A stretch of DNA of 64,000 nt from Muribaculaceae bacterium (GTDB taxonomy: Bacteria; Bacteroidota; Bacteroidia; Bacteroidales; Muribaculaceae). Shown piece by piece: positions 1 to 64,000 of the stretch. The stretch lies in NCBI GenBank assembly GCA_017619355.1, contig JAFZSO010000057.1, forward strand, positions 1 to 64,000. The letters are read 5' to 3'. The translations under genes were made by a program, and so were the position numbers. Every line of letters begins with the position of its first letter. Positions within the stretch are counted from its first letter, which is position 1. Below the pieces are notes generated by a model, which saw only the letters and a list, made by a program, of their open reading frames with translations, had not been told where the DNA came from and searched no databases.

Positions 1-1109
1 TGATGGCCGGATATGAATACATCGGCGAAATGCCGTTCCGCAATGTCTATTTCACCGGTCTGGTGCGCGACAAGCTGGGCCGCAAGATGTCGAAGTCGCT
101 CGGCAACAGCCCCGACCCGCTGATGCTCATCGACAAGTTCGGCGCCGACGGCGTGCGCATGGGCATGATGCTCAGCGCTCCGGCTGGCAACGACATCCTC
201 TTCGACGAGGCACTGTGCGAACAAGGCCGCAACTTCAACAACAAGATTTGGAATGCCTTCCGCTTGGTGAAAGGCTGGGAAGTGGCCGACATCGAGCAAC
301 CCGAGCACAGCCGTCTGGCCGTGGAGTGGTTCCACAGTGTGCTCGACGCCACGCTGGCCGAGGTGAAGGACCTGTTCACCAAGTTCCGCCTCAACGAGGC
401 GCTGATGGCCATCTACCGTCTCTTCTGGGAAGAATTCTCGGCATGGTATCTCGAAATCGTGAAGCCTGCCTACCAGCAGCCCATCGACGCCAAGACGATG
501 GACGCCACGCTCTACTTCTTCGACACTCTGCTGCGCCTGCTGCACCCCTTCATGCCCTTCATCACCGAGGAGCTGTGGCAGCACATCAGCGAGCGTCAGG
601 ACGGCGAGAGCATCATGTATGCCCGCATTCCCGAACCCGGCACGCCCGACGATGCTCTGCTCAAGGCGATGGCCGAGGCGAAGGAGATTGTGGCCGGCGT
701 GCGCAGCGTGCGTCTGAGCAAGAACATTCCTAACAAGACGGCCATGCAGCTCAACATCGTGGGCAAGTGGACCAACCCGCTGAAGGCCATTATCATGAAG
801 GTGGCTGTGCTCGACAACATTGCCGAGGTCGACGCCAAAGATCCCATGGCGGCATCGTTCATGGTGGGCACCACTGAGTTTGCCGTGCCGCTGAGTGGCA
901 GCATCGATGTGGAAGAGGAACTCAAGAAACTCGAGGCCGAACTGCAGTACGCCCGCGGCTTCCTTGCCACCGTCGAGAAGAAACTCAGCAACGAACGCTT
1001 CGTGGCCAACGCACCCGAGGCCGTCGTGGCAGGCGAGCGCAAGAAACAGAGCGACGCCCTCTCCAAGATCCAAACCCTCGAAGAGAGCATCAAAGCCCTC
1101 AAAGGCTAA
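1..1109 (+). CDS. valS: Valine-tRNA ligase, C-terminal part
   Basis: Class I aminoacyl-tRNA synthetase that charges tRNA-Val; only the last 368 or so residues are inside the window and the gene continues upstream. The KMSKS ATP-binding signature sits about 28 residues into the visible part (RKMSKSLGNSPDPL), followed by the helical anticodon-binding domain (HPFMPFITEELWQH) and the C-terminal coiled-coil arm rich in Glu and Lys typical of bacterial ValRS. The gene ends at a normal stop, with no partner gene close downstream. Identification rests on the order KMSKS, anticodon domain, coiled-coil tail; IleRS and LeuRS lack this C-terminal arm. Confidence 0.95.
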   Translation, partial: MAGYEYIGEMPFRNVYFTGLVRDKLGRKMSKSLGNSPDPLMLIDKFGADGVRMGMMLSAPAGNDILFDEALCEQGRNFNNKIWNAFRLVKGWEVADIEQPEHSRLAVEWFHSVLDATLAEVKDLFTKFRLNEALMAIYRLFWEEFSAWYLEIVKPAYQQPIDAKTMDATLYFFDTLLRLLHPFMPFITEELWQHISERQDGESIMYARIPEPGTPDDALLKAMAEAKEIVAGVRSVRLSKNIPNKTAMQLNIVGKWTNPLKAIIMKVAVLDNIAEVDAKDPMAASFMVGTTEFAVPLSGSIDVEEELKKLEAELQYARGFLATVEKKLSNERFVANAPEAVVAGERKKQSDALSKIQTLEESIKALKG

Positions 1110-1306
1110 ACCCCGCTCCTCAACCACCTGAGCCAGCTCCAGACCATGGAGAAGCTGCTCCAGGCCGAGCCAACCCTCCAGCGGCATGCCCCTCAATAGG
1201 GTAGCCACTGGCCATCTCCTCCGAACCGCAGCCTGCCCCATTGAAAGGGATAGAAGCTGTTGGTCCCTGAAAAGAAGGCATCAAGGATAAAAAAGGCCTT
1301 TAAATC
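1110..1306. other. Intergenic stretch after valS
   Basis: Between valS and the candidate RNA promoter I see no credible coding frame and no clear terminator. The first 130 bases keep a coding-like GC-rich composition and may be decayed sequence. Confidence 0.4.
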
Positions 1307-1337
1307 GTTGGTTTTCGAATAACTTGTATTATATTTG
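1307..1337 (+). promoter_or_regulatory. Promoter of the candidate 6S-like RNA
   Basis: GTTG at 1307-1310 and TATATTTG at 1330-1337 are separated by 19 bases. This matches the Bacteroidetes primary sigma pattern TTTG/TTG, about 20 bases, TAnnTTTG. The expected start of transcription is a few bases past 1337, right at the base of the hairpin described next. No coding frame begins nearby, which favours an RNA gene. Confidence 0.6.
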
Positions 1338-1342
1338 CAAGC

Positions 1343-1422
1343 GAAATCGAATTCTCAGACCTGCGGAGGGGTTCGCTAACAACTGCCCCTGTTTGACCAT
1401 CTGAGAGTTTGATTTCCTTTTT
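1343..1422 (+). ncRNA. Candidate structured RNA, 6S-like hairpin
   Basis: An 80-base intergenic segment just behind a good promoter folds into one long rod. The left arm GAAATCGAATTCTCAGA (1343-1359) pairs with the right arm TCTGAGAGTTTGATTTC (1400-1416) with only G-U or single mismatches. The middle opens into a bulge, then a short GGGG/CCCC stem. A T-run follows at 1417-1422. A long hairpin with a central bubble, single promoter and size near 80-100 bases is how 6S RNA (a regulator that binds RNA polymerase) looks in this phylum. That identity is inference; a different small RNA or an unusual terminator remains possible. Confidence 0.45.
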
Positions 1423-1451
1423 GCGACAACTATCTGTTTATCAAAACAATA

Positions 1452-1483
1452 AGGCGAGTGTTTCGTGATTGAAACACCCGCCT
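1452..1483 (-). terminator. Terminator of the 3D-domain gene
   Basis: Inverted repeat AGGCGAGTGTTTC / GAAACACCCGCCT with a six-base loop. It lies 24 bases past the stop of the minus-strand gene and is followed on that strand by TATTGTTTT. It may also stop plus-strand transcription, where ATATCTTTT follows. Confidence 0.7.
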
Positions 1484-1506
1484 ATATCTTTTGTATTGAT
1501 AATCAA

Positions 1507-1884
1507 CTAATTAACCTTGCGAACCGTTACCTTTGAGGTGCGGAACCACGAGGCGTTGGAGCGGTGGATGAGGAAGTCAATCCTGCGATGGCCGCCCATC
1601 TTGTCCTTCACCACCCACTTGCCGTTGAGCTGCGGCATGCTGGCGCTGGTCACCTCGATGGTGTCGTTGATGTTGAAGCCGGCACGGTACATGTCGCGCG
1701 ACAGAGCCACCCAGCGAAACTCCTGATTCTTGAGTCGGCCCACATCGATGCGGTCACCACTTGCGGTGCGGCTTCCCGCGCCCGACGATCCAGGGTAATA
1801 ATAGGTGGCCGAGAGGGTATATTCGTCACCAGCCGCAGCCGTGAGAGCCACCAATGATATGAGTAAAAACAGTATCTTTTTCAT
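1507..1884 (-). CDS. Small secreted 3D-domain (double-psi beta-barrel) protein
   Basis: A protein of about 125 residues exported by an N-terminal signal peptide (MKKILFLLISLVALTAAAG). The mature part looks like a 3D / RlpA-type double-psi beta-barrel: an Ala-Thr-Tyr-Tyr start, GSRTASGDRID, DTIEV, then GKWVVKDKMGG and RRIDFLIH, with three conserved aspartates. Relatives act on cell-wall glycan or bind it, but no catalytic function can be assigned here. The start is placed at the ATG before the signal peptide; the frame is open 30 codons further upstream, but that extension is basic and not protein-like. Monocistronic, with its own terminator. Confidence 0.7.
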   Translation of the reverse strand: MKKILFLLISLVALTAAAGDEYTLSATYYYPGSSGAGSRTASGDRIDVGRLKNQEFRWVALSRDMYRAGFNINDTIEVTSASMPQLNGKWVVKDKMGGHRRIDFLIHRSNASWFRTSKVTVRKVN

Positions 1885-1940
1885 AGTTCTTTGCTGTGTT
1901 GTTGGCGTTAATAATTGTAATAATTTTCGTTTTGGTTTTG

Positions 1941-1948
1941 CAAAGATA
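1941..1948 (-). promoter_or_regulatory. -7 element upstream of the 3D-domain gene
   Basis: On the minus strand TATCTTTG fits TAnnTTTG, 56 bases before the chosen ATG. No convincing -33 box is visible. Confidence 0.4.
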
Positions 1949-2070
1949 TGATATCTGTTTGAGAATGAACGCATTTATTCATTCTTTAACTTGCTTGTTA
2001 AAGAGTGTTTCACGAAAAAACTGCACTTTTGAGACCGAAAAACGGGGCTTGTCAAGGCCGATGACCGCGT

Positions 2071-2103
2071 AAAAAACGCCGCGGCAAAGGGGATGCCACG
2101 GCG
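2071..2103 (-). terminator. Terminator of the wzc-like gene
   Basis: On the minus strand CGCCGTGGCA pairs with TGCCGCGGCG across a seven-base loop and is followed by TTTTTT, 45 bases past the kinase stop codon. Confidence 0.8.
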
Positions 2104-2147
2104 CTGTATCGATACCACGAAACGGGTGATTCCCGAGTGGGAACGGG

Positions 2148-4583
2148 TTAATCTTTCTTCTTGGGGAAGATGCGCTTGAGCAGCGACTTCCACTTGCTCT
2201 CGGTCTCTTCTTCGTTGCCGTAACCATAGCCGTAACCATAGCCGTAACCATAGCCGTAACCGTAGCCGTAACCGTAGCCATAACTGTAGCCATAGCTCTT
2301 GTTGCCAGCCTTCATGTCGTTGAGCAGAATCGACAGGTTCTTGACCTTGCCCTCTTCGGCCATCTTCTCGAGGTCGGGGAGGAATCGGCGATCGATCTTG
2401 CCGTCGCGCATCACATAGATGGTGAGGTCAACGCTGCGGTTGATGATGGAAGCATCGGCAATCAGACCGTAAGGCACGGTGTCGAGCACGATGTAGTCGT
2501 AGCGCTTGCGCAGTTCCTCGATGAGCTCCTTGAATCGCTTCGACATGAGCAGGTTGGTGGGGTTGGGAGGAATGGCACCCACGCACATTACATCGAGGTT
2601 CTCATTGATGTAGCCCTTGATGAGCACATCGTCAATGTTGTCCACCTTCTCTGACAGGTAGGAGCTCACACCGATGCCGTTGTTCTCCAGACCCATATAT
2701 TCCGAGAATCGGCCCTTGCGCAAGTCAAGGTCGACGGCAATCACGCGCTTGCCTGCATAAGCAAAGGTTAGCGCGAGGTTGATGGCCACGAAGCTCTTGC
2801 CCTCGCCCGCCATGGTCGATGTCATCTGCAGCACGATTCCTTCGCCTTCACGCTCGTGCACCACATAGTCGAGGTTGTTGCGCACAATGCGCATGGCCTC
2901 GGTGATGCGGTCGTGTCCGTTCTCGGTCACCACAATTTCCTTCTCCTTCTGATCGCTGCGCTTGGTCGGCAGGTCGCCAATGATGGGCAAGTCGCAGCTT
3001 TGCTCTACGTCGTTTCGGGTGTGCACCATGGTGTCGAGCGACTTGATCCAGTAGATGAGGAAAAGCACAAGAGCGGGCAACAGCAGACCCAGCAACAGGC
3101 CAGTGGTCATGATTTTGGAGGGTATGGGAGACACCTGGCCATTCGATACTGCTTTCTCAATCACCTTGGCATTAGGCTCGGTGATGGCGAGTTGCAGGGC
3201 ATTCTCTTCGCGCTTGTTGAGCAGGTATAGGTAGAGTTGCTCCTTGATTTGCTGCTGACGAGTTACCTGGGTGAGCGCCTTCTCGTGTGACGGTACAGCA
3301 GTTCTGCTGCTCATGGCCCGACCCTCTTGTGAACGAGCATTCGATACTTGCATGCTTAAGGAGTTCAGGTATGTACTCAGTGAACTGATAATTGTACTGC
3401 GCATCGACGCCAGCGAATTGGAGAGCTCTATCATCACAGGGTTTTCCGAACTTGATGTTGCAGCAATCTTTTGATATTTGAGCATCGCCTCGTTATATTG
3501 TGCAATCTGACTCTCGATACCAGTGTTGGCAATACCCGTGTTGCTCGGAATCAGCTCGTTGCCTTTCATGCGGCTTACGTATTGGAGAATCTCGTTAGCA
3601 AGGCTGTATTGCATACTGGCATTGTTGGCATGTTCAGCCATTCTGACGCCGGTACTCGGGTCACTGAAAATGGTGGCGTTAACCGAACCTACCTTAAGCT
3701 GAGCCACCTGGCTATCGACACCGCTCAGATCCTCGGCAATAGTAACGATACGATCGGAGATGAAGGCTTCGGTGCTGCGGGCCACGCGGTTCTTGTCATT
3801 GATTGCATCTTGGATATAAACAGCAATAAGTGCATTCAGGATGTCGGTGGCAAGTTTGGCATTGTCGCAAGTCATGGTCAGGCGCAGCACATCACTGTAT
3901 TTCTGGGGAGATTCGGCAGTAAGTCTTGCCTTGTAGCCCACGGCTGCATTGTAAATGGTGTTGACGCGCACAATCACCTGGAAGTCTTTATACTGTTCAG
4001 TATATTTCTGAGTCTTGGTGATGGCGATGGGACCGAACTTGGTATTCACCTTGTTGCCGAACTTGGCCTTCTTCCAGGCACCTTCGTTAATCTTGTACTC
4101 CAGGTTATTGCCACCCTTGGGCACAACGGTCATGGTGAACGGAGTGGTGATTTCACGTAACGGAGTTATCTGTAATGGCGATGACTTGTACGTGTTCACA
4201 TCACGGAGATATACATGGCCATAATATTGAATATTAAGTCCCAATTGATTCACAACCTCTTCCATTAATTCGGTTGACTTGATTTTGTAGATTTCATTCG
4301 GGATGAAACTGGAGGCGGGTGTGATGCCAAGGTCGGAGAATACCTGCGACTGACTACCAGTGGATTTGCTGGTGTTGGTTGTGAGCAGGATGAGTGCTGA
4401 CGAACGGTACTGCTGGATCTGCGACTTACTGTAGAGGTAGGCCAGCGAACCGATGACGACAACTGAGATAACAAACCAGTACCAGTTCCTTAGGCACGAC
4501 ATCATGAATTCCTTGATCTGGATTCCGGTGTTAGCCGATTTGCGCGACGATTTTTTCACGCTTTCTTCAATGATTTCTTGCAT
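2148..4583 (-). CDS. Wzc-type polysaccharide co-polymerase and tyrosine kinase
   Basis: Inner-membrane protein that controls chain length and export of capsular or exopolysaccharide. The 811 residues contain an N-terminal membrane helix (about 34-52), a large periplasmic Wzz-type region with coiled-coil segments, a second helix (about 489-511), and a cytoplasmic bacterial-tyrosine-kinase domain. The domain has Walker A MAGEGKS near 590, Walker A' VIAVDLDLRKGR near 615 and a Walker B-like VLDTVPYGL. The autophosphorylated C-terminal tyrosine cluster is here an alternating Tyr-Gly run of 13 tyrosines (about 758-785), then a basic tail. No polysaccharide genes are adjacent, so it may serve a locus elsewhere. 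Confidence 0.9.
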   Translation of the reverse strand: MQEIIEESVKKSSRKSANTGIQIKEFMMSCLRNWYWFVISVVVIGSLAYLYSKSQIQQYRSSALILLTTNTSKSTGSQSQVFSDLGITPASSFIPNEIYKIKSTELMEEVVNQLGLNIQYYGHVYLRDVNTYKSSPLQITPLREITTPFTMTVVPKGGNNLEYKINEGAWKKAKFGNKVNTKFGPIAITKTQKYTEQYKDFQVIVRVNTIYNAAVGYKARLTAESPQKYSDVLRLTMTCDNAKLATDILNALIAVYIQDAINDKNRVARSTEAFISDRIVTIAEDLSGVDSQVAQLKVGSVNATIFSDPSTGVRMAEHANNASMQYSLANEILQYVSRMKGNELIPSNTGIANTGIESQIAQYNEAMLKYQKIAATSSSENPVMIELSNSLASMRSTIISSLSTYLNSLSMQVSNARSQEGRAMSSRTAVPSHEKALTQVTRQQQIKEQLYLYLLNKREENALQLAITEPNAKVIEKAVSNGQVSPIPSKIMTTGLLLGLLLPALVLFLIYWIKSLDTMVHTRNDVEQSCDLPIIGDLPTKRSDQKEKEIVVTENGHDRITEAMRIVRNNLDYVVHEREGEGIVLQMTSTMAGEGKSFVAINLALTFAYAGKRVIAVDLDLRKGRFSEYMGLENNGIGVSSYLSEKVDNIDDVLIKGYINENLDVMCVGAIPPNPTNLLMSKRFKELIEELRKRYDYIVLDTVPYGLIADASIINRSVDLTIYVMRDGKIDRRFLPDLEKMAEEGKVKNLSILLNDMKAGNKSYGYSYGYGYGYGYGYGYGYGYGYGYGNEEETESKWKSLLKRIFPKKKD
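2218..2296. repeat. 12-base tandem repeat encoding the Tyr-Gly tail
   Basis: The unit CCGTAACCATAG recurs in tandem, with GTA/ATA variants, and encodes Tyr-Gly-Tyr-Gly on the minus strand, giving 13 tyrosines. A 6- or 12-base repeat inside a coding frame can change length without breaking the frame, so the number of phosphorylation sites could vary between strains. Confidence 0.85.
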
Positions 4584-5066
4584 ATCGAGTTGTTTTTAAT
4601 TGTCTATTTCAATGCGTCGCTCATGGGCGCACGTGTGCATATTAGTTTAAAACATGCAAAGGTAATGATAAATTTTGGGTTTCATAGAAAAATCACCAAA
4701 AAAGATGATTTTGGTATTTTGCAAAGTTGCGTTTCTGATTCTGAAATGAGCGGCACCATTGTTTTTGTAAAAAAATGTTTTCAATGCAGCGTTGTGGGCA
4801 AAATCGTTGTTTTTGGAGTCAAAATTGTTCGATATACCGCAATCTACGTTTTTGTTTATTTAACATTCTGACTCAAAAGATGGCCAATTTTTCAATGATT
4901 TAACTTTTTGCTCATTTTTTAAAAGAAATTAACTTGATATTCACATTAATAATGTTTTGTAGTCCAAAAAAAGGTGCTAATTTTGGCGTTGTATTTCTTA
5001 TTGCGAAAGCAAAGGGAGTAAATAAAATTAGAATAATCAACCAATTAAAGTTTATACTACTTAGTT
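4584..5066. other. AT-rich divergent intergenic region
   Basis: 483 bases between the kinase gene and inositol-phosphate synthase. On the minus strand TACCTTTG at 4657-4664 is a good -7 element for the kinase gene. For the plus-strand gene I see no clear -7 match; TTTG at 4983-4986 is only a possible -33 box. The open frames inside are AT-rich and not protein-like. Confidence 0.5.
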
Positions 5067-6374
5067 ATGACAAATTCAAACACAAAACCCGCTACCGGCA
5101 AGTTAGGTATCATGGTAGTAGGACTCGGTGCAGTGAGCACGACCTTTATTACTGGTGTTATGATGACACGCAAGGGCCTGACGAAACCAGTTGGCTCGAT
5201 GACCCAATACGACAAGATTCGCATTGGCCGTGGCGCAGAGAAGAAGTATCTGCACTACAAAGACATTGTTCCCATTGCAGATTTGAACGACATCGAATTT
5301 GCAGCATGGGATGTGTATCCCGTGAATGCCTATGAATCGGCTATCAGTGCAAATGTGCTGAAGGAAAAAGATATCGAGCCTGTGAAGGATGAATTGCTCA
5401 AGATCAAGCCCCTGAAGGCCGCGTTTGACAAGAACTATGCAAAGCGTCTTGACGGCGACAACATCATGCATGGTGCAACTCGCTGGGAAATGGTGGAGAA
5501 ACTGCGTGCCGACATCCGCAACTTCAAGCAGGAAAAGGGTGTGGACCGCGTAGTGGTGCTTTGGGCCGCTTCGACTGAAATCTATGTGGCTCCCGACATG
5601 AAGTATCACGGCACCATCGAGGCTCTCGAGGCTGCCATGAAGGCTGATGTGAAGGAGCAGATTGCTCCCTCGATGTGCTACGCCTATGCTGCACTGAAGG
5701 AAGACTGCCCGTTCGTGATGGGTGCTCCCAACACTACCGTTGATATCCCCGCTATGTGGGACCTCGCCGAGGAGACCAAGGTGCCTATCGCAGGCAAGGA
5801 CTTCAAGACTGGCCAGACACTCGTGAAATCAGGTTTCGCTCCCATCATTGGCACTCGCTGCCTGGGTTTGAGCGGCTGGTTCTCGACCAACATTCTGGGC
5901 AATCGCGACGGTCTTGTGCTTGATGAACCCGCCAACTTCCGCACCAAGGAGGTGAGCAAGCTGTCGACTCTCGAGTCGATTCTCGTTGAAGACGAGCAGC
6001 CCGACCTCTACACCAACTATTTCCACAAGGTGCGCATCAACTATTATCCTCCCCGCGACGACAACAAGGAGGGCTGGGACAATATCGACATCTTTGGCTG
6101 GATGGGCTATCCTATGCAGATCAAGATCAACTTCCTTTGCCGCGACTCCATTCTCGCCGCTCCCTTGTGCCTCGACCTGTGTCTGCTCATCGACCTGGCT
6201 CATCGCGCCGGCCGCTATGGCACACAGCGCTTCTTGAGCTTCTTCCTGAAGAGCCCGATGCACGACTACACGAAGGATGAAGTTCCCGTGAACCACCTGT
6301 TCCAGCAGTATGTGATGCTGAAGAACGCCATTCGCGAGATGGGTGGCTACGAGGCTGACGAAGAAATTGACTAA
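5067..6374 (+). CDS. ino1: Inositol-1-phosphate synthase
   Basis: Converts glucose-6-phosphate to 1L-myo-inositol-1-phosphate with bound NAD, the committed step of inositol synthesis. The 435 residues carry the Rossmann start KLGIMVVGLGAVSTTFITGV, the central catalytic region (GKDFKTGQTLVKSG, LGLSGWFSTNILGNRDG) and the family's C-terminal SPMHDY segment. The length fits bacterial members. It faces a minus-strand cluster containing a CDP-alcohol phosphatidyltransferase, HAD phosphatase and nucleotidyltransferase, the same combination as the inositol-lipid cluster of Bacteroides thetaiotaomicron. The product is therefore probably used for inositol phospholipids or inositol sphingolipids. Confidence 0.93.
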   Translation: MTNSNTKPATGKLGIMVVGLGAVSTTFITGVMMTRKGLTKPVGSMTQYDKIRIGRGAEKKYLHYKDIVPIADLNDIEFAAWDVYPVNAYESAISANVLKEKDIEPVKDELLKIKPLKAAFDKNYAKRLDGDNIMHGATRWEMVEKLRADIRNFKQEKGVDRVVVLWAASTEIYVAPDMKYHGTIEALEAAMKADVKEQIAPSMCYAYAALKEDCPFVMGAPNTTVDIPAMWDLAEETKVPIAGKDFKTGQTLVKSGFAPIIGTRCLGLSGWFSTNILGNRDGLVLDEPANFRTKEVSKLSTLESILVEDEQPDLYTNYFHKVRINYYPPRDDNKEGWDNIDIFGWMGYPMQIKINFLCRDSILAAPLCLDLCLLIDLAHRAGRYGTQRFLSFFLKSPMHDYTKDEVPVNHLFQQYVMLKNAIREMGGYEADEEID

Positions 6375-6398
6375 TCTTGTTGATTACTCTTATAAAGA

Positions 6399-6436
6399 AA
6401 TCCTGCGATGCACAGCACCGCAGGATTTTTATTTTT
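6399..6436 (+). terminator. Terminator of inositol-1-phosphate synthase
   Basis: AATCCTGCG and CGCAGGATT flank an 11-base loop, followed by TTTTATTTTTG, 24 bases past the stop. Confidence 0.85.
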
Positions 6437-6465
6437 GCCTTTCAAAGAAAACTTGGAGGAGCAGA

Positions 6466-6531
6466 TCAGGAGAGGATGAGATTGACGAGGGCGTTGACAT
6501 CTGAAACATTTGATTTATTGTCAGGGTAGTT
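6466..6531 (-). pseudogene. Dockerin-repeat remnant behind the PIG-L gene
   Basis: Read on the minus strand, the bases just past the PIG-L stop encode SNVSDVNALVNLILS and then a stop. This is a near-perfect match to the second half of the dockerin-like repeat carried by other secreted proteins in this window (NVSDVTALVNIILG). It lies in a different frame from the deacetylase (offset by one) and has no start of its own. The simplest reading is that the deacetylase once ended in a dockerin-like tag and lost it by frameshift and deletion. Confidence 0.65.
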
Positions 6532-7285
6532 AGAGCGATTCGAGGGCTGCGGTGTGCAGGGCGAAGGCCTCGGCAGCATTGCAGCGGCATTCGAGTCCGC
6601 GGAACTTCTCCATGGGGATGTGCCAGTCGTCGAGCAAAGGCTGCATGTTCTGGCTCACATGGCACAGGCAAGCCTTGTGCTTCATTTCCAGCACTGGCTC
6701 GATGTTGACCCAGTGCGTGGGACGGAACATCTGCGACTGTGTGCCCGACATGGCTTCCATATAGAACAGCTGGAAGGTGCGGCCCACACGGCGCCAAGAG
6801 TCAAACACGAGCATGCCGCACACGGCATGGTCGCGGTGCCCGTCGATAGGCCAGTGGGTGATGACAACATCGGGTTTCTCATGCTCGAGTAGTTCGCGCA
6901 TTTCCTTGTAACGGTTGTGGTTCACCTCGGTGTTGCCATCAACTTGGTTCATGAAAATGTGACGAATACCCATCACACGGCAGGCGTTCTCAGATTCTAC
7001 CACACGCACGGCGGCGGCCTGGTCGTGGCTCATTCCCTCGATGCCCGCCTCACCGCGGGTTAGGTACACGCTCACCACCTCATGTCCTGCCTGCTTGAGT
7101 AGGCACATGGTGCCTCCGGCACAGGTCTCGGGGTCGTCGGGGTGTGCACCGATGACCAGTATCTTTCTCTTGATGCCAGGTGTAGCAGTGTTGTCATTGG
7201 CAGTCGCAGTCAGTGGAATTCCACCCAGAATGGTAGCCGCCGCAGCGGCTCCAGCACCTTTTAGCATGTCTCGTCGTGTAATCAT
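6530..7285 (-). CDS. Secreted PIG-L / LmbE-family N-acetylglucosaminyl deacetylase
   Basis: Zinc-dependent deacetylase family that includes the enzymes acting on GlcNAc-phosphatidylinositol and on GlcNAc-inositol in mycothiol synthesis. The 251 residues start with a Tat-like signal (TRRDMLKGAGAAAAATILGG). The metal motif AHPDDPE is near residue 47 and the second metal motif HRDH near 148, with CRVMGI between them. It is the last gene of the minus-strand inositol-lipid run, 60 bases after the HAD phosphatase, so an inositol-linked amino sugar is an attractive but unproven substrate. A periplasmic or outer location is implied by the signal. A dockerin remnant follows out of frame. Confidence 0.85.
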   Translation of the reverse strand: MITRRDMLKGAGAAAAATILGGIPLTATANDNTATPGIKRKILVIGAHPDDPETCAGGTMCLLKQAGHEVVSVYLTRGEAGIEGMSHDQAAAVRVVESENACRVMGIRHIFMNQVDGNTEVNHNRYKEMRELLEHEKPDVVITHWPIDGHRDHAVCGMLVFDSWRRVGRTFQLFYMEAMSGTQSQMFRPTHWVNIEPVLEMKHKACLCHVSQNMQPLLDDWHIPMEKFRGLECRCNAAEAFALHTAALESL

Positions 7286-7345
7286 AGGGTATCGGTATTT
7301 TATTATTTTACAATTCTATATAGTTTCAACGCCAAGCTGAAAGGT

Positions 7346-8071
7346 TTACAGCAGCTGGGTGAGCGAGGTGATGCGGCAGGTAGTGGTGGGAATGGTGATG
7401 TCGCTGTTCTCGTCGTCGGTCCAGCCTGGTCCTTGCATCCACGCGGTAGCGCAGCCCAGTGAGTGTGCTGGAAGGATGTCCTTCTTGAGGCTGTCGCCCA
7501 CCACCAGCACTTGGTCGGCAGGGAGTTCGAGCGCATCCACACCCAGGCGGAAGAGGGTGGGGTTAGGCTTGCGGATGCCCACCACGGCGCTCTCGATGAT
7601 GCCCTTGAAGAAGTGGCGAATGCCCAGGTCACGCAGCACCTCGTCGATGTTGCCATAGAAGTTGCTCACCAGCATGAGCGGATATTGCTGCGAGAGAGCC
7701 TCGAGCACGGGAATAGCTTCGGCAATGCTGTCTTGCGCCTGGCGGTAGCAATGCTGCGCGATGTTTTCGCTCCACTCGTCGAGTTGCTGCTGCGATGCGT
7801 CGGTCCATTGTTGCTGAGCCACATATTGCAGTTCTATGGTCATCTTCTTGCGCAGCAGCTGCAGGAAGTTATCGCAGGGCAGGATATGTCGCACCTTTGC
7901 GAGTTCACGTTCGGCAAAGACATAGGCCTCGCGGAACTGCTCAAGCGTTACAGGTACCTGCGCCTGACGGTAGCCGTCCCAAATGATCCAGCTCCAGTGC
8001 ACGCCACGGCTGTCGATGGTGCCGCCGTAGTCGAAGATGATGCCGCGTATGTTACTGCTGATATTGCCCAT
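7346..8071 (-). CDS. HAD-superfamily phosphatase, candidate phosphatidylinositol-phosphate phosphatase
   Basis: Cytoplasmic HAD hydrolase of about 241 residues. Motif I is FDYGGT (nucleophile Asp, with Gly where many HAD phosphatases have the second Asp), motif II is in LMLVSNFYGN, motif III Lys in IRKPNPTLF and motif IV is VVGDSLKKDI. The start is set at the ATG before GNISSNIRG; an upstream frame extension lies inside the preceding gene. The start overlaps the end of the CDP-alcohol transferase by 20 bases, implying coupled translation. In the related Bacteroides cluster a phosphatase of this kind removes phosphate from phosphatidylinositol phosphate; the same role is inferred here. Confidence 0.8.
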   Translation of the reverse strand: MGNISSNIRGIIFDYGGTIDSRGVHWSWIIWDGYRQAQVPVTLEQFREAYVFAERELAKVRHILPCDNFLQLLRKKMTIELQYVAQQQWTDASQQQLDEWSENIAQHCYRQAQDSIAEAIPVLEALSQQYPLMLVSNFYGNIDEVLRDLGIRHFFKGIIESAVVGIRKPNPTLFRLGVDALELPADQVLVVGDSLKKDILPAHSLGCATAWMQGPGWTDDENSDITIPTTTCRITSLTQLL

Positions 8072-9038
8072 CTTGGAGTTGTTTGACAAATTTCTTACAG
8101 AAGCGCTCGTGCGTGACAATCATGTAGATCATCATGGCGTTGAGCACCACTACCTCAAAGACGAAGTAGAGCCAGGGCACCTTGATGATGACCGAGATGA
8201 ACATGGCAATGATGCGCGTATTGAACGAGAGCATGTTGGTGTACTTCATCAGGGGCAGGCTCTTTTTGCGGAAGTCGGCTCTGAACTGCTGCGGGATAGC
8301 GGAGCCGTCGTTACCGAAACGCGCCTTGAGTTCACGGCGCAGACGCTGGAGCGCGGGAGTGAAGGCCTCTTGCTGTCGCGTGTAGTTGCGATAGAAGGCC
8401 ATGGTGAGCTTCTTCATGAAGTTCTTGCTCCACGATAGTTGGTTGTACTGCTCGGTGAGCGACTCTGAGCTGTCGAGTTCGCTGCCCTCCTCACCCTTGA
8501 GGAAGAAGAGGTGGAACTGGCGGTAGTAGTCGGCGCTTGCAGCCTGCTTGGCGTGGCACAGGCCAGCAAAGACGGCGAGCGACCAGATCATCCAGTTATG
8601 TCCGTGTCCGTAGCAGAAGTAGTCGCCCAGCAGGCTGTCGCCAAACTCCAGTTCGCGGAACACGAGTGAGAAGTAGATGGCGAAGAACCATAGGTCGCCA
8701 CTCACCCCATCGAGAATGCGTCCGATGCGGGAATACTGGTGTGTGAGTCGTGCCAGTTGGCCATCGGCACTATCGTAGGTGTTGGCCCAGATAATGAGGA
8801 AAATTCCCAGATAGTTGAGCCAGATGTAGGGTTGTGCTCCGAAGTAGAGCAGTATGCCACCAGCCACACCCAAAAATATGGATGCGATGGTAACGGCATT
8901 GGGCGTGATGCCCAGTTTTGAGAACAGTTTGGCCCACGCAAAGCCGAGGGGGCGGTAGAACCAGAGGTCGATGGTCTCCTCGGTGTCGAGCGATTTGAGC
9001 GACTGTTTATATTCGGTTCTTAAGTCTTTAATTGCCAT
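8052..9038 (-). CDS. CDP-alcohol phosphatidyltransferase, candidate phosphatidylinositol-phosphate synthase
   Basis: Integral membrane enzyme joining a CDP-activated lipid or alcohol to its partner. In 328 residues it has several hydrophobic helices and the family signature DSADGQLARLTHQYSRIG followed by RILDGVSGD. The first metal aspartates fit the D-x2-DG-x2-AR-x8-G-x3-D consensus, but the last two are separated by four residues instead of the usual three. It sits between an ATP-grasp gene and an HAD phosphatase, with inositol-phosphate synthase nearby, so transfer to or from inositol phosphate is likely. The exact acceptor (diacylglycerol or ceramide type) cannot be read from sequence. Confidence 0.85.
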   Translation of the reverse strand: MAIKDLRTEYKQSLKSLDTEETIDLWFYRPLGFAWAKLFSKLGITPNAVTIASIFLGVAGGILLYFGAQPYIWLNYLGIFLIIWANTYDSADGQLARLTHQYSRIGRILDGVSGDLWFFAIYFSLVFRELEFGDSLLGDYFCYGHGHNWMIWSLAVFAGLCHAKQAASADYYRQFHLFFLKGEEGSELDSSESLTEQYNQLSWSKNFMKKLTMAFYRNYTRQQEAFTPALQRLRRELKARFGNDGSAIPQQFRADFRKKSLPLMKYTNMLSFNTRIIAMFISVIIKVPWLYFVFEVVVLNAMMIYMIVTHERFCKKFVKQLQDGQYQQ

Positions 9039-9077
9039 ATTTCAATGGATTCAATGATTGAGAGAAGTGTGTATTGC

Positions 9078-9950
9078 TCAGGCATTGCTTTGATGCCCCT
9101 TGATGAGCGTGAGCACTCGCTTGGCGATGTGCGGGGCCGACTCCACGCGGCAGGGTGCGAAGCTGGGCCAGTCGTTGAAGTCGATGATTTGTATCTGCCC
9201 CTCGGGCGAAATGATGCAGTCGCCACCATAAATCTCTATGTTTAGCTCGTTGGCTGCCTGGTTGCAGATGTTTTTGAGCTCCTTGACGTCGAATGAGATG
9301 CCTTGAGCCTTGCCATTGACTTCTTCCAGGCCATACTTGCTGTGCCCTTGGTCAAAGGGATAGAACCAGAAGAAGAAGTTGGTGCCCCTCACGCCATAGA
9401 ACTTGACCAGGTCGCCCTCGAGATGCACATTGATGACGGCACGCTTGATGCCACGCAGGAAGTACTCCTGCAGCACCTCTTGGGCCTCCTCGGGATGGCG
9501 CACGTACGACACGTCTTCCTTGTGCATGGCATGGAAGTCACCACGCTTGATCCAGCAGCTCTTGAAGCCGCTCTTCTTGAGCATGGCCTTGACATTCTCG
9601 TCGGTGTTGACGATGAGGCTTGTGGGATAAGGTATGCCATTTCCCAGCAGTATGCGAGTCATGCGCTCTCGGGTGCAATTCTCGATGCCGTAGCCCGAGT
9701 TGACCACAAGGCGTCCTTCGTCCTCCAACTTCTGCAGGTTGGCGATAGACTCAGGTTGGCGGCACATGGTCATGATGTATTCTTCATTGACCCCTTGCTT
9801 GTTGAACTGCTCTTCACTGTAAATGTTGACGATGCAGCCACGCTTGCGCAACTGCTCGGCTGTGGCGTTGAAAATCGCGGTGTCGTTGCCAATGTGGTTG
9901 GGTGAGTAGACACCTGCACGCATGATTCCGGCTATATTAATAACTGCCAT
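9078..9950 (-). CDS. ATP-grasp family ligase of the inositol-lipid cluster
   Basis: A 290-residue protein with an ATP-grasp fold: a Rossmann-like N-terminal part (IMRAGVYSPNHIGND), a central lysine-bearing strand (CWIKRGDFHAM), and the C-terminal metal-binding strand EIYGGDCIISPEGQIQIID with FNDWPSF. Enzymes of this fold join a carboxylate to an amine or thiol via an acyl phosphate. Its position between the nucleotidyltransferase (12 bases) and CDP-alcohol transferase (39 bases) ties it to inositol-lipid synthesis, and the B. thetaiotaomicron cluster has a comparable unassigned member. A role in attaching an amino acid or other acid to the lipid headgroup is only a hypothesis. Confidence 0.7.
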   Translation of the reverse strand: MAVINIAGIMRAGVYSPNHIGNDTAIFNATAEQLRKRGCIVNIYSEEQFNKQGVNEEYIMTMCRQPESIANLQKLEDEGRLVVNSGYGIENCTRERMTRILLGNGIPYPTSLIVNTDENVKAMLKKSGFKSCWIKRGDFHAMHKEDVSYVRHPEEAQEVLQEYFLRGIKRAVINVHLEGDLVKFYGVRGTNFFFWFYPFDQGHSKYGLEEVNGKAQGISFDVKELKNICNQAANELNIEIYGGDCIISPEGQIQIIDFNDWPSFAPCRVESAPHIAKRVLTLIKGHQSNA

Positions 9951-9962
9951 ATTTGTAAAGAA

Positions 9963-10676
9963 TTAAGGGTTTTCGTTTATTGATGAAATGAACTGTTCGG
10001 CTACGGGAATGTCGGCGGCGTGATCCACATCGATAATCTTAGGGATGGAGAATGCCTTGAGGGCAAACTGGTGCTCGACTAGTGCCCGCTGGAAGTTGCG
10101 CATGCGCGCGATTCCGGCCTCAATGCACTCGTTAAGCACAGTGAAGGCCTTATGATTCATGGCATAGATGCCACCTGACACATATTTTGCGCCCTCAAAG
10201 GGTTTGTCACGGAAAGCCGTGATGTTCATGTCGTTGTCGACTTCGACATAGAGGGGTTTCTCGTCGTCGATGAAGGGAGTCACCGCCCATAGGCCATCGT
10301 GTTCATCGTCGGCCTCGAAGGCCTCGATGTAGCGAGCAAAATCTTGTTCGCGGAAGATGGTGTCGACCGTGGTGAGGCAGAACTTGCCCTCGGGCAGCAC
10401 CTTGCTCAGTTCCCAAAAGCTGTGCATGGAGCTGGGAGTGGTCTTCACCACCACATTGAAGGGCACGGGCAGTTGCAGGGTTGCGAGGAATTCCCGCACC
10501 TGGGTCATGTGTTCGTTGACGATGACGCTGATGCTCTGCGCCTGACAACGCAGGAATATGTTGATGAGCCGCTCAATCATGGGTTCACCATTGAGATTGA
10601 CGAGGGGTTTGGGTTTCCTTACTCCCTCTTGCGCAAGTCGTGAGCCTTCTCCGGCAGCAATGATAGCATAGTTCAT
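9963..10676 (-). CDS. Sugar- or inositol-phosphate nucleotidyltransferase
   Basis: A NTP-transferase of about 237 residues. The N-terminal nucleotide-binding motif is IIAAGEGSRL with the following KPKPLVNLNGEPMIERL, and a metal-binding Asp is in CLTTVDTIF. The start is the ATG before NYAII; an in-frame TTG two codons earlier is less likely. It lies 18 bases past pdxA and 12 before the ATP-grasp gene. In archaea a related domain makes CDP-inositol and is fused to a CDP-alcohol transferase, so CTP:inositol-1-phosphate cytidylyltransferase is a reasonable guess. UDP- or GDP-sugar formation is equally open. Confidence 0.75.
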   Translation of the reverse strand: MNYAIIAAGEGSRLAQEGVRKPKPLVNLNGEPMIERLINIFLRCQAQSISVIVNEHMTQVREFLATLQLPVPFNVVVKTTPSSMHSFWELSKVLPEGKFCLTTVDTIFREQDFARYIEAFEADDEHDGLWAVTPFIDDEKPLYVEVDNDMNITAFRDKPFEGAKYVSGGIYAMNHKAFTVLNECIEAGIARMRNFQRALVEHQFALKAFSIPKIIDVDHAADIPVAEQFISSINENP

Positions 10677-10694
10677 GGTCAACGTTAGTTTAAA

Positions 10695-11825
10695 TCATGA
10701 TAAAATGGATTGTCCGGCTTCGTCCTCGTCCTTGGTGAGGTCGAGCACCACATTGTCCTTGCTGTGGTCGAAGTACTGCTTGCGCAGCGGGTTCCGGTGA
10801 TTCTCGTCATAGGTGCATCGATTGCGGAACACATCGATTGCAGTGTAGATGGCATGGCGCAGCGAGTCTTCGTGTGCAATTCCTTTGCCGGCAATGTCAT
10901 AGCCCGTTCCGTGGTCGGGACTGGTGCGCACAAAGGGAAGGCCGGCTGTGAAGTTCACGCCGCTGTGCATAGCGAGTGTCTTGAAGGGAACCAGACCTTG
11001 ATCGTGATACATTGCCACCACGCCGTCGAAGTGCTCAAAGAGGCGGTTGCCGAAGAAACCGTCGGCGGCATAGGGGCCGAAACACAACATCTTGCGGCTA
11101 CAGGCTTCCTGAATGGCGGGAACGATGGCTTCCTGTTCCTCGTTGCCCATGAGCCCATGCTCACCGGCATGAGGGTTGAGGGCCAGCACAGCAATGCGGG
11201 GTGCCTCGAGGTTGAAGTCGCGGATGAGCGACCTGTTGAATCGCTGAATGGTGGAGAGTACAGCTTCCTTGGTGATGAACTTGGGCAGTTCGGCAATGGG
11301 TTTGTGAATAGTGACCAAAGCCACCCTGAGCTGTTCAGAGCACATGATCATCATCGCCTTCTCGCCGGTTCCTAGACTGGCTTCGAGATACTCGGTGTGG
11401 CCAGGGAAGTGGAACTCGTTGCTCTGGATGTTCTCCTTGCTGATGGGGGCGGTGACGAGCACATCGATTTTGCCCTCCTTCAGGTGCTTGACGGCGGCCT
11501 CAAGAGCCAGGAACGCTGCGTGACCAGCCTGCTTGTCGGGTTGCCCGAGATCGATTTTCACATCTTCGTGACAGGTCTCGAACAGATTGGGCATGTTGTC
11601 GCGCAAGTTGTTGATGTCGCGTGTGAAATGTATCTGGAAAGCGGGCATATCAATGGCCTTGCGGTGATAGGTGAGAATCTTGCTCGAGCCATAGACGATG
11701 GGTTGGCAGAGTTCCAGCAGACCGCTGTTGCTGATGGTCTTGAGAATGACCTCGTAGCCGATGCCATTGGTGTCGCCTTGCGTGATGCCCACGCGTATTT
11801 TCTTTTTATTGTTATTATTTATCAT
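10695..11825 (-). CDS. pdxA: 4-hydroxythreonine-4-phosphate dehydrogenase
   Basis: Oxidises 4-phosphohydroxy-L-threonine in the DXP-dependent pathway to pyridoxal phosphate. The 376 residues match PdxA throughout: ITQGDTNGIGYEVI at the start, VLVTAPISKENI, the metal-binding HTEYLE, LNPHAGEHG, and MYHDQGLVPFKTL with RTSPDHGTGYDIAGKG. It lies in the minus-strand run between the GT-C glycosyltransferase (78 bases) and the nucleotidyltransferase (18 bases). PLP is the cofactor of serine palmitoyltransferase, so a loose link to sphingolipid production is imaginable but not shown. Confidence 0.95.
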   Translation of the reverse strand: MINNNNKKKIRVGITQGDTNGIGYEVILKTISNSGLLELCQPIVYGSSKILTYHRKAIDMPAFQIHFTRDINNLRDNMPNLFETCHEDVKIDLGQPDKQAGHAAFLALEAAVKHLKEGKIDVLVTAPISKENIQSNEFHFPGHTEYLEASLGTGEKAMMIMCSEQLRVALVTIHKPIAELPKFITKEAVLSTIQRFNRSLIRDFNLEAPRIAVLALNPHAGEHGLMGNEEQEAIVPAIQEACSRKMLCFGPYAADGFFGNRLFEHFDGVVAMYHDQGLVPFKTLAMHSGVNFTAGLPFVRTSPDHGTGYDIAGKGIAHEDSLRHAIYTAIDVFRNRCTYDENHRNPLRKQYFDHSKDNVVLDLTKDEDEAGQSILS

Positions 11826-11903
11826 CCTTATAATTGATAATTTATCTTATTTATGATTATATAGAGTGGTCAAAATTACAACAAATTCAGCAAATAGACA
11901 AAC

Positions 11904-13502
11904 TTATTTGCCGAGTGCTGCATTTTGAGTGCTTGCGGTGACAGGTGCTTCATGCCATTGCTTGAGCAGAATGTCGTGTGGCGATGGCACCGTGAAGGGC
12001 TCGGGCGGAGCGGTGAGGTCGTGGTGTGTGTAGAGCGTGTAGAGCAGGTCGTCACAGCGGTCAATTTTGTCGCGACGGTTGAAATCCCATTTGTGATAGC
12101 CCCACTGGTGCAGTTGTGCATCGTGGGTGGTGTCGGCTACAAACACAAAGTCGGCCTGACCAGTGCGCACGGCCTCCTCCTGGTTATGTCTCATCTCGGG
12201 TGTGGCACCGTTCTGCCCCGACCAGTAGAGGCAGCCGGGCAGACCTTCTGCGGGTGTCTCGAAGCCGGTGCTATAGCAATCCCAATAAATGACTCGGGGC
12301 TCTGGCACCTGCTGGAGCAAGTAGGCATAGCGGTAGTAGGCTTCGCGTCCAGGATGGTCATAGGTGAAGAAATTGTGTGGCACGATGGCTATGCTCCATG
12401 CTCCGGCAGCCGATACGGCAATGATGGCCACGGCCGCCACTGCTATGGCGCGCGGTTCACGGTTGCAGCGCCGTTTTAGGGTGGCAAGCAGCGCCACGAT
12501 GCCGAAGTAGAGGGTCCAGGTGCAGGTGTTGTAGTAATAGAGCCACCAGGCGTTGGGAATGGTGCACAGGAAGAACCAGCACAGGGCCACCACGGGGAAA
12601 AAACCGAAGCGACGGACCTTGCGCCAGTGCCACAAGGCTCCCGCCAGGCACAGCAAGGGGAAGAGCGTGACGATGCGGTGGTGCTTGAGTTTAAGCAGGA
12701 TGTCGACGAGTGTGCCGTTCTGGGCTCGCAGATGCTTGAGCGTGGCAAGGGTGTTGACAAAATATTCCTGTACAAATGCCTGGAAAGTGCCTGTTACGGC
12801 AAAGTAGATTGCCCATGGCAAAAGAACCGTCGCAAAGCCTGCCACTGTCCATCCCAGCGAAGCAAGGATGCTCACGCCATGCTTGCGTGCCACCACCATG
12901 GCATAGAGGGCAAAGATGCCGAGCATAGGCACCAGCGAGTACTTCATCATGAACACGCAGCCCATGGCCGCTCCCATGCCGGCCAGGAACATGGCGATGC
13001 GCCTGCGAGTGAGGGCCTCGTCATAGACCAGCCGTGTGCAGGCATAGAGGCAATAGGCAATGAGGGGTTGAGCAAAGTCCTCGGTCTTGATTTCCTCGTG
13101 AATGTAAGGGTAGAAGTAGGCCATGAGCATGAGCAAGGCGCAGATGAGAGCCCAGCGCCTGTTGCCCAGCACGATGCTTGCCGTGCGGTAGATGAGCCAT
13201 AGGGTGATGACATAGTTCAGGCAGGTGAGCCAGAACACGCCGGTATAGTCGCGCGGACTCAGCAGATAGCCTGCTCCGTAGATGAGCCACAGCAAGGGGC
13301 CTTTGGAATCGGTGAAGTCGACGTAGGGAGTCATGCCGTTAGCCCACGCCTTGCCGCACAGGTAGAACCACGCCGAGTCGACCCTGTTGAAGAGGTCGTG
13401 CAGATAACTGTCGGGCGAGACCAGCAGCAAGGCGGCAATCACCGCGATGACGATCAGGCCCAGCACTCTTATCTTATCGATGACGGTATCGGCGGTAGGC
13501 AT
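11904..13502 (-). CDS. GT-C membrane glycosyltransferase (PMT/ArnT-like)
   Basis: A 532-residue polytopic membrane protein with about ten hydrophobic helices. An early loop contains FNRVDSAWFYLCGKAW and YVDFTDSKGPLLWLIY, typical of polyprenyl-phosphate-sugar-dependent GT-C enzymes, where an Asp in the first loop is catalytic. The soluble C-terminal part holds RVIYWDCYSTGFETPAEG. It lies nine bases downstream of a GT2 of the polyprenyl-phosphate-sugar synthase type. The pair probably makes a lipid-linked sugar and moves it to a periplasmic acceptor. The acceptor is unknown; inositol lipid is one possibility given the downstream genes. Confidence 0.75.
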   Translation of the reverse strand: MPTADTVIDKIRVLGLIVIAVIAALLLVSPDSYLHDLFNRVDSAWFYLCGKAWANGMTPYVDFTDSKGPLLWLIYGAGYLLSPRDYTGVFWLTCLNYVITLWLIYRTASIVLGNRRWALICALLMLMAYFYPYIHEEIKTEDFAQPLIAYCLYACTRLVYDEALTRRRIAMFLAGMGAAMGCVFMMKYSLVPMLGIFALYAMVVARKHGVSILASLGWTVAGFATVLLPWAIYFAVTGTFQAFVQEYFVNTLATLKHLRAQNGTLVDILLKLKHHRIVTLFPLLCLAGALWHWRKVRRFGFFPVVALCWFFLCTIPNAWWLYYYNTCTWTLYFGIVALLATLKRRCNREPRAIAVAAVAIIAVSAAGAWSIAIVPHNFFTYDHPGREAYYRYAYLLQQVPEPRVIYWDCYSTGFETPAEGLPGCLYWSGQNGATPEMRHNQEEAVRTGQADFVFVADTTHDAQLHQWGYHKWDFNRRDKIDRCDDLLYTLYTHHDLTAPPEPFTVPSPHDILLKQWHEAPVTASTQNAALGK

Positions 13503-13511
13503 GGTGCGCGT

Positions 13512-14462
13512 TTACTGCATGATTTCTTCTTCTACGTTGTAGCGCGGTCGGTCCTTGACTTCAATGTAGATTTTGCCTATATATTCGCCCACGATGCCCA
13601 GGCCTATGAGCACACAGCCGCCAATGAACCACAGCGAGAGGATGAGCGAGGCCCAACCGCTCACGGTGCGGCCGCTGAAGTAGGCAATGAGCACATAGAT
13701 GAGAATGCCCAGAGCAATGAGCGTGAAGATGATGCCCAGGGTGAGCACCATGCGCACGGGCTTGATGCTGAACGAGGTGATGCCATTGACGGCAAAGTTC
13801 AGCATCTTGCTCAGCGGGTACTTGCTCTCGCCCGCCACGCGCTCGGTGCGGTCGTAGAAGACGGAGTCGGTCCGGTACCCCACCAGCGGCACAATGCCTC
13901 GCAAGAACAGGTTTCGCTCTCGATACTTCATGAGTTGGCACACGGCACGGCGGCTCATCAGACGGTAGTCGGCATGGTTATGCACGCTCTTCACGCCCAA
14001 GTGGCGCATGAGTTTGTAGAAGGCCAGCGCCGAGTTGCGCTTGAACCAGGTGTCGCTCTTGCGCTCACGTCGCACACCGTACACAATGTCACTGCCCTGG
14101 TGGTATTTCTCCACCATCTCGGTCATCACCTTCACATCGTCTTGCAGGTCGGCATCAATGCTGATGATGATGTCGGCACGTTCACTGGCGGCCTCAAGTC
14201 CAGCCATAAGGGCATTTTGGTGCCCCACGTTGCCTGCGAGTTTCAGGCCGCACACCTGCTTGTGCTGACGGGTGTGCTCCTCGATGAGCTGCCAAGTAGA
14301 GTCGATGGAGCCGTCGTTGACGTAGAGTATACGGCTATCCTCGCCCACCAGTTGGGCGTCGATCATGGCCTGGAGTTGCTCCTGCAACCGCTCGGTGGTG
14401 AGGGGTAGTACCTCCTGCTCATTGTAGCAGGGTACTACTATATACAAAACGTCTTTTTTCAT
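13512..14462 (-). CDS. GT2 glycosyltransferase, polyprenyl-phosphate sugar synthase type (GtrB/DPM-like)
   Basis: Transfers a sugar from a nucleotide sugar to polyprenyl phosphate at the inner face of the membrane. The 316 residues have the GT2 start IVVPCYNEQEVLP, the metal-binding SIDADLQDD, GYRTDSVFYDRTERVAGESKY-type acceptor region, and two C-terminal helices (MVLTLGIIFTLIALGILIYV and SLWFIGGCVLIGLGIVGEYI), as in GtrB. It is the first gene of the minus-strand run and precedes a GT-C enzyme by nine bases, the usual donor-maker/donor-user pairing. Confidence 0.88.
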   Translation of the reverse strand: MKKDVLYIVVPCYNEQEVLPLTTERLQEQLQAMIDAQLVGEDSRILYVNDGSIDSTWQLIEEHTRQHKQVCGLKLAGNVGHQNALMAGLEAASERADIIISIDADLQDDVKVMTEMVEKYHQGSDIVYGVRRERKSDTWFKRNSALAFYKLMRHLGVKSVHNHADYRLMSRRAVCQLMKYRERNLFLRGIVPLVGYRTDSVFYDRTERVAGESKYPLSKMLNFAVNGITSFSIKPVRMVLTLGIIFTLIALGILIYVLIAYFSGRTVSGWASLILSLWFIGGCVLIGLGIVGEYIGKIYIEVKDRPRYNVEEEIMQ

Positions 14463-14471
14463 ATTCTCGGT

Positions 14472-16559
14472 TTAAATTACGCCTAAAATAATGTTGATTA
14501 AATAGGTGACATCGCTCACGTTCACACCACCTGAGCCATTCACATCGCCGGCTTCCAGGTTCATCGGAATGACTCCTAAAATCATGTTGATGAGTGCTGT
14601 GACGTCGCTCACGTTCACTTGGCCATCACGGTTCACGTCACCACGCTCATACTGTTGCCCAGCTGTGAGGGTGACTTCTATCACATTCGACCAGTCAGAC
14701 TGTGAGTTGGCACCGATGGCTTTCACCTTGTATTCGTAGGTGGCGTTCTCGGTAAGATTTTGCACCATATAGTTTGTGCCAGTGATGCCAGTGATGGTGC
14801 GGGTGTTTTCGTCGCCGCTCTCGCTCACGGCCTTGGCAGTGGATGCATCGCCGGCATATACCTTCACATTTTTCAGCTGAACGCGCTTCTTTGACGCGAG
14901 GCTCTCGATCTTGATGCGGTTGATGGGACTTGCTACGCCAGTGAGCACGGCCGTGTAGACGGCATCGGTGGCGGTGAGGGTGAAGGTCTCGCTGTCGAGT
15001 TCGTTCTCGTTCCCGTCAATGACGCTCACCTTCATTTGCGTGCCGCTGTCGCTGCCATAGTAGCTGGCAGTGGTCTTGACCGTAACAACGCCATTGCTGG
15101 TGGTGAGGTTGACGACCGGACTGATGATATAACCAGAACCATTGCTGGTACCCAGGCGGAAGCAACCGTTTGCCGCATCCTCATAAGTTTTGCCGTAGGC
15201 GGTCCAGGTGGTAGAGCCACTGCTCATGTCCTCTTCGAGCAGCAAGGTATAGGTGGGTGTGGGTGGAACATAGCCTTTCTTGCTCACATAGAGGGTGTAG
15301 GTCTGTGCGTCGGTCACGGCATTCCAGTTGGCCTTAAACGAAGTGGCGTTGATATTGGTGGCATCGGTAGCCACGGGAACATCGATGCTGGTGCCGTGCA
15401 CGACAGCAGTGAGGGTGACAGTAGCACTCACCTCGTTGCTTGCAACGGTGAGGGTGCCTGTATAGGTCCCGGGGTTGTTGCTGTTGAAGGTGACATAGAT
15501 TTCGGTGCCGCTGATGGCGTCTGCTGCGCTAATGGTCTGCGGATAGGCCGAGAAGCCATCGCCTGTGATGCTCACATTGAGGGTCTGCAGCAGCTCGAGA
15601 CCTTCGACATCTATCGTGGCGGTAAGACGGTTGCCGGGAGTGGTGCTGCCCATGTCGATGGTGGAACCATCAACGGGCAGTGTGAGTTCGGGATTAGTGG
15701 GTGTGACACTACCGCCAGGAGTCCAGTTCTGACCCACTTTGTTGCCCCACACATATTCTACCAGTTCGGGATAGTCGATATAGGGGTTGCGGTTGCCCTG
15801 CTTTACAGACTTAGCGCTATAGATGGAGTCATTACGGGCTATCTCCTTTTGGCTCACGGGGTCGAGGCGGTGCCACTCGAGCAGCATCTGCAATGCCCAA
15901 TCTTTAAACACGGGGTAACTGTTCATCGCCAGCATGGATGACGATTGATTATAGTTCCAGGTGCTGATTTCGTCGTTATAGCAAGTGGCAAGATAGAAGT
16001 AAGAGCGTGCAAAGTCGCCCTTGTACTCGTCGTCGGGTTCAAACACTGTGCCGCTGTAGCCGCTACGGGTGCTGGGACCAAGTTTGCCCTTTGCAACGAT
16101 ATCGCCGTTGCTGAGTCGGGTGCCGTTGGCACACTCTCCAAAGGGATTACTGCTACGCTGGCTGTTTACACGGATATCGGTGGGGTAGAGATGGAACAGG
16201 TCGGTGTAGGCTTTATGACTGCTGCTGCCACCAAACCAGCTGTTAGGGAAAGAGTGCTCGCGATTCCAGCCTTCACCCACATTGCTGGCGCTTGAGCCAT
16301 TGTCGTTGGGCCCGTATACGGCAGTAGAGTACATGTCGAGGATGTGGTTGTTTTCATCTAAGTCATACTTCTGCATAAACGTGAGCACCTGGCCATAACT
16401 GAGTTTGGTATGAGTCTTGATAATGTTATACAGAGCAGTGAGCAGTGCTTCACCAGTTTTGTTCTGTGCTGCGTTGTAGTAGCCAGTGGGCACTGATGCC
16501 AACATCATTACCGGGAAGGCAATGAGGGCCACTATAGTGCTGATAAAATACTTTTTCAT
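14472..16559 (-). CDS. Secreted endonuclease I with fibronectin-like domain and dockerin-like tag
   Basis: A 695-residue exported protein (signal MKKYFISTIVALIAFPVMMLAS). Residues about 20-260 are an endonuclease I domain: GEGWNREHSFPNSWFGG, TDLFHLYPTDIRVN and SNPFGECANG, with the catalytic His and metal-binding Asn. A beta-sandwich region follows (about 290-390), then a fibronectin type III module split around a lectin-like insert. Two dockerin-like calcium loops (DVNRDGQVNVSD and DVNGSGGVNVSD) close the protein. It probably degrades extracellular nucleic acid for nutrients. It ends 10 bases before the GT2 gene on the same strand. Confidence 0.88.
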   Translation of the reverse strand: MKKYFISTIVALIAFPVMMLASVPTGYYNAAQNKTGEALLTALYNIIKTHTKLSYGQVLTFMQKYDLDENNHILDMYSTAVYGPNDNGSSASNVGEGWNREHSFPNSWFGGSSSHKAYTDLFHLYPTDIRVNSQRSSNPFGECANGTRLSNGDIVAKGKLGPSTRSGYSGTVFEPDDEYKGDFARSYFYLATCYNDEISTWNYNQSSSMLAMNSYPVFKDWALQMLLEWHRLDPVSQKEIARNDSIYSAKSVKQGNRNPYIDYPELVEYVWGNKVGQNWTPGGSVTPTNPELTLPVDGSTIDMGSTTPGNRLTATIDVEGLELLQTLNVSITGDGFSAYPQTISAADAISGTEIYVTFNSNNPGTYTGTLTVASNEVSATVTLTAVVHGTSIDVPVATDATNINATSFKANWNAVTDAQTYTLYVSKKGYVPPTPTYTLLLEEDMSSGSTTWTAYGKTYEDAANGCFRLGTSNGSGYIISPVVNLTTSNGVVTVKTTASYYGSDSGTQMKVSVIDGNENELDSETFTLTATDAVYTAVLTGVASPINRIKIESLASKKRVQLKNVKVYAGDASTAKAVSESGDENTRTITGITGTNYMVQNLTENATYEYKVKAIGANSQSDWSNVIEVTLTAGQQYERGDVNRDGQVNVSDVTALINMILGVIPMNLEAGDVNGSGGVNVSDVTYLINIILGVI

Positions 16560-16589
16560 AGTTATTGAGTTTTTGTGTGTTTTCAGTTA

Positions 16590-17666
16590 TTAATGTTTTG
16601 TTCGGGTGGGTTGCGTTTTTGTTGCCTGAGGGCCTTTCACCTTGCCAGCAAGCATGCCGCAGGCAGCGCTGATATCCTCGCCACGGCTGCGACGGATGGT
16701 GCAGGTGATGCCGCGGCTGTTCAGGTAGTCGCGGAACTGAGTCATGCGCTCCTCGCTGCTGGTGCGCAGCTTGGGAATGTCGGGTATCATGTGATAACGG
16801 ATGAGGTTCACGCGCACATGCTCGTTGGGGATGATTCCGCGCAGAGCATCGGCGTGCTTGATGTCGTCGTTGAACCACTGCCACATGATGTATTCGATGG
16901 AAAGGCGACGCTGGTGGGCGAAGTCGTAATCGCTGAGCATCTGCATAACCTCCTTGATGGGGTAAATCTTCTCAAGCGGCATCATTGACAGACGCTCCTC
17001 ATGCACGGCGTTGTGCACGCTCACGGCGATGTGCACCTGAGTGGATTCAACCAATTGTTGCAGAGCGGGCTTCACGCCCACGGTCGATACCGTGATGCGC
17101 TTGGGGCTCCATGCAAACCCCCAGGATGCAGTCATGATTTCAATCACCTTGAGCACTTCCTCGATGTTGTCGAGGGGCTCGCCCATGCCCATAAACACTA
17201 CATTGGTGACCTCGGCGGCCTCAGGCACACTCAGCACCTGGTTGATGATCTGGTTGGCGGTGAGGTTGCCGTGGTAGCCTTGGCGACCTGTCATGCAGAA
17301 GTAGCAGTTCATTCTGCATCCCTTCTGTGACGAGATGCACAGGGTCACGCGGTCGTCTTCAGGTATCATTACGGTTTCCACCTGCTTGCCCTCACCTACA
17401 TCGAAGAGGTACTTCATCGTGCCGTCGGCACTCGCCTGGGCATCAACGGGAGCGCTCAAACCCACTGCATACTGAGCGGCAAGTTTTTCGCGGTTGGCCT
17501 TCGAGATGTTCAGCATCTGGTCGAAGGATGTCACGCGTTTGCTATATATCCACTCGGCCAGTTGCTTGGCGACAAACTTGGGCATGCCCAGCCCCAGCAC
17601 CGTGCGTTGCAGTTCTTCGAGTGTCATGCCCGCCAGGGGGCGCAGCATGTTATTTCTATTTTCCAT
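16590..17666 (-). CDS. rlmN: Dual-specificity rRNA/tRNA methyltransferase RlmN
   Basis: Radical-SAM enzyme that methylates C2 of adenine 2503 in 23S rRNA and A37 of some tRNAs. The 358 residues include the cluster motif CRMNCYFC, VVFMGMGEPLDN, ITVSTVGVKPAL, and the C-terminal SRGEDISAACGML bearing one of the two catalytic cysteines. The length is normal. It lies upstream of the secreted nuclease gene on the same strand, with a 30-base gap, but nothing else links them. Confidence 0.96.
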   Translation of the reverse strand: MENRNNMLRPLAGMTLEELQRTVLGLGMPKFVAKQLAEWIYSKRVTSFDQMLNISKANREKLAAQYAVGLSAPVDAQASADGTMKYLFDVGEGKQVETVMIPEDDRVTLCISSQKGCRMNCYFCMTGRQGYHGNLTANQIINQVLSVPEAAEVTNVVFMGMGEPLDNIEEVLKVIEIMTASWGFAWSPKRITVSTVGVKPALQQLVESTQVHIAVSVHNAVHEERLSMMPLEKIYPIKEVMQMLSDYDFAHQRRLSIEYIMWQWFNDDIKHADALRGIIPNEHVRVNLIRYHMIPDIPKLRTSSEERMTQFRDYLNSRGITCTIRRSRGEDISAACGMLAGKVKGPQATKTQPTRTKH

Positions 17667-17768
17667 TGAATATTAAATATTATATAAATAAACTGCAAAT
17701 ATAATATTTTTAATTTAATATCTACTATCTTTCCTCAAAAAACTCACTGCACGCTTATCACTTGGCGA

Positions 17769-18533
17769 TTAAGGAGCGGTGAGCAGTTGCTGGAGGCGGA
17801 GTGGGGCATTGGTGGTGATGAAGTCGGCGCCGTTCTCGATGCACCAGCGCATGTCGTCCTCTTCGTTCACGGTCCACACATTCACTTTCACACCTTCACG
17901 CTTGGCTTCCTCAAACCAGTCGAAGTGACGCTTCATGGTGCGCAGACTGTAGTCGAGTCCTGCTGCTTTGAGGTGTTTGAGTTTGGCGGGCGAGAGGTCG
18001 CCATCAAGGTAGTAAACCTCGGTGCCGGCCGGTACGCCCTTGATGAGTTCGATGAGGGCGGGTAGCGAGAAGGTGATGTAGGTCATGCGCTTCTCAAGTC
18101 CCATTTTCTTCACCATTTTGAGGATTTTCTTCACCGCCTTGGCCTCGTGATGCACATCGCGATGCTCCTTGAGTTCCAGCACGAGCTGCGTTTTCAGTTT
18201 TGTACCCGCCTGGAGATATTGCTTGAGGGTGGGGATATACTCGCCGTTGCTCAGTCGCTGCACTTTCACATCGCGGGCGCGTGACGACTGAATTTCCACA
18301 CCGTTGATGGTTGCATCGTGGTTCACGAATAGGGTGCCGTCAAGGCTCATCCACACGTCAAATTCCGAGCCCCAGCAGCCGATGGAGTCGGCCTTGATGA
18401 GGCTGCGTATGGAGTTCTGCGACGCACCTGGGGCATCCCAAAAGCCGCGATGCGCCACCACGCGGGTCTGTGCTGCGACGGCGAAAGTCCCTGCGAGAAG
18501 CAGTGCTGTTGCAATGATTGATTTCAGTTTCAT
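17769..18533 (-). CDS. Secreted glycerophosphodiester phosphodiesterase
   Basis: Hydrolyses glycerophosphodiesters to glycerol-3-phosphate and an alcohol. The 254 residues begin with a signal peptide (IIATALLLAGTFAVAAQ) and show the GDPD TIM-barrel signature: VVAHRGFWD, the acidic pair in SEFDVWMSLDGTLFVNHD, LVLELKEHRD, and VNVWTVNEEDDM near the end. A periplasmic or extracellular location is expected. A free-living gene in a row of minus-strand housekeeping genes. Confidence 0.9.
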   Translation of the reverse strand: MKLKSIIATALLLAGTFAVAAQTRVVAHRGFWDAPGASQNSIRSLIKADSIGCWGSEFDVWMSLDGTLFVNHDATINGVEIQSSRARDVKVQRLSNGEYIPTLKQYLQAGTKLKTQLVLELKEHRDVHHEAKAVKKILKMVKKMGLEKRMTYITFSLPALIELIKGVPAGTEVYYLDGDLSPAKLKHLKAAGLDYSLRTMKRHFDWFEEAKREGVKVNVWTVNEEDDMRWCIENGADFITTNAPLRLQQLLTAP

Positions 18534-18564
18534 GAAAGTATCGGTTTAATAAGGGGTATATCAA

Positions 18565-18612
18565 AAGGGTGCCGAAGTAACTGCTGTTGCAATTGACACT
18601 TCAGGCACCCTT
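18565..18612 (-). terminator. Terminator of glmM
   Basis: AAGGGTGCC-GAAGT and ACTTC-AGGCACCCTT form a 14-pair stem with one bulge, and the minus strand continues with CCCTTTTGATAT. It lies 16 bases past the glmM stop codon. Confidence 0.7.
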
Positions 18613-18627
18613 AATAAGTTTCATTCA

Positions 18628-20013
18628 TCAGATGAGCTTAAGAACAATCTGCTTTACGGCTTCACCCAGTGCCTCGGCCTCGGCCATGGAGTGGGCCTCG
18701 CTGTAGATGCGGATGATGGGCTCGGTGTTGCTCTTGCGCAGGTGCACCCATCCGTCGGCAAAGTCAATCTTCACGCCATCGATAGTGGTGAGTTGCTCGC
18801 CTTCATAGTGCTGCTCAACAGCCTTGAGAATGGCATCCACATTCATCTCAGGCTTCAGTTCCAGCTTGGTCTTGGCGATGGCATATTGCGGATAGGTCTT
18901 CTTGAGTTCACTCACCTTCATGCCGCTCTTGGCAAGTAGCGTGAGGAAGAGTGCCACGCCCACCAGAGCATCGCGGCCGTAGTGCAGGGCAGGGTAGATG
19001 ACGCCGCCATTGCCCTCACCGCCTATTACGGCACCTGTGCGGCGCATCTCGGTGGTCACATTCACTTCGCCCACAGCTGCAGCGGTGTACTGGCAGCCGT
19101 GCTTTACGGTGACATCGCGCAGGGCGCGCGACGACGACAGGTTGCTCACCGTGGCCCCTGGTGTGTGCTGCAGCACATAGTCGGCCACTGCCACCAGAGT
19201 GTATTCCTCAACGAAGAACTCGCCGTTCTCCATGATGATGGCGAGGCGGTCCACGTCGGGGTCAACCACAAATGCCACATCGGCCTTGCCTTGTTTCATA
19301 TAGTCGCTCACGGCGGTGAGGTTCTCAGGAATGGGTTCGGGCGTGTGGCCGAAGTTGCCGGTGGGGTCGCAGAAGAGTTTCACCACATTTTTCACGCCCA
19401 GCGATTCGAGCAGTTTGGGAATGGCCACGCCACCCACCGAGTTCACGGCATCGACCGCCACGGTGAAGTTGGCGTTGCGTATGGCTTCGACATCCACGAG
19501 TTCCAGATTCTTCACTGCATCGATGTGACGACGCAGGTATGTATAGTTCTTCTGTTCGCGGCCCAGACGGTCCACCTCGGCATAGTCAAACTCCTCGGCC
19601 TCGGCAATGCGCAGCACTTCCTTGCCTTGCTCATCGGTGAGGAACTCGCCCTTGTCGTTGAGCAGTTTCAGGGCATTCCACTGCTTGGGGTTGTGAGAGG
19701 CGGTGATGATGATACCGCCGCAGGCCTTCTCCCACACCACTGCCATCTCGGTAGTGGGGGTGGTGGCAAGACCTATGTTCACCACATCAAAGCCCATACC
19801 CATGAGTGTGCCAGTCACCAGTTCAAGCACCATGCGTCCCGACATGCGGGCGTCACGGCCAACCACTATCACATTGCTTTCCTGAGTGGTGGTGCGCTTG
19901 ATGAAAGTGGCATAGGCACTTGTAAATTTCACTACATCGAGCGGCGTGAGCCCTTCGCCCGAGGGGCCTCCAATGGTGCCGCGAATTCCTGAAATAGATT
20001 TGATTAACGACAT
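18628..20013 (-). CDS. glmM: Phosphoglucosamine mutase (phosphohexomutase)
   Basis: Interconverts glucosamine-6-phosphate and glucosamine-1-phosphate for cell-wall precursor synthesis; phosphomannomutase activity cannot be excluded. The 461 residues contain the active serine loop ITASHNPKQWNALK, the metal loop VDPDVDRLAI, the sugar-binding GGEGNGG and the C-terminal phosphate loop RKSNTEPIIRIY. The start SISGIRGTIGG is typical of the Bacteroidetes members. It is followed by nothing on the strand before its terminator; a DUF4827 lipoprotein gene lies 47 bases upstream. Confidence 0.92.
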   Translation of the reverse strand: MSLIKSISGIRGTIGGPSGEGLTPLDVVKFTSAYATFIKRTTTQESNVIVVGRDARMSGRMVLELVTGTLMGMGFDVVNIGLATTPTTEMAVVWEKACGGIIITASHNPKQWNALKLLNDKGEFLTDEQGKEVLRIAEAEEFDYAEVDRLGREQKNYTYLRRHIDAVKNLELVDVEAIRNANFTVAVDAVNSVGGVAIPKLLESLGVKNVVKLFCDPTGNFGHTPEPIPENLTAVSDYMKQGKADVAFVVDPDVDRLAIIMENGEFFVEEYTLVAVADYVLQHTPGATVSNLSSSRALRDVTVKHGCQYTAAAVGEVNVTTEMRRTGAVIGGEGNGGVIYPALHYGRDALVGVALFLTLLAKSGMKVSELKKTYPQYAIAKTKLELKPEMNVDAILKAVEQHYEGEQLTTIDGVKIDFADGWVHLRKSNTEPIIRIYSEAHSMAEAEALGEAVKQIVLKLI

Positions 20014-20059
20014 TGTTCTTTTTCCTTGTTTTATATATGTTTTTTAAATTGTATTCGGG

Positions 20060-20641
20060 TTAAATTTGACTGTGGAAATAGCGCACATGGTACATGAACG
20101 GCGTCACATAGCTGATTTCGTTTGTCAGCCCGAACTGGCTCTTGATGACCAGGTTCACCTCGCAGTTCACGCCCAGCAGTCCCAGTGGCAGCTGCAAACC
20201 ATAACCCCATTGCGACGAGGCGGGCAGCGAGAAGTCGTTATACTTCAAGAAGCAGGCCGCCAGGCTCATGTCGTCGGCATTGCCGTCGCCCACCCAATAG
20301 TGGTCCTGGGTGTACCAGTAAGTGAGGTTGTAGCGGGTGTAGCGGAAGTAGATGGTCTCTGAGGTCTTGGCGCGGTCGTTCTTGCGGTCGCCAGGTTTGA
20401 TGACCTGCATATACACATTTCCGTCGGGATCGATGCGGTAATAGGGTGCATCGGTACCCGTCTGGAACACGGTGTCGGCAGGGATTTCGTTGATTACCTC
20501 GTAGTTGGCAAGAAACGCGTTGCACGCCCGGCGCTCGTCTTCAAGCTGCTCGGCATAGCTCTTGTTGTCGCTGCATGAGATTGTTGTCAACGTCATGAAC
20601 AGGGAAGCCATTACAGCAAGCATTTTCAGTGTTTTCTTCAT
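20060..20641 (-). CDS. DUF4827 lipoprotein
   Basis: A 193-residue lipoprotein with a signal ending in the lipobox LTTISC. The rest resembles the FKBP-like DUF4827 family of Bacteroidales: AEQLEDERRACNAFLANYEV, DAPYYRIDPDGNVYMQVI and LPLGLLGVNCEVNLVI. The function is unknown; an FKBP-type fold does not establish isomerase activity. It lies between glmM and the DHH phosphoesterase, with 29 bases to the latter, consistent with one transcript. Confidence 0.75.
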   Translation of the reverse strand: MKKTLKMLAVMASLFMTLTTISCSDNKSYAEQLEDERRACNAFLANYEVINEIPADTVFQTGTDAPYYRIDPDGNVYMQVIKPGDRKNDRAKTSETIYFRYTRYNLTYWYTQDHYWVGDGNADDMSLAACFLKYNDFSLPASSQWGYGLQLPLGLLGVNCEVNLVIKSQFGLTNEISYVTPFMYHVRYFHSQI

Positions 20642-20669
20642 ATTTTTGTTTCGTTATTTTAGTTTATAT

Positions 20670-21692
20670 TTAGTCATTATTGATTTCGCTCAAAATGGTG
20701 AAGAACTTATCCAGGGCCTCGTCCATGGTTCCATAGAAGTCGCCACCGGCGGCATTGCGGTGGCCTCCACCGTTGAAGTGGCGCTCGCAAATCTCGTTTA
20801 CCGAGCAGTTGCCCTGCGAACGGCACGACACCTTGATGCACTCGGCGTCTTCACGCATGAAAATCACCCTCGTCACCTCAGGGATGGCAAGCGGCTTGTT
20901 CACCAGTCCCTCAGTGTCGCCCTTGCGATAGTGGAAATGTGCCAGTTCTTCCTTGGTGAGTGTGATGAGTGCCATGCCTTTGTCGGCAAAAATCTGCATC
21001 TTCTCACTCAGGGCGTAGCCTTGCAGCCGCACGCTGTCGGCACTGAAGGTGTTCATGGCCAATTTATAGAGCTGTTCCTTATCGATGCCGTAGGTCATGA
21101 GGTTGGCGACAATCTCATATAGCTCAGGGTTGCTTGAACTGTAGGTGAAATTGCCCGTGTCGGTCATGATGCCCACATACAGGCACTCGGCCACCGGCTC
21201 GTCGATCAGATGGGCATAACCCACCTCGCACAGGAGACGATAGACCAGTTCGCAAGTCGACGATGCCTCGGGATATGAAATGAGCACCGCATAGGCCGAA
21301 CGGTCAGGGCCCAGGTGATGGTCGATAAGCACGCGCGGGGCCTGTGACTCGTTGATGAGTGCCCCCAGCTTATCGATGCGTGACATCGAGTTGAAGTCAA
21401 GGCAGAAGATGATGTCGGCCTGTTCTATCAGATGCTTGGCGCGCAATTCGGCCTTGGTGAACACCGTCACGTCGCGCATCATGGGCAGGAAGTGAAGCGT
21501 GCGAGGCACCGTGTCGGGCACCACCACATCGGTGCGTTTGCCCATGGCCCGCAGCACGCGGCACAAAGCAAGGCTTGCGCCTATAGCATCGCCGTCGGGC
21601 GACTTGTGGCACGTGATCACAATGTTCTGCGCACGGGTCACCAGTTCATGCACTTGGCCTAATATGTCAACATCTAAAATAGGATTGATCAT
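20670..21692 (-). CDS. nrnA: DHH-family oligoribonuclease / pAp phosphatase (NrnA-like)
   Basis: Degrades very short RNAs and 3'-phosphoadenosine-5'-phosphate. The 340 residues hold the metal motifs of the DHH domain (ITCHKSPDGDAIGAS, IIFCLDFNS, VLIDHHLGPD, GIMTDTGNFTYSS) and the DHHA1 substrate-binding end with HFNGGGHRNAAGG. The length and motif order match NrnA. It is the first gene of the run leading to the DUF4827 lipoprotein and glmM. Confidence 0.92.
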   Translation of the reverse strand: MINPILDVDILGQVHELVTRAQNIVITCHKSPDGDAIGASLALCRVLRAMGKRTDVVVPDTVPRTLHFLPMMRDVTVFTKAELRAKHLIEQADIIFCLDFNSMSRIDKLGALINESQAPRVLIDHHLGPDRSAYAVLISYPEASSTCELVYRLLCEVGYAHLIDEPVAECLYVGIMTDTGNFTYSSSNPELYEIVANLMTYGIDKEQLYKLAMNTFSADSVRLQGYALSEKMQIFADKGMALITLTKEELAHFHYRKGDTEGLVNKPLAIPEVTRVIFMREDAECIKVSCRSQGNCSVNEICERHFNGGGHRNAAGGDFYGTMDEALDKFFTILSEINND

Positions 21693-21776
21693 CGCTTAAA
21701 CTGTCACACAAAAACAGCGCTTTTCACGCGCACGTTTTTGTTATAAATAGCAAAGGTACAATTAAATTTTGCAAAG

Positions 21777-21810
21777 TTTGGAGATTTCTATCGTTATTTT
21801 TGTATTTTTG
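21777..21810 (+). promoter_or_regulatory. Promoter of the dsbD-like gene
   Basis: TTTG at 21777-21780 and TATTTTTG at 21803-21810 are 22 bases apart; a second TATTTTTG lies at 21795-21802. CAAAGGTA at 21751-21758 reads TACCTTTG on the minus strand and may serve the divergent DHH gene. Confidence 0.5.
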
Positions 21811-21843
21811 TGCCAAAATAACACTATTCAACACTGAACGATA

Positions 21844-23814
21844 ATGAAAAACCTTCGTTTTCTGACCCTCTTTCTGCTCTTTGCTGCGATGGCAGCCACG
21901 GCACAGATTATGAATCCCGTCAAGTGGCAAAAATCGGTGAAAATGACCGACGACAAAAACGGCGTTGTCACCTTCTCGGCCACCATAGAGCCAGGATGGC
22001 ACATGTATAGCGACAAACTGCCCGACGGCGGCCCTAATCCCCTCTCTGTGAAATGGGACAAACTCGAGGGTGTGAAACTGGTGGGCAACCTCACCCCCGA
22101 CAAGAAACCGGTGACCAAGCACGACGACACCTTCGGGATGGACTTGAGTTGGTGGACGGGCAATGTCACTTTGTCGCAAAAGTTCGAGGTCACAGGCGAG
22201 AAATATAATATTGCGGGCGAAATACGCTCGCAGGCTTGCAACGACAGTGAGTGCACACCACCTGAGGGCGAATCGTTCAGTTTTACGGGTAAAGCCGCAG
22301 CTAAACCCGATGAGACATTCGATGAAGTTGAGGAAAACACCGCACCTGAAGCTGCCGACACAGCAAATATCGCTCCCTCTATAGCCACCGACACCTGGGC
22401 GCCCGTCGATTTCTCGACTTCGCGCATCCAGTCAGATGATGTTGTCTCTCAACAGCAGTCATCGAGCTTGTGGTACATCTTCTGGGCGTGCTTCTTGGGC
22501 GGCCTGTTGGCATTGCTCACGCCTTGCGTGTGGCCTATGATACCGCTCACGGTGAGTTTCTTCCTCAAGAAGAGTGGCAGTCGCAAGAAGTCAATCAAGA
22601 ATGCGCTGCTCTATGGTCTTTCCATCATCGTTATCTTCATCGTGCTGGGTGTGCTCTTCACCGCCATTTTCGGTGCCAGTGCACTTAATGCTCTTGCTAC
22701 CAGTGCTGTGGCTAATATCATCTTCTTCCTGCTGCTGGTGGTCTTTGCCATCTCTTTCTTTGGCGCATTTGAGATAAAACTCCCCGACTCGTGGAGCAAC
22801 AAGATGGACCGCTCGGCCGAGAAGACCTCAGGACTGCTCAGCATCTTCTTCATGGCTGCCACGCTGGTCATCGTGTCGTTCTCGTGCACGGGTCCCATCA
22901 TAGGCACGCTGCTGGTGGAGGCTGCGTCGCAAGGCAATCTCATGGGTCCTGCAGTGGGCATGCTCGGCTTTGCCATTGCCCTGGCCATCCCCTTTGCTCT
23001 GTTTGCCTTGTTCCCCTCGGTGCTCAAGAAACTGCCCAAGTCGGGCGGATGGCTCAACACCGTGAAGGTGGTGCTCGGTTTCATCGAGCTGGCGCTATCG
23101 CTCAAGTTCCTCTCGGTGGCCGACCTCGCCTATGGTTGGCACATCCTTGACCGCGAGACCTTCCTCGCCCTTTGGATTGCCATTTTCGGTCTATTGGGAC
23201 TCTACCTGCTGGGTGTGTTCCGCTTCAAGAGCGATGACGAACCCAAGGGCGGCATCGGCGTTTTCCGATTCTTCCTTGCCCTCATTTCGCTGGCTTTCAC
23301 TGCCTATCTTGTGCCTGGACTGTGGGGCGCACCGCTCAAGGCTACCAGTGCCTTTGTGCCGCCACTTTATACCCAAGACTTTAATCTCTATGGCAGTGCT
23401 GAACTGGAATATGACGACTTCGATGCTGGCATGAAAGCGGCTGAACTGCAAGGCAAACCTGTGTTCATCGATTTCTCGGGCTATGGTTGTGTGAACTGCC
23501 GCAAGATGGAGGCCGCCGTGCTCGATGACGAACAGGTGAAGCAGCTCATCCACGACAAGTTTGTGACCATCAGGCTTATGGTTGACGATAAAACCGACCT
23601 GAAGACCCCCATTTTTGTGCAAGAAAATGGCAAGAATGTGAAACTGAGCACGGTGGGTGACAAGTGGAGCTACCTGCAGCGCCACAAGTTCGGCAGCAAT
23701 TCGCAACCCTATTATGTGACTCTCGATGCCCAGGGCAACCTCATTTCAGGTCCTTTCGCTTACGACGAGAACATCGAAACCTTCACTCGCTTCCTCAACG
23801 CCGCCCTGGAGTAA
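21844..23814 (+). CDS. dsbD: Thiol:disulfide interchange protein DsbD
   Basis: Moves reducing power from the cytoplasm across the inner membrane. The 656 residues are a signal peptide, an N-terminal DsbD-alpha-like domain with a Cys pair in SQACNDSECTPPEG, and a membrane domain of about eight helices. The redox cysteines of that domain are in TPCVWPMIP and SCTGPIIG. The C-terminal thioredoxin-like domain carries GYGCVNCRKME near 560. All three redox modules are intact. It is monocistronic, with its own promoter and a terminator overlapping the stop. Confidence 0.93.
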   Translation: MKNLRFLTLFLLFAAMAATAQIMNPVKWQKSVKMTDDKNGVVTFSATIEPGWHMYSDKLPDGGPNPLSVKWDKLEGVKLVGNLTPDKKPVTKHDDTFGMDLSWWTGNVTLSQKFEVTGEKYNIAGEIRSQACNDSECTPPEGESFSFTGKAAAKPDETFDEVEENTAPEAADTANIAPSIATDTWAPVDFSTSRIQSDDVVSQQQSSSLWYIFWACFLGGLLALLTPCVWPMIPLTVSFFLKKSGSRKKSIKNALLYGLSIIVIFIVLGVLFTAIFGASALNALATSAVANIIFFLLLVVFAISFFGAFEIKLPDSWSNKMDRSAEKTSGLLSIFFMAATLVIVSFSCTGPIIGTLLVEAASQGNLMGPAVGMLGFAIALAIPFALFALFPSVLKKLPKSGGWLNTVKVVLGFIELALSLKFLSVADLAYGWHILDRETFLALWIAIFGLLGLYLLGVFRFKSDDEPKGGIGVFRFFLALISLAFTAYLVPGLWGAPLKATSAFVPPLYTQDFNLYGSAELEYDDFDAGMKAAELQGKPVFIDFSGYGCVNCRKMEAAVLDDEQVKQLIHDKFVTIRLMVDDKTDLKTPIFVQENGKNVKLSTVGDKWSYLQRHKFGSNSQPYYVTLDAQGNLISGPFAYDENIETFTRFLNAALE

Positions 23815-23858
23815 TCCCGAATTTCCTTGACTTTTCGGGATTAGAATTATTTTTTTTA
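23813..23858 (+). terminator. Terminator of dsbD
   Basis: AATCCCGA (beginning inside the stop codon) pairs with TCGGGATT, followed by AGAATTATTTTTTTT. Confidence 0.85.
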
Positions 23859-23873
23859 CCAATAAATGTAACA

Positions 23874-23901
23874 AAAGGGCCGGCCTACAAGCCAGCCCTT
23901 T
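23874..23901 (-). terminator. Terminator of cstA
   Basis: AAAGGGCCGGC and GCCAGCCCTTT flank a short loop; the minus strand continues TTTTGTT. It lies 20 bases past the cstA stop. Confidence 0.75.
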
Positions 23902-23920
23902 ATTGCTTTATGTGTTGAGA

Positions 23921-25474
23921 TTACACCTCGGCGGGACGATTGTTGCGGTTGCGGTCGTGGCGGAACCAGAGCACGAACCATAGCAGAGCTACTGCGGCTA
24001 TAGCGGGAACGGCATACATGGTGATGCCTTCACCCAGATTGAAGGCTTGTGGCGATACCAGCAAGAACAGTGTGCATATTACCGTCATGAACAGTGCCGG
24101 GATAAGTGTCATGATATAGGGTTTGCGCTTGCGCACAAGATACACTGTGAGCATCCAGAAGGTGAACACACTCAGCGTCTGGTTGCTCCACCCGAAGTAT
24201 TGCCACAACACATTGAAACTGTCGGGACTGCCCATCTGCCACAGCAGCAGTCCGAAGCACGCCACAAAGATGGGCACACTGATCATGAGCCGCTTCACGA
24301 TGGGTTTCTGATCGATGTGCAGCGCCTCGGCAATGATGAGGCGCATGCTGCGCAAGGCGGTGTCGCCACTGGTAATAGGAGCAGCCACAACACCCAGCAT
24401 GGCCAGGATGCCGCCCATCACGCCCAGCCAGCCGGTGCACACAATCTTCACCACTGCAGGAGCACTGAAATACTGGACCAGTGTCATGCCGCCTTTGCCG
24501 CCCACCTGGCTCACAAAGGCTGTCACTTCCTGTTCGCTGATGAGTTCTTTCCAACCGCCACAGTAGAAGAAGTAGGACGAAACCGATGCCCAGATGAGAG
24601 CTACGACGCCCTCGGTAATCATCGAACCGTAGAACACGCGGCGCCCCATCTTTTCGCTCTTGAGGCAGCGCGCCATGAGCGGGCTTTGTGTAGCGTGGAA
24701 CCCGCTCACCGCACCACAGGCTATTGTGATGAACATGCACGGCAGCAAGGGATTCTTCTTCAGGAAGTCAATCAGGCCAAGACCGTCTTTGCTGCCCACC
24801 TGCAGCGAGTTGCGCCATGTGTCCATATTGCCCATGTCCCACAGTTCTGGCAGTTGCGGCATCTTGATGAGCAAGACCACAAACAGCGCCAAAGCCATGA
24901 ATATGAGGGAGATGGCAAAAAGCGGATAAATTTTGCCGATAATCTTGTCGATGGGCATCATGGTGGCTATCAGGTAATAGATGAAGATAATAGCCATCCA
25001 CATCACCTTGTTGCCGGCAAAGCCTTCGAGAATGATGGCAGGGCTATACACAAACACTGCACCCACCATCACCAGCAGCAGGGCCGTGAAGGTAATCATC
25101 ACTTTGCGGGTGCCGCTGCCCAGGTATTTGCCTATCATTGTGGGCAGGCCTGCGCCGTCGTTGCGCATCGAGAGCATGCCGCTCAGGTAGTCGTGCACTG
25201 CACCGCCGAATATGCAGCCCAGCACAATCCACAGGAAAGCGGCTGGACCGAACCACATGCCCATGATGGCACCGAAGATGGGACCAGTGCCTGCAATGTT
25301 CAGGAACTGAATCATATACACCTTCCAGGTGGGCATTGCCACATAGTCAACACCGTCGTTGATGCGCACGGCAGGTGTTTTGCGGTCGTCGGGACCGAAC
25401 ACCTTGTCGACCACCTTACCATAGATGAGATAGCCCAGAAGCAGGGCCACAAGACTAATCAGAAATGTTATCAT
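23921..25474 (-). CDS. cstA: Carbon starvation protein A, peptide or pyruvate transporter
   Basis: A polytopic inner-membrane protein of 517 residues with about 14 hydrophobic helices. It shows the CstA hallmarks: GPIFGAIMGMWFGPAAFLWI, GAVHDYLSGMLSMR, CGAVSGFHATQSPLMARCL and ITSGDTALRSMRL. Family members import peptides or pyruvate, often under carbon limitation; the substrate here is not determined. It has its own promoter and terminator. Confidence 0.92.
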   Translation of the reverse strand: MITFLISLVALLLGYLIYGKVVDKVFGPDDRKTPAVRINDGVDYVAMPTWKVYMIQFLNIAGTGPIFGAIMGMWFGPAAFLWIVLGCIFGGAVHDYLSGMLSMRNDGAGLPTMIGKYLGSGTRKVMITFTALLLVMVGAVFVYSPAIILEGFAGNKVMWMAIIFIYYLIATMMPIDKIIGKIYPLFAISLIFMALALFVVLLIKMPQLPELWDMGNMDTWRNSLQVGSKDGLGLIDFLKKNPLLPCMFITIACGAVSGFHATQSPLMARCLKSEKMGRRVFYGSMITEGVVALIWASVSSYFFYCGGWKELISEQEVTAFVSQVGGKGGMTLVQYFSAPAVVKIVCTGWLGVMGGILAMLGVVAAPITSGDTALRSMRLIIAEALHIDQKPIVKRLMISVPIFVACFGLLLWQMGSPDSFNVLWQYFGWSNQTLSVFTFWMLTVYLVRKRKPYIMTLIPALFMTVICTLFLLVSPQAFNLGEGITMYAVPAIAAVALLWFVLWFRHDRNRNNRPAEV

Positions 25475-25501
25475 AATGTTGTGTTTTCAGTTGGAACACC
25501 G

Positions 25502-25532
25502 CAAAATTACACATTTCATTCCATTCCTCAAA
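25502..25532 (-). promoter_or_regulatory. Promoter of cstA
   Basis: On the minus strand TTTG (25532-25529), 19 bases, then TAATTTTG (25509-25502), 28 bases before the ATG. Confidence 0.65.
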
Positions 25533-25913
25533 CAAATAATAAATTTTGAGAGTGGTAGGCGGGCTGAACCTAGAAGATTTCACTACTAAATGGGAGCAAA
25601 TATTATGAATCAAAATAAATCGTACATATCATTTTCTTCGTTTGAAAAATTACGACAATATGTTTGTTATTCGTTGGAAAAAATGCGGCAAGAATAAGTT
25701 ATTCGTTGGAAAAAATGTAGAAAAAAATTATTTTTCGTTTGAAAAAGTGTTGAAAAATATTTGTTATTCGATTGATTCTGAGTCTTTAAACACCATTGCA
25801 AGAGAGTTTTTGAAACATTTAACTTAGAGGGAGCAATATTACAACATATTTGCTATAGTTTTACCTCGCTTTGTTCGGCGCAGTTGACTGTGGCTCGGAA
25901 AAACTCAAACAAG
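25533..25913. other. Intergenic region between cstA and bcp
   Basis: Apart from the tandem repeat and the bcp promoter element, this stretch holds only AT-rich sequence without a credible gene. Confidence 0.5.
25634..25780. repeat. Degenerate 32-33-base tandem repeat
   Basis: The phrase TTCGTTGGAAAAAATG, with variants TTCGTTTGAAAAA and TTCGATTGATT, begins at 25637, 25670, 25702, 25734 and 25767, a spacing of 32 or 33 bases. The intervening bases are AT-rich and only loosely conserved. A 61-codon frame runs through it but uses a TTG start and consists of the repeat alone, so I do not call a gene. Confidence 0.6.
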
Positions 25914-25945
25914 TTTGGTTTTTCGCTCGCCTTGCACTAATTTTG
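25898..25945 (+). promoter_or_regulatory. Promoter of bcp with an embedded inverted repeat
   Basis: TTTG at 25914-25917, 20 bases, then TAATTTTG at 25938-25945. The -33 box is the loop-side half of an inverted repeat: GAAAAAC-T-CAAAC, two bases, GTTTG-GTTTTTC. A hairpin or a bound dimer here would cover the polymerase contact. Transcription would begin about 35 bases before bcp. Confidence 0.7.
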
Positions 25946-25985
25946 TGTTCCTAAAAGATTGTGAAACCTCTAAAAAGCTATAAAA

Positions 25986-26438
25986 ATGAATATAGGAGAC
26001 AAAATACCCGAAATGCTCGGAATTGACCAGAATGGCAATCAGGTGAAAGCCAGCGACTTCGCTGGCAAGAAACTCGTCATTTACTTCTATCCCAAGGACA
26101 ATACCCCCGGCTGCACCGCCGAGGCATGTAGCCTGAGCGACGGCTACCTGCAGTTGCGCAAGGCGGGTTACGCAATTCTAGGCGTGAGCAAGGACTCACA
26201 GGCCTCGCACACCAAGTTTGCCGAGAAGTACAGCCTGCCTTTCCCCCTCATCGCCGACACCGACACCACGCTGAACCAAGCCTTTGGCGTGTGGCAGCAG
26301 AAGAAGATGGCGGACCGCACCTATATGGGCACCGTGCGCACCACCTTCCTCGTCGATGAGCAAGGCGTGGTCACCCACATCATCAGCAAGGTGAACACTA
26401 AAGATGCCGCCAACCAGATTCTTGAACTCATCAAATAA
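25986..26438 (+). CDS. bcp: Thioredoxin-dependent peroxiredoxin, Bcp/PrxQ type
   Basis: Reduces peroxides in the cytoplasm. The 150 residues have the peroxidatic cysteine in DNTPGCTAEACSL, with the resolving cysteine five residues later, the spacing typical of atypical two-Cys Bcp. PKDNTPG and the later RTTFLVDEQG also match. It leads a five-gene plus-strand operon, with eight bases to tsaE. Confidence 0.95.
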   Translation: MNIGDKIPEMLGIDQNGNQVKASDFAGKKLVIYFYPKDNTPGCTAEACSLSDGYLQLRKAGYAILGVSKDSQASHTKFAEKYSLPFPLIADTDTTLNQAFGVWQQKKMADRTYMGTVRTTFLVDEQGVVTHIISKVNTKDAANQILELIK

Positions 26439-26446
26439 TCACCGAT

Positions 26447-26896
26447 ATGGACAACAATGTTTTAGAGATAAAAATCAATTCGCTCGAGGATCTCGAGATG
26501 GCTGCCTACAAGTTCATGACCGAGATGGACGACTTCACCGTCTTTGCTTTCTACGGACAGATGGGTGCAGGCAAGACCACATTCATCAATGAACTTTGTC
26601 GCCAACTGGGTGTGGAGACCGACAACACCAACTCGCCCTCGTTTGCCATCATCAACGAGTATCGCAGCGACACCACCGCCGAGCTCATCTACCACTTCGA
26701 CTGCTATCGGCTCGAGAACGAGCAGGAGGCCATGGATATTGGTGCCGAGGACTACTACGACTCGGGTGCCGTGTGCCTTATCGAGTGGCCTGAGCGTATT
26801 GAGGGTCTGCTGCCCGACGACACCGTGCGCGTGGACCTCACCGTGAACGACGACGAGACACGCACTCTTAAAGTCACCTTCCCCGAACTCGACTGA
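26447..26896 (+). CDS. tsaE: tRNA threonylcarbamoyladenosine biosynthesis ATPase
   Basis: Works with TsaB and TsaD to make t6A37 in tRNAs that read ANN codons. The 149 residues carry the P-loop YGQMGAGKTTFI near 40, the following SPSFAIINEY, HFDCYRLE and the C-terminal CLIEWPERI. Its stop codon overlaps the birA start by one base (TGATG). Confidence 0.95.
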   Translation: MDNNVLEIKINSLEDLEMAAYKFMTEMDDFTVFAFYGQMGAGKTTFINELCRQLGVETDNTNSPSFAIINEYRSDTTAELIYHFDCYRLENEQEAMDIGAEDYYDSGAVCLIEWPERIEGLLPDDTVRVDLTVNDDETRTLKVTFPELD

Positions 26897-27648
26897 TGCC
26901 CCTCACACTCAACTACATACATCTGGAAGAAGCCCGTTCGACCAACTCGCATCTGCTGGCCGAGGCTCCGTCGCTGCCTGACCGCACGGTGGTTTATACC
27001 TATTGCCAGACGGCGGGCCGAGGTCAGAAGGGTAACAGCTGGGAATCGGAGCCGGGCAAGAACCTCGCTTTCTCGTTGCTGCTCAAGCGGCCACCTGTGG
27101 AGGTGCGAGAGCAGTTCTGCATCAGCGAGGCGGTATCTGTTGCCATCTGCGACTGCCTCTCGCAGTTTGCCGATGGCTTTAAGGTGAAGTGGCCTAACGA
27201 CATCTATCACAACGACCAGAAGATTTGCGGCATACTCATTGAGAACTCGCTCGATGGCAGGCAGATTGCGCATAGCGTAATAGGGGTGGGCATTAACATC
27301 AATCAGACCCGCTTTCTCAGCGATGCCCCCAATCCTGTGTCGCTCAAGCAAATCACAGGCGATGACTATGACCTCGACCAGTTGCTTCACGATGTGTGCC
27401 AGCGCATTGAGGAGGCTGTTGGTGCCTTGTCAGACCCATCCAAAAACCTTCATGGCCGCTACATGCAGTGCCTCTACCGCAACGATGGCCAGCTCCATCT
27501 GTGGCAGTTGCCCGACGGCACGCGCTTTGAGGCCGTCATCGACCATGTGGCGCCCGACGGCATGCTCACCCTGCGCCACGCCGATGGCACCGAGCACAGC
27601 TATGCTTTCAAAGAAGTGAAACACATTATTAACAATATTACATTATGA
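26896..27648 (+). CDS. birA: Biotin-[acetyl-CoA-carboxylase] ligase
   Basis: Activates biotin and attaches it to carboxylase subunits. The 250 residues have EEARSTNSHL, the biotin-binding loop QTAGRGQKGNSWES, VKWPNDIY and ICGILIENS. There is no N-terminal DNA-binding domain, so it is the ligase-only type and not a repressor. It overlaps both neighbours by one to four bases, indicating coupled translation. Confidence 0.95.
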   Translation: MPLTLNYIHLEEARSTNSHLLAEAPSLPDRTVVYTYCQTAGRGQKGNSWESEPGKNLAFSLLLKRPPVEVREQFCISEAVSVAICDCLSQFADGFKVKWPNDIYHNDQKICGILIENSLDGRQIAHSVIGVGININQTRFLSDAPNPVSLKQITGDDYDLDQLLHDVCQRIEEAVGALSDPSKNLHGRYMQCLYRNDGQLHLWQLPDGTRFEAVIDHVAPDGMLTLRHADGTEHSYAFKEVKHIINNITL

Positions 27649-28199
27649 ACATTGCCGTTTACTGCTCTTCGCGCAACGATTTGCCGCAGGTTTATGTCAA
27701 TATGGCAGAAATGCTGGGCACTTGGATAGGCACCAATGGCCACACGCTCGTCTATGGAGGGGTGAATGCCGGACTCATGCACATCACCGCTCAGGCTGTG
27801 CACGACACTGGCGGCAAGGTGCTCGGTGTCATTCCTGAGTTCTTTATGCACCGTGCCGATGTGCTTAACGATGAGCTGATTACCACTCGCGACCTGAACG
27901 ACCGCAAGTCGCGCATGATTGCCATGGCCGACGCCTTCGTGATTCTGCCCGGTGGCATAGGCACCATCGACGAGTGGATTTCTACCCTCTCGCAACTCAC
28001 CATCTGCGACAACGATAATCGTGGCATAATTGTTGCTAATCATGAGGGCATGTACGATGGCACCATCAGGCAACTTATGGATTCGGGCAATTCCATCTTC
28101 TCGCGAGGCAAGGACTTGAACCGCTCCATTATGGTTGATGATGCCGCACAATTAATAGAACAACTTAATAAACTGCAACAAGAATATGGCAAAAAGTAA
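27645..28199 (+). CDS. LOG-family nucleotide phosphoribohydrolase
   Basis: A Rossmann-fold protein of 184 residues with the LOG signature: YGGVNAGLM and the catalytic loop RKSRMIAMADAFVILPGGIGTIDEW. Members release the base from nucleoside 5'-monophosphates, for example cytokinin precursors in plants; the natural bacterial substrate is uncertain. ATG and the birA stop overlap in ATGA, and its 3' end overlaps pduO by 14 bases. Confidence 0.9.
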   Translation: MNIAVYCSSRNDLPQVYVNMAEMLGTWIGTNGHTLVYGGVNAGLMHITAQAVHDTGGKVLGVIPEFFMHRADVLNDELITTRDLNDRKSRMIAMADAFVILPGGIGTIDEWISTLSQLTICDNDNRGIIVANHEGMYDGTIRQLMDSGNSIFSRGKDLNRSIMVDDAAQLIEQLNKLQQEYGKK

Positions 28200-28746
28200 C
28201 ATCTACACTCTCACGGGTGACAAGGGCACGACCGCTCTCGTAGGCGGCAAACGTGTCGACAAAGACAACATACGCGTCGAAGCCTACGGCACTATCGACG
28301 AACTCAATGCCAACATAGGTCTGCTGGCACATAACTCCAAGCTCGATTACCCGGGTATGCACGAGCTGGTGCGTAAAATTCAAAATAAGCTCTTCAATAT
28401 TGGTGCCTATCTTGCCACCGATGCTGAAGGTGAAAACCATGTGTTTGGGCTCACCGAGGCCGATGTGAAGGAGATAGAGTCAAAAATCGATGAGATTGAT
28501 GCTTCGTTGCCTCCCATGCAGGGCTTCATCTTGCCGGGCGGAAGCCGCCTGTCGGCCATCTGCGACATTTGCCGCACCGTAACTCGCCGAGCCGAGCGCC
28601 GTATCGTTACCCTGGCACGTGAGGCCTACGTCGATCCGCTCGTGCTCCAGTATGTGAACCGCCTGAGCGATTTCTTCTTCGTCTTTGCCCGTTTTAACAA
28701 CATCCAGAATCAGGTGCAGGAGATTTATTGGGATAAAAACCTCTAA
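28186..28746 (+). CDS. pduO: Cob(I)alamin adenosyltransferase, PduO type
   Basis: Transfers adenosyl from ATP to cobalamin, giving coenzyme B12. The 186 residues begin with the ATP-binding IYTLTGDKGTTALVGGKRVDK-like stretch, then EAYGTIDELNANIG, and the C-terminal CRTVTRRAERR and YVNRLSDFFFVFAR. No B12 riboswitch or transporter is visible in the window. It is the last gene of the bcp-tsaE-birA-LOG-pduO operon. Confidence 0.93.
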   Translation: MAKSNIYTLTGDKGTTALVGGKRVDKDNIRVEAYGTIDELNANIGLLAHNSKLDYPGMHELVRKIQNKLFNIGAYLATDAEGENHVFGLTEADVKEIESKIDEIDASLPPMQGFILPGGSRLSAICDICRTVTRRAERRIVTLAREAYVDPLVLQYVNRLSDFFFVFARFNNIQNQVQEIYWDKNL

Positions 28747-28812
28747 TCACATTTTTTAATAGTCTGCAATCTGTTGTAAATCAGACTACTACAAGACTTT
28801 GTGATTTTTTTT
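28745..28812 (+). terminator. Terminator of the bcp-pduO operon
   Basis: AATCAC and GTGATT enclose a second hairpin TAGTCTG/CAGACTA; a long T-run follows at 28803-28812. Confidence 0.55.
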
Positions 28813-28822
28813 GCATTTTTAT

Positions 28823-28853
28823 TTTGCTATCTATTTGTTTTGCACTATTTTTG
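28823..28853 (+). promoter_or_regulatory. Promoter of the DUF2795 gene
   Basis: TTTG at 28823-28826, 19 bases, TATTTTTG at 28846-28853. The start codon follows 57 bases later. Confidence 0.7.
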
Positions 28854-28910
28854 CCGAAAATTTCGCAAAAAACTTGCTTACACATTATAATTTTCTAATA
28901 GGTTAATACT

Positions 28911-29135
28911 ATGTATTGGACACTTGAATTGGCTACTAAACTTGAGGACGCTCCCTGGCCCGCAACCAAGGACGAACTCATCGACTATGCTATGAGAAGC
29001 GGTGCTCCGCTTGAGGTAATTGAAAATCTTCAGGAAATTGAAGACGAAGGGGAGGCCTATGAATCTATCGAAGAACTCTGGCCCGACTATCCCACTAACG
29101 ACGACGACTTCTTCTTCAACGAAGAGGAATATTAA
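28911..29135 (+). CDS. Small DUF2795 protein
   Basis: A 74-residue acidic protein, conserved in Bacteroidetes and with no assigned function. The N-terminal half (MYWTLELATKLEDAPWPATKDELIDYAMRSGAP region) resembles DUF2795, thought to fold as a small helical domain. The C-terminal tail is rich in Asp, Glu and Phe. It is monocistronic, between its own promoter and a strong terminator, which suggests steady expression. Confidence 0.8.
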   Translation: MYWTLELATKLEDAPWPATKDELIDYAMRSGAPLEVIENLQEIEDEGEAYESIEELWPDYPTNDDDFFFNEEEY

Positions 29136-29183
29136 TCGTTAATCAAATTATAGTTTACTGATAATTAGCAAGGTAGATAATGT

Positions 29184-29221
29184 GAATGGGTGAACATCAG
29201 TTCGCCCATTCATTGTTTTTA
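29184..29221 (+). terminator. Terminator of the DUF2795 gene
   Basis: GAATGGGTGAAC and GTTCGCCCATTC form a 12-base stem with one mismatch, followed by ATTGTTTTT. Confidence 0.85.
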
Positions 29222-29503
29222 TTGCCAAAACTGGCTGAAATTCCCCAATTTGCCCCCGTACCATCAGTTTTCAACCTTGAAACTTGCTAAAATGAGATTT
29301 TGTTTTGGCATTACATCGGTTATTCTTTGGTATTTTATTGTCTTTTGTCTATATTTGTGCTTGAATTTTTAAGAAAATATTAATGCGATGTGGAGATGAT
29401 ATTCATATTATCCTATGGCTATTAATCAACAGAAGAAAAAGAAACTGAAAGATTATTAGAAAAGCCCCATATGCATATGTGTAACTGATAAATATGGAAT
29501 CAT
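29222..29503. other. AT-rich leader region of the restriction-like module
   Basis: After the terminator the base composition drops to AT-rich. A promoter lies at 29326-29357 and then about 140 bases of untranslated leader. CATATGCATATG at 29468-29479 is a perfect 12-base palindrome, and CATATG recurs at the start codon. Confidence 0.5.
29326..29357 (+). promoter_or_regulatory. Promoter of the restriction-like module
   Basis: TTTG at 29326-29329, 20 bases, TATATTTG at 29350-29357. It fits the Bacteroidetes consensus well. Confidence 0.65.
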
Positions 29504-30682
29504 ATGAAAAAGTATAATCGAGTAATGTTGGGTCGTGGTAGTGCCTATGCTAAGATGTGCCGTGAAGAAGGATATATAGGTGCAGATTTTAGTATTGATT
29601 CTGACCTGTCCGGTGACTTGTTTGAGAATTGGAGGGATTTTAACAACAAATTCATTCCAATATGGTTGAAGAATGTGCCAGGAAAATCCAGGACTTCTGC
29701 TGGACTAGCATGTGGCTTTCTTTGGACTATTGTGAAAGGATTGAAGATCGGAGACATTATACTAAGCCCATCTGGTGAGGGTTACTATTATGTGGGAACC
29801 ATCTCAAGTGATTATTATTATGTTCCTAATACGAAATTGCCTCATCGCAGGAAAGTAGAGTGGATGGACAAAGTGATAGAAAGAAAGAATATGTCAAAGA
29901 AATTGCAGAATTCTTCAGGTTCAATAGGAACATGCTGTGATTTGACAAACTATGCTATGGAGATAGATGCACTATTATCTGGAAACATCACAATTCCTTC
30001 AGTTGTGACCCAACAACCTTCAATTTCTGTAAAATCATTTGAAGAGCGTTCATTACATAAACTGTTTTGTAGTTTTCTGCGTACTCGTGGAATCTTTGCT
30101 AAAACCATTTACCATGAGAAATCATCTTCAAGAACAGACAATACTCAAAAGTGGGTACATCCAGATATTATCGGTGTTCAGTTTGAAGAATACAAGAATG
30201 ACGCAACACTCTCACTATTGAAGGCCACTGAACCCAAAGAGACTGTACACCTCTATTCCTATGAACTTAAAAGAAGAATAGAATCTGACTATCAACTTAA
30301 GCAGTGTTATTTCCAGGCTTTGTCAAATAGCAGTTGGGCTAACTTCGGTTATCTGGTTGCTTTTGAGATTAGCGAGGACTTGGCTGAGGAAATGGAGCGT
30401 CTTAACAACGCTTTTGGCATTGGCATTATCCTGATGCAAGCAAACGACTCGAAGATACTGTATCCTGCCCGTGAAAAGGAACTTGATTATAATACAATTG
30501 AGAAACTAAACAATCTCAATACCGATTTTTGTACATTCATCAACAAATTATCTATGGTCCTTAATGCCTCGAAAGACTACACAAATGATATCAAGCTGTC
30601 GTTTGAAAAGATTTGCGATAAAATTTTTGAGTCAGATGAGGAACAGGAGGCTTATTGCAAAGAACATAACATTCCATTCTGA
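29504..30682 (+). CDS. EVE-like plus HrgA-like nuclease-fold protein, candidate modification-dependent restriction component
   Basis: A 392-residue protein with two parts. Residues about 1-130 resemble the EVE/PUA-like modified-base readers of type IV restriction enzymes (LKIGDIILSPSGEGYYYVGTI, then HRRKVEWMDK). Residues about 180-390 match the HrgA/COG2958 C-terminal region: HPDIIGVQF, YSYELKRRI, FQALSNSSWANFGYLVAFEI and FGIGIILMQ. Asp in PDIIG and Glu-x-Lys in YELKR suggest a PD-(D/E)xK nuclease core. It is AT-rich compared with neighbours. The next gene starts nine bases later. No methyltransferase or helicase is present. Function is inference. Confidence 0.7.
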   Translation: MKKYNRVMLGRGSAYAKMCREEGYIGADFSIDSDLSGDLFENWRDFNNKFIPIWLKNVPGKSRTSAGLACGFLWTIVKGLKIGDIILSPSGEGYYYVGTISSDYYYVPNTKLPHRRKVEWMDKVIERKNMSKKLQNSSGSIGTCCDLTNYAMEIDALLSGNITIPSVVTQQPSISVKSFEERSLHKLFCSFLRTRGIFAKTIYHEKSSSRTDNTQKWVHPDIIGVQFEEYKNDATLSLLKATEPKETVHLYSYELKRRIESDYQLKQCYFQALSNSSWANFGYLVAFEISEDLAEEMERLNNAFGIGIILMQANDSKILYPAREKELDYNTIEKLNNLNTDFCTFINKLSMVLNASKDYTNDIKLSFEKICDKIFESDEEQEAYCKEHNIPF

Positions 30683-30691
30683 TAAACAGAT

Positions 30692-31909
30692 ATGATTGAT
30701 GTAAAAAACTTCATACAAGCATATATCTCTGAAAGAGACACTTTTTTTGACAGAGAGAGATATAAATGGGAGGCAGTCAAGTCTTTCCAAGATAACTATT
30801 TCAGAAAAGATATTCCTCTGGATGAAAGGTTGGAAATACCTTTTAATATAGCTAATAATCTTTTGACATCCCACAACTATTATCCAGCTGGAATGCTTCG
30901 CACTTTCGCAAAGGAAAAGACAGAAGAAACCCAAATATGCCTTGACAATTTATTTGAGGAATCATTACCCCTATTAGAAAGAGTATGGACTTTCCTTGGT
31001 GGCATTGAAAAGATTTTCATGACATTGAAACAGGGAGGATATAGCGATTGGAAAAATAGGACTAACGTACAGTCGTACCAAGACCCTCACACTGTCTCTG
31101 TATATCTTGCATTGAGATTTCCAGACAAATATTATATTTACAAGTGGTCGGTCTTTAAAACCGCTGCTGAAAAATTTGGTTATACTATCAAGTCTAAGAA
31201 TAAGGTTGATAAACTGATTGAATTCTACGAACTCTGTAATACTGTGAAACAGGAGATTCTGAAGGAAAAAGAGTTCTTGGATGATTATCGTGCTAAACTT
31301 AAAGAAAGTGGATTGGCTGATGTTGGTTATAGTATTCTTACTCAAGATTTTATATATGCTGTAGCTACTTATTTGAATGCTGATGATTTTCGTAAAAAAG
31401 GAAAAACGGTAATTAGAAAAGAAAAGGAAATTGAATCATCTGTATTCAATACCGTAATTCTTGAGGCTGGGGCAGAGTTTCGAGGCAAGAAGGGCATAGA
31501 CTTTGCCAAGCGAGATGAACTTTTCAGGGACTTAGGAATAAAAGGCGAAATGTGGGTTGTCAACTATGAGAAGGAACGATTGGCCAGACTCGGTATTAAG
31601 TATGATGTTAGACATGTTTCAGTCGTTGATGGCGATGGTTTGGGATATGATGTGCTATCAGTTGAGGACGATAGTAAGACACCACGCTATATCGAAGTTA
31701 AAACTACTACTGGTGGCGTTGACAGGCCGTTGTTTTTTAGTAGGAAAGAACTTGAGCGCAGCATAAAGGATGCAGACCATTTTTACCTATATAGGGTTTG
31801 CAATTTCAAGGCAGCAAATAAACAAGCAGATGTTGTTATTATTAGAGGAAGTCTCGCAGATCTCAACGCTATTCCCGTTACTTTTGAAATTTCCATTAAA
31901 AAGGACTGA
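30692..31909 (+). CDS. DUF3883 nuclease-like protein with McrB-like N-terminal region
   Basis: A 405-residue protein. The N-terminal 220 residues are helical and contain PHTVSVYLALRFPDKYYIYKW, similar to the N-terminal region of some McrB-type proteins. The C-terminal 150 residues are a DUF3883 domain, a predicted PD-(D/E)xK fold: GKKGIDFAKRDELFRDLG, then DGLGYDVLSVEDD, IEVKTTTGG and FFSRKELERS. Asp-x-L and Glu-x-Lys supply the expected metal site. It lies nine bases after the EVE/HrgA-like gene, clearly in one operon. DUF3883 proteins are common in defence islands; the partner choice here is unfamiliar to me. Confidence 0.75.
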   Translation: MIDVKNFIQAYISERDTFFDRERYKWEAVKSFQDNYFRKDIPLDERLEIPFNIANNLLTSHNYYPAGMLRTFAKEKTEETQICLDNLFEESLPLLERVWTFLGGIEKIFMTLKQGGYSDWKNRTNVQSYQDPHTVSVYLALRFPDKYYIYKWSVFKTAAEKFGYTIKSKNKVDKLIEFYELCNTVKQEILKEKEFLDDYRAKLKESGLADVGYSILTQDFIYAVATYLNADDFRKKGKTVIRKEKEIESSVFNTVILEAGAEFRGKKGIDFAKRDELFRDLGIKGEMWVVNYEKERLARLGIKYDVRHVSVVDGDGLGYDVLSVEDDSKTPRYIEVKTTTGGVDRPLFFSRKELERSIKDADHFYLYRVCNFKAANKQADVVIIRGSLADLNAIPVTFEISIKKD

Positions 31910-31967
31910 TAGTCACAAGATTGTCTCATGTTGTTGGTGATATTAATAATATTTGTCTAAAAAGTTG

Positions 31968-31975
31968 TATCTTTG
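31968..31975 (+). promoter_or_regulatory. -7 element of the fic gene
   Basis: TATCTTTG lies 10 bases before the chosen GTG, so the transcript would have almost no leader. There is no good -33 box; readthrough from the upstream pair is possible. Confidence 0.45.
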
Positions 31976-31985
31976 CATTTATAAA

Positions 31986-33134
31986 GTGGACATTGAAAAT
32001 AAACACATATTGAACGAGTACGAGCAGTATTTGCGCCAAGGAGAACCGTCAAAGCGTGAAAAGGCTTTGACATGGGCAACATCTATTGGCTTGCAACAAG
32101 TTGATGGACTGCAAACTTCTGATTATCTGCATAGTGTTGCTCGTCGTAATATTGAAAATGAAATCACCACCGCTGAGAGCCAACAACTCATAGCCTCTTA
32201 TTATGAACAGCTTAATGCAAAGCGGCAAGAACAATCGAAGGATACCGAGGAGGCCGACCGTGCGGCTGCTAATATAGCTCATATTCTCTCAACAGCAACT
32301 CTGGACTTTACCTCTCATGGACTGAAAATGCTTCATCGTCAGATTTTCAAGGGGATATTCAAGCATGCAGGTGAGTTTCGTGCCTACGATATTACCAAGC
32401 GTGAGTGGGTGCTCAAAGGAGCCTCGGTGCTCTATTTGAGTCATGCCGATCTTCAACGCGCTGTTGATTATGACATAGAACAAGAGCGTCAGTTCAGTTA
32501 TACCTCGCTCTCAACCGATGAGATTGTGCAACACATCACCCGCTTTGTGGCTGGATTGTGGCAGATTCACCCCTTTGGTGAAGGGAACACGCGTACTATA
32601 GCTGTCTTCACCATTCAATATCTGCGTTCATTGGGTTTCAATGTCGATAATGAGATGTTTGCGCTCCACTCGTGGTACTTCCGCAATGCACTGGTGAGGG
32701 CAAATTACAAAAGTGCCACAATCGATTATACCCCTGTTTATCTTGAGCGTTTCTTCCGGAACTTGCTGCTCAATGAGCAATGGGAATTGCGTAATCGCTA
32801 TCTGATTATCGATTTTGATGGTTCAAAACCGAACAAGTACCGAACAAGTACCGAACAAGTACCGATCAAGCTTGAAACGGCATCTCACAATGTCGAAGCC
32901 TTGATCATGGCTATTGGTAAACAACAACTTAAAGCAAGTGATGCCATGATGGCTATAGGACTAAAACATCGTCCATACTTTTTGAGCAATTACCTTAATC
33001 CTGCTATGAAAGCAGGATTTGTGACCATGCTTTATCCCAATAGTCCACGGCATCCACGCCAGCGGTATCTGCTCACCCCCAAAGGACTCGTTTTCTTTAA
33101 CAACAAAACGACATCAAATAACGAGCCCCTCTAA
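31986..33134 (+). CDS. Fic-domain protein (probable AMP transferase)
   Basis: About 382 residues. The Fic core has the active-site motif HPFGEGNTR near residue 194, preceded by a helical N-terminal part and followed by a winged-helix-like C-terminal domain (LLTPKGLVFF). The motif differs from HPFxxGNGR at one place, as in many Fic relatives. NIENEIT in the N-terminal part resembles the inhibitory helix, but the canonical Ser/Thr four residues before Glu is Arg. The only starts after the -7 element are non-ATG; the GTG is chosen because earlier codons lie in the promoter. It follows the restriction-like pair by 76 bases. Confidence 0.82.
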   Translation: MDIENKHILNEYEQYLRQGEPSKREKALTWATSIGLQQVDGLQTSDYLHSVARRNIENEITTAESQQLIASYYEQLNAKRQEQSKDTEEADRAAANIAHILSTATLDFTSHGLKMLHRQIFKGIFKHAGEFRAYDITKREWVLKGASVLYLSHADLQRAVDYDIEQERQFSYTSLSTDEIVQHITRFVAGLWQIHPFGEGNTRTIAVFTIQYLRSLGFNVDNEMFALHSWYFRNALVRANYKSATIDYTPVYLERFFRNLLLNEQWELRNRYLIIDFDGSKPNKYRTSTEQVPIKLETASHNVEALIMAIGKQQLKASDAMMAIGLKHRPYFLSNYLNPAMKAGFVTMLYPNSPRHPRQRYLLTPKGLVFFNNKTTSNNEPL

Positions 33135-33158
33135 TCCTTAATCTCTCATCCCTCATCC

Positions 33159-34892
33159 TCACACAATGCCGAGGATGATGTTGATGAGGGTGGTGACATC
33201 GGAAACATTCACCTTGCCATCGCCGTTCAAGTCGGCGCGATCCACGTCTTTGGGTATCATGCCCAAAATCATGTTGACGAGTGTCGTAACGTCGCTCACG
33301 TTCACCTTGTCATCACCGTTTACATCACTATCTCTTTTAACCTTGAATTTCACCACATCACCTTCCTCGCGTATATCGTAGAGCACCCAATCGCTTCGGC
33401 TGCCACCGAAGGTTTTAAGGTTTGGCATGGTGTTATTGGAAAGCACCGTCACGCCTTTGGTCCCAGGGAACGGATCGCTTGCCGACTGAAATGACATAGA
33501 GTTTCCAGCTCGGAGCAGTTCATAATAAAGGCGTGTTGCATTGGCATTGGGAGCATTGTTTGACCACACGCTGGCATCGGTAGAGTCCATACGGGCTACC
33601 AACATTCCATGTCCAGGTGCGTACATGTCCCATTTGGTCTTCTGTCGGTTCTCGATGAGAAACATCTCATGGTCTTGTTTGGTCTTCAAGATATAACCGT
33701 CGCCAGTAGGACCGATGGGATTCAATTCATAGTCGCCTACAGTCGAGATGATCCTGTAGTTGGCAAAACCAGCAGAATAGCGGTCGTAGAGGCTATAGGC
33801 CACAGGGGTGCGGGCATTATTCTGGTAATTGCCACCAGCCATCAGCTCCCATTCTCCAGGATGTTGTGCCTCACCGTTGATGGCGTCGTCAGTATTGTCG
33901 GTGTCATAGAGGTCGGGGAGTCCCAGCACATGGCTGAATTCATGGCAAATAGTGCCGATACCGTCAAATATTTCATAACTCTTTGCATAGATGTACTCGG
34001 CCGAGCAGGCATAGTCGCGTACGTACTTGCCGTCAAATTTTGTATATGAATAGAAACTCGAGCGGTGTGGCCAGATGTGATTTGGGCTATTGCTGTCGCT
34101 ACTTGAAGGGGTGTCGGCATAAATGAAGTAGATGAGGTCAACAGCGCCATCGTTGTCGATGTCATATTGGCTGAAATCAACAAAAGGGTTGGCTTTCTTT
34201 ACTGCACTGAGGAAGATGTTGTAGGCATACTGGTCTCCTTGATTAACCGAGTAGTCGACCTCGACTGGGCCGACAATATCAAACTGTGGTATGAACATGC
34301 CATTGGAGTTATCGTTGAAGTAGTCACGCACGCTGCCAGTGCAAGCACCATAGGCGTTGGGCGAGCCGTCCTCGTTGGTGTAGCCACTGTAGTTCTCTTG
34401 GTTAATCATATTGTTGTAGAAATCCTGAACATCGCTGCGGGTGAAATGCGAGTCGTTAAACTCCACAAGAATCACCAGTCCGTAGAAATTGTTGTAGTTG
34501 ATTCTCTTGAGCGAGGGCAGTGCATCACGCTGAGCGCGCAACTTTTTGCCTTGCTGCATCTTGCTTGCCGATCGCAGATTCTTGCCTGTCGACTCGAGCC
34601 ACATGTTGTCGGTAGGTGAGCGCAGATTGGCATCGCGAGCCACGATTTTGGATGCCACCACCTCATCGTTGACAAGGGTGCCATAGGTGTAGTAGCCTTG
34701 CTGGTTTTTTATGATGGTGTAACCATCCACGGTAGTCATGTAGTGGTGAAACTCATCACCCTTGATTCGTACTGTGAGTTCCTCGCCATTGGGCTGAGTT
34801 ACCTTTTGAGGGGTGGGAATGGCAGGAACCGCATCAGCTCCCCAACAAGTGAACAAGGAAAACAGTGTTACAAGTATCTTACGAAAATTCAT
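33159..34892 (-). CDS. Secreted M6-family metalloprotease with dockerin-like tag
   Basis: Extracellular zinc protease of the immune-inhibitor-A type, about 577 residues. A signal peptide (MNFRKILVTLFSLFTCWGADA) precedes a propeptide, then the catalytic domain with GTICHEFSHVLGLPDLYD, where the HExxH zinc site and the later Asp are visible, and WELMAGG (Met-turn-like). The C-terminus carries two dockerin-like loops (DVNGDDKVNVSD, DLNGDGKVNVSD). The start is the ATG before the signal peptide; the 32 codons before it are low-complexity and unlikely. It is convergent with the fic gene. Confidence 0.9.
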   Translation of the reverse strand: MNFRKILVTLFSLFTCWGADAVPAIPTPQKVTQPNGEELTVRIKGDEFHHYMTTVDGYTIIKNQQGYYTYGTLVNDEVVASKIVARDANLRSPTDNMWLESTGKNLRSASKMQQGKKLRAQRDALPSLKRINYNNFYGLVILVEFNDSHFTRSDVQDFYNNMINQENYSGYTNEDGSPNAYGACTGSVRDYFNDNSNGMFIPQFDIVGPVEVDYSVNQGDQYAYNIFLSAVKKANPFVDFSQYDIDNDGAVDLIYFIYADTPSSSDSNSPNHIWPHRSSFYSYTKFDGKYVRDYACSAEYIYAKSYEIFDGIGTICHEFSHVLGLPDLYDTDNTDDAINGEAQHPGEWELMAGGNYQNNARTPVAYSLYDRYSAGFANYRIISTVGDYELNPIGPTGDGYILKTKQDHEMFLIENRQKTKWDMYAPGHGMLVARMDSTDASVWSNNAPNANATRLYYELLRAGNSMSFQSASDPFPGTKGVTVLSNNTMPNLKTFGGSRSDWVLYDIREEGDVVKFKVKRDSDVNGDDKVNVSDVTTLVNMILGMIPKDVDRADLNGDGKVNVSDVTTLINIILGIV

Positions 34893-34932
34893 GTTGGTGA
34901 TTTTTGATAAGTGTAGAATTATGTGAGTACGT

Positions 34933-37900
34933 TTATGTTGTGATGACGCCGAGGATGATGTTGATGAGGGTGGTGACGTCAGAGACATTCACCTTGCCAT
35001 CGCCGTTCAAGTCGGCGCGTTCCACGTCTTTAGGTATCACGCCCAGAATCATGTTGATGAGGGTAGTCACATCGCTCACATTCACTTTGCCGTCGCCGTT
35101 CACATCACCCCAAATGGCACTATACTGGTCGGTGATATCCTTCACAGTCCAACGGTTGGTGGCGCTATTGTAGGTGTCGAGTTCGAGATACACATCTTTA
35201 TTGAAGGGGCCAAGGTCCACCGTTTGCGGTGAGCCATTCTGGCTGAAGATGAAATTGAACCAGAAATCAGGGTCGGTCGAAGTGAATCCTTTATAGTAGA
35301 ACTTCTCGCCCTTAATCATCTTAGTGGTAGTCCACCTGTCGCCGGGCCATGAGGTGTGGTCGCACAGGTTGCCGTCGTTGTTCCAAGCCCAGTAGTAGAC
35401 CGAGGTCCAGTTCCAGGGCGACGCCATGGGGTCTTTGACATATACGGTGACAGTGTGCTCGGGCAGGGGATTGAGCACATACTCACAACTGATGGCGTTG
35501 CGCACACGACCTTGATACAGCACGCCCGCCTTGAGCAGGGTGTTGCCAGTGAAATGCAATGTGATGCTGCCTTGAGCCTGCTGGCTGTTAGGTGTGAGTT
35601 CGCTGCCGTCGGTCGAATAGACGATGGTGGCGGTATCGACCGAGGCGGTGATGGTGACATCAAGCGTCTCAGCATTCTCGTAGGTGCCCGCTGGCGGGTT
35701 AACGCTCACAGTGGGCGCGTCATCTACCACATTGGTCACCTCGTGATCCCACACGCCATCGATGTAGTAGCCGTGGTTGCGGAACTCGAGGTCGGCAGTC
35801 TGGTCGGCACCGGCGTTGCTGAAGATGAGGCCGGTGGGCATATTGGAGGCTGTCCAAGTGTCGTTATAGGTCCATTTGAAGATGAGCCGCGTGCCATCCT
35901 GACGCTTGCCCATAAGGAAGGCATTCTGACCGGGCCAATGTCCGCCTGTGAAGTTGGTGCTGTTGTTCCAGGCCCACACGGTCACGATGCTGCGGTTGAC
36001 GGGTGCTTCATAGAACACACACAGTTCGCCGTTCTCCACGGTGGGGGTATATACCTCCAGGCTGTCGAGGTCAGGTATGGTGCCGCCTTGTCCGTTCACA
36101 ATATACTGCGTGTCGGGGTCACCCTCTTCTTGCGTGCCATCGTAGGGCAGCGTGTCGGGGTAACCAGGGGCGGAGTCATAGAGGTAGGGGCCGTCGTTGC
36201 CTATCTTGCCAGGGCCGTTAAGCACATACACGCGCAGGTTGCCCTTGCCGCTAAAGGCGGGTGTAGTGAGTGTGCCGTTGGTCACCTGCTGCACATCGCC
36301 TGTGATGCAGTCGGTATAGGTGCCGTTGAGCACCCCAGTGAAGGTGGCTGTGCTGTTGAGTGCTATCAGGGCGTAACTGTCAATGTCACCGCTGGTGTAA
36401 CGGCGCTTGAAGGCAAAACCGCCACTGGTGGCATTGCAGCCGCTCTTGCTGTACTGTCCCTTGCGCAGAGCAGGCACCGATGCCCTGATTTTGTTCAATC
36501 GCCGCAAATGTTTGGATAGCGGTTTCAGTATCGAGGCAGCCACATTGCGGTCGGCATGTTGAAACTCGCCATCGCTGTTGAGCGTGACATCGCCTTTGAT
36601 GTAGCCGCCAAAGTAGGCGCGGCCGGTGTTGGTGAGGGCATCGTTGGTGCCACGGTCACAGGGTTTGCCTTTACGGAATTCAATCTCGCTGCCGTAGTAC
36701 AGACAGGGGATACCGCGCATGGTGAACATGAGCGACAGGTTCTCGGCCCACTGGTCAGTGCCGCCGTTGAAGCGCGTGTCGGAATCGGGGCCGTAGTCAT
36801 GGCTATCGACATACATCACATTATAAGTGGCATCGTTATAGAGATAGTCCTTGTCGAAGACACCCCACACATTCTGAGCGCTTTGGAAGTTCCAATGCGC
36901 GGTGAAGTCGATGACGGAAAGTCCACTGTTCTGACTGTAGTCGGGTGTGTGATAGGTGTTGCCGTTGAGCAGGGCATTGTTGCTGTGAGGCTGGTTGCTC
37001 TCGCTGCCGGCATTGTCATACTCGGTAAGGCACAGGCTCTGGTTGTCGAGAGTGGCAGGGTCGGTGCTTTCGTACACCTCCACGCCTTGCCAGTAAGCAG
37101 GGTCGTTGTTCCACGCATTGAGCAGACTGGCATCGCTTTGCCAGGTGTAGAAGTATGGAGAGAGTGCAGGCTGGCCGCGATAGGTGATTTCACGCACGCG
37201 CGCACATACCTCTGCAAACATGAAGAAGGGGGCACCGCCAGGGCGCTTGTGCTTGTATTGCTCGCCTAGTTGCTGGAAGGCGGGAATGAATGCCTTGTTC
37301 AGGGTGAGACGGCTCATGTGCCCACCCGTATCGATGCGGAAGCCGTCGACACCCATTTTGATGAATGAACCGTAGCAGTCGATGAGATATTGATAGGTCT
37401 CGGGATTCTCGGTATTCAGGTCCACGCAGTCGCCCGCAATCTGTGCCCACCAGCGGTTGGGCTCGTCCCAGTTGAAGTTGCCGTAGTGGTGCCACAGGTT
37501 GTGGTTGTCGTGGTTCACGCCGTCGGTATTCTTCATCTTGCTGAGGCGGTCCTGATATTGCTGGCCCGAGGGCAGGTTCATATAGTTGTTGTTGAGCAGA
37601 CCGCCTTGCGAGATGGTGTAGGGCACCATGCACTGCTTGATGTCGCTCTGAGGCTTGGTCCAGTCGCGGTCGAAGAGGTGACACAGGTTGGCCTCACCGA
37701 AGTTGCCCGTGTGGTTGAGCACGATGTCGAGGATGATTTTCATGCCTCGTGCGTGTACGGCATCAATGAGGTCTTGAAACTTGCAGTCATGGCTCTCAAG
37801 ACGCTTGTCCACGGTGCTCATGTCCATGGCATGATAGCCGTGGTAGTCCATGCCCGAGGCATTCTGCACCACAGGTGTTATCCAAATGGCGGTGAATCCC

Positions 37901-38163
37901 AGTGCCTTGATGTAGTCGAGTTTCTGGATAAGTCCCTTAAAGTCGCCTCGCCACTCGGGGTCTTGCTGGGCAGCATTTTTGATGCCGTCCCAGCAATAGG
38001 TGTTGTTCTCGTAGTCACCATCATAGAAGCGGGTGGTCATCACGAAGTAGATGGTCTCGTCACGGAAGTCGGTGCGACCACCTATGAACTCGGCATGTGC
38101 CGAGGCAATGCTTGTGATCAGGATAAGGCACAAGGCTAAAGCATGGAGGTGAAAGCGTTTCAT
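34933..38163 (-). CDS. Secreted GH13 alpha-amylase with starch-binding modules and dockerin-like tag
   Basis: A 1076-residue exported enzyme attacking alpha-1,4-glucans. After a signal peptide the GH13 barrel has nucleophile DGFRIDTGG (about 273), acid/base FAEVCAR (about 317) and transition-state Asp in VDSHDYGPDSD (about 451). Two CBM26-like modules with aromatic residues (VWAWNN, VYYWAWNN) flank a chitobiase-like C-terminal beta-sandwich (TIVYSTDGS). Two dockerin-like loops (DVNGDGKVNVSD, DLNGDGKVNVSD) end the protein. No SusC/SusD pair is nearby. The last 160 bases are nearly identical in sequence to the same part of the M6 protease gene. Confidence 0.93.
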   Translation of the reverse strand: MKRFHLHALALCLILITSIASAHAEFIGGRTDFRDETIYFVMTTRFYDGDYENNTYCWDGIKNAAQQDPEWRGDFKGLIQKLDYIKALGFTAIWITPVVQNASGMDYHGYHAMDMSTVDKRLESHDCKFQDLIDAVHARGMKIILDIVLNHTGNFGEANLCHLFDRDWTKPQSDIKQCMVPYTISQGGLLNNNYMNLPSGQQYQDRLSKMKNTDGVNHDNHNLWHHYGNFNWDEPNRWWAQIAGDCVDLNTENPETYQYLIDCYGSFIKMGVDGFRIDTGGHMSRLTLNKAFIPAFQQLGEQYKHKRPGGAPFFMFAEVCARVREITYRGQPALSPYFYTWQSDASLLNAWNNDPAYWQGVEVYESTDPATLDNQSLCLTEYDNAGSESNQPHSNNALLNGNTYHTPDYSQNSGLSVIDFTAHWNFQSAQNVWGVFDKDYLYNDATYNVMYVDSHDYGPDSDTRFNGGTDQWAENLSLMFTMRGIPCLYYGSEIEFRKGKPCDRGTNDALTNTGRAYFGGYIKGDVTLNSDGEFQHADRNVAASILKPLSKHLRRLNKIRASVPALRKGQYSKSGCNATSGGFAFKRRYTSGDIDSYALIALNSTATFTGVLNGTYTDCITGDVQQVTNGTLTTPAFSGKGNLRVYVLNGPGKIGNDGPYLYDSAPGYPDTLPYDGTQEEGDPDTQYIVNGQGGTIPDLDSLEVYTPTVENGELCVFYEAPVNRSIVTVWAWNNSTNFTGGHWPGQNAFLMGKRQDGTRLIFKWTYNDTWTASNMPTGLIFSNAGADQTADLEFRNHGYYIDGVWDHEVTNVVDDAPTVSVNPPAGTYENAETLDVTITASVDTATIVYSTDGSELTPNSQQAQGSITLHFTGNTLLKAGVLYQGRVRNAISCEYVLNPLPEHTVTVYVKDPMASPWNWTSVYYWAWNNDGNLCDHTSWPGDRWTTTKMIKGEKFYYKGFTSTDPDFWFNFIFSQNGSPQTVDLGPFNKDVYLELDTYNSATNRWTVKDITDQYSAIWGDVNGDGKVNVSDVTTLINMILGVIPKDVERADLNGDGKVNVSDVTTLINIILGVITT

Positions 38164-38195
38164 AAGATGAAATTGATTGCAGATGTGTGAGGTGA

Positions 38196-39320
38196 TTAGA
38201 TGTAATAGAATTCTTCAAGCATGTCCCAAATCTTGCCTGCAATGCCCATGCGGTCGATGTTGTCGCGCGTCGAGAAGATGAGCACTATCACATCGTCCTC
38301 TGGAACCTTGCCGGCATAGATGGTGAACCCCCCGTTGTCGCCCGTGTGATACACGATGCGTTTGTGACCGGGACGCTCGTTGATGAAGAAGCCATAACCA
38401 TAGCTGTTATAGGGCTGATAGCCGTAGTTGGCCCCTTCGGGGATTGCCACATGAGGCGTGTAGGCTTGGCGTTTCGAGTCTTCGCTCCACACCTTGTTGT
38501 CACGCAGGGCCTTTTCCCACTTGGCAAAGTCGTTGATGGAAGTGTAGATGCCGCCGTCGGCCTTGGTGGCGAAGAAGGTCTCCTCGCCGTAGTCAAACTC
38601 GCGGTAGCCTCCATTGCCGTCGGGGGTGTAGCCGTGTGCCATGTCGGGTATGGTTCTGCCGTCTTCAAAGTAGCATGTGCCCTTCATGCCTGCGGGCTTG
38701 AAAATGTACTTTTGCATATATTCCTCAAAGGGCATGCCCGTTACGCGTTCCACAATCTGGTACACGAGCTGGAAAGTGGGGTTGATGTACTCGTACTTGC
38801 CGCAGCCTGGCTCGAAGTTGAGGTGGTCGAGCGTCTTCATGTAGCCGCAGCTTTCAACATCGGTGGCTGTGAGCACAAAGTGGCGGTCGCCTCGCTCACG
38901 GGCATCGGGAATGCCCGATGTGTGGCTCAGGATGTGGTGCAGTGTGATGCGGTTAAAGAAGTCGGCCTTGTATTCGGGCAGGAATTTGCTCAGTGGGTCG
39001 TTGAGGCTCAGCAACCCTTTTTCGGCCAGTTGCAGGATGGCCACTGCCGAGAACTGTTTCGACAGGCTGGCAATGCAGAATCGTGTCTTGTCGGTGACGG
39101 GTTTTCGCGTTTGGGTGTCGGCTATGCCGTAGCATTGCTTGAAGAGTGTTTTCCCGTCTTTCATGATGAGGACGGCAGCGCCGGGGTCTTGTGCCCCAAA
39201 CACATGGCACAGTTCATAGTGGAGTTTGTGCCTGAATTGGTCGCGCATGTTCTTGAAATCGTTAGCGGTTGCCATAGTAGCTAAAGTGATACAAATAGCG
39301 AAATATACGAATCGTTTCAT
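38196..39320 (-). CDS. Secreted serine hydrolase of the beta-lactamase / class C family
   Basis: A 374-residue exported protein with a short signal peptide. The active-site serine and lysine are in CIASLSKQFSAV (SxxK), the second motif is Tyr in YEYINPTF, and the third is HTGDNGG, typical of esterase-like or D-Ala-D-Ala-peptidase-like members rather than true beta-lactamases. HILSHTSGIPD also matches. The substrate is unknown. It is followed by the amylase gene, 33 bases on. Confidence 0.87.
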   Translation of the reverse strand: MKRFVYFAICITLATMATANDFKNMRDQFRHKLHYELCHVFGAQDPGAAVLIMKDGKTLFKQCYGIADTQTRKPVTDKTRFCIASLSKQFSAVAILQLAEKGLLSLNDPLSKFLPEYKADFFNRITLHHILSHTSGIPDARERGDRHFVLTATDVESCGYMKTLDHLNFEPGCGKYEYINPTFQLVYQIVERVTGMPFEEYMQKYIFKPAGMKGTCYFEDGRTIPDMAHGYTPDGNGGYREFDYGEETFFATKADGGIYTSINDFAKWEKALRDNKVWSEDSKRQAYTPHVAIPEGANYGYQPYNSYGYGFFINERPGHKRIVYHTGDNGGFTIYAGKVPEDDVIVLIFSTRDNIDRMGIAGKIWDMLEEFYYI

Positions 39321-39351
39321 GTGGGGTGGTGGTTATGAATTTGTTATAATG

Positions 39352-39396
39352 AACGGCACAATCAGTTCATCTGTCAGGTGTCCTTCATGTGCCGTT
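39352..39396 (-). terminator. Hairpin behind tdh
   Basis: AACGGCACA and TGTGCCGTT form a nine-pair stem with a 27-base loop, 25 bases past the tdh stop on the minus strand. No clear T-run follows, so termination is uncertain. Confidence 0.35.
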
Positions 39397-39420
39397 ATGG
39401 TTGGTCTTTGTTGTCGGTGT

Positions 39421-40380
39421 TTACTTGATGCCGAACTTGATGCGCAGCTTCTCGAGCATGTCGCGCGTCATGGCGTCGAGGTCATACTCGGGCTTCCAGT
39501 TCCACTCAAGGCGGGCGCAGGTGTCGTCGAGGCTGTTGGGCCACGAGTCGGCAATGGCCTGGCGCAAGGGATCAAGCTCATAGGTCATTTCGAAGTCGGG
39601 CACATATTCCTTGATCTTGTTGTAGATGATAACCGGATCGAAGCTCATCGAGGCAATGTTGAATGAGTTGCGGTGAATGAGGCGAGTCGGGTCAGCTTCC
39701 ATGATCTCGATGGCGGCGCGCAGGGCGTCGGGCATATACATCATGTCCATGAAGGTTTCTTCCTTCACCGGGCACTTGAAGGGCTTGCCCAGAACGGCGG
39801 CGTAGTAGATGTCGACGGCATAGTCGGTGGTGCCGCCACCTGGAGGGGTCACATAGGAAATCAGGCCCGGGAAGCGCACCGAACGGGTGTCAACACCAAA
39901 CTTGGTGAAGTAATAGTTGCTCAATAACTCGCCCGTGACCTTGGTCACACCATACATAGTCTTAGGTTGCTGGATGGTGTCCTGCGGTGTGCCATCCTTA
40001 GGTGCGTTGGGTCCAAAGGAACCGATGGAACTGGGGGTGAACACGGCACACTTCTTTTCGCGTGCTACTTCGAGTACATTCATCAGGCCGCCGACGCCAA
40101 TTTTCCAGGCCAGCAGCGGCTTGCTTTCGGCCACGGCGCTGAGCAGTGCCGCAAGGTTGTAGATGGTGTCGATCTTGTACTTCTCCACCGCATCGGCAAT
40201 CTGCTGCGCATTGGTGATGTCGACAATTTCGCTCGGACCTGATTCAGCCAGTTCTCCTTTAGGTTCTGCGCCAGGTATATAACCAGCTATAACATTATTA
40301 CTCCCGTAAATGCTTCTCAGTTTCATGGTTAGCTCCGAGCCAATCTGCCCGGTTGAGCCAATTATTAAAACGTTTTTCAT
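39421..40380 (-). CDS. tdh: L-threonine 3-dehydrogenase, SDR type
   Basis: Oxidises threonine to 2-amino-3-ketobutyrate. The 319 residues form an extended short-chain dehydrogenase: NVLIIGSTGQIGSEL nucleotide-binding start, YNLAALLSA, SSIGSFGPNAPKDGTP and the catalytic YGVTK. The match to UDP-glucose-epimerase-like threonine dehydrogenase, not the zinc type, is supported by the divergent kbl gene 164 bases away, which makes the next enzyme. The start is the ATG before KNVLI; the upstream extension covers the promoter region. TAACTTTG (minus strand, 40421-40414) is its likely -7 box. Confidence 0.9.
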   Translation of the reverse strand: MKNVLIIGSTGQIGSELTMKLRSIYGSNNVIAGYIPGAEPKGELAESGPSEIVDITNAQQIADAVEKYKIDTIYNLAALLSAVAESKPLLAWKIGVGGLMNVLEVAREKKCAVFTPSSIGSFGPNAPKDGTPQDTIQQPKTMYGVTKVTGELLSNYYFTKFGVDTRSVRFPGLISYVTPPGGGTTDYAVDIYYAAVLGKPFKCPVKEETFMDMMYMPDALRAAIEIMEADPTRLIHRNSFNIASMSFDPVIIYNKIKEYVPDFEMTYELDPLRQAIADSWPNSLDDTCARLEWNWKPEYDLDAMTRDMLEKLRIKFGIK

Positions 40381-40543
40381 CTTCTTAGTTTCTATGATAA
40401 TTGCTGTGAACTGCAAAGTTAGGCAAGAGTTGGCAATTTTTATAATCTTTTTAGATGTTTTTTTTCGCAATTACATGTTTTTTTTAGAACTTTGTGATAT
40501 AAAAACCAAAAACAACTACTTAAAACCACAAAAAACTCTAATC

Positions 40544-41734
40544 ATGTACACCAAATTACAGGAACATCTCGTGAAAGAACTCGCCGCCATCAAAGAGGCC
40601 GGCCTTTACAAGAACGAACGACAAATCACAACTGCACAGCGTGCCGATATCAAGGTGAAACCCGATACCGATGTGCTCAACTTCTGCGCAAACAACTATC
40701 TGGGACTCTCTAACAATCCCCGACTCATCAAGGGCGCTACCGACATGATGCAGACGCACGGCTTCGGTATGTCGTCGGTGCGCTTCATCTGCGGCACACA
40801 AGATATTCACAAGGAACTTGAAGCAGCCATCAGCGACTACTTCCACACCGAGGACACCATCCTCTACGGTTCCTGCTTCGATGCCAACGGCGGCTTGTTT
40901 GAACCGCTGCTCACCGACCAGGATGCCATCATCAGTGATGCCCTGAATCACGCTTCCATCATCGACGGCGTGCGTCTGTGCAAGGCTAAACGCTATCGTT
41001 ATGCCAACGCTAATATGGCCGAACTTGAGAAATGCCTGCAAGAGGCTCAGGAACAACGCTTCCGCATCATTGCCACCGATGGCGTGTTCTCGATGGACGG
41101 CAATGTGGCTCCCATGGACAAGATTGTGGAACTCGCCGAGAAATACGATGCGCTCGTGATGGTCGACGAGAGCCACTCGGCAGGCGTGGTTGGCCCCACG
41201 GGTCATGGCGTGGCCGAACAGTTCAATCTCTATGGCAAGATCGACATCTTCACCGGCACGCTGGGTAAGGCATTCGGTGGCGCTATGGGTGGCTTCACCA
41301 CTGGCCGCAAAGAGATCATCGACATGCTGCGTCAGCGCAGTCGTCCTTACCTGTTCTCTAACTCGGTGGCTCCCGTGATTGTGGGTGCAAGCCTTGAAAT
41401 GTTCAAGATGCTCAAGGAGAGCAACGCCCTGCACGACAAACTGGTGGAGAATGTGAACTACTTCCGCGACAAGATGATGGCTGCCGGCTTCGACATCAAG
41501 CCCACGCAGAGCGCCATCTGTGCCGTGATGCTCTACGATGCTAAGCTCTCGCAAGACTTCGCTGCTCTCATGCAAGACGAGGGTATCTATGTGACAGGCT
41601 TCTACTATCCCGTGGTGCCCAAGGGCGAGGCCCGTATCCGTGTGCAGCTCAGCGCCGGTCACGAGCGCGAGCACCTCGACAAGTGCATCGCCGCCTTCAT
41701 CAAGGTGGGCAAGCAGCTCAATGTCATCAAATAA
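40544..41734 (+). CDS. kbl: Glycine C-acetyltransferase (2-amino-3-ketobutyrate CoA ligase)
   Basis: PLP enzyme converting 2-amino-3-ketobutyrate and CoA into glycine and acetyl-CoA. The 396 residues fit the alpha-oxoamine synthase family: FCANNYLGLSNNP, GFGMSSVRFICGTQ, VDESHSAGVVG, and the PLP-lysine motif FTGTLGKAFGG. The start is the ATG before YTKLQEHLV; the frame upstream crosses the divergent promoter region. Its partner tdh lies on the other strand. Confidence 0.95.
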   Translation: MYTKLQEHLVKELAAIKEAGLYKNERQITTAQRADIKVKPDTDVLNFCANNYLGLSNNPRLIKGATDMMQTHGFGMSSVRFICGTQDIHKELEAAISDYFHTEDTILYGSCFDANGGLFEPLLTDQDAIISDALNHASIIDGVRLCKAKRYRYANANMAELEKCLQEAQEQRFRIIATDGVFSMDGNVAPMDKIVELAEKYDALVMVDESHSAGVVGPTGHGVAEQFNLYGKIDIFTGTLGKAFGGAMGGFTTGRKEIIDMLRQRSRPYLFSNSVAPVIVGASLEMFKMLKESNALHDKLVENVNYFRDKMMAAGFDIKPTQSAICAVMLYDAKLSQDFAALMQDEGIYVTGFYYPVVPKGEARIRVQLSAGHEREHLDKCIAAFIKVGKQLNVIK

Positions 41735-41784
41735 CTCTCAATCGGAGCTTTATAACTCGCCTTGTTCGCGAGTTCACACACATC

Positions 41785-41820
41785 ATCAAGGCTGGCCTCA
41801 CCGCCAGCCTTGATTGTTTT
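41785..41820 (+). terminator. Terminator of kbl
   Basis: ATCAAGGCTGGC pairs perfectly with GCCAGCCTTGAT across a six-base loop, followed by TGTTTT. Confidence 0.85.
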
Positions 41821-42424
41821 GTAGTTCGGAATAAATGTATTGCTTATTTGCCGATGCAGAAGTTACTATCTGCAAATATAAGTGTCTGATAATCAGCGCA
41901 AACACCTTTGTTATGAGGTGTCTAAAGTGACTCCGAGGGACGGTGGGGGGACGCAAAATAGGCAAAAATCTGCAAATATGACTGCCGTCAAAAAAAGAAA
42001 ATGCAAACATCTGCAAAAACGATTTTCCAGTTCTTTGCACGTTTACACTTTTTAACGCAGATTTTTGCAGATTCTTGCAATCGCTGTGAAGCGAGTGAAG
42101 TGTGACTTCCAATTTCAGTCCCTTTATGTACATTTATCTTTGTAGTTCTTTGTATATTTTTGTAATCTTACGAAAAATCGGAGCATTTTCTATCTCAAAA
42201 TTGGGTTGTTAAAAAGTGTTGGCACTATTTTTGTCCCTTAGTGACTTTTTTCGAAATCTGTCCCTCGGGGGGCACTGTTGAGGAGTAATTTCTGATGATA
42301 TAATTCGTAGAAATAAAAAGTTTAGTTTAGATTATGTATATTTAATATGGGGATAAACTAAACCTTTATATCACAGCATTACATTATACTATTTTCTTTT
42401 GGATGGCAATTCGTTCTCCGTTAA
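41821..42424. other. Non-coding junction at the edge of the second AT-rich island
   Basis: About 600 bases without a credible gene. CCGAGGGAC at 41933-41941 and its inverse GTCCCTCGG at 42260-42268 bound about 320 bases. Inside, CTGCAAA occurs repeatedly (near 41874, 41968, 42011) and the inverse TTGCAG near 42066, so part can fold back on itself. Promoter-like TATCTTTG (about 42130) and TATTTTTG (about 42150 and 42225) have no gene behind them. The palindromic element at 42320-42364 closes the region. Confidence 0.5.
42320..42364. repeat. Island-flanking palindromic element, copy 1
   Basis: GTTTAGTTTA and TAAACTAAAC face each other with a 24-base spacer. The right half, GGGGATAAACTAAACCT, is identical over 17 bases to the copy at 49103-49147 and in the same orientation. 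It lies 60 bases past the end of the last island gene. Confidence 0.8.
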
Positions 42425-43759
42425 TTAGTAGTTTTGATTAGTAACTTTGGGAATGTATTGACTGAGATTCCAATGTCGCCATAGCAATGCGTAAGGACAT
42501 AGCTTCTGATCATGGCATCGTGACCATGGTTCAAACATACACCTTTCATCTACTGTTGTACCTGGTGACTTTTGACACCAATCATACATCTCACAACAAT
42601 CATTCCCATTTTCAAATAGTTTATTGATTTCCAATATTGCAGGAAAAATGTCGATGTTATAGTTTTCTGGCTTAATTCCAAATGGAAGTACCAGCCAAAA
42701 ATCGTTAGCTGAATCTTTAATAATTGGTGTGCCAATTATCCTTATGGTTTTTTTTAGAGTGTTATTATTCAATGCATAACCGTCTCGTACAAGATTTATA
42801 AAGAAATATCTATGATTTATTCTTGTATTTATTGCGAAACCTAACAGATTATGAATGACATTATGAAATGGAGTAAACTCTTTTCCTTTCATATACTCTT
42901 TTAGTCTATCACCAACCATAAATGCCATATTTGTAAATCCAATTGCAAGGTTGATAGAGTTCCCCATTTGAATACATGGATTATTATAAAAATAATCAAT
43001 AATGTCCTCTGGCTTCGAAGGTAAAAATTGCATTTTTTTGAAGTCAATTAATGAATGGTAAAAAACTTTTCCTGGTTCAGAAAATTGCATCGACATATCA
43101 CAAAGTGCAATGATGTTCAATTGATCTGATCCGAATTCCGGATAGGTCAGATTTACAACCATTTCTGCAGAACTATATGGAAAATCTGGAGCTGCGCCAG
43201 CACCATGTGTTATTTTCTTTTCAATTAAATACGCCATACTCTCCATAATAGCTCTATTTCCAAATTGTTGCTTTATACCATTTTGTCCCTTTATGTATAC
43301 CTCGGTTAAAGCTTTTACGTATGGATTGGGATATTTTACTTTAATTTTTTTCTCTACGATTTTTAATGGGAAGAAATTATCCAACTGTTCAAGACTTCCT
43401 ATACCAACACTATTTACTATTTTGTTAAGCTCTATATTACCATAGTTGCCAGGAATAACCATAGGAACTGTAAATTCATTATTATTTTGAGGAGCTACAT
43501 TATATACTATATTTATGGCTGCATGGATATATTCGCTATAGACGTAGGCGTTATTTAAGCCTGCATAAGTAGAAATATCTTGGAGAAAATGAATATACTC
43601 ATGAATAAATACAGAAATATCTTGCTCTTTCATTGGCAGATTTAGCATTGCACTGAATCCATGCCAAAAAGGAAAAGAAACCTCTGTATAAAAAAATGCT
43701 GGCAGATAACTTCCTAAGTCCTTATTTAATTTTACAGCTCTATAGAAATTCTGTGTCAT
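42425..43759 (-). CDS. HExxH metallopeptidase-like protein of unknown family
   Basis: A 444-residue AT-rich gene. VFIHEYIHFLQDIST near residue 50 is a gluzincin-type zinc site, and Glu in AIMESMAYLIEKK (about 170) is a candidate third ligand. The C-terminal 60 residues are rich in cysteine (CCEMYDWC, ERCMFEPWSRCHDQKLCPY), suggesting a second metal site. No signal peptide is seen, so it should be cytoplasmic. It overlaps the upstream HNH-like gene in ATGA, so the two products are made together. I do not recognise the family; an effector peptidase triggered by its partner is a hypothesis. Confidence 0.6.
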   Translation of the reverse strand: MTQNFYRAVKLNKDLGSYLPAFFYTEVSFPFWHGFSAMLNLPMKEQDISVFIHEYIHFLQDISTYAGLNNAYVYSEYIHAAINIVYNVAPQNNNEFTVPMVIPGNYGNIELNKIVNSVGIGSLEQLDNFFPLKIVEKKIKVKYPNPYVKALTEVYIKGQNGIKQQFGNRAIMESMAYLIEKKITHGAGAAPDFPYSSAEMVVNLTYPEFGSDQLNIIALCDMSMQFSEPGKVFYHSLIDFKKMQFLPSKPEDIIDYFYNNPCIQMGNSINLAIGFTNMAFMVGDRLKEYMKGKEFTPFHNVIHNLLGFAINTRINHRYFFINLVRDGYALNNNTLKKTIRIIGTPIIKDSANDFWLVLPFGIKPENYNIDIFPAILEINKLFENGNDCCEMYDWCQKSPGTTVDERCMFEPWSRCHDQKLCPYALLWRHWNLSQYIPKVTNQNY

Positions 43760-44901
43760 TGTCGAATTATTCCATGTTTTTTTAATACGGATTCGATAGC
43801 TATAGCAATGCTATGTACAGTTTCACGTTCTGCTAATTTCGTTTCTTCTGAAAATATACCTAAAAATATATCCTTCATTATAGAATCAGTAAGTTCAATA
43901 GGAATGTTCATCTGTTCCCAAAGCATGGAAATAACTCTGACATAATGTTTTTTCTTAATATTTATTGCAAATTTGATAAAGGTACTGATTGCAGACTCCA
44001 TAACGTCTCTATCAATTACTAATTTATTCTCCGTTTCTTCGTTACCAGTATTAAAATCAGTATTTTTTATGACATCACTAATTACATCGAACATATAGTT
44101 GTCCGGTAGATTATTAGTTGTTCCAATATAAACTATCACTATAAAATCTGATATAATAAAAGTGAGTACGTTGTTCTTGTAATTACAGTATTGGAATCCT
44201 TTTTGAGTATCCTTGCAATAATTTGGACAATATAGTAATTTGTACTTAAAGATATCTGGATTTGGTTTGTTTCGTTCGTTGAGCTGACCATTATTGTCAA
44301 GGTATGATAGCAGCATTTTATGTAGTGCTTTTGATGTTGATTCGTCAAGTTGGAATCCGAAATTCTTACGACAAGAATTCATTCTCCATATAACAGAAAT
44401 CCAGAAATAATATGCTATAGCACTATTAATTTCTTTATTTTGTTTTAAAGCGTCAGCATATGGAGATTCTAATTGATCAGCTAAAAGCCTTTCACATGTA
44501 GGACAAAACACATAATCTCTTGCGTCTGGATTATTTTTTAATTCCTCAATACGCTTCTCGTCATTAAGGCTGTCCTCATTAAATATTTCATCGTATTTAG
44601 TGCTTGGAATGGCTCCAACGTATGTTGATCTGCCTATATCGGTAATTGATATTTGCAAATCTCTTCCCCTCTTACCAGAATTATCATAACTATCATACAT
44701 TGACACCAAGAAACTCGGCACAATGTGTGAATTGGTTTTTGACGCATCCGCTTTACCACATATCAAGCATGGACCATGTTCATAGTGAATATCAACAGAT
44801 GTGTTTTCTTCATTCCTTTTCTTCTTTTTTGTCTTAGCCCTATATGTTTTAGCATGTGCTTTCTTGAGCATATGCAATCTTCGAATTGCAGGATTTATCA
44901 T
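43756..44901 (-). CDS. HNH-like zinc-finger protein of unknown function
   Basis: A 381-residue AT-rich gene. After a very basic start (KKAHAKTYRAKTKKKKR) comes CLICGK, then SHIVPSFL, and CPTCERLL at about 130. This C-x2-C, H-I-x-P, C-x2-C order is that of treble-clef HNH-type proteins, which often bind or cut nucleic acid. The rest is helical with no motif I can name. It overlaps the HExxH gene by four bases. It lies 167 bases downstream of the lipoprotein gene on the same strand, with no obvious promoter between. Confidence 0.6.
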   Translation of the reverse strand: MINPAIRRLHMLKKAHAKTYRAKTKKKKRNEENTSVDIHYEHGPCLICGKADASKTNSHIVPSFLVSMYDSYDNSGKRGRDLQISITDIGRSTYVGAIPSTKYDEIFNEDSLNDEKRIEELKNNPDARDYVFCPTCERLLADQLESPYADALKQNKEINSAIAYYFWISVIWRMNSCRKNFGFQLDESTSKALHKMLLSYLDNNGQLNERNKPNPDIFKYKLLYCPNYCKDTQKGFQYCNYKNNVLTFIISDFIVIVYIGTTNNLPDNYMFDVISDVIKNTDFNTGNEETENKLVIDRDVMESAISTFIKFAINIKKKHYVRVISMLWEQMNIPIELTDSIMKDIFLGIFSEETKLAERETVHSIAIAIESVLKKHGIIRQ

Positions 44902-45067
44902 AACTATATGAATTTGTTTTCAATTAAACACTGAATAGAATTGCATATCAATTATAGTCTGTTAATATGTAGAATACCGTTGAAGGGTAATAGAGTCTTA
45001 ATGTAAATAGGGTAATTTGCATATTCCCTAATAGAGCTCCATACTTAATGTTAATCAGTACAATTAA

Positions 45068-45871
45068 CTAATTTGATTTTCTAAATGTACCTCTAGCAAA
45101 ACCTTCACCAATAAGTGTTTGATTGTCTTTTATTTCAAATAGCAAATCGCTTTTGTCAGTTCTTATTCTAATAATGTTCTCGTCCACCTCATAGCTTGAT
45201 GCAAAGGAAAATCCAAAGATGGCATCAACAATTGTTACAGTCCTCTTTCCTCTGAATATTAATTTCCTATAGAAAGCACAGTCTCTTGAAACATATGTTC
45301 CTTGAAGGTGTGCGTAGGTTTTGTATTGCTTTCTAACAGAAACAGGTAGACCGACGTATTCTGATAGATACTTCTTGATGTTGGTTGCTATTTCTCTTTC
45401 GTCATCAATGCCGTATTGTTCTTTAACATAAAAGGTAAAAGGAATGTATTTTTCATTCAGAGATATTGTGTAATCCACATAATTCAATATTGAATCAACC
45501 GTGATTGAAACCAATTTGTCATCAACAAATCTGTATATTTTCTTTTGAATAATAGCTGGTGTAACTTCCAATAACGAATCAACGATAGAACGCACCCGCT
45601 CTTCTGTCTTCACAATACTGTCTAAATCTTGAACCTGCAATATTGATGATTGGCATTCAAACGCCTTTAGAGTGTCAATGGATGACAGATATTCTTCTTT
45701 GTTTAGCGTATCAGTTCCATAAAACATAAAGTTATCAGATAAAATCTGATTGACTTTTTCTTTTTCAAAGCAATTCTTAGCTTCTATTAAATCCTCGACA
45801 ATCATCTGTTTGCTTTTCTGACAAGCAGAGAAAATAAATACACATACTAAAATAGGAATAAACTTCTTCAT
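45068..45871 (-). CDS. Island lipoprotein of unknown function
   Basis: A 267-residue lipoprotein: signal MKKFIPILVCVFIFSAC with a lipobox Cys at 17, then a helical, acidic region and a beta-rich C-terminal half. NFMFYGTDTLNKEEYLSSI early in the mature part looks like an NTF2/SnoaL-like segment, but the match is weak. It lies 60 bases after the deiminase-family gene and probably shares its transcript. No relative is recognised. Confidence 0.6.
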   Translation of the reverse strand: MKKFIPILVCVFIFSACQKSKQMIVEDLIEAKNCFEKEKVNQILSDNFMFYGTDTLNKEEYLSSIDTLKAFECQSSILQVQDLDSIVKTEERVRSIVDSLLEVTPAIIQKKIYRFVDDKLVSITVDSILNYVDYTISLNEKYIPFTFYVKEQYGIDDEREIATNIKKYLSEYVGLPVSVRKQYKTYAHLQGTYVSRDCAFYRKLIFRGKRTVTIVDAIFGFSFASSYEVDENIIRIRTDKSDLLFEIKDNQTLIGEGFARGTFRKSN

Positions 45872-45930
45872 ATCAATAACTTCTTTTTATCAATTTTTTG
45901 ATATATGATGAAAACAAAAAGATGAAAGGC

Positions 45931-47208
45931 TTAACGGACTACCCACGTAGTACAATTCAGCAAACCACCTTCTATAGCTACTTCGTTATAGTTAATCGTT
46001 TCAATGACTTTATCTGGAAAAGCCTTTTGTATAATGTCAACAGCTTCTTTGTCTTCTTCCCTTCCAAAAACAGGTACAACAATAAGGTTATTCACCTTCA
46101 AGTAATTCACATATATACCAATAGCGCTATCGCGATGTTTACTATCCTTGGCGGAAAAGAATGGCACATCTATATATTTCAAGTTGTATTTCTCAATAAT
46201 CTTTCGCCTGTCATCTTGAATGTATTTGTAATCATCAGATAATCTATTCCCAAGAATAGTGCTCTTATTCACGAATCTAACCATACCATCGGCATGTCCG
46301 GTAAAATCTTCGCAGGCTGAATTTAATGCCTTAATAATTATAATCTCACATTCCAACAACTTGCCTAATTCGTCAATAAGTTCATTTCTTGTTTTATCAG
46401 GGTTTTCAGAGAATATTCTATCAGATAATATTGCTCGACCTTCGCATATAAGGACATTGCCACCATCAAGATTGATGTCTGAACTTTGTGCATGGATATT
46501 GTTCACTCTGCAAACTTCTTCGACATCCGAGCGAGATTCCTCCCAATCTTTATTTCCCTTAAGGTAACTAGGATTATATTTGAATTGTATGAATTTCCCA
46601 GATTCTGTTTGGACAGGCATATAGTCGCGGCACCAAATATCTTTAGTTCCCTTCAAGAATGCATATTTGACGCTATGCTTTTCTAAAATACCAATGAGTC
46701 TGTTGCAAGCATCAGGATACTTAGTCATTAGCAATTCGGACATATATACTGTTTGCTCTGTAAAACCCTTAAGAGTATTGTCATTAGTCTCTTTTTCAAC
46801 TGATGTCACTAAGGTATCTTTATGTAATTCTTCTTTTGTGTGCTGTTTCATATTAGAAGCGGTAATTGAAGACATGTTATATCCAACTACATCCTTAACT
46901 AATGCAGGAGTAGGTTCGATGTCATTTTTATTGCATATATCAAGGAATAGTGTTTCTCTGCCCAGTTTACCCAATGTAAATCGCTCTATATATTCATCTG
47001 TTATTCTCTTATTAATTTCAGGATAATTATTGATTCTTTTAAGGATTATTCTTCGCTCTTTATCTGTTAACTTTTTGTCCAATAATTCTTCATACAACTC
47101 ATTTATTGGCCGCTTCTTAAAAAGTTGTACCAAATCACATTTGAAACCAATAAAGGCAGCAATTGTAATAATACTACCGACTATACCAAGGATTGATTCT
47201 ATATTCAT
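45931..47208 (-). CDS. Membrane-anchored agmatine-deiminase / PAD-family protein
   Basis: About 425 residues. An N-terminal membrane helix (GIVGSIITIAAFIGF) is followed by a helical region (ELLDKKLTDKERRIILKRIN) and then, from about 150, a deiminase domain of the agmatine deiminase / bacterial peptidylarginine deiminase fold. The fold is recognised from IWCRDYMPVQ, INLDGGNVLI, TGHADGMVRFV and, at the C-terminus, EGGLLNCTTW with the candidate catalytic Cys. Asp, His, Asp and Cys of the guanidine-modifying site are kept. The start is the ATG before NIESILG; a longer frame runs into the AbiE gene. Fusion to a membrane helix in a defence-type island is unusual. Confidence 0.72.
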   Translation of the reverse strand: MNIESILGIVGSIITIAAFIGFKCDLVQLFKKRPINELYEELLDKKLTDKERRIILKRINNYPEINKRITDEYIERFTLGKLGRETLFLDICNKNDIEPTPALVKDVVGYNMSSITASNMKQHTKEELHKDTLVTSVEKETNDNTLKGFTEQTVYMSELLMTKYPDACNRLIGILEKHSVKYAFLKGTKDIWCRDYMPVQTESGKFIQFKYNPSYLKGNKDWEESRSDVEEVCRVNNIHAQSSDINLDGGNVLICEGRAILSDRIFSENPDKTRNELIDELGKLLECEIIIIKALNSACEDFTGHADGMVRFVNKSTILGNRLSDDYKYIQDDRRKIIEKYNLKYIDVPFFSAKDSKHRDSAIGIYVNYLKVNNLIVVPVFGREEDKEAVDIIQKAFPDKVIETINYNEVAIEGGLLNCTTWVVR

Positions 47209-47272
47209 AATAAAAATGTTTTGTGATGAATAATAATTGACATTACTTTTATGTAAAACAGGATTTGTATTA

Positions 47273-48190
47273 TCAATATAGCAAATCATTTAATTTCTCT
47301 GCCTCTACTCTTAGTTTTGTCGGGTTTTGTTCGGCCAGTTTCTGTAGGTTGAGAAGTTTCCATTTGACAGATGGGAAGTCTTTGAAATGTGCAAACTCAT
47401 AGTTGTCCCATTCTGGCTCGCCATATTCAAAACTAACGAGAAAACGACGGTCTGCATCTGTTAAGATGTTATTAACGTCAGATATTAGTTTTGTACGAGT
47501 TTCTTCAAATTCTTCGTATGAAAATGGAGTATCGGTCATACCAACAAATTGATTGGCAAGTGCCTCATGCTGATCAATAAGAGTCGGAGCAAACGATTCA
47601 TGAATGGGACGGTCACTGCCAAGTAAACAGAAAATGAGACCTTCACGGCAATCCTTCAGCGGAATTGTCATGTACTTTACATCGAATAGGTCTCGTGGAT
47701 GTTGACGTGAAAGTGCAGCAGCAACCTTACCTCCATAGAGTAGTGAAATAGGAACAATGTCAGCGATACAATATACTTGGAACTCATCCTGTGCCTTTTC
47801 GCATAATGGAAGATGCATTAACTCACCACCTACGATCCCTCGTTTTGTTTGGTTTACCTCAACCTTGACTTGTTTGCCTCGGTATTCGCATAGCAATTTA
47901 CAGGTAGCATAGTTTGGAAAGATGTGCATACCTGGGAATGCTTTACGTGCTTTCTCGCTAATCGATTTCAGATGAAAGTTAATGTCATCAATACTTTTCT
48001 TACGGTCAGCTAAGGGAATATAAGTGAGATCAATGTCAACAGAATACCTAGGCAGATTCCTTAGGAAAAGATTGATTGCCGTTCCTCCGTGTACAGCAAA
48101 AACCTTTTCTTCCATAACCAATGGTAACAAACGTAAAAGTAAGTCAACCTTTTGTGCATAGACGCTTGTTTGTATATCTTGTTTATTCAT
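47273..48190 (-). CDS. abiEii: AbiEii-type nucleotidyltransferase toxin
   Basis: Toxin of a type IV toxin-antitoxin pair that adds nucleotides to an RNA target. The 305 residues contain the nucleotidyltransferase core HGGTAINLFLRNLPRYSVDI with DLTY, where the Asp-x-Asp metal site is visible, then KVEVNQTKRG and the helical end with ALSRQHPRDLFDVKYM. It overlaps the AbiEi gene by eight bases, the standard arrangement with the antitoxin first. Confidence 0.92.
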   Translation of the reverse strand: MNKQDIQTSVYAQKVDLLLRLLPLVMEEKVFAVHGGTAINLFLRNLPRYSVDIDLTYIPLADRKKSIDDINFHLKSISEKARKAFPGMHIFPNYATCKLLCEYRGKQVKVEVNQTKRGIVGGELMHLPLCEKAQDEFQVYCIADIVPISLLYGGKVAAALSRQHPRDLFDVKYMTIPLKDCREGLIFCLLGSDRPIHESFAPTLIDQHEALANQFVGMTDTPFSYEEFEETRTKLISDVNNILTDADRRFLVSFEYGEPEWDNYEFAHFKDFPSVKWKLLNLQKLAEQNPTKLRVEAEKLNDLLY

Positions 48191-48947
48191 ATTCTGCTAA
48201 TTCTTTTGGAATTGTAATTTTATATTTTGAGACATAGACACCACCTTTGCACAATTGTATTTTAGAAGTGCCAAGGTTTATTCGGCCAACATCAATAGCT
48301 TGATACCAAGGATAATTAGCCTTTTCTGCCATATAAAGGAACATTCTTTTGACAGTCATGTTATTAGTCGTTTCAAGCAGTTGCTGAACTTTGGCTGGGC
48401 GAAGTGCCGTTAATTGCTCCATGATGTAATATAAATCCATGAAGCTATATCTATTTGGGGCCAATAGAAGACATTCCATGAATGCAAGTTCCGGGGAAGA
48501 TGCTTGTACGGTATAATTGTTTTGTTTTATTGCTTGTTTCTGGATTAGGCCGAAAGCTGATGTCGTAAAAAACTCTATTGCCATATCAAACAAATCACTT
48601 TTTGCCCATTGAGGAGTTCTTGGCTCATCGCTAGCAACCATAAGTTGTGGTTTCCCCATTGGTACATAATGGTAATAACCAGAAAGCTCAAGAGCAGAGT
48701 GGGCTGCTACACGATACTGTTTACCAGTTTGCTCCTGGCAACTTGCTAAAGCTGCCAATGCTGATAGAGAATCTCCGCTACGATACATCACCCCCTTAGA
48801 CAAGGATGTCAGCCAGCCAGATTTACGGTACTGCTTCATCAACTGATCAGAATACCCCTGCTTCTTTAGTCCCTTGGAAAAAAGTATTCCTCCAGGGAGT
48901 ATATTCATTAGTAATGAGTTGATTTTGCTCTTCGTTTCTATAGCCAT
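48183..48947 (-). CDS. abiEi: AbiEi-type antitoxin
   Basis: Antitoxin and transcriptional autorepressor of the AbiE pair. The 254 residues have an N-terminal winged helix (LKKQGYSDQLMKQYRKSGWL, GVMYRSGDS) and the conserved RVAAHSALELSGYYHYV. Its promoter overlaps a perfect 18-base palindrome, a suitable operator. It is the first gene of the AT-rich island next to mnmE. Confidence 0.9.
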   Translation of the reverse strand: MAIETKSKINSLLMNILPGGILFSKGLKKQGYSDQLMKQYRKSGWLTSLSKGVMYRSGDSLSALAALASCQEQTGKQYRVAAHSALELSGYYHYVPMGKPQLMVASDEPRTPQWAKSDLFDMAIEFFTTSAFGLIQKQAIKQNNYTVQASSPELAFMECLLLAPNRYSFMDLYYIMEQLTALRPAKVQQLLETTNNMTVKRMFLYMAEKANYPWYQAIDVGRINLGTSKIQLCKGGVYVSKYKITIPKELAEYE

Positions 48948-48976
48948 ATTTTATAATACGTTGAATATTTCAACTG

Positions 48977-49008
48977 CAAAGATATAATGTTTCCAGGATA
49001 TAACCAAA
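48977..49008 (-). promoter_or_regulatory. Promoter of abiEi-abiEii
   Basis: On the minus strand TTTG (49008-49005), 20 bases, TATCTTTG (48984-48977). The ATG follows 29 bases later. Confidence 0.7.
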
Positions 49009-49018
49009 TATTTGGTTA
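49001..49018. promoter_or_regulatory. Palindromic operator of the AbiE promoter
   Basis: TAACCAAATATTTGGTTA is a perfect 18-base palindrome covering the -33 box. AbiEi proteins repress their own promoter by binding inverted repeats, so this is the likely site. Confidence 0.65.
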
Positions 49019-49102
49019 AAAAATATGCGTTTTCCTATAGTTTTACTTTAGTTTTAGTGAAAAATATTTTTATAGCAAGGCAATATTTGCCCTTAGGACA
49101 TC

Positions 49103-49147
49103 GGTTTAGTTTACTCCGCTTCATATATAAAGGGGATAAACTAAACC
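49103..49147. repeat. Island-flanking palindromic element, copy 2
   Basis: GGTTTAGTTTA and TAAACTAAACC face each other with a 23-base spacer. It shares the 17-base block GGGGATAAACTAAACCT with copy 1, in the same orientation, 6.8 kb away. It ends 18 bases before the 3' end of mnmE. Confidence 0.8.
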
Positions 49148-49165
49148 TACTTTCCCACGCAGAAT

Positions 49166-50563
49166 CTACTTTCCGATGCAGAAGTGGGAGAAGATTTCGC
49201 CCAGGATTTCGTCTGTAGTGATTTCGCCGGTGATTTCGCCCAGGTAGTGCATGCATTCGCGAATGTCCTGACTCACAAAGTCGCCACTCACACCGCCCTG
49301 TAACCCCTCGATGGCTCGTTCAATCGCCTCGCCGGCACGCACCAGCGCCTCGTAGTGGCGGGCATTGGTCACGATCAGCGCCTCGCTGTCCACTTCGGGC
49401 AGCATGGCTCGCTCCACAATCAACTGCTCCAGCCGCTCCACATCGGCGGCACTCTTGGCCGAGATGGGTGCAATCACAGCGCCCTCGGGCAATAGTCCGT
49501 GTAATGCCTCTGCCACAGGCTCGCCGTCGGCCACATCGGTCTTGTTCACCACGGCTATCAACTGCTTGTCGTGGCAGTGCTCGGCAATCATGGGCACGAA
49601 CCTGTCAACCTCGGCAAGCGGGGCGGTGGCATCGATGACCCACAGCACCAGTTGCGCCTCGTCCATCTTCTGGAACGAACGCTCAATGCCCATATTTTCA
49701 ATCACATCAACCGACTCGCGGATGCCTGCCGTGTCGATGAACCGGAACTGCACGCCGCCCAGCACCATGGTGTCTTCAATCACATCGCGCGTGGTGCCGG
49801 CAATGTCGCTCACCAGCGCCTTGTCGTCGCGCAGCAGGGCATTGAGCAGGGTCGACTTGCCCGCATTGCTGGCGCCCACAATTGCCACTGGCAGGCCATT
49901 CTTGATGGCATTGCCAGCCTGGAACGAGTCAGCAAGCCGGGTGATAACGCTGTGAATGTCGGTTGCCAGGTCTATGAGCTTGCTGCGGTCGGCAAAGCTC
50001 ACATCCTCTTCGCTGAAGTCCAGCTCAAGTTCTATGAGCGAAACGAATTGCAGCAGTTGACTGCGCAGCACCGACAGTTCGCGCCCGAAAGCACCGCGCA
50101 TCTGGTTCATCGCCACGCGGTGCGATGCCCGCGACCCCGATGCAATCACATCGGCAATCGCCTCGGCCTGCGACAGGTCCATCTTGCCGTTGGCAAAGGC
50201 ACGCTGAGTGAACTCCCCGCCAGTGGCGGCGCGGCATCCGGCATCGATGAGCGTGTTCATCAGCTGGCGCTGAATCCACACCGAGCCGTGGCAAGCGATT
50301 TCCACCACATCCTCGCCTGTGAACGAGTGAGGGGCACGGTAGAGTGTGAGCACCACCTCGTCGAGCAGTTCGCCCTGCGAGTCGAGCAACTGCCCCAGAT
50401 GAGCCGTGTGCGACTGCATGGTGTCGAGTCGGGCACCATTCCAGCGTTTTTCAACAGCCGTGAGTGCGTCAGGTCCGCTCACGCGCACCACGGCAATGCC
50501 GCCCATGCCGTGAGGAGTGCTCACGGCCACTATGGTGTCGCGGTTCAAATTGTTCAGGTTCAT
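49166..50563 (-). CDS. mnmE: tRNA-5-carboxymethylaminomethyluridine GTPase MnmE
   Basis: With MnmG modifies the wobble uridine of several tRNAs. The 465 residues comprise an N-terminal tetrahydrofolate-binding domain, a helical domain and an inserted GTPase domain with VGASNAGKSTLLN (G1), DIAGTTRD (G2), DTAG (G3) and NKTD (G4). The family's C-terminal zinc-independent FCIGK motif is intact. The start is the ATG overlapping the stop of the upstream nuclease gene (TGATG); a TTG one codon earlier is less likely. Confidence 0.96.
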   Translation of the reverse strand: MNLNNLNRDTIVAVSTPHGMGGIAVVRVSGPDALTAVEKRWNGARLDTMQSHTAHLGQLLDSQGELLDEVVLTLYRAPHSFTGEDVVEIACHGSVWIQRQLMNTLIDAGCRAATGGEFTQRAFANGKMDLSQAEAIADVIASGSRASHRVAMNQMRGAFGRELSVLRSQLLQFVSLIELELDFSEEDVSFADRSKLIDLATDIHSVITRLADSFQAGNAIKNGLPVAIVGASNAGKSTLLNALLRDDKALVSDIAGTTRDVIEDTMVLGGVQFRFIDTAGIRESVDVIENMGIERSFQKMDEAQLVLWVIDATAPLAEVDRFVPMIAEHCHDKQLIAVVNKTDVADGEPVAEALHGLLPEGAVIAPISAKSAADVERLEQLIVERAMLPEVDSEALIVTNARHYEALVRAGEAIERAIEGLQGGVSGDFVSQDIRECMHYLGEITGEITTDEILGEIFSHFCIGK

Positions 50564-51465
50564 CAACGGTTGCGATTACGGGTTCGGGTATTATTGTAAT
50601 TGTAGTCGTCGTTAAATTCGCGGTCGCGGTGATAGGGCCACTTCGAGAACTGGTTCTGCGCCTCCACGGCATCTTCGGTGGCATCGGGCAGTGCGGCAAA
50701 GAAGTCGATGCCCGTCAGTCGTTCTATCTCGTCGATGGTTGTCGAGTGCTTGCGCCACGAGGTGGTGGCATTTTCGTTGTCAAACAGGAAGGCGATGGCC
50801 ATATTCTGCTTTGGGGCATATACAATCTTGTAGAACTGCTGTGGCACGGCAATGTCGTTGTGTTTGCCCGTCATCTCGATGTTCTTTGTCGGCAGCACTG
50901 GGCCAGTCATGATATAAATCTGCTTGTAGCTCCGTGCCCAGCTGTGTATCGCCTCCTCCATCTTGCGCCACTCGCCGTTGTTCAGGTCGTGGTCCTGGGG
51001 GCAGATGTTGGTCATGTAGAAACATTGTTCCATGCTCTTGGCGCTCCATCGCATATCCATGGCAGGAGCCATGTGGCCGCGATCGTAGTAACTGTCCTTG
51101 TATTCCCACCACTCGGGGCAACTGCTCACCTTGGGGTCGGCGTTAAAGGTGTAGTTGTTGCGTTTCTGCGAGTCGGGGGCGTCGGCCTGGGCTATCTCGG
51201 TGGCGGTCAGTTCGTAGGCCACGCAGTTCGGGATATGGTATTTGGGGTTGAAATACACCGTCATCGCCTCATAGTCGATGCGCTGGTTGCTCACCCCGGC
51301 AGGCAGCTTCACCTCAATCAGGTTGCCGCCCGACTGCTGCAGCTGTTGCCGTTTCTCCGACCAGAACAGATGGGACGACTGCTGCTCCTCCTCACGCGAG
51401 CAGTTCTTGCAGCCCGTGGAGCCCATCAGCAGCACCACACACGCCAGTATCAATATCTTTTTCAT
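50563..51465 (-). CDS. DNA/RNA non-specific endonuclease, lipoprotein (paralogue 1)
   Basis: About 300 residues. A lipoprotein signal (MKKILILACVVLLMGSTGC) precedes a beta-beta-alpha-metal nuclease domain: YDRGHMAPAMDM with the catalytic His, FYMTNICPQDHDLNNGEW with the metal Asn, and TGIDFFAALPDA at the end. The Asn/Arg-rich tail (NNTRTRNRNR) is low-complexity. It probably degrades nucleic acid outside the cytoplasm. It overlaps mnmE by one base, so a secreted nuclease and a tRNA-modification enzyme may share a transcript. Confidence 0.9.
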   Translation of the reverse strand: MKKILILACVVLLMGSTGCKNCSREEEQQSSHLFWSEKRQQLQQSGGNLIEVKLPAGVSNQRIDYEAMTVYFNPKYHIPNCVAYELTATEIAQADAPDSQKRNNYTFNADPKVSSCPEWWEYKDSYYDRGHMAPAMDMRWSAKSMEQCFYMTNICPQDHDLNNGEWRKMEEAIHSWARSYKQIYIMTGPVLPTKNIEMTGKHNDIAVPQQFYKIVYAPKQNMAIAFLFDNENATTSWRKHSTTIDEIERLTGIDFFAALPDATEDAVEAQNQFSKWPYHRDREFNDDYNYNNTRTRNRNR

Positions 51466-51477
51466 CTCGAATGTCAT

Positions 51478-51843
51478 ATTTTTCCGTAAAAGTACAAAAA
51501 ATACTTCAACTAGAATAGTAAATCTTGGAAATGTTCAGCTACTTGGTGCGTATTAACCACAAATATTTTTAATTGTGGTATGTTTGTACAAGAAAAATAT
51601 GTTTTTACGCCGTTTTTCCTAGCAGAATTGCTGGGTTTGGCATTCACATTACGCTTTGTTGCTTGCCAATACACAAGAAGAACTGTCCAAAATCCTCGAA
51701 CAGACAAGAATCAGCTTCATCAGATTAATCCGTTTATTTTCGGACTTGCGAGGCGTGCCACCAGCTTGGCGAGAAGGATAATTGTCATCAATAAAAAATT
51801 GTCATTTGTTGTCATCCATTGTCTGACTCCAACCTCATGGCTC
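51478..51843. other. Intergenic region between nuclease paralogues 1 and 2
   Basis: 366 bases with no clear gene. A frame of 52 codons on the plus strand (51623-51781), ending QTRISFIRLIRLFSDLRG and PPAWREG, looks protein-like but has no start and may be a relic. ATTGTCAT is repeated four times at 51781-51826. Confidence 0.4.
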
Positions 51844-52710
51844 TCAGTTGCTCCACTGGTCCACGTCGGCGTGGCTCTCGAGGGCGTTCTCGATATTGTC
51901 GGGCAAGGAGGGGAAGAAGTCGAGGCCTGTTTGGCGCTCCACCTCGTCGACGGTCACGGCACGCTTCTTGAACGATCCGCTCACCGGTTCGTTGGGGTAG
52001 ATGAAGCCAATGGCGCGGCCCTGTTCGGGCGCATACACCACCTTGTAGAACCCTTCAGGAATGGCCACTGCACAGCTCGACCCGGTGGTTTTCATGTTCT
52101 TGCCCATAATGGGGCCAGTGGCAATGATGAGCCGCTTGTCGCGCTTGCCCCAGCGGTGAATCCGTTCTTCCAGCAACCGCCATGCCCCGCCGTTCAGGTC
52201 GTGGTCCTGCGGACACATATTGGTCATGTAGAAGCATTGCCGCATGGCCTGGCTGCTCCATTTCATGTCCATGGCTGGTGCCATGTGGCCACGGTCATAG
52301 CCCGAGCCGCGGTAATCCCACTTCTCGGGGCTGTTGCGTGTGGCGGGGTTCTTGTCGTAGTCATAGTTCTTGCGCTTCTCGGCCCCAGGACTGTCGCTGA
52401 TGGTCACCTCGGTCTCGGTGAGTTCATAAATCACGCAGTTGGGAATGTGATAGCGACTGTTGAAGTACACCGTCATGACTTCGTTGGTCAGCACCTCGTT
52501 GCTCATGTCACGGGGCACAGCCACATAGAGCAACGAATTGGATGCTACCGGCTGTGATGGACTGGAGAGCAACGGTGTGCGCTGCTGCACACGCTGAACG
52601 CGTTCCACACGGGCCTTGCGGCGATATTTGCGCGATTTCTTCTTGCGTGCATCGGCGGCACCTGTGCCCAGCAACAGCGCCACCAGCAGGAGTATCAGTA
52701 TCTTTTTCAT
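51844..52710 (-). CDS. DNA/RNA non-specific endonuclease, secreted (paralogue 2)
   Basis: A 288-residue exported nuclease: signal MKKILILLLVALLLGTGAADA, a very basic linker (RKKKSRKYRRKARVERV), then the nuclease domain with YDRGHMAPAMDM, FYMTNMCPQDHDLNGGAW and TGLDFFPSLPDN. It is closely related to paralogue 1 (shared MAPAMDM, CPQDHDLN, PNC, VMTVYFN) and arose by tandem duplication. The basic linker may hold it to nucleic acid or the cell surface. Confidence 0.9.
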   Translation of the reverse strand: MKKILILLLVALLLGTGAADARKKKSRKYRRKARVERVQRVQQRTPLLSSPSQPVASNSLLYVAVPRDMSNEVLTNEVMTVYFNSRYHIPNCVIYELTETEVTISDSPGAEKRKNYDYDKNPATRNSPEKWDYRGSGYDRGHMAPAMDMKWSSQAMRQCFYMTNMCPQDHDLNGGAWRLLEERIHRWGKRDKRLIIATGPIMGKNMKTTGSSCAVAIPEGFYKVVYAPEQGRAIGFIYPNEPVSGSFKKRAVTVDEVERQTGLDFFPSLPDNIENALESHADVDQWSN

Positions 52711-52758
52711 TTCTTTTTATGATGTTTCAGTCATCATTATCAAAAACAATGCCACTTT

Positions 52759-52943
52759 TAACCCAAATCCATCATTAGGCCGCATAGGGTGATTTTTTAG
52801 GCTCTTTATGCCATAACAGTTTTATTCCGTCATCTTGTTGCCACTGGCGTCTTGCAATAGTTGCTATAGCTTCGACGCCATTATTACAACCTGCTCGAAA
52901 TAAAATCTGTTCTGACATAAATCCTAATGACCGATTTGGGTTA
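52759..52943. mobile_element. MITE-like element with 19-base inverted ends and TA duplication
   Basis: ACCCAAATCCATCATTAGG at the left end is matched by its inverse CCTAATGACCGATTTGGGT at the right, differing at two positions. Each end is flanked by TA, the target preference of mariner/IS630-type transposition. The element is about 180 bases and carries no transposase; a short frame inside (GCNNGVEAIATIARRQW) resembles nothing I recognise. The right TA coincides with the stop codon of nuclease paralogue 3, which is not disrupted. Confidence 0.65.
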
Positions 52944-53792
52944 CGGCCGGCACCACTCCAGCAGGTTACAGCGGCTCTCCACCGGTTCCTCCATCCTGTC
53001 GGGCAGCGCCATGAAGAAGTCCAGCCTTGTGACCCGTTCCACCTCATCGACCGTCACGGCATAGTCCTTCAGTGCATCACTGCAAGGTCCGTTGGGATAG
53101 ATGAAACCAATGCTGCGCATGGGCACGGCATAGGGGGCAATAATCACCTTGTAGAACTGCTCGGGTATGACCACCTCACTGCCATCAATGCGCTCCAGAT
53201 TATTGTGCAGCACGGGGCCGGTGACCACCACCAGCACGCTGTCGCGCATGACCCACTCGCGCACCTTCTCCTCGAGTTTCGACCAAGCATCCTCGTTCAG
53301 GCGCTTGCTCTGCGGGCACACATTGGTCATATAGAACGAGGCGTGCATGCTCTCCTCGCTCCAAGCCATGTCCTGCGCCGGAGCCATGTGGCCGCGCTGA
53401 TAGCCGCTGCGTTTGTAAGCGGTGGGTTGGGGACAGCCCTCCACATCGGGTGCCTGTTCAAACTCTCCATAACGCTCCACCGTGCCATTGAGGCGGTTGC
53501 AGGTGAGCACATAGCTCACACTGTTGGGCACATGCATCGTAGCGTTGAAGTTCACGATAAATCCCGTGTATGACAGCCACTCGTTCTTCACGCCCTTGGG
53601 CACAACCACCTCCCGCAACCCATCCACCTCGGCCGATGTCATGGCTTGCGCAGGCGCTTGCTGCTCATCACCGCCACAGCGGCGCAGCAGCAGAACCGCC
53701 ACCACCACGAGTGCCAGCCCCCACAAAGCCAGCAGCATCTTCCAGCGGTTATTCAGCCACCAGTGCTTCATGTTTTTCAGAGTTGCCATCAT
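52941..53792 (-). CDS. DNA/RNA non-specific endonuclease, membrane-anchored (paralogue 3)
   Basis: A 283-residue nuclease with an N-terminal membrane helix (MLLALWGLALVVVAVLLL) in place of a cleaved signal. The nuclease domain has YQRGHMAPAQDM (Gln where the other two have Asp), FYMTNVCPQSKRLNEDAW and TRLDFFMALPDR. It is the most divergent of the three tandem copies. Two adjacent ATG codons could start it; a TTG lies before them. The stop codon sits in the end of a MITE-like element. Confidence 0.88.
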   Translation of the reverse strand: MMATLKNMKHWWLNNRWKMLLALWGLALVVVAVLLLRRCGGDEQQAPAQAMTSAEVDGLREVVVPKGVKNEWLSYTGFIVNFNATMHVPNSVSYVLTCNRLNGTVERYGEFEQAPDVEGCPQPTAYKRSGYQRGHMAPAQDMAWSEESMHASFYMTNVCPQSKRLNEDAWSKLEEKVREWVMRDSVLVVVTGPVLHNNLERIDGSEVVIPEQFYKVIIAPYAVPMRSIGFIYPNGPCSDALKDYAVTVDEVERVTRLDFFMALPDRMEEPVESRCNLLEWCRP

Positions 53793-53833
53793 CAAAATAA
53801 ATCTATCAACTGCAAAAATACAAAAATTATTAG

Positions 53834-53841
53834 TAACTTTG
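53834..53841 (+). promoter_or_regulatory. -7 element of pepT
   Basis: TAACTTTG lies 26 bases before the pepT start. The -33 region has no clear match. Confidence 0.5.
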
Positions 53842-53867
53842 CACTATATTAAAAACTATACACAACT

Positions 53868-55088
53868 ATGAAAATGATCGACCGCTTCTTAAGCTATGTG
53901 AAGTTCGACACACAGAGCGACGAACTCACCAATCTCACCCCGTCAACACCCGGACAGATGGTGTTTGCCAAAAGCCTTTACAATGAATTGCAGGAAATGG
54001 GTCTCAGCGACATTTCGCTCGACGACAACGGCTACCTGATGGCCACCCTGCCTGCCAACACCAGCAAGAAGATTCCCACGCTGGGCTTCATCGCGCACCT
54101 CGACACCGCCCCCGACATGAGCGGGCATAATGTCAACCCCCGCATTGTGCACTACGACGGCGGCAAGATTGTGCTCAACGAGGAGCAAGGCATCGTGCTC
54201 GACCCTGAGCAGTTCCCCGAATTGAACGACCATGTGGGCCTCGACCTCATCGTGACCGATGGCACCACGCTGCTCGGAGCCGACGACAAGGCCGGCATTG
54301 CCGAAATCATCAGTGCCGTGGAGTACTTCCAGCAGCATCCCGAGATTGAGCATGGCGACATACGCATTGCCTTCAACCCCGACGAGGAGATTGGCATGGG
54401 CGCTCACCACTTCGATGTGGAGCGTTTCGGCGCCGACTGGGCCTACACCATGGACGGTGGCGCTACAGGCGAACTCGAGTATGAGAACTTCAACGCCGCT
54501 TCGGCACGCATCACCTTCAAGGGTCTGAATGTGCACCCCGGCGCTGCCAAGAACAAGATGATCAACTCCATTCGCGTCGCCAACCAGTTTGCCACCATGC
54601 TCCCGCGCTGGGAAACACCCGAGCACACCGAGGGTTACGAGGGTTTCTACCACCTCATTGGCATCGAAGGCAATGTGGAGAAGACCACGCTCACCTATAT
54701 CATCCGCGACCACGACCGCGCCCGCTTCGAGAGCCGCAAACGCGAGATGGAGCACCTGGTGCACAAAATCAACGCCGAGTTCCCCGACTGCGCAACGGCC
54801 GAAATCAAGGACCAGTACTACAACATGCGCGAGAAGATTGAGCCTGTGATGCACATCATTGAGGTGGCCGAGAAAGCCATGCGCAATGCAGGTGTCACGC
54901 CCAAGGTGCAGCCCATTCGCGGTGGAACCGACGGCGCTCAGCTCTCGTTCAAAGGTCTGCCTTGCCCCAACATCTTTGCCGGTGGCATGAACATGCACGG
55001 ACGCTATGAGTATGTGGCTGTCCAGTCGATGGAAAAGGCCATGCACACTATCATCGAGATTTGTAAAATCGTGGCAGCCGAGGCCTGA
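53868..55088 (+). CDS. pepT: Peptidase T (tripeptide aminopeptidase)
   Basis: Zinc aminopeptidase that removes the N-terminal residue of tripeptides. The 406 residues include the metal motifs [20 protein letters not shown] and [13 protein letters not shown] of the M20 family, [20 protein letters not shown], and the late His in [11 protein letters not shown] second ATG two codons in is also possible as start. It is monocistronic. Confidence 0.95.
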
Positions 55089-55145
55089 TACCGGCCTTGA
55101 AAAGCTACGCTTAAATAACGTGAAAATAAAAAAGTTCGCAAAAAA

Positions 55146-55177
55146 TTTGGTGGTTAACAAAAATGCCACTACCTTTG
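55146..55177 (+). promoter_or_regulatory. Promoter of tRNA-Lys
   Basis: TTTG at 55146-55149, 20 bases, TACCTTTG at 55170-55177, with the tRNA starting 18 bases later. Confidence 0.75.
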
Positions 55178-55195
55178 CAACGCTTTTTTAACGGA

Positions 55196-55271
55196 GATTC
55201 GCTAGCTCAGCAGGTAGAGCACAACACTTTTAATGTTGGGGTCGTGGGTTCGAGCCCCACGCGGATCACCA
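55196..55271 (+). tRNA. tRNA-Lys (anticodon UUU)
   Basis: A full cloverleaf: acceptor GATTCGC with GCGGATC, D-arm GCTAGCTCAGCAGGTAGAGC, anticodon stem CAACA/TGTTG with loop CTTTTAA (anticodon TTT), and T-arm GTGGGTTCGAGCCCCAC. The discriminator is A and CCA is encoded. It reads AAA and AAG codons. Confidence 0.97.
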
Positions 55272-55276
55272 AAAAC

Positions 55277-55311
55277 AACGAGGGAGTCACCATCTGATTC
55301 CTTCGTTTTTT
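55277..55311 (+). terminator. Terminator of tRNA-Lys
   Basis: AACGAGGGAGTC pairs with GATTCCTTCGTT (two G-U pairs) and is followed by TTTTT. Confidence 0.8.
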
Positions 55312-55333
55312 ATACCCATAAGATACTTGATTT

Positions 55334-55876
55334 TCAACTGATTTCAGCGAGTGCACCAGTAATGGAGTCGATGATGAATCCACGCACCGTCACATCGGCT
55401 GGGATGAGGGGGTGAGTCTTGATGGTCGTAACGGTGTTGCGCACCGAGGCCTCCGGGTCCTTGAAACCCTCGAGCCAGTGGTTCAGGTCAACGCCGCACT
55501 TGCTGATGGTGTCGAGCGTGTCATCGGTGACGCCACGGGCATTCATCTCGTGGTGGAAGTGGTCGAAGCTCATGTGGCAGGCCCCGCAGTTGGAGTGCGC
55601 CACCACCATAATCTCTTCCACGCCCAGCTCGTAGATGGCCACCACCAGGCTGCGCATGGCCGAGTCGAAGGGCGAAATCACCAGCCCACCGGCATTCTTG
55701 ATGATTTTGGCATCGCCGTTTTTCAGGCCCAGGGCGGCAGGCAGCAGTTCGGTAAGCCGTGTGTCCATGCATGTGAGCACAGCCAGTTTCTTGCTGGGAT
55801 ACTTGTCGGTGACATACTGCTCGTAGGCCTTGCTGGCCACAAATTGCTTGTTGAATTCAATAATCTGGTCAATCAT
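55334..55876 (-). CDS. Beta-class carbonic anhydrase
   Basis: Zinc enzyme for reversible hydration of carbon dioxide. In 180 residues the zinc ligands are visible in VLTCMDTR (Cys) and VVAHSNCGAC (His and Cys); the Asp-Arg dyad is the DTR of the first motif. NAGGLVISPFDSAMRSL also matches. It lacks the N-terminal extension of larger beta enzymes. No bicarbonate transporter is adjacent. Confidence 0.92.
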   Translation of the reverse strand: MIDQIIEFNKQFVASKAYEQYVTDKYPSKKLAVLTCMDTRLTELLPAALGLKNGDAKIIKNAGGLVISPFDSAMRSLVVAIYELGVEEIMVVAHSNCGACHMSFDHFHHEMNARGVTDDTLDTISKCGVDLNHWLEGFKDPEASVRNTVTTIKTHPLIPADVTVRGFIIDSITGALAEIS

Positions 55877-55883
55877 AACTAGT

Positions 55884-56189
55884 TCAATAGATGGGCCTTA
55901 CAACTTCTACTCTCATGCCGAGGGCCGCAATGATGCGGTAGAATGTGCCTACACTGGGCGTTATGACACCATTCTCAATTTTTGAGATATAAGACTTGGT
56001 GGTTTGTGTCCGAGCTGCCAGTTCTGCCTGTGTTACTTTGGCTTCTTTGCGTGCATCCTGAAGAATTTGACCCGAATAGAACGAGTATGCAGCTTCTTCG
56101 GCCTTTGCCCGCTCTATTGTGCCTTCCTTGCCAAATTTGGCATCCAGAACGGCATCATAGTCAACTATTTTGTGATTGTTTGTCTGCAT
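55884..56189 (-). CDS. higA: HigA-type XRE-family antitoxin
   Basis: Antitoxin and repressor of 101 residues. The C-terminal half is a helix-turn-helix of the Xre type (VTQAELAARTQTTKSYISKI, ENGVITPSVGTFYRII). The start lies inside the toxin gene, overlapping by 29 bases, in the toxin-first order typical of HigBA. Confidence 0.9.
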   Translation of the reverse strand: MQTNNHKIVDYDAVLDAKFGKEGTIERAKAEEAAYSFYSGQILQDARKEAKVTQAELAARTQTTKSYISKIENGVITPSVGTFYRIIAALGMRVEVVRPIY

Positions 56190-56502
56190 AGTATGCCTCC
56201 TTGATTTTTAATGCTTTTTCTATTTCGTTTTGTGGTGTCTTCTGAGTTTTTTTCTGAAAACCATTGAATAGCACCACAATCTCTCCCTCATCGAAGATAA
56301 AGAACACCCTAAAAATGTTCCCTGCATAGATTGTCCGTAGCTCATAGATTCCGTCACGTATGAGCTTGACGAACTTTTTGGGCAGGCGGTTCTGAGTCTT
56401 CAACAGCAGGAGTCCGTATTGAATCTTTTCTTGCTCCTTCTCTTTAAGAGTCTGCATGAAGGCCTCAAAATAACCGCCGTACGTCTTAATTTTACGCTTC
56501 AT
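56161..56502 (-). CDS. higB: HigB-type RelE-superfamily toxin
   Basis: A 113-residue RelE/ParE-like protein (phage Gp49 family) that would cut mRNA on the ribosome. KFVKLIRDGIYELRTIYAGN, FRVFFIFDEGEIVVLFNGF and QKKTQKTP are the family motifs, with the conserved Arg and Lys of the active region. A -7 element lies five bases before the ATG, so the transcript should begin at or next to the start codon. Confidence 0.9.
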   Translation of the reverse strand: MKRKIKTYGGYFEAFMQTLKEKEQEKIQYGLLLLKTQNRLPKKFVKLIRDGIYELRTIYAGNIFRVFFIFDEGEIVVLFNGFQKKTQKTPQNEIEKALKIKEAYYADKQSQNS

Positions 56503-56507
56503 AGATG

Positions 56508-56545
56508 CAAAGATATAAAAAAAGTTGTCAAATCTTGCAACTTTT
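56508..56545 (-). promoter_or_regulatory. higBA promoter and operator
   Basis: On the minus strand TATCTTTG (56515-56508) is the -7 box. Just upstream AAAAGTTG (56520-56527) and CAACTTTT (56538-56545) form an inverted repeat with a ten-base spacer, a suitable HigA site. Confidence 0.6.
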
Positions 56546-56569
56546 CAGTTGTTTTTTTAAAAAAACCTC

Positions 56570-57259
56570 TCAATCGCAAGCTCCATATTCCTTGAGATAG
56601 GCTTGAACTTCTTGCGTGTTCTGTTGCATGTTTTGTTGTTTTATGAGTTGTTGTTGAGTTGCTTGGTCGAGTAGGGGTTTCAGTTCGCGTTCAAAGATGC
56701 CGCGCTCCACAATGCGGTAGTGCGGATGGTAAGCCTCGCGGAACTCGGGCGAGTGACTGATGGCATACTTGCCCTGGCTGAGCACGCTGTCGATGAAGGC
56801 GCGGTCCTCGGCGTAGTGGGGCAGATTCAGATGCATCCCGTCGATGATGCGCACCATCTTTTTCCAGCGCTTTTTCCAGGCTTTCACTGAGGGGTGCTTG
56901 CCATTGGCGCTGCGCACAAAGGCATCGAGCAGAGTCTGCTTGGTGATGATGCCCTCCTGCACGGCGCTCAGGTTCACCCGCACATGTTTCCCTTCAGGGC
57001 CGCATGGCTCATAATACCTCGGAGCGGGCGTTTCGCCTGCCATGCCGTCAAGTTCCTGGTCCAGGTAGGCGTTCACCCGTGCCGTGTCGGTGATGAGGTG
57101 CTCAGGACCCATGTAGTCTTGAAAGCACGACTTGTAGATGTCTATCAGCCGCAACTGTGGATAGGTGCTCAGTTGTCGGTTCACAAACTCCTTCATGTCG
57201 TGTGCCTGCGCCAGCATGGCGATACAAGTCAGTGCTAAAACTAGTGCGTTCTTTTTCAT
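56570..57259 (-). CDS. Exported protein of unknown function
   Basis: A 229-residue protein with a signal peptide (MKKNALVLALTCIAMLAQA). The mature part begins DMKEFVNRQLSTYPQLRLID and contains QDYMGPEHLI, a phrase I associate with a conserved but uncharacterised Bacteroidetes family. HLNLPHYAEDRAFI and EAYHPHYRIVER also look conserved. The C-terminus is rich in Gln. No catalytic motif is evident. The C10-like gene lies 35 bases upstream and probably shares the transcript. Confidence 0.6.
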   Translation of the reverse strand: MKKNALVLALTCIAMLAQAHDMKEFVNRQLSTYPQLRLIDIYKSCFQDYMGPEHLITDTARVNAYLDQELDGMAGETPAPRYYEPCGPEGKHVRVNLSAVQEGIITKQTLLDAFVRSANGKHPSVKAWKKRWKKMVRIIDGMHLNLPHYAEDRAFIDSVLSQGKYAISHSPEFREAYHPHYRIVERGIFERELKPLLDQATQQQLIKQQNMQQNTQEVQAYLKEYGACD

Positions 57260-57294
57260 GATTGAAAGCCTGCCCCATGTTAGTGTGTCGTGTG

Positions 57295-59697
57295 TCAGCT
57301 GGTGCCGAGGATGATGTTGACCAGGGCGGTGACATCGCTCACATTCACCTTGCCGTCGTTGTTCACATCGGCACGGGTCTGGTCTATGGGAACCACGCCC
57401 AGAATCATGTTGATGAGCGCGGTCACATCGCTCACATTCACCTTGCCGTCGCCGTTCACATCACCCTTGAGCATGCCCACTTGGTATTCTTCGGTGCCTC
57501 CAGAGAGAGATAATAAACTGCCACCTTTATAATAGTGAGTTGTCACAAAGTATGTGCCAGGCTCCAGGTTATCAAAAGTGAAGTAGCTTTTTGTTGTGCC
57601 ATTGCCTTCCACATTGATGCCATTCCATAATGATTGTATTTGGCCAGCACCAATTTTATAGAGTTTGGCAATAATAAAATCGTGATAAGCGAATGAATAG
57701 TTGTTCTTTACTGTGGCTTCAACCATCATGCTGTTTCCTGGAATCACATTGTTAGCTTGGGCATTAGTCACTCTGTCGGTAATGCTCAAATCGCCGGCGG
57801 TAGTGCTTTCAATTTTAATAGATTGCTCACAATAGCGTTGAGCATATGAAGTTGGAACGCTGGGATTGTAAACATCGCCTCGTGGCACTAAAGCATAAGG
57901 GAAAGACCCCGCTCTTGTGGGAACGAATACCATTTTCGTAGAGGTGCTTGTGCCCATGGGCACAAGCACCTCGGTGCCTCCAACAAGTCTATCATATTCA
58001 AAGAGGTAGAGGGGTATTACATCTCCAAAACGGCTATCGTTAACAATCTGCACGGTGAGTTCAACGGGTCGTCCCACTTTTCTTATGTCGCTCACTGAAC
58101 TGATCCACACCCTGACGCCTTCAGGTGGATCAGTAATAGCAGGTGGTGTGGATAAAGTGACTGTGTTGCCGCTAATCACGGCACGAATATACCTGTTATT
58201 TCCCGAGTGGTGACAGGGATACCAGTAGGCGTTGCCTGTTTCGCGGCAGATGGGTCGCAAATAATAGGTGCCGTCGCTGTACCCTTTACCGAACGACAGG
58301 TTGCGTTTATAGGATACCGTTTGATTGGCCGATAGGGTAGTGTCTGGTAAAGAATTCGTGTATCGTGTGATGAGCGAGTAACCATCTTCCTGATACACTC
58401 CCCAGCCCATGTCGTAAGTCCTCCCAACATACGGGTTTGTTCGTTGAGATGCAGTGACAGTAATGACGAAAGCGTCAGAAGAGCTATTGCGCGTGTAAGT
58501 TTCTTGCCCAATGGCGACCGAGTTTGCAAAAGTTACGGAATTATTCTGCTGGCTGGTAGAAGAATCGTACTTTAATCCAATCATGATGCGCTGTGTGATG
58601 GTGTAGCCCGAGGGAACAAAGTTGGAGGTGTTGGCATCATTGTTCACCAGCGTGAGCCGATAGTAGCCATCACACTCTCCTGCTAATCCCCAGTTGAAGT
58701 GATAGAAACCATTCCCGTCGTGTCCGTCACACAGGAAGGATTCTGTACGGCCAGTATAATCTCTGGCAGTGTAGATGACGGGCCGCTTGTTATTGAGTTC
58801 CATCAGGATAAAGTTCTCCCATTCCGCCTTATTGTAATCGGTCCTGTACACCATGCGTGCTGCTCTGGGGAAGTAAAGAAAGTTCTCAAGAGGTTCAATA
58901 TATGGGGTTGCGGACGAGTAGGTCGTGTCAAAATCGGTTCTTGTTGCCATGGCACAATATCTCATGAGTCTTGCAACGGCAATGTTTTGAGTGTTGTAAG
59001 GATTGTCGAGTTGCGTTGTATAGTTGGTCAGGACATCATCCCAATACACCATTTTCATATAAGAGCCTACTTGTATATTATGCGTAGAGGTGGTGTATCC
59101 ACTTAGTGTGGAATGAAAATAATCATTAGGTTTGTATCTTGCGTAATACAGCACTTGCGCAAGGGCGGTAGCCAGGCTGCCGGTCTTGCAGTACTTGCCG
59201 TCAAGTTTGGGACACTCAAGATTGTAAGGATTATCTTGTCCCCAGTGGGTCTTGATGAAAGGGGTCACTGGGGTTATGCCCGCCTTGGGGGCCGATTTTG
59301 CGCTGGTCTGCACCACACCCTTGTCGAGCATGTCGATTTCGGCGGCATACTGGTTAAGCCAGCATTGCACGCCTTCGGGCACATGATTGAGGTCGAAGCT
59401 GCCCTTGTCGCTATAGCCCAGCACTTGCTCGGTGCGGCTGTCACCGCTGACAATGACAAAGCCTCGGCCCGGTTGGGCGTTGAATACATAGTAGGCGGAT
59501 GTGGCTGCCTGCGTTGCCTCGGCATTACCTTGCTTTGGAGCCATGAGCGGGGCTGATGGGGCAATGGTGCCCATGCCGTGCTGTTGCATAAACTGTGCGG
59601 CAATGTTGCGTGCCGCATTCTCGCTCACTTGAGCGGCTTGCGTCGTGGCCCATGTGAAAAGTGCCAAGCCTGCGATGATGATATGTTTTGTTCTCAT
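57295..59697 (-). CDS. C10-peptidase-like secreted protein, catalytic residues lost, with dockerin-like tag
   Basis: An 800-residue exported protein with a Spi-type prodomain and a streptopain-like (C10) domain at about 140-375. At the place of the active cysteine (normally TGCVATAMAQ) it reads KTGSLATALAQ, so Cys is Ser. At the place of the active histidine (GGHAFVCDGY) it reads RTESFLCDGH, so His is Glu. The following NWGLAG replaces NWGWGG. It is therefore probably not a protease. C-terminal beta-sandwich modules and two dockerin-like loops (DVNGDGKVNVSD, DVNNDGKVNVSD) follow. It may be a binding or decoy protein. Confidence 0.85.
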   Translation of the reverse strand: MRTKHIIIAGLALFTWATTQAAQVSENAARNIAAQFMQQHGMGTIAPSAPLMAPKQGNAEATQAATSAYYVFNAQPGRGFVIVSGDSRTEQVLGYSDKGSFDLNHVPEGVQCWLNQYAAEIDMLDKGVVQTSAKSAPKAGITPVTPFIKTHWGQDNPYNLECPKLDGKYCKTGSLATALAQVLYYARYKPNDYFHSTLSGYTTSTHNIQVGSYMKMVYWDDVLTNYTTQLDNPYNTQNIAVARLMRYCAMATRTDFDTTYSSATPYIEPLENFLYFPRAARMVYRTDYNKAEWENFILMELNNKRPVIYTARDYTGRTESFLCDGHDGNGFYHFNWGLAGECDGYYRLTLVNNDANTSNFVPSGYTITQRIMIGLKYDSSTSQQNNSVTFANSVAIGQETYTRNSSSDAFVITVTASQRTNPYVGRTYDMGWGVYQEDGYSLITRYTNSLPDTTLSANQTVSYKRNLSFGKGYSDGTYYLRPICRETGNAYWYPCHHSGNNRYIRAVISGNTVTLSTPPAITDPPEGVRVWISSVSDIRKVGRPVELTVQIVNDSRFGDVIPLYLFEYDRLVGGTEVLVPMGTSTSTKMVFVPTRAGSFPYALVPRGDVYNPSVPTSYAQRYCEQSIKIESTTAGDLSITDRVTNAQANNVIPGNSMMVEATVKNNYSFAYHDFIIAKLYKIGAGQIQSLWNGINVEGNGTTKSYFTFDNLEPGTYFVTTHYYKGGSLLSLSGGTEEYQVGMLKGDVNGDGKVNVSDVTALINMILGVVPIDQTRADVNNDGKVNVSDVTALVNIILGTS

Positions 59698-59713
59698 CTT
59701 ATATTGATTGAAA

Positions 59714-59746
59714 GGAGGCGAGACATCGATAAGGTGTCTCGCCTCC
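59714..59746 (-). terminator. Terminator of the BspA-like gene
   Basis: GGAGGCGAGACA pairs perfectly with TGTCTCGCCTCC across a nine-base loop; only a short TTT follows on the minus strand. It lies 16 bases past the stop. Confidence 0.7.
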
Positions 59747-59762
59747 TGGGTTAAAAACGGGT

Positions 59763-62700
59763 TTAGTTAATGCCGAGGATAATGTTGATGATGAGCGTCA
59801 CATCCATCACATTCACTTCTCCATCGCCGTTCACATCGGCGTTTTCGAAGATGAATGGGCTTGGATTCTTGCCCAGGATGTAGTTGATGACCGTGGTCAC
59901 ATCGTTCACATCCACCTTGCCGTCACCATTGGCATCGCCAGGTTTGCCAGCGGGCTTCTCGGTGAGGTAGCCAGGATCGCTGGGGCCGCCGTCGATGTGA
60001 GCATAAGCATCATTGATGTGGTTGGGGTCGAAGGTGGTTCCCTGTCCGCCCACCAGGCTGGTGCAGTTATGGAACATCAGGGCAGAATTGGTCACATTGG
60101 CAGTGCTCCACTGGCTGCCCACATAAATGGTCTCGAGACTGTTGCAGCCATAGAATGTGCAGTACATGTTGGTCACATTGCCGGTGTAGATGCCACTCAG
60201 GTCAAGGCTCTTGAGGCTTGAGCAGCCTTGGAACATGTGGTCGATGCGATCCAGGTCCTCGGTGTTGCCAAAGTTGCCCATATCAATCTTAGTGAGGCTG
60301 GAGCAACCCTCAAACATGCTTCCCATGCTCTTGGCTTTCACGGGGTTGAAGTAGCCCAAATTGAGACTGGTGAGACTGGAGCAATCGGCGAACATGCGGA
60401 AGAACTCAACTGCATTATCGGCCTTGAATTGTCGACCCAAATTAAGTTCTGTGAGGTTGGCACAGCTGTCGAGCATAGAGGCAAAACTCACCACCTTGCT
60501 GGTGTTGAAGTACTGTAGGTCAAGTTCTGTGAGGCTGGTGCAATGCGCGAACATGTGCTGCATGTCGGTCACCTTGCTGGTGTTGAAGTACATACTCAAA
60601 TTGAGGCTCTGCAAGCTTCTGCAGTAAGCAAAAGTACCTTGCATGCTGGTCACATTCGAAGTATTGAAACTTGTCACATCCACATCGGTCAGGTTGCCGC
60701 ACCCATAGAACATGTAGGTCATGTCGGTCACACTGCGGGTGTCGAAGTCGCTCAGGTCAAGGCTCGTGACGCCGCAAACGGCGAACATGCCCCTCATATC
60801 GGTCACATTCTGGGTGTCGAAACTACTCACATCGAGATTCGAGAGACCGGAGCAGCCACCGAACATATATTGCATGTCGGTCACATTGCTGGTGTTGAAG
60901 TTGCTCACATTGAGGCTGCTCAGACTGCTGCAGCCGTAGAACATGCCGGCCATGTTGGTCACACTGTCGGTGTGCAGGTATTGCCAGCCAGTGATGGTGG
61001 TGAGGTTGGCCATGTCGTAGAACCACATCGCTGTGCTGGTGGGACGGGCCTGGTCGAACGAGGAGTCGAACACCACCCTGGTCACATCTTGATAGGTGCC
61101 GTCGGTGTACCAGCCGAGAGATTCCAGCGTATAATTGCGAATATTCTGTCCCTGTGCAGGACTTGCGGCGCAATAGAAGAGGAGCGTGTGCAGCATTTCA
61201 TGGTACTGCACATAGGGCTGCACTTTCTCGCTGAAGTAGCCAGGATTGCTGGTGCCGCCGTCGATGTGTGCGTAGGCCTTGTCGATGTGGTTTTCATCAT
61301 AGGTGGTGCCCATTCCGCCTACCAGGTTGGTGCAGCCATTGAACATGGCGGTAGAAGTGGTCACATTGGCCGTAGTCCATCCGCTGCCCACATAAATGGT
61401 GGTGAGCTTTGAGTCGGTGCCGTACATGTTGAACATGGAGTAGGTGTTCACCAGTTTGCCTGTGTTGAAGTGGGTCAGGTCGAGTGTTGTGAGTTTTTCA
61501 CAACCCTGGAACATGTGACGCATGATGGTCACCGAATCAGTGTTCAGATACTCCAGACCAGTGATTTCGGCGAGGTTGCTCATGTTGAAGAACCAGCAAT
61601 AGGCGCTGGTGGGATAAGCATTGGCAAACGAGGGGTCGAACACCACCTTGGTCACATTCTCATAGCTGTGGTCAGCAACCCATCCTGGAGATTCAAATTC
61701 CGTGTTCAGGGTGTAAGCTCCAGCGGGACGCATACCGTAGCTGAAGGTGAGCGTGGTGGTGTTGGCGTTATAGACCGCATAGGGTTCAGGTTGTGCATTT
61801 TTATCGGTAAAGTAGCCGGGATTGCTGGGACCGCCGTCGATGTGCGCGTATGAGAGATCCAAATGGTTTTCGTCGTAGGTGGTTCCCATGCCGCCTACCA
61901 GGTTGGTGCAACCTAAGAACATATCGTTTGACCAGAGGACATTTTCAGTGCTCCAATCGCTGCCGACATAAATTGTGGTGAGATTGGTACACCCTGTGAA
62001 CAAATCAACCATCCAAGTCACATTGTTGGTATTGAAGCTGCTCAGGTCAAGTTCTGTGAGGGCACTGCACTTGTAGAACAAGTTACCCACATCGGTGACA
62101 TTGCTGGTGTTGAAGTGGCTCAGGTCAAGTTCGGTAATACTGCTGCAGCCCTCGAACATATGGCCCATGTTGGTGACTGCGTCGGTATGGAGATATTCCA
62201 AGCCAGTGATTTGGGTGAGGTTGGTCATTCCGCGGAACCAATCAAGGGTGGTGGCGGGACGGACCTGGTCGAACGAGGAGTCGAACACCACCTTGGTCAC
62301 ATCTCGACAGGTACTGTCGACATACCATTCAGGAGCAGTAGAGTATGAGTTGAGCTCGTAATTGCGAATATGTTGTCCCTGTGTAGGGCTAGAAGCATAA
62401 TAGAAGGTGAGCATGTGCAGCAGATCATGATACTGCACATAGGGCTGCCGTTTCTCGGTGAAGTAGCCTGGATTGCTGGGACCGCCGTCGATGTGTGCAT
62501 AAGCGACATCTACATGATCGGCATCGTAGGTGGTTCCCTGACCGCCCACCAGTTTGGTGCAGTTAATGAACATGAGTTGGGATGTGCTCACATTTGCCGT
62601 AGTCCAACCACTGCCCACATAAATGGTGGAGAGGTTGGTACAATTGGCGAATATGCGTTCCGTGTAACGGAGATTGCTGGTATTGAAGTGGCTCAAATCA

Positions 62701-63074
62701 AGTTCGGTAAGGCTGCTGCAGCCCCAGAACATTTCGTTCATTTGGTACACTTCATCAGTATGCAGGTATTGCCAGCCTGTGATTTCGGTGAGGTTGGTCA
62801 TCCCGTAGAACCACATCAATGTGGTGGTGGGTCGTGCCTCGTCGAACGAGGAGTCGAACACCACCTTGGTCACATTCTGATAGGTTCCGTCTTCGAACCA
62901 GTCGGGAGAATAGCCGCCAGGCTGGTTCAGGCTGTAAGCCCCAGTGGGAGGTGTGCCATAAGCAAAGGTAAGAGTGGTTGTAGCGGAGTCGTAAACTACA
63001 TACGCTTCCAGTGCCATGGCGCTCAGTGCACCTGTTAAGATGCACACTAGTAAAAGCAGTAGTTTCTTTTTCAT
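59763..63074 (-). CDS. BspA-like repeat surface protein with dockerin-like tag
   Basis: A 1103-residue exported protein (signal MKKKLLLLLVCILTGALSAMA) made of BspA/DUF285 leucine-rich repeats, for example MFYGCSSLSSLNVSNFNTSN and VTDMQYMFGGCSGL. They are grouped into four modules starting near residues 24, 210, 433 and 621. Modules 1 and 3 begin alike (TTTLTFxYG), as do 2 and 4 (LLFYxAxSPxQGQxIRNY), so the order is A-B-A-B. Two dockerin-like loops (DANGDGKVDVND, DVNGDGEVNVMD) end it. BspA-type proteins mediate adhesion to host or other microbes; that role is inferred. Confidence 0.9.
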   Translation of the reverse strand: MKKKLLLLLVCILTGALSAMALEAYVVYDSATTTLTFAYGTPPTGAYSLNQPGGYSPDWFEDGTYQNVTKVVFDSSFDEARPTTTLMWFYGMTNLTEITGWQYLHTDEVYQMNEMFWGCSSLTELDLSHFNTSNLRYTERIFANCTNLSTIYVGSGWTTANVSTSQLMFINCTKLVGGQGTTYDADHVDVAYAHIDGGPSNPGYFTEKRQPYVQYHDLLHMLTFYYASSPTQGQHIRNYELNSYSTAPEWYVDSTCRDVTKVVFDSSFDQVRPATTLDWFRGMTNLTQITGLEYLHTDAVTNMGHMFEGCSSITELDLSHFNTSNVTDVGNLFYKCSALTELDLSSFNTNNVTWMVDLFTGCTNLTTIYVGSDWSTENVLWSNDMFLGCTNLVGGMGTTYDENHLDLSYAHIDGGPSNPGYFTDKNAQPEPYAVYNANTTTLTFSYGMRPAGAYTLNTEFESPGWVADHSYENVTKVVFDPSFANAYPTSAYCWFFNMSNLAEITGLEYLNTDSVTIMRHMFQGCEKLTTLDLTHFNTGKLVNTYSMFNMYGTDSKLTTIYVGSGWTTANVTTSTAMFNGCTNLVGGMGTTYDENHIDKAYAHIDGGTSNPGYFSEKVQPYVQYHEMLHTLLFYCAASPAQGQNIRNYTLESLGWYTDGTYQDVTRVVFDSSFDQARPTSTAMWFYDMANLTTITGWQYLHTDSVTNMAGMFYGCSSLSSLNVSNFNTSNVTDMQYMFGGCSGLSNLDVSSFDTQNVTDMRGMFAVCGVTSLDLSDFDTRSVTDMTYMFYGCGNLTDVDVTSFNTSNVTSMQGTFAYCRSLQSLNLSMYFNTSKVTDMQHMFAHCTSLTELDLQYFNTSKVVSFASMLDSCANLTELNLGRQFKADNAVEFFRMFADCSSLTSLNLGYFNPVKAKSMGSMFEGCSSLTKIDMGNFGNTEDLDRIDHMFQGCSSLKSLDLSGIYTGNVTNMYCTFYGCNSLETIYVGSQWSTANVTNSALMFHNCTSLVGGQGTTFDPNHINDAYAHIDGGPSDPGYLTEKPAGKPGDANGDGKVDVNDVTTVINYILGKNPSPFIFENADVNGDGEVNVMDVTLIINIILGIN

Positions 63075-63134
63075 GTTGATGATATTTTAGTGTTAATGGT
63101 TTCGATTTATTAGATGAAAATATTTTACAATTTA

Positions 63135-63166
63135 CAAAGTTATATAAAAAAATTAATTATTACCAA
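63135..63166 (-). promoter_or_regulatory. Promoter of the BspA-like gene
   Basis: On the minus strand TTGG (63166-63163), 20 bases, TAACTTTG (63142-63135), 60 bases before the ATG. Confidence 0.65.
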
Positions 63167-63266
63167 TTGGTTTAAGAAAAAATGATTTTTAATGTGGTTC
63201 TATGCCTTCTTGCGGTTTCTCAATGGTTGTGTGTGATTAACATGGTGTGCTGGTTTGGCACGGCCA

Positions 63267-63274
63267 TAACTTTG
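63267..63274 (+). promoter_or_regulatory. -7 element of the acidic-protein gene
   Basis: TAACTTTG, 50 bases before the ATG; no -33 box at the right distance. Confidence 0.4.
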
Positions 63275-63324
63275 CAGCGTGAATCATTTTTGTCATTAAT
63301 CATTTTTTACCTAATTGAATTATT

Positions 63325-63765
63325 ATGGAAAACGATCAAGAATTGAACAAGGTGCTGCAAGAGGCACAGGTGGCGGGCGATGCGGTGGCTCCCGACATGG
63401 CCGAGTGCACCGAGCCGTGCAGCGACCCTGAGCCCCCTGCTCTGGAGCAGGAGAAGCCCGCCTTTAGCGAGGTGGTGGCACAGGCCGCACAGGCGCTAGG
63501 GCTGAGCGATGCCATGACCAGTGTGGTGCAGGAGGTGCTGGCTCCGCTGGAACACGGCCACCTGAGTCACAATGTGGTGAAACTGATTGCGCATGCCATC
63601 AGCCGCGACGAGGACCTGAAGAATGCCGATGCGGCGGGCTACCTGCGTGGCCGCAACGAGAAGATTGAGCTGGTGAACCGTGCTGCCACTGAGCCTCCGG
63701 AGGTCGAGGTGAAACCCACCATGTTCCCGCGCTACGCAAAGCGCAGCTTCTGGGACGATATTTAA
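63325..63765 (+). CDS. Small acidic protein of unknown function
   Basis: A 146-residue protein without signal peptide or membrane helix. The first 45 residues are acidic and Pro-rich (ECTEPCSDPEPPALEQEKPA), probably disordered. A helical central part follows (VAQAAQALGLSDAMTSVVQE) and the C-terminal tail has MFPRYAKRSFWDD. GYLRGRNEKIELVNRA looks like a conserved core. I do not recognise it. A tandem repeat begins at its stop codon, and a membrane-protein gene follows 154 bases later. Confidence 0.65.
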   Translation: MENDQELNKVLQEAQVAGDAVAPDMAECTEPCSDPEPPALEQEKPAFSEVVAQAAQALGLSDAMTSVVQEVLAPLEHGHLSHNVVKLIAHAISRDEDLKNADAAGYLRGRNEKIELVNRAATEPPEVEVKPTMFPRYAKRSFWDDI

Positions 63766-63836
63766 GCTGACGAGCTGACAAGCTGACAAGCTGACGAGCA
63801 AACGAGCTGACGAGCTGACGAGCAAACGAGCTGACG
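63765..63836. repeat. Nine-unit 8-base tandem repeat
   Basis: AGCTGACG or AGCTGACA, with AGCAAACG at units 5 and 8, repeated nine times, starting with the last base of a stop codon. A second run, TCGAATGC-type nonamers, follows at 63845-63872. Such repeats are prone to slippage. Confidence 0.9.
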
Positions 63837-63919
63837 AGAATGTGTCGAATGCTCGAATGCTCGAATACTCGACTCTATTCTACTATTTTACTACTTTACT
63901 TTTTTCTAAAACTAAAACC

Positions 63920-64000
63920 ATGAAAACCAAATTTTTTGACCGAGTCAAATGGCTCAAACGCAATGTGAAACTCCTGGTACTGCTCCTGGTGGTACTGTTC
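63920..64000 (+). CDS. Membrane protein, N-terminal fragment
   Basis: The first 27 codons of a gene running off the window: MKTKFFDRVKWLKRNVKLLV followed by a Leu/Val-rich stretch, a positively charged start and then a membrane helix or signal anchor. The function cannot be told. Confidence 0.55.
   Translation, partial: MKTKFFDRVKWLKRNVKLLVLLLVVLF

Follow-up and report, generated by a model that had tools for sequence, protein, structure and literature searches.

Two adjacent Muribaculaceae genes joining McrB-type N-terminal domains to different nucleases: candidate single-polypeptide restriction factors

Do two short, adjacent genes that each join a putative DNA reader to a nuclease form one restriction system or two? 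This question is raised by a locus in a 64,000-nucleotide stretch of a Muribaculaceae bacterium genome (GenBank assembly GCA_017619355.1, contig JAFZSO010000057.1, positions 1 to 64,000), referred to here as the window. A sequence-only reading of this DNA had proposed a two-gene type IV restriction system at 29504..31909. The genes were confirmed largely as proposed, and the proteins, their relatives and their surroundings were compared across related genomes, plasmids and viral contigs.

The gene pair and its surroundings

Gene A (29504..30682, plus strand, 392 amino acids) encodes a reader-type domain and an HrgA-type nuclease, as indicated by the ORF list, PADLOC, tblastn and a conserved motif. 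Gene B (30692..31909, 405 amino acids) follows on the same strand and encodes an McrB-type N-terminal domain and a NOV_C nuclease (ORF list, Pfam, and profile search). Because only 9 nt lie between the stop of A and the start of B, the two genes are presumably cotranscribed. The pair is AT-rich as reported, with G+C contents of 0.378 (A) and 0.369 (B) versus 0.497 for the whole window, and GC3 values of 0.37 and 0.33 versus 0.75 and 0.71 in two nearby genes. It also lacks an adjoining methyltransferase, helicase or GTPase, judging from a family search of A, B and the following Fic gene and from inspection of the other neighbors by eye; in Pfam, no AAA family was matched by A or B, and no McrBC family by A, B or Fic. 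The upstream neighbors are genes that we take to be housekeeping genes, and another gene in the window presumably encodes a dockerin protein.

The promoter ascribed to the pair can be kept as a candidate only. Promoters of Bacteroidetes have the consensus TTG, 20 nt, TATATTTG, and one such match lies upstream of A (29327..29357, plus strand), but when the 366-base intergenic stretch was resampled 5000 times with a first-order model, 8% of the resulting sequences had a match too. The extent first proposed does cover both genes, but the ensemble continues beyond it, as B is followed by a Fic gene (about 31989..33134, plus strand; PF02661, 1.1e-11; PF21247, 4.2e-22; PADLOC PDC-S72, 4.3e-112) with a G+C content of 0.446, whose start is assumed to be the GTG at 31989 in an ORF opened by a TTG at 31953.

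The upstream flank was matched in 80 of 81 genus genomes, with G122 being the nearest relative by this flank (86% over 946 bases). In G122, the flank leads into a gene for a 153-amino-acid SprT-like protein, one for a 337-amino-acid TerC-like protein (both named by eye) and then an amylase-like gene; at the position of the SprT-like and TerC-like genes, the window carries the A-B-Fic trio together with a protease-like gene. Since no match to positions 29300 to 33160 was obtained in any of four aligned relatives, the A-B-Fic segment has been inserted or has replaced other DNA, at least by comparison with these relatives.

Domains of the two proteins and their kinship with McrB

The N-terminal domain of A (A_N; residues 1 to 165, 29504..29998, plus strand) is of reader type, corresponds to the N-terminal half of the PADLOC PDC-S02 models and also occurs in some McrB proteins. 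PDC-S02 matched A with an E-value of 1.5e-67 over residues 1 to 175, corresponding to model positions 1 to 174 of 308 only, and it matched all 33 members of alignment A2. Nothing in Pfam or NCBIfam exceeded its cutoff on A, and Pfam matches such as SAS-6_N, which lay under its cutoff, were taken as chance. The remainder of the protein (about residues 176 to 392, 30029..30679, plus strand) is the HrgA-like PD-(D/E)xK region of the sequence-only reading, an assignment well supported by our searches: tblastn against plasmids matched about residues 150 to 357 of A to proteins annotated "HrgA protein" (33 records with some match, none reaching 80% coverage of A), and the catalytic-type motif HPD219-221 ... 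E254-L-K256 (30158..30271, plus strand) is present. This motif recurs in 81 of 81 HrgA-domain ORFs examined, HPD (though not E-x-K) having formed part of one search pattern used to collect them, and H219, P220, D221, E254 and K256 are invariant across the 33 members of alignment A2. In PD-(D/E)xK nucleases, the residues of this signature take part in catalysis. No relatives of A were found in the phage collection.

Each half of A occurs elsewhere with a different partner. Where A_N is missing from HrgA proteins, the N-terminal region instead scores exactly at the HARE-HTH Pfam cutoff (L079) or below it (L087), and that family (PF05066) was not matched by A. An Acinetobacter plasmid protein bears A_N on a NucS_C-type nuclease and is matched by PDC-S02 end to end; its gene sits between hsdS and hsdR. 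Since the HrgA nuclease stands behind a HARE-HTH-type region elsewhere and A_N stands on NucS_C elsewhere, A is, as judged from these architectures, a domain swap in which an A_N reader was joined to an HrgA-type nuclease. Between A of the window and A of locus L030, dN is 0.107 with synonymous sites saturated, a value that speaks for selection on the A family, not on the window copy.

Whether A_N is EVE-like, as first claimed, received a divided answer. A strict assignment to the EVE family was rejected: A had no match to Pfam EVE (PF01878), EVE did not appear among the Pfam families found for alignment A2 (33 members), and hhalign of A_N against EVE with shallower alignments gave probabilities of 0.6% and 1.9% (control, 0.3%). 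Deeper alignments were weakly supportive, however, with probabilities of 26.5% (P 0.0007) and 13.6% (P 0.002) against 0.1% for two controls. In alignment A5, D84 and W120 are the sole invariant residues, and the profile alignment pairs D84 with an EVE aspartate that belongs to a GD. EVE kinship of A_N is suggestive only. Some McrB proteins carry a domain of the A type and one of the EVE type in tandem. No solved structure was matched by A_N in sequence searches, PDB matches with E-values from 0.026 upward being taken as chance.

Protein B combines an N-terminal domain shared with McrB-like proteins (B_N; residues 1 to 250, 30692..31441, plus strand) with a NOV_C/DUF3883 nuclease domain (residues 285 to 376, 31544..31819, plus strand). 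The latter confirms the DUF3883 nuclease-like assignment made earlier, with PF13020 matched at 7.1e-17 and 61.7 bits against a cutoff of 22.1 and with a catalytic-type motif, GYD318-320 ... E335-V-K337 (31643..31702, plus strand), that is present in five of five full-length B proteins. DUF3883 is termed a novel REase domain in passages of PMC3710099. The PADLOC models PDC-S36, PD-T4-1 and TmtA match this NOV_C part, PADLOC matches on B being limited to residues 266 to 377, and PDC-S36 matched three of three members of alignment A3. B_N matched no Pfam family over its cutoff, and a DUF7020 match on B (0.048) was taken as chance.

Both N-terminal domains recur in McrB-type proteins. A B_N profile built from four sequences and run in a single pass over the ORFs of the collected loci gave, apart from full-length B genes, matches at 22 places, which puts the McrB-like N-terminal part of B on firmer ground than was visible from the sequence itself. 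The single-pass A_N profile matched five of these B_N-profile proteins, always behind B_N (L133, 1.2e-11; L122, 3.4e-8; L126, 5.1e-6; L121, 2.7e-5; and, marginally, L009, 4.5e-4, whose longer copy L208 fell under the limit of the wider-context scan). Because an iterated A_N search pulled in McrB proteins at inflated E-values, we relied on single-pass profiles and on a reverse test, in which a profile of five McrB segments recovered A of the window at 9.8e-8 among 1917 ORFs. Reversed or shuffled ORFs gave no match to either the A_N or the B_N profile at E-values up to 10.

Wider context was retrieved for 16 of the 22 B_N places (L015, L022, L024, L132, L142 and L203 were left out), short and long copies of one place (e.g., L133 and L226) being treated as one with the long copy kept. 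All 16 McrB-like proteins examined, which were picked by B_N or EVE, have a Walker A motif, and 12 of them adjoin an McrC-type gene according to a profile seeded from two of these same loci (L206 and L207, both Pfam-confirmed); AAA_5 exceeded its Pfam cutoff in L206 and L207 and stayed under it in L208. In four of the 16 (L224 to L227), A_N lies between B_N and the Walker A motif, with an EVE domain behind A_N in L224 and L225, so that the module order seen in such McrB proteins is B_N, A_N, EVE, GTPase. The same arrangement was found with the B alignment on a viral contig (L258): B_N at 8 to 228, A_N at 301 to 354 by the window-family profile (7.6e-7) and at 237 to 378 by the McrB-segment profile (5.2e-52), EVE at 397 to 520 and an McrC-type gene next. 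The A_N search also led to L223, where A_N is combined with a Walker A motif and an McrC-type gene and the B_N profile had no match. The B_N-A_N order is no general rule, as A_N was not seen in the other 12 of the 16 proteins examined. Since A_N and B_N stand consecutively in some single McrB proteins, the window carries two modules of the McrB arm, each attached to a separate nuclease, with the GTPase absent.

Distribution and genomic neighborhoods

Some match to B was present in 23 of 297 family genomes, 28 of 393 order genomes and 10 of 198 phylum genomes (own genome included in each count), and matches along the length of B besides that of the window were limited, among the genomes searched, to G632 (41%), G521 (38%) and G904 (34%). 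One viral contig (L257) encodes full-length B at 31%; single-sequence patterns found no B relatives in the viral contigs, and the search with alignment A3 found two. At these four other full-length B loci, no adjoining A was seen; both sides of B are visible in G632 and G904, and in G521 and L257 only 83 and 300 bases of contig precede B, on the side where A lies in the window. Moreover, A had no match in G632, G521 or G904 at E ≤ 0.001, a query that does find its own genome.

A itself was matched in six of 297 family genomes, own genome included, and a DNA search added three genus genomes (G714, G696 and G684). From a search that kept the best 80 of 145 relatives, and so lacks more distant ones, 79 loci were taken; with L030 added, they yielded 39 A-type loci outside the window (L030 and L039 to L076) and 40 HrgA-only loci, with a fragment beginning at A residue 192 (L077) excluded from both neighbor counts. 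These 39 are not 39 independent events, some coming from near-identical MAGs (e.g., L056 to L058), and pairs that appear, from equal lengths, to be one contig (L069/G270, L070/G128, L073/G010, L074/G055, L059/G696 and L060/G714) were each counted once. Neighbors were labeled Hsd, Fic, McrC or B_N with custom profiles from few seeds, on ORFs of at least 80 amino acids called by a crude longest-first rule. Within four ORFs, none of these 39 loci had a B_N gene, and their ORFs gave no blastp match to B at 1e-4; in L052 and L064, the contig stops just past A. Likewise, B had no full-length match in 11 genomes that carry A-type or A_N genes; partial B matches occurred there in G696 (an McrB-like ORF) and G270 (the NOV_C part). 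The A-B pair was therefore unique to the window among everything searched, and a two-gene A-B system as a recurring unit was rejected, with 0 of 39 A-type loci, 0 of 4 B loci (upstream side unseen in two), 0 of 3 B-bearing genomes and 0 of 11 genomes bearing A-type or A_N genes showing the two together. Such a lack of co-occurrence is what the sequence-only reading had named as counting against its proposal.

A was frequently found near type I restriction-modification (R-M) genes, which lay within four ORFs in 15 of the 39 A-type loci versus 1 of the 40 HrgA-only loci (from the same best 80 of 145 relatives). In seven of these 15 (L030, L047, L049, L056, L057, L058 and L076), A stands between hsdS and hsdR. 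Other kinds of A_N proteins also occur in type I operons (L164, L218, L219 and L221). The remaining 24 A-type loci lie outside recognized R-M genes, and some A loci are found among ordinary genes (L159 and L160). Fic genes were within four ORFs in two of the 39 loci only, directly after A in both (L070/G128 and L073/G010), and are 56% and 54% identical to Fic of the window.

Likely action, alternative readings and related systems

The reading that best accommodates these findings, with a probability of about 0.6, is that A and B work separately, each as a restriction factor of the type IV kind complete in a single polypeptide, and that the two genes are transcribed together within a small, acquired defense segment that also holds Fic; the pair resembles two neighboring guards, each on its own, more than one two-part system. 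Type-IV-like restriction, first suggested for the pair, is the best functional guess for each protein singly but not for a two-gene unit, and both proteins possess the nuclease with catalytic residues that such an assignment calls for (HPD...E-x-K in A and GYD...EVK in B). In this mechanism, the McrB-arm-type N-terminal domain of each protein would select DNA by a mark or sequence absent from the host, the PD-(D/E)xK nuclease attached to it (of the HrgA type in A and of the NOV_C/DUF3883 type in B) would cut the selected DNA, and both would act without a GTP-driven motor. The predicted role of A and B is probably to guard against viruses, and we infer modified-DNA binding, cutting and an anti-phage effect for them. 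The likeliest selection rule would be modified bases, because McrB arms and HARE-HTH nucleases are so read in print, in passages of PMC11090510 and PMC10853773. Separate action is favored by the domains, the intact motifs, the exchange of readers and nucleases, the kinship with McrB, the lack of recurring pairing and the fact that the nearest relative lacks the segment. It is also favored by the recurrence of A without B near type I R-M genes (15 of 39 loci versus 1 of 40 HrgA-only loci), by the recurrence of B without A, by the PADLOC entries that treat parts of both as single-gene candidates and by the published parallel of TgvAB. Against it stand the weak EVE kinship of A_N and the many A loci (24 of 39, drawn from the best 80 of 145 relatives) outside recognized R-M genes, and the consecutive N-terminal domains of some McrB proteins hint at joint action.

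That hint can be developed into a motor-free split McrB, in which the arm modules B_N and A_N reside on two cotranscribed proteins, each with its own PD-(D/E)xK nuclease, and coincident binding of both to foreign DNA (or to each other) would replace GTP-driven McrBC assembly and lead to a double-strand cut. The B_N-A_N succession in 4 of 16 McrB-like proteins and in L258, the recovery of A by McrB segments and the 9-nt gap would all suit such a design, but the pairing was seen only once (in none of the 39 other A loci, which come from the best 80 of 145 relatives, and in none of the four other B loci, two with the upstream side unseen), neither gene accompanies the other in the 3 B genomes or, at full length, the 11 A-type or A_N genomes, and A_N was not seen in 12 of the 16 proteins, which leaves this reading unlikely. 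It is still more doubtful that A is a stray accessory of type I R-M or of another resident defense system, with B as an unrelated passenger: the 15 loci with R-M neighbors and the A_N proteins in type I operons speak for it, but the other 24 loci and the window lack type I genes within four ORFs, A also lives among ordinary genes, and the neighbor labels rest on profiles from few seeds.

A slightly smaller chance attaches to Fic as the functional partner of A, with B inserted between them. The order A-B-Fic in the window and the two loci with a similar Fic gene directly after A are compatible with this, but such an arrangement is confined to 2 of the 39 loci (best 80 of 145 relatives), and we know of no way in which an HrgA-type nuclease would require Fic. 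Least probable of all, and only barely credible, is that A and B are passengers that at present serve no function in this strain; a segment absent from the nearest relative and a pairing unique in what was searched are in line with this, but the ORFs and motifs are intact, and the dN relative to L030 points the other way for the family, if not for the window copy.

The locus and its relatives show that McrB-arm recognition modules occur free of the GTPase and on nucleases of different kinds (HrgA type, NucS type and NOV_C), and A_N and B_N are two such modules for which no Pfam model exceeded its cutoff here. Should either reader bind modified bases, small one-chain enzymes would be available that can be directly expressed and assayed, and the order B_N, A_N, EVE, GTPase would make the specificity of uncharacterized McrBC systems testable piecewise. 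Should A and B act jointly instead, they would offer a simple model of motor-free restriction by coincidence detection.

Comparison with known systems showed partial likeness throughout. McrBC shares the arm domains B_N and A_N but works with a GTPase and McrC, both lacking in A and B, whose nucleases are from other families. HrgA/HARE-HTH-REase proteins have the same nuclease region as A (about 50% identical, with the same HPD...E-x-K) behind a HARE-HTH-type N-terminus, where A has A_N. EVE-HNH enzymes such as VcaM4I likewise place reader and nuclease on one chain, but with EVE and HNH rather than A_N or B_N and PD-(D/E)xK, as described in sections of PMC7897488. TgvAB, according to portions of PMC11411939, is a modification-dependent pair within a type I operon and is directed against Tevenvirinae, and the seven A loci between hsdS and hsdR resemble it in being lodged in such an operon; the frequent site of A near or inside type I operons would fit this precedent, although TgvAB is a GmrSD-family pair, a family unmatched by A and B, and the pair in the window has no adjoining type I genes.

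The statement that no described system has just these components stands for the combination of A with B, which was not found, including in the portions available of open-license PMC literature, but not for the parts, which PADLOC lists singly. PDC-S02, a single-gene phage defense candidate with 2715 occurrences in a rumen survey (excerpts of PMC13356809), shares A_N, but its whole 308-position model is not matched by A, and its end-to-end plasmid match carries a NucS_C-type nuclease. PDC-S36 (also a PADLOC single-gene candidate), PD-T4-1 and other NOV_C/DUF3883 nucleases share the C-terminal domain of B, which differs from PDC-S36 and PD-T4-1 by the added B_N. The HrgA-type nuclease, the NOV_C nuclease, PDC-S02 and PDC-S36 are thus already known or catalogued; new here are the union of A_N with an HrgA-type nuclease, that of B_N with NOV_C, and the consecutive occurrence of both N-terminal domains in some McrB proteins.

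Fic gene and other genes of the window

The reading frame of the Fic gene, which follows gene B (an N-terminal domain of a kind also present in McrB-like proteins, then a NOV_C nuclease), contains an 11-base tandem repeat, ACCGAACAAGT, at 32828-32870 (3.9 copies, 96% matches), located upstream of the part encoding Fic-like_C. Because gain or loss of a single 11-base unit would shift the Fic frame, this repeat may act as a phase-variation switch. Downstream of A, B, and the Fic gene, protease-like and amylase-like genes (names assigned by eye) occupy 33159-38163 on the minus strand, and both end in similar repeated stretches, which by their look we take to resemble dockerin repeats. The second low-G+C stretch of the window (about 42-49 kb) includes an AbiEii/AbiEi pair on the minus strand (47273-48947; PADLOC, 3.2e-103 and 2e-75), together with unlisted genes.

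Related genes at other loci

L030:3481-15954, on a viral-collection contig, encodes HsdM, HsdS, an unknown 433-aa gene, A (reader-type domain A_N, then HrgA-type nuclease), a small EVE-like protein whose PF01878 match was below the cut-off, and HsdR, with a second HsdS/HsdM pair following on the opposite strand. L258:991-9478, also on a viral-collection contig, carries 641-aa and 1014-aa genes, which by eye look like type III restriction-modification genes, then an McrB-like gene combining the N-terminal domains of B and A with EVE (B_N-A_N-EVE) and an McrC-type gene. L219:8467-10303 holds a tandem of two A_N-related genes (307 and 307 aa) flanked by hsdS and hsdR, the second being matched in iterated search only (17% identity). 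At L157:9872-12216, in genome G632, the full-length B relative (41%) is preceded by an ADP-ribosylglycohydrolase gene (PF03747, 7.7e-35), and the two ORFs overlap by 7 bases.
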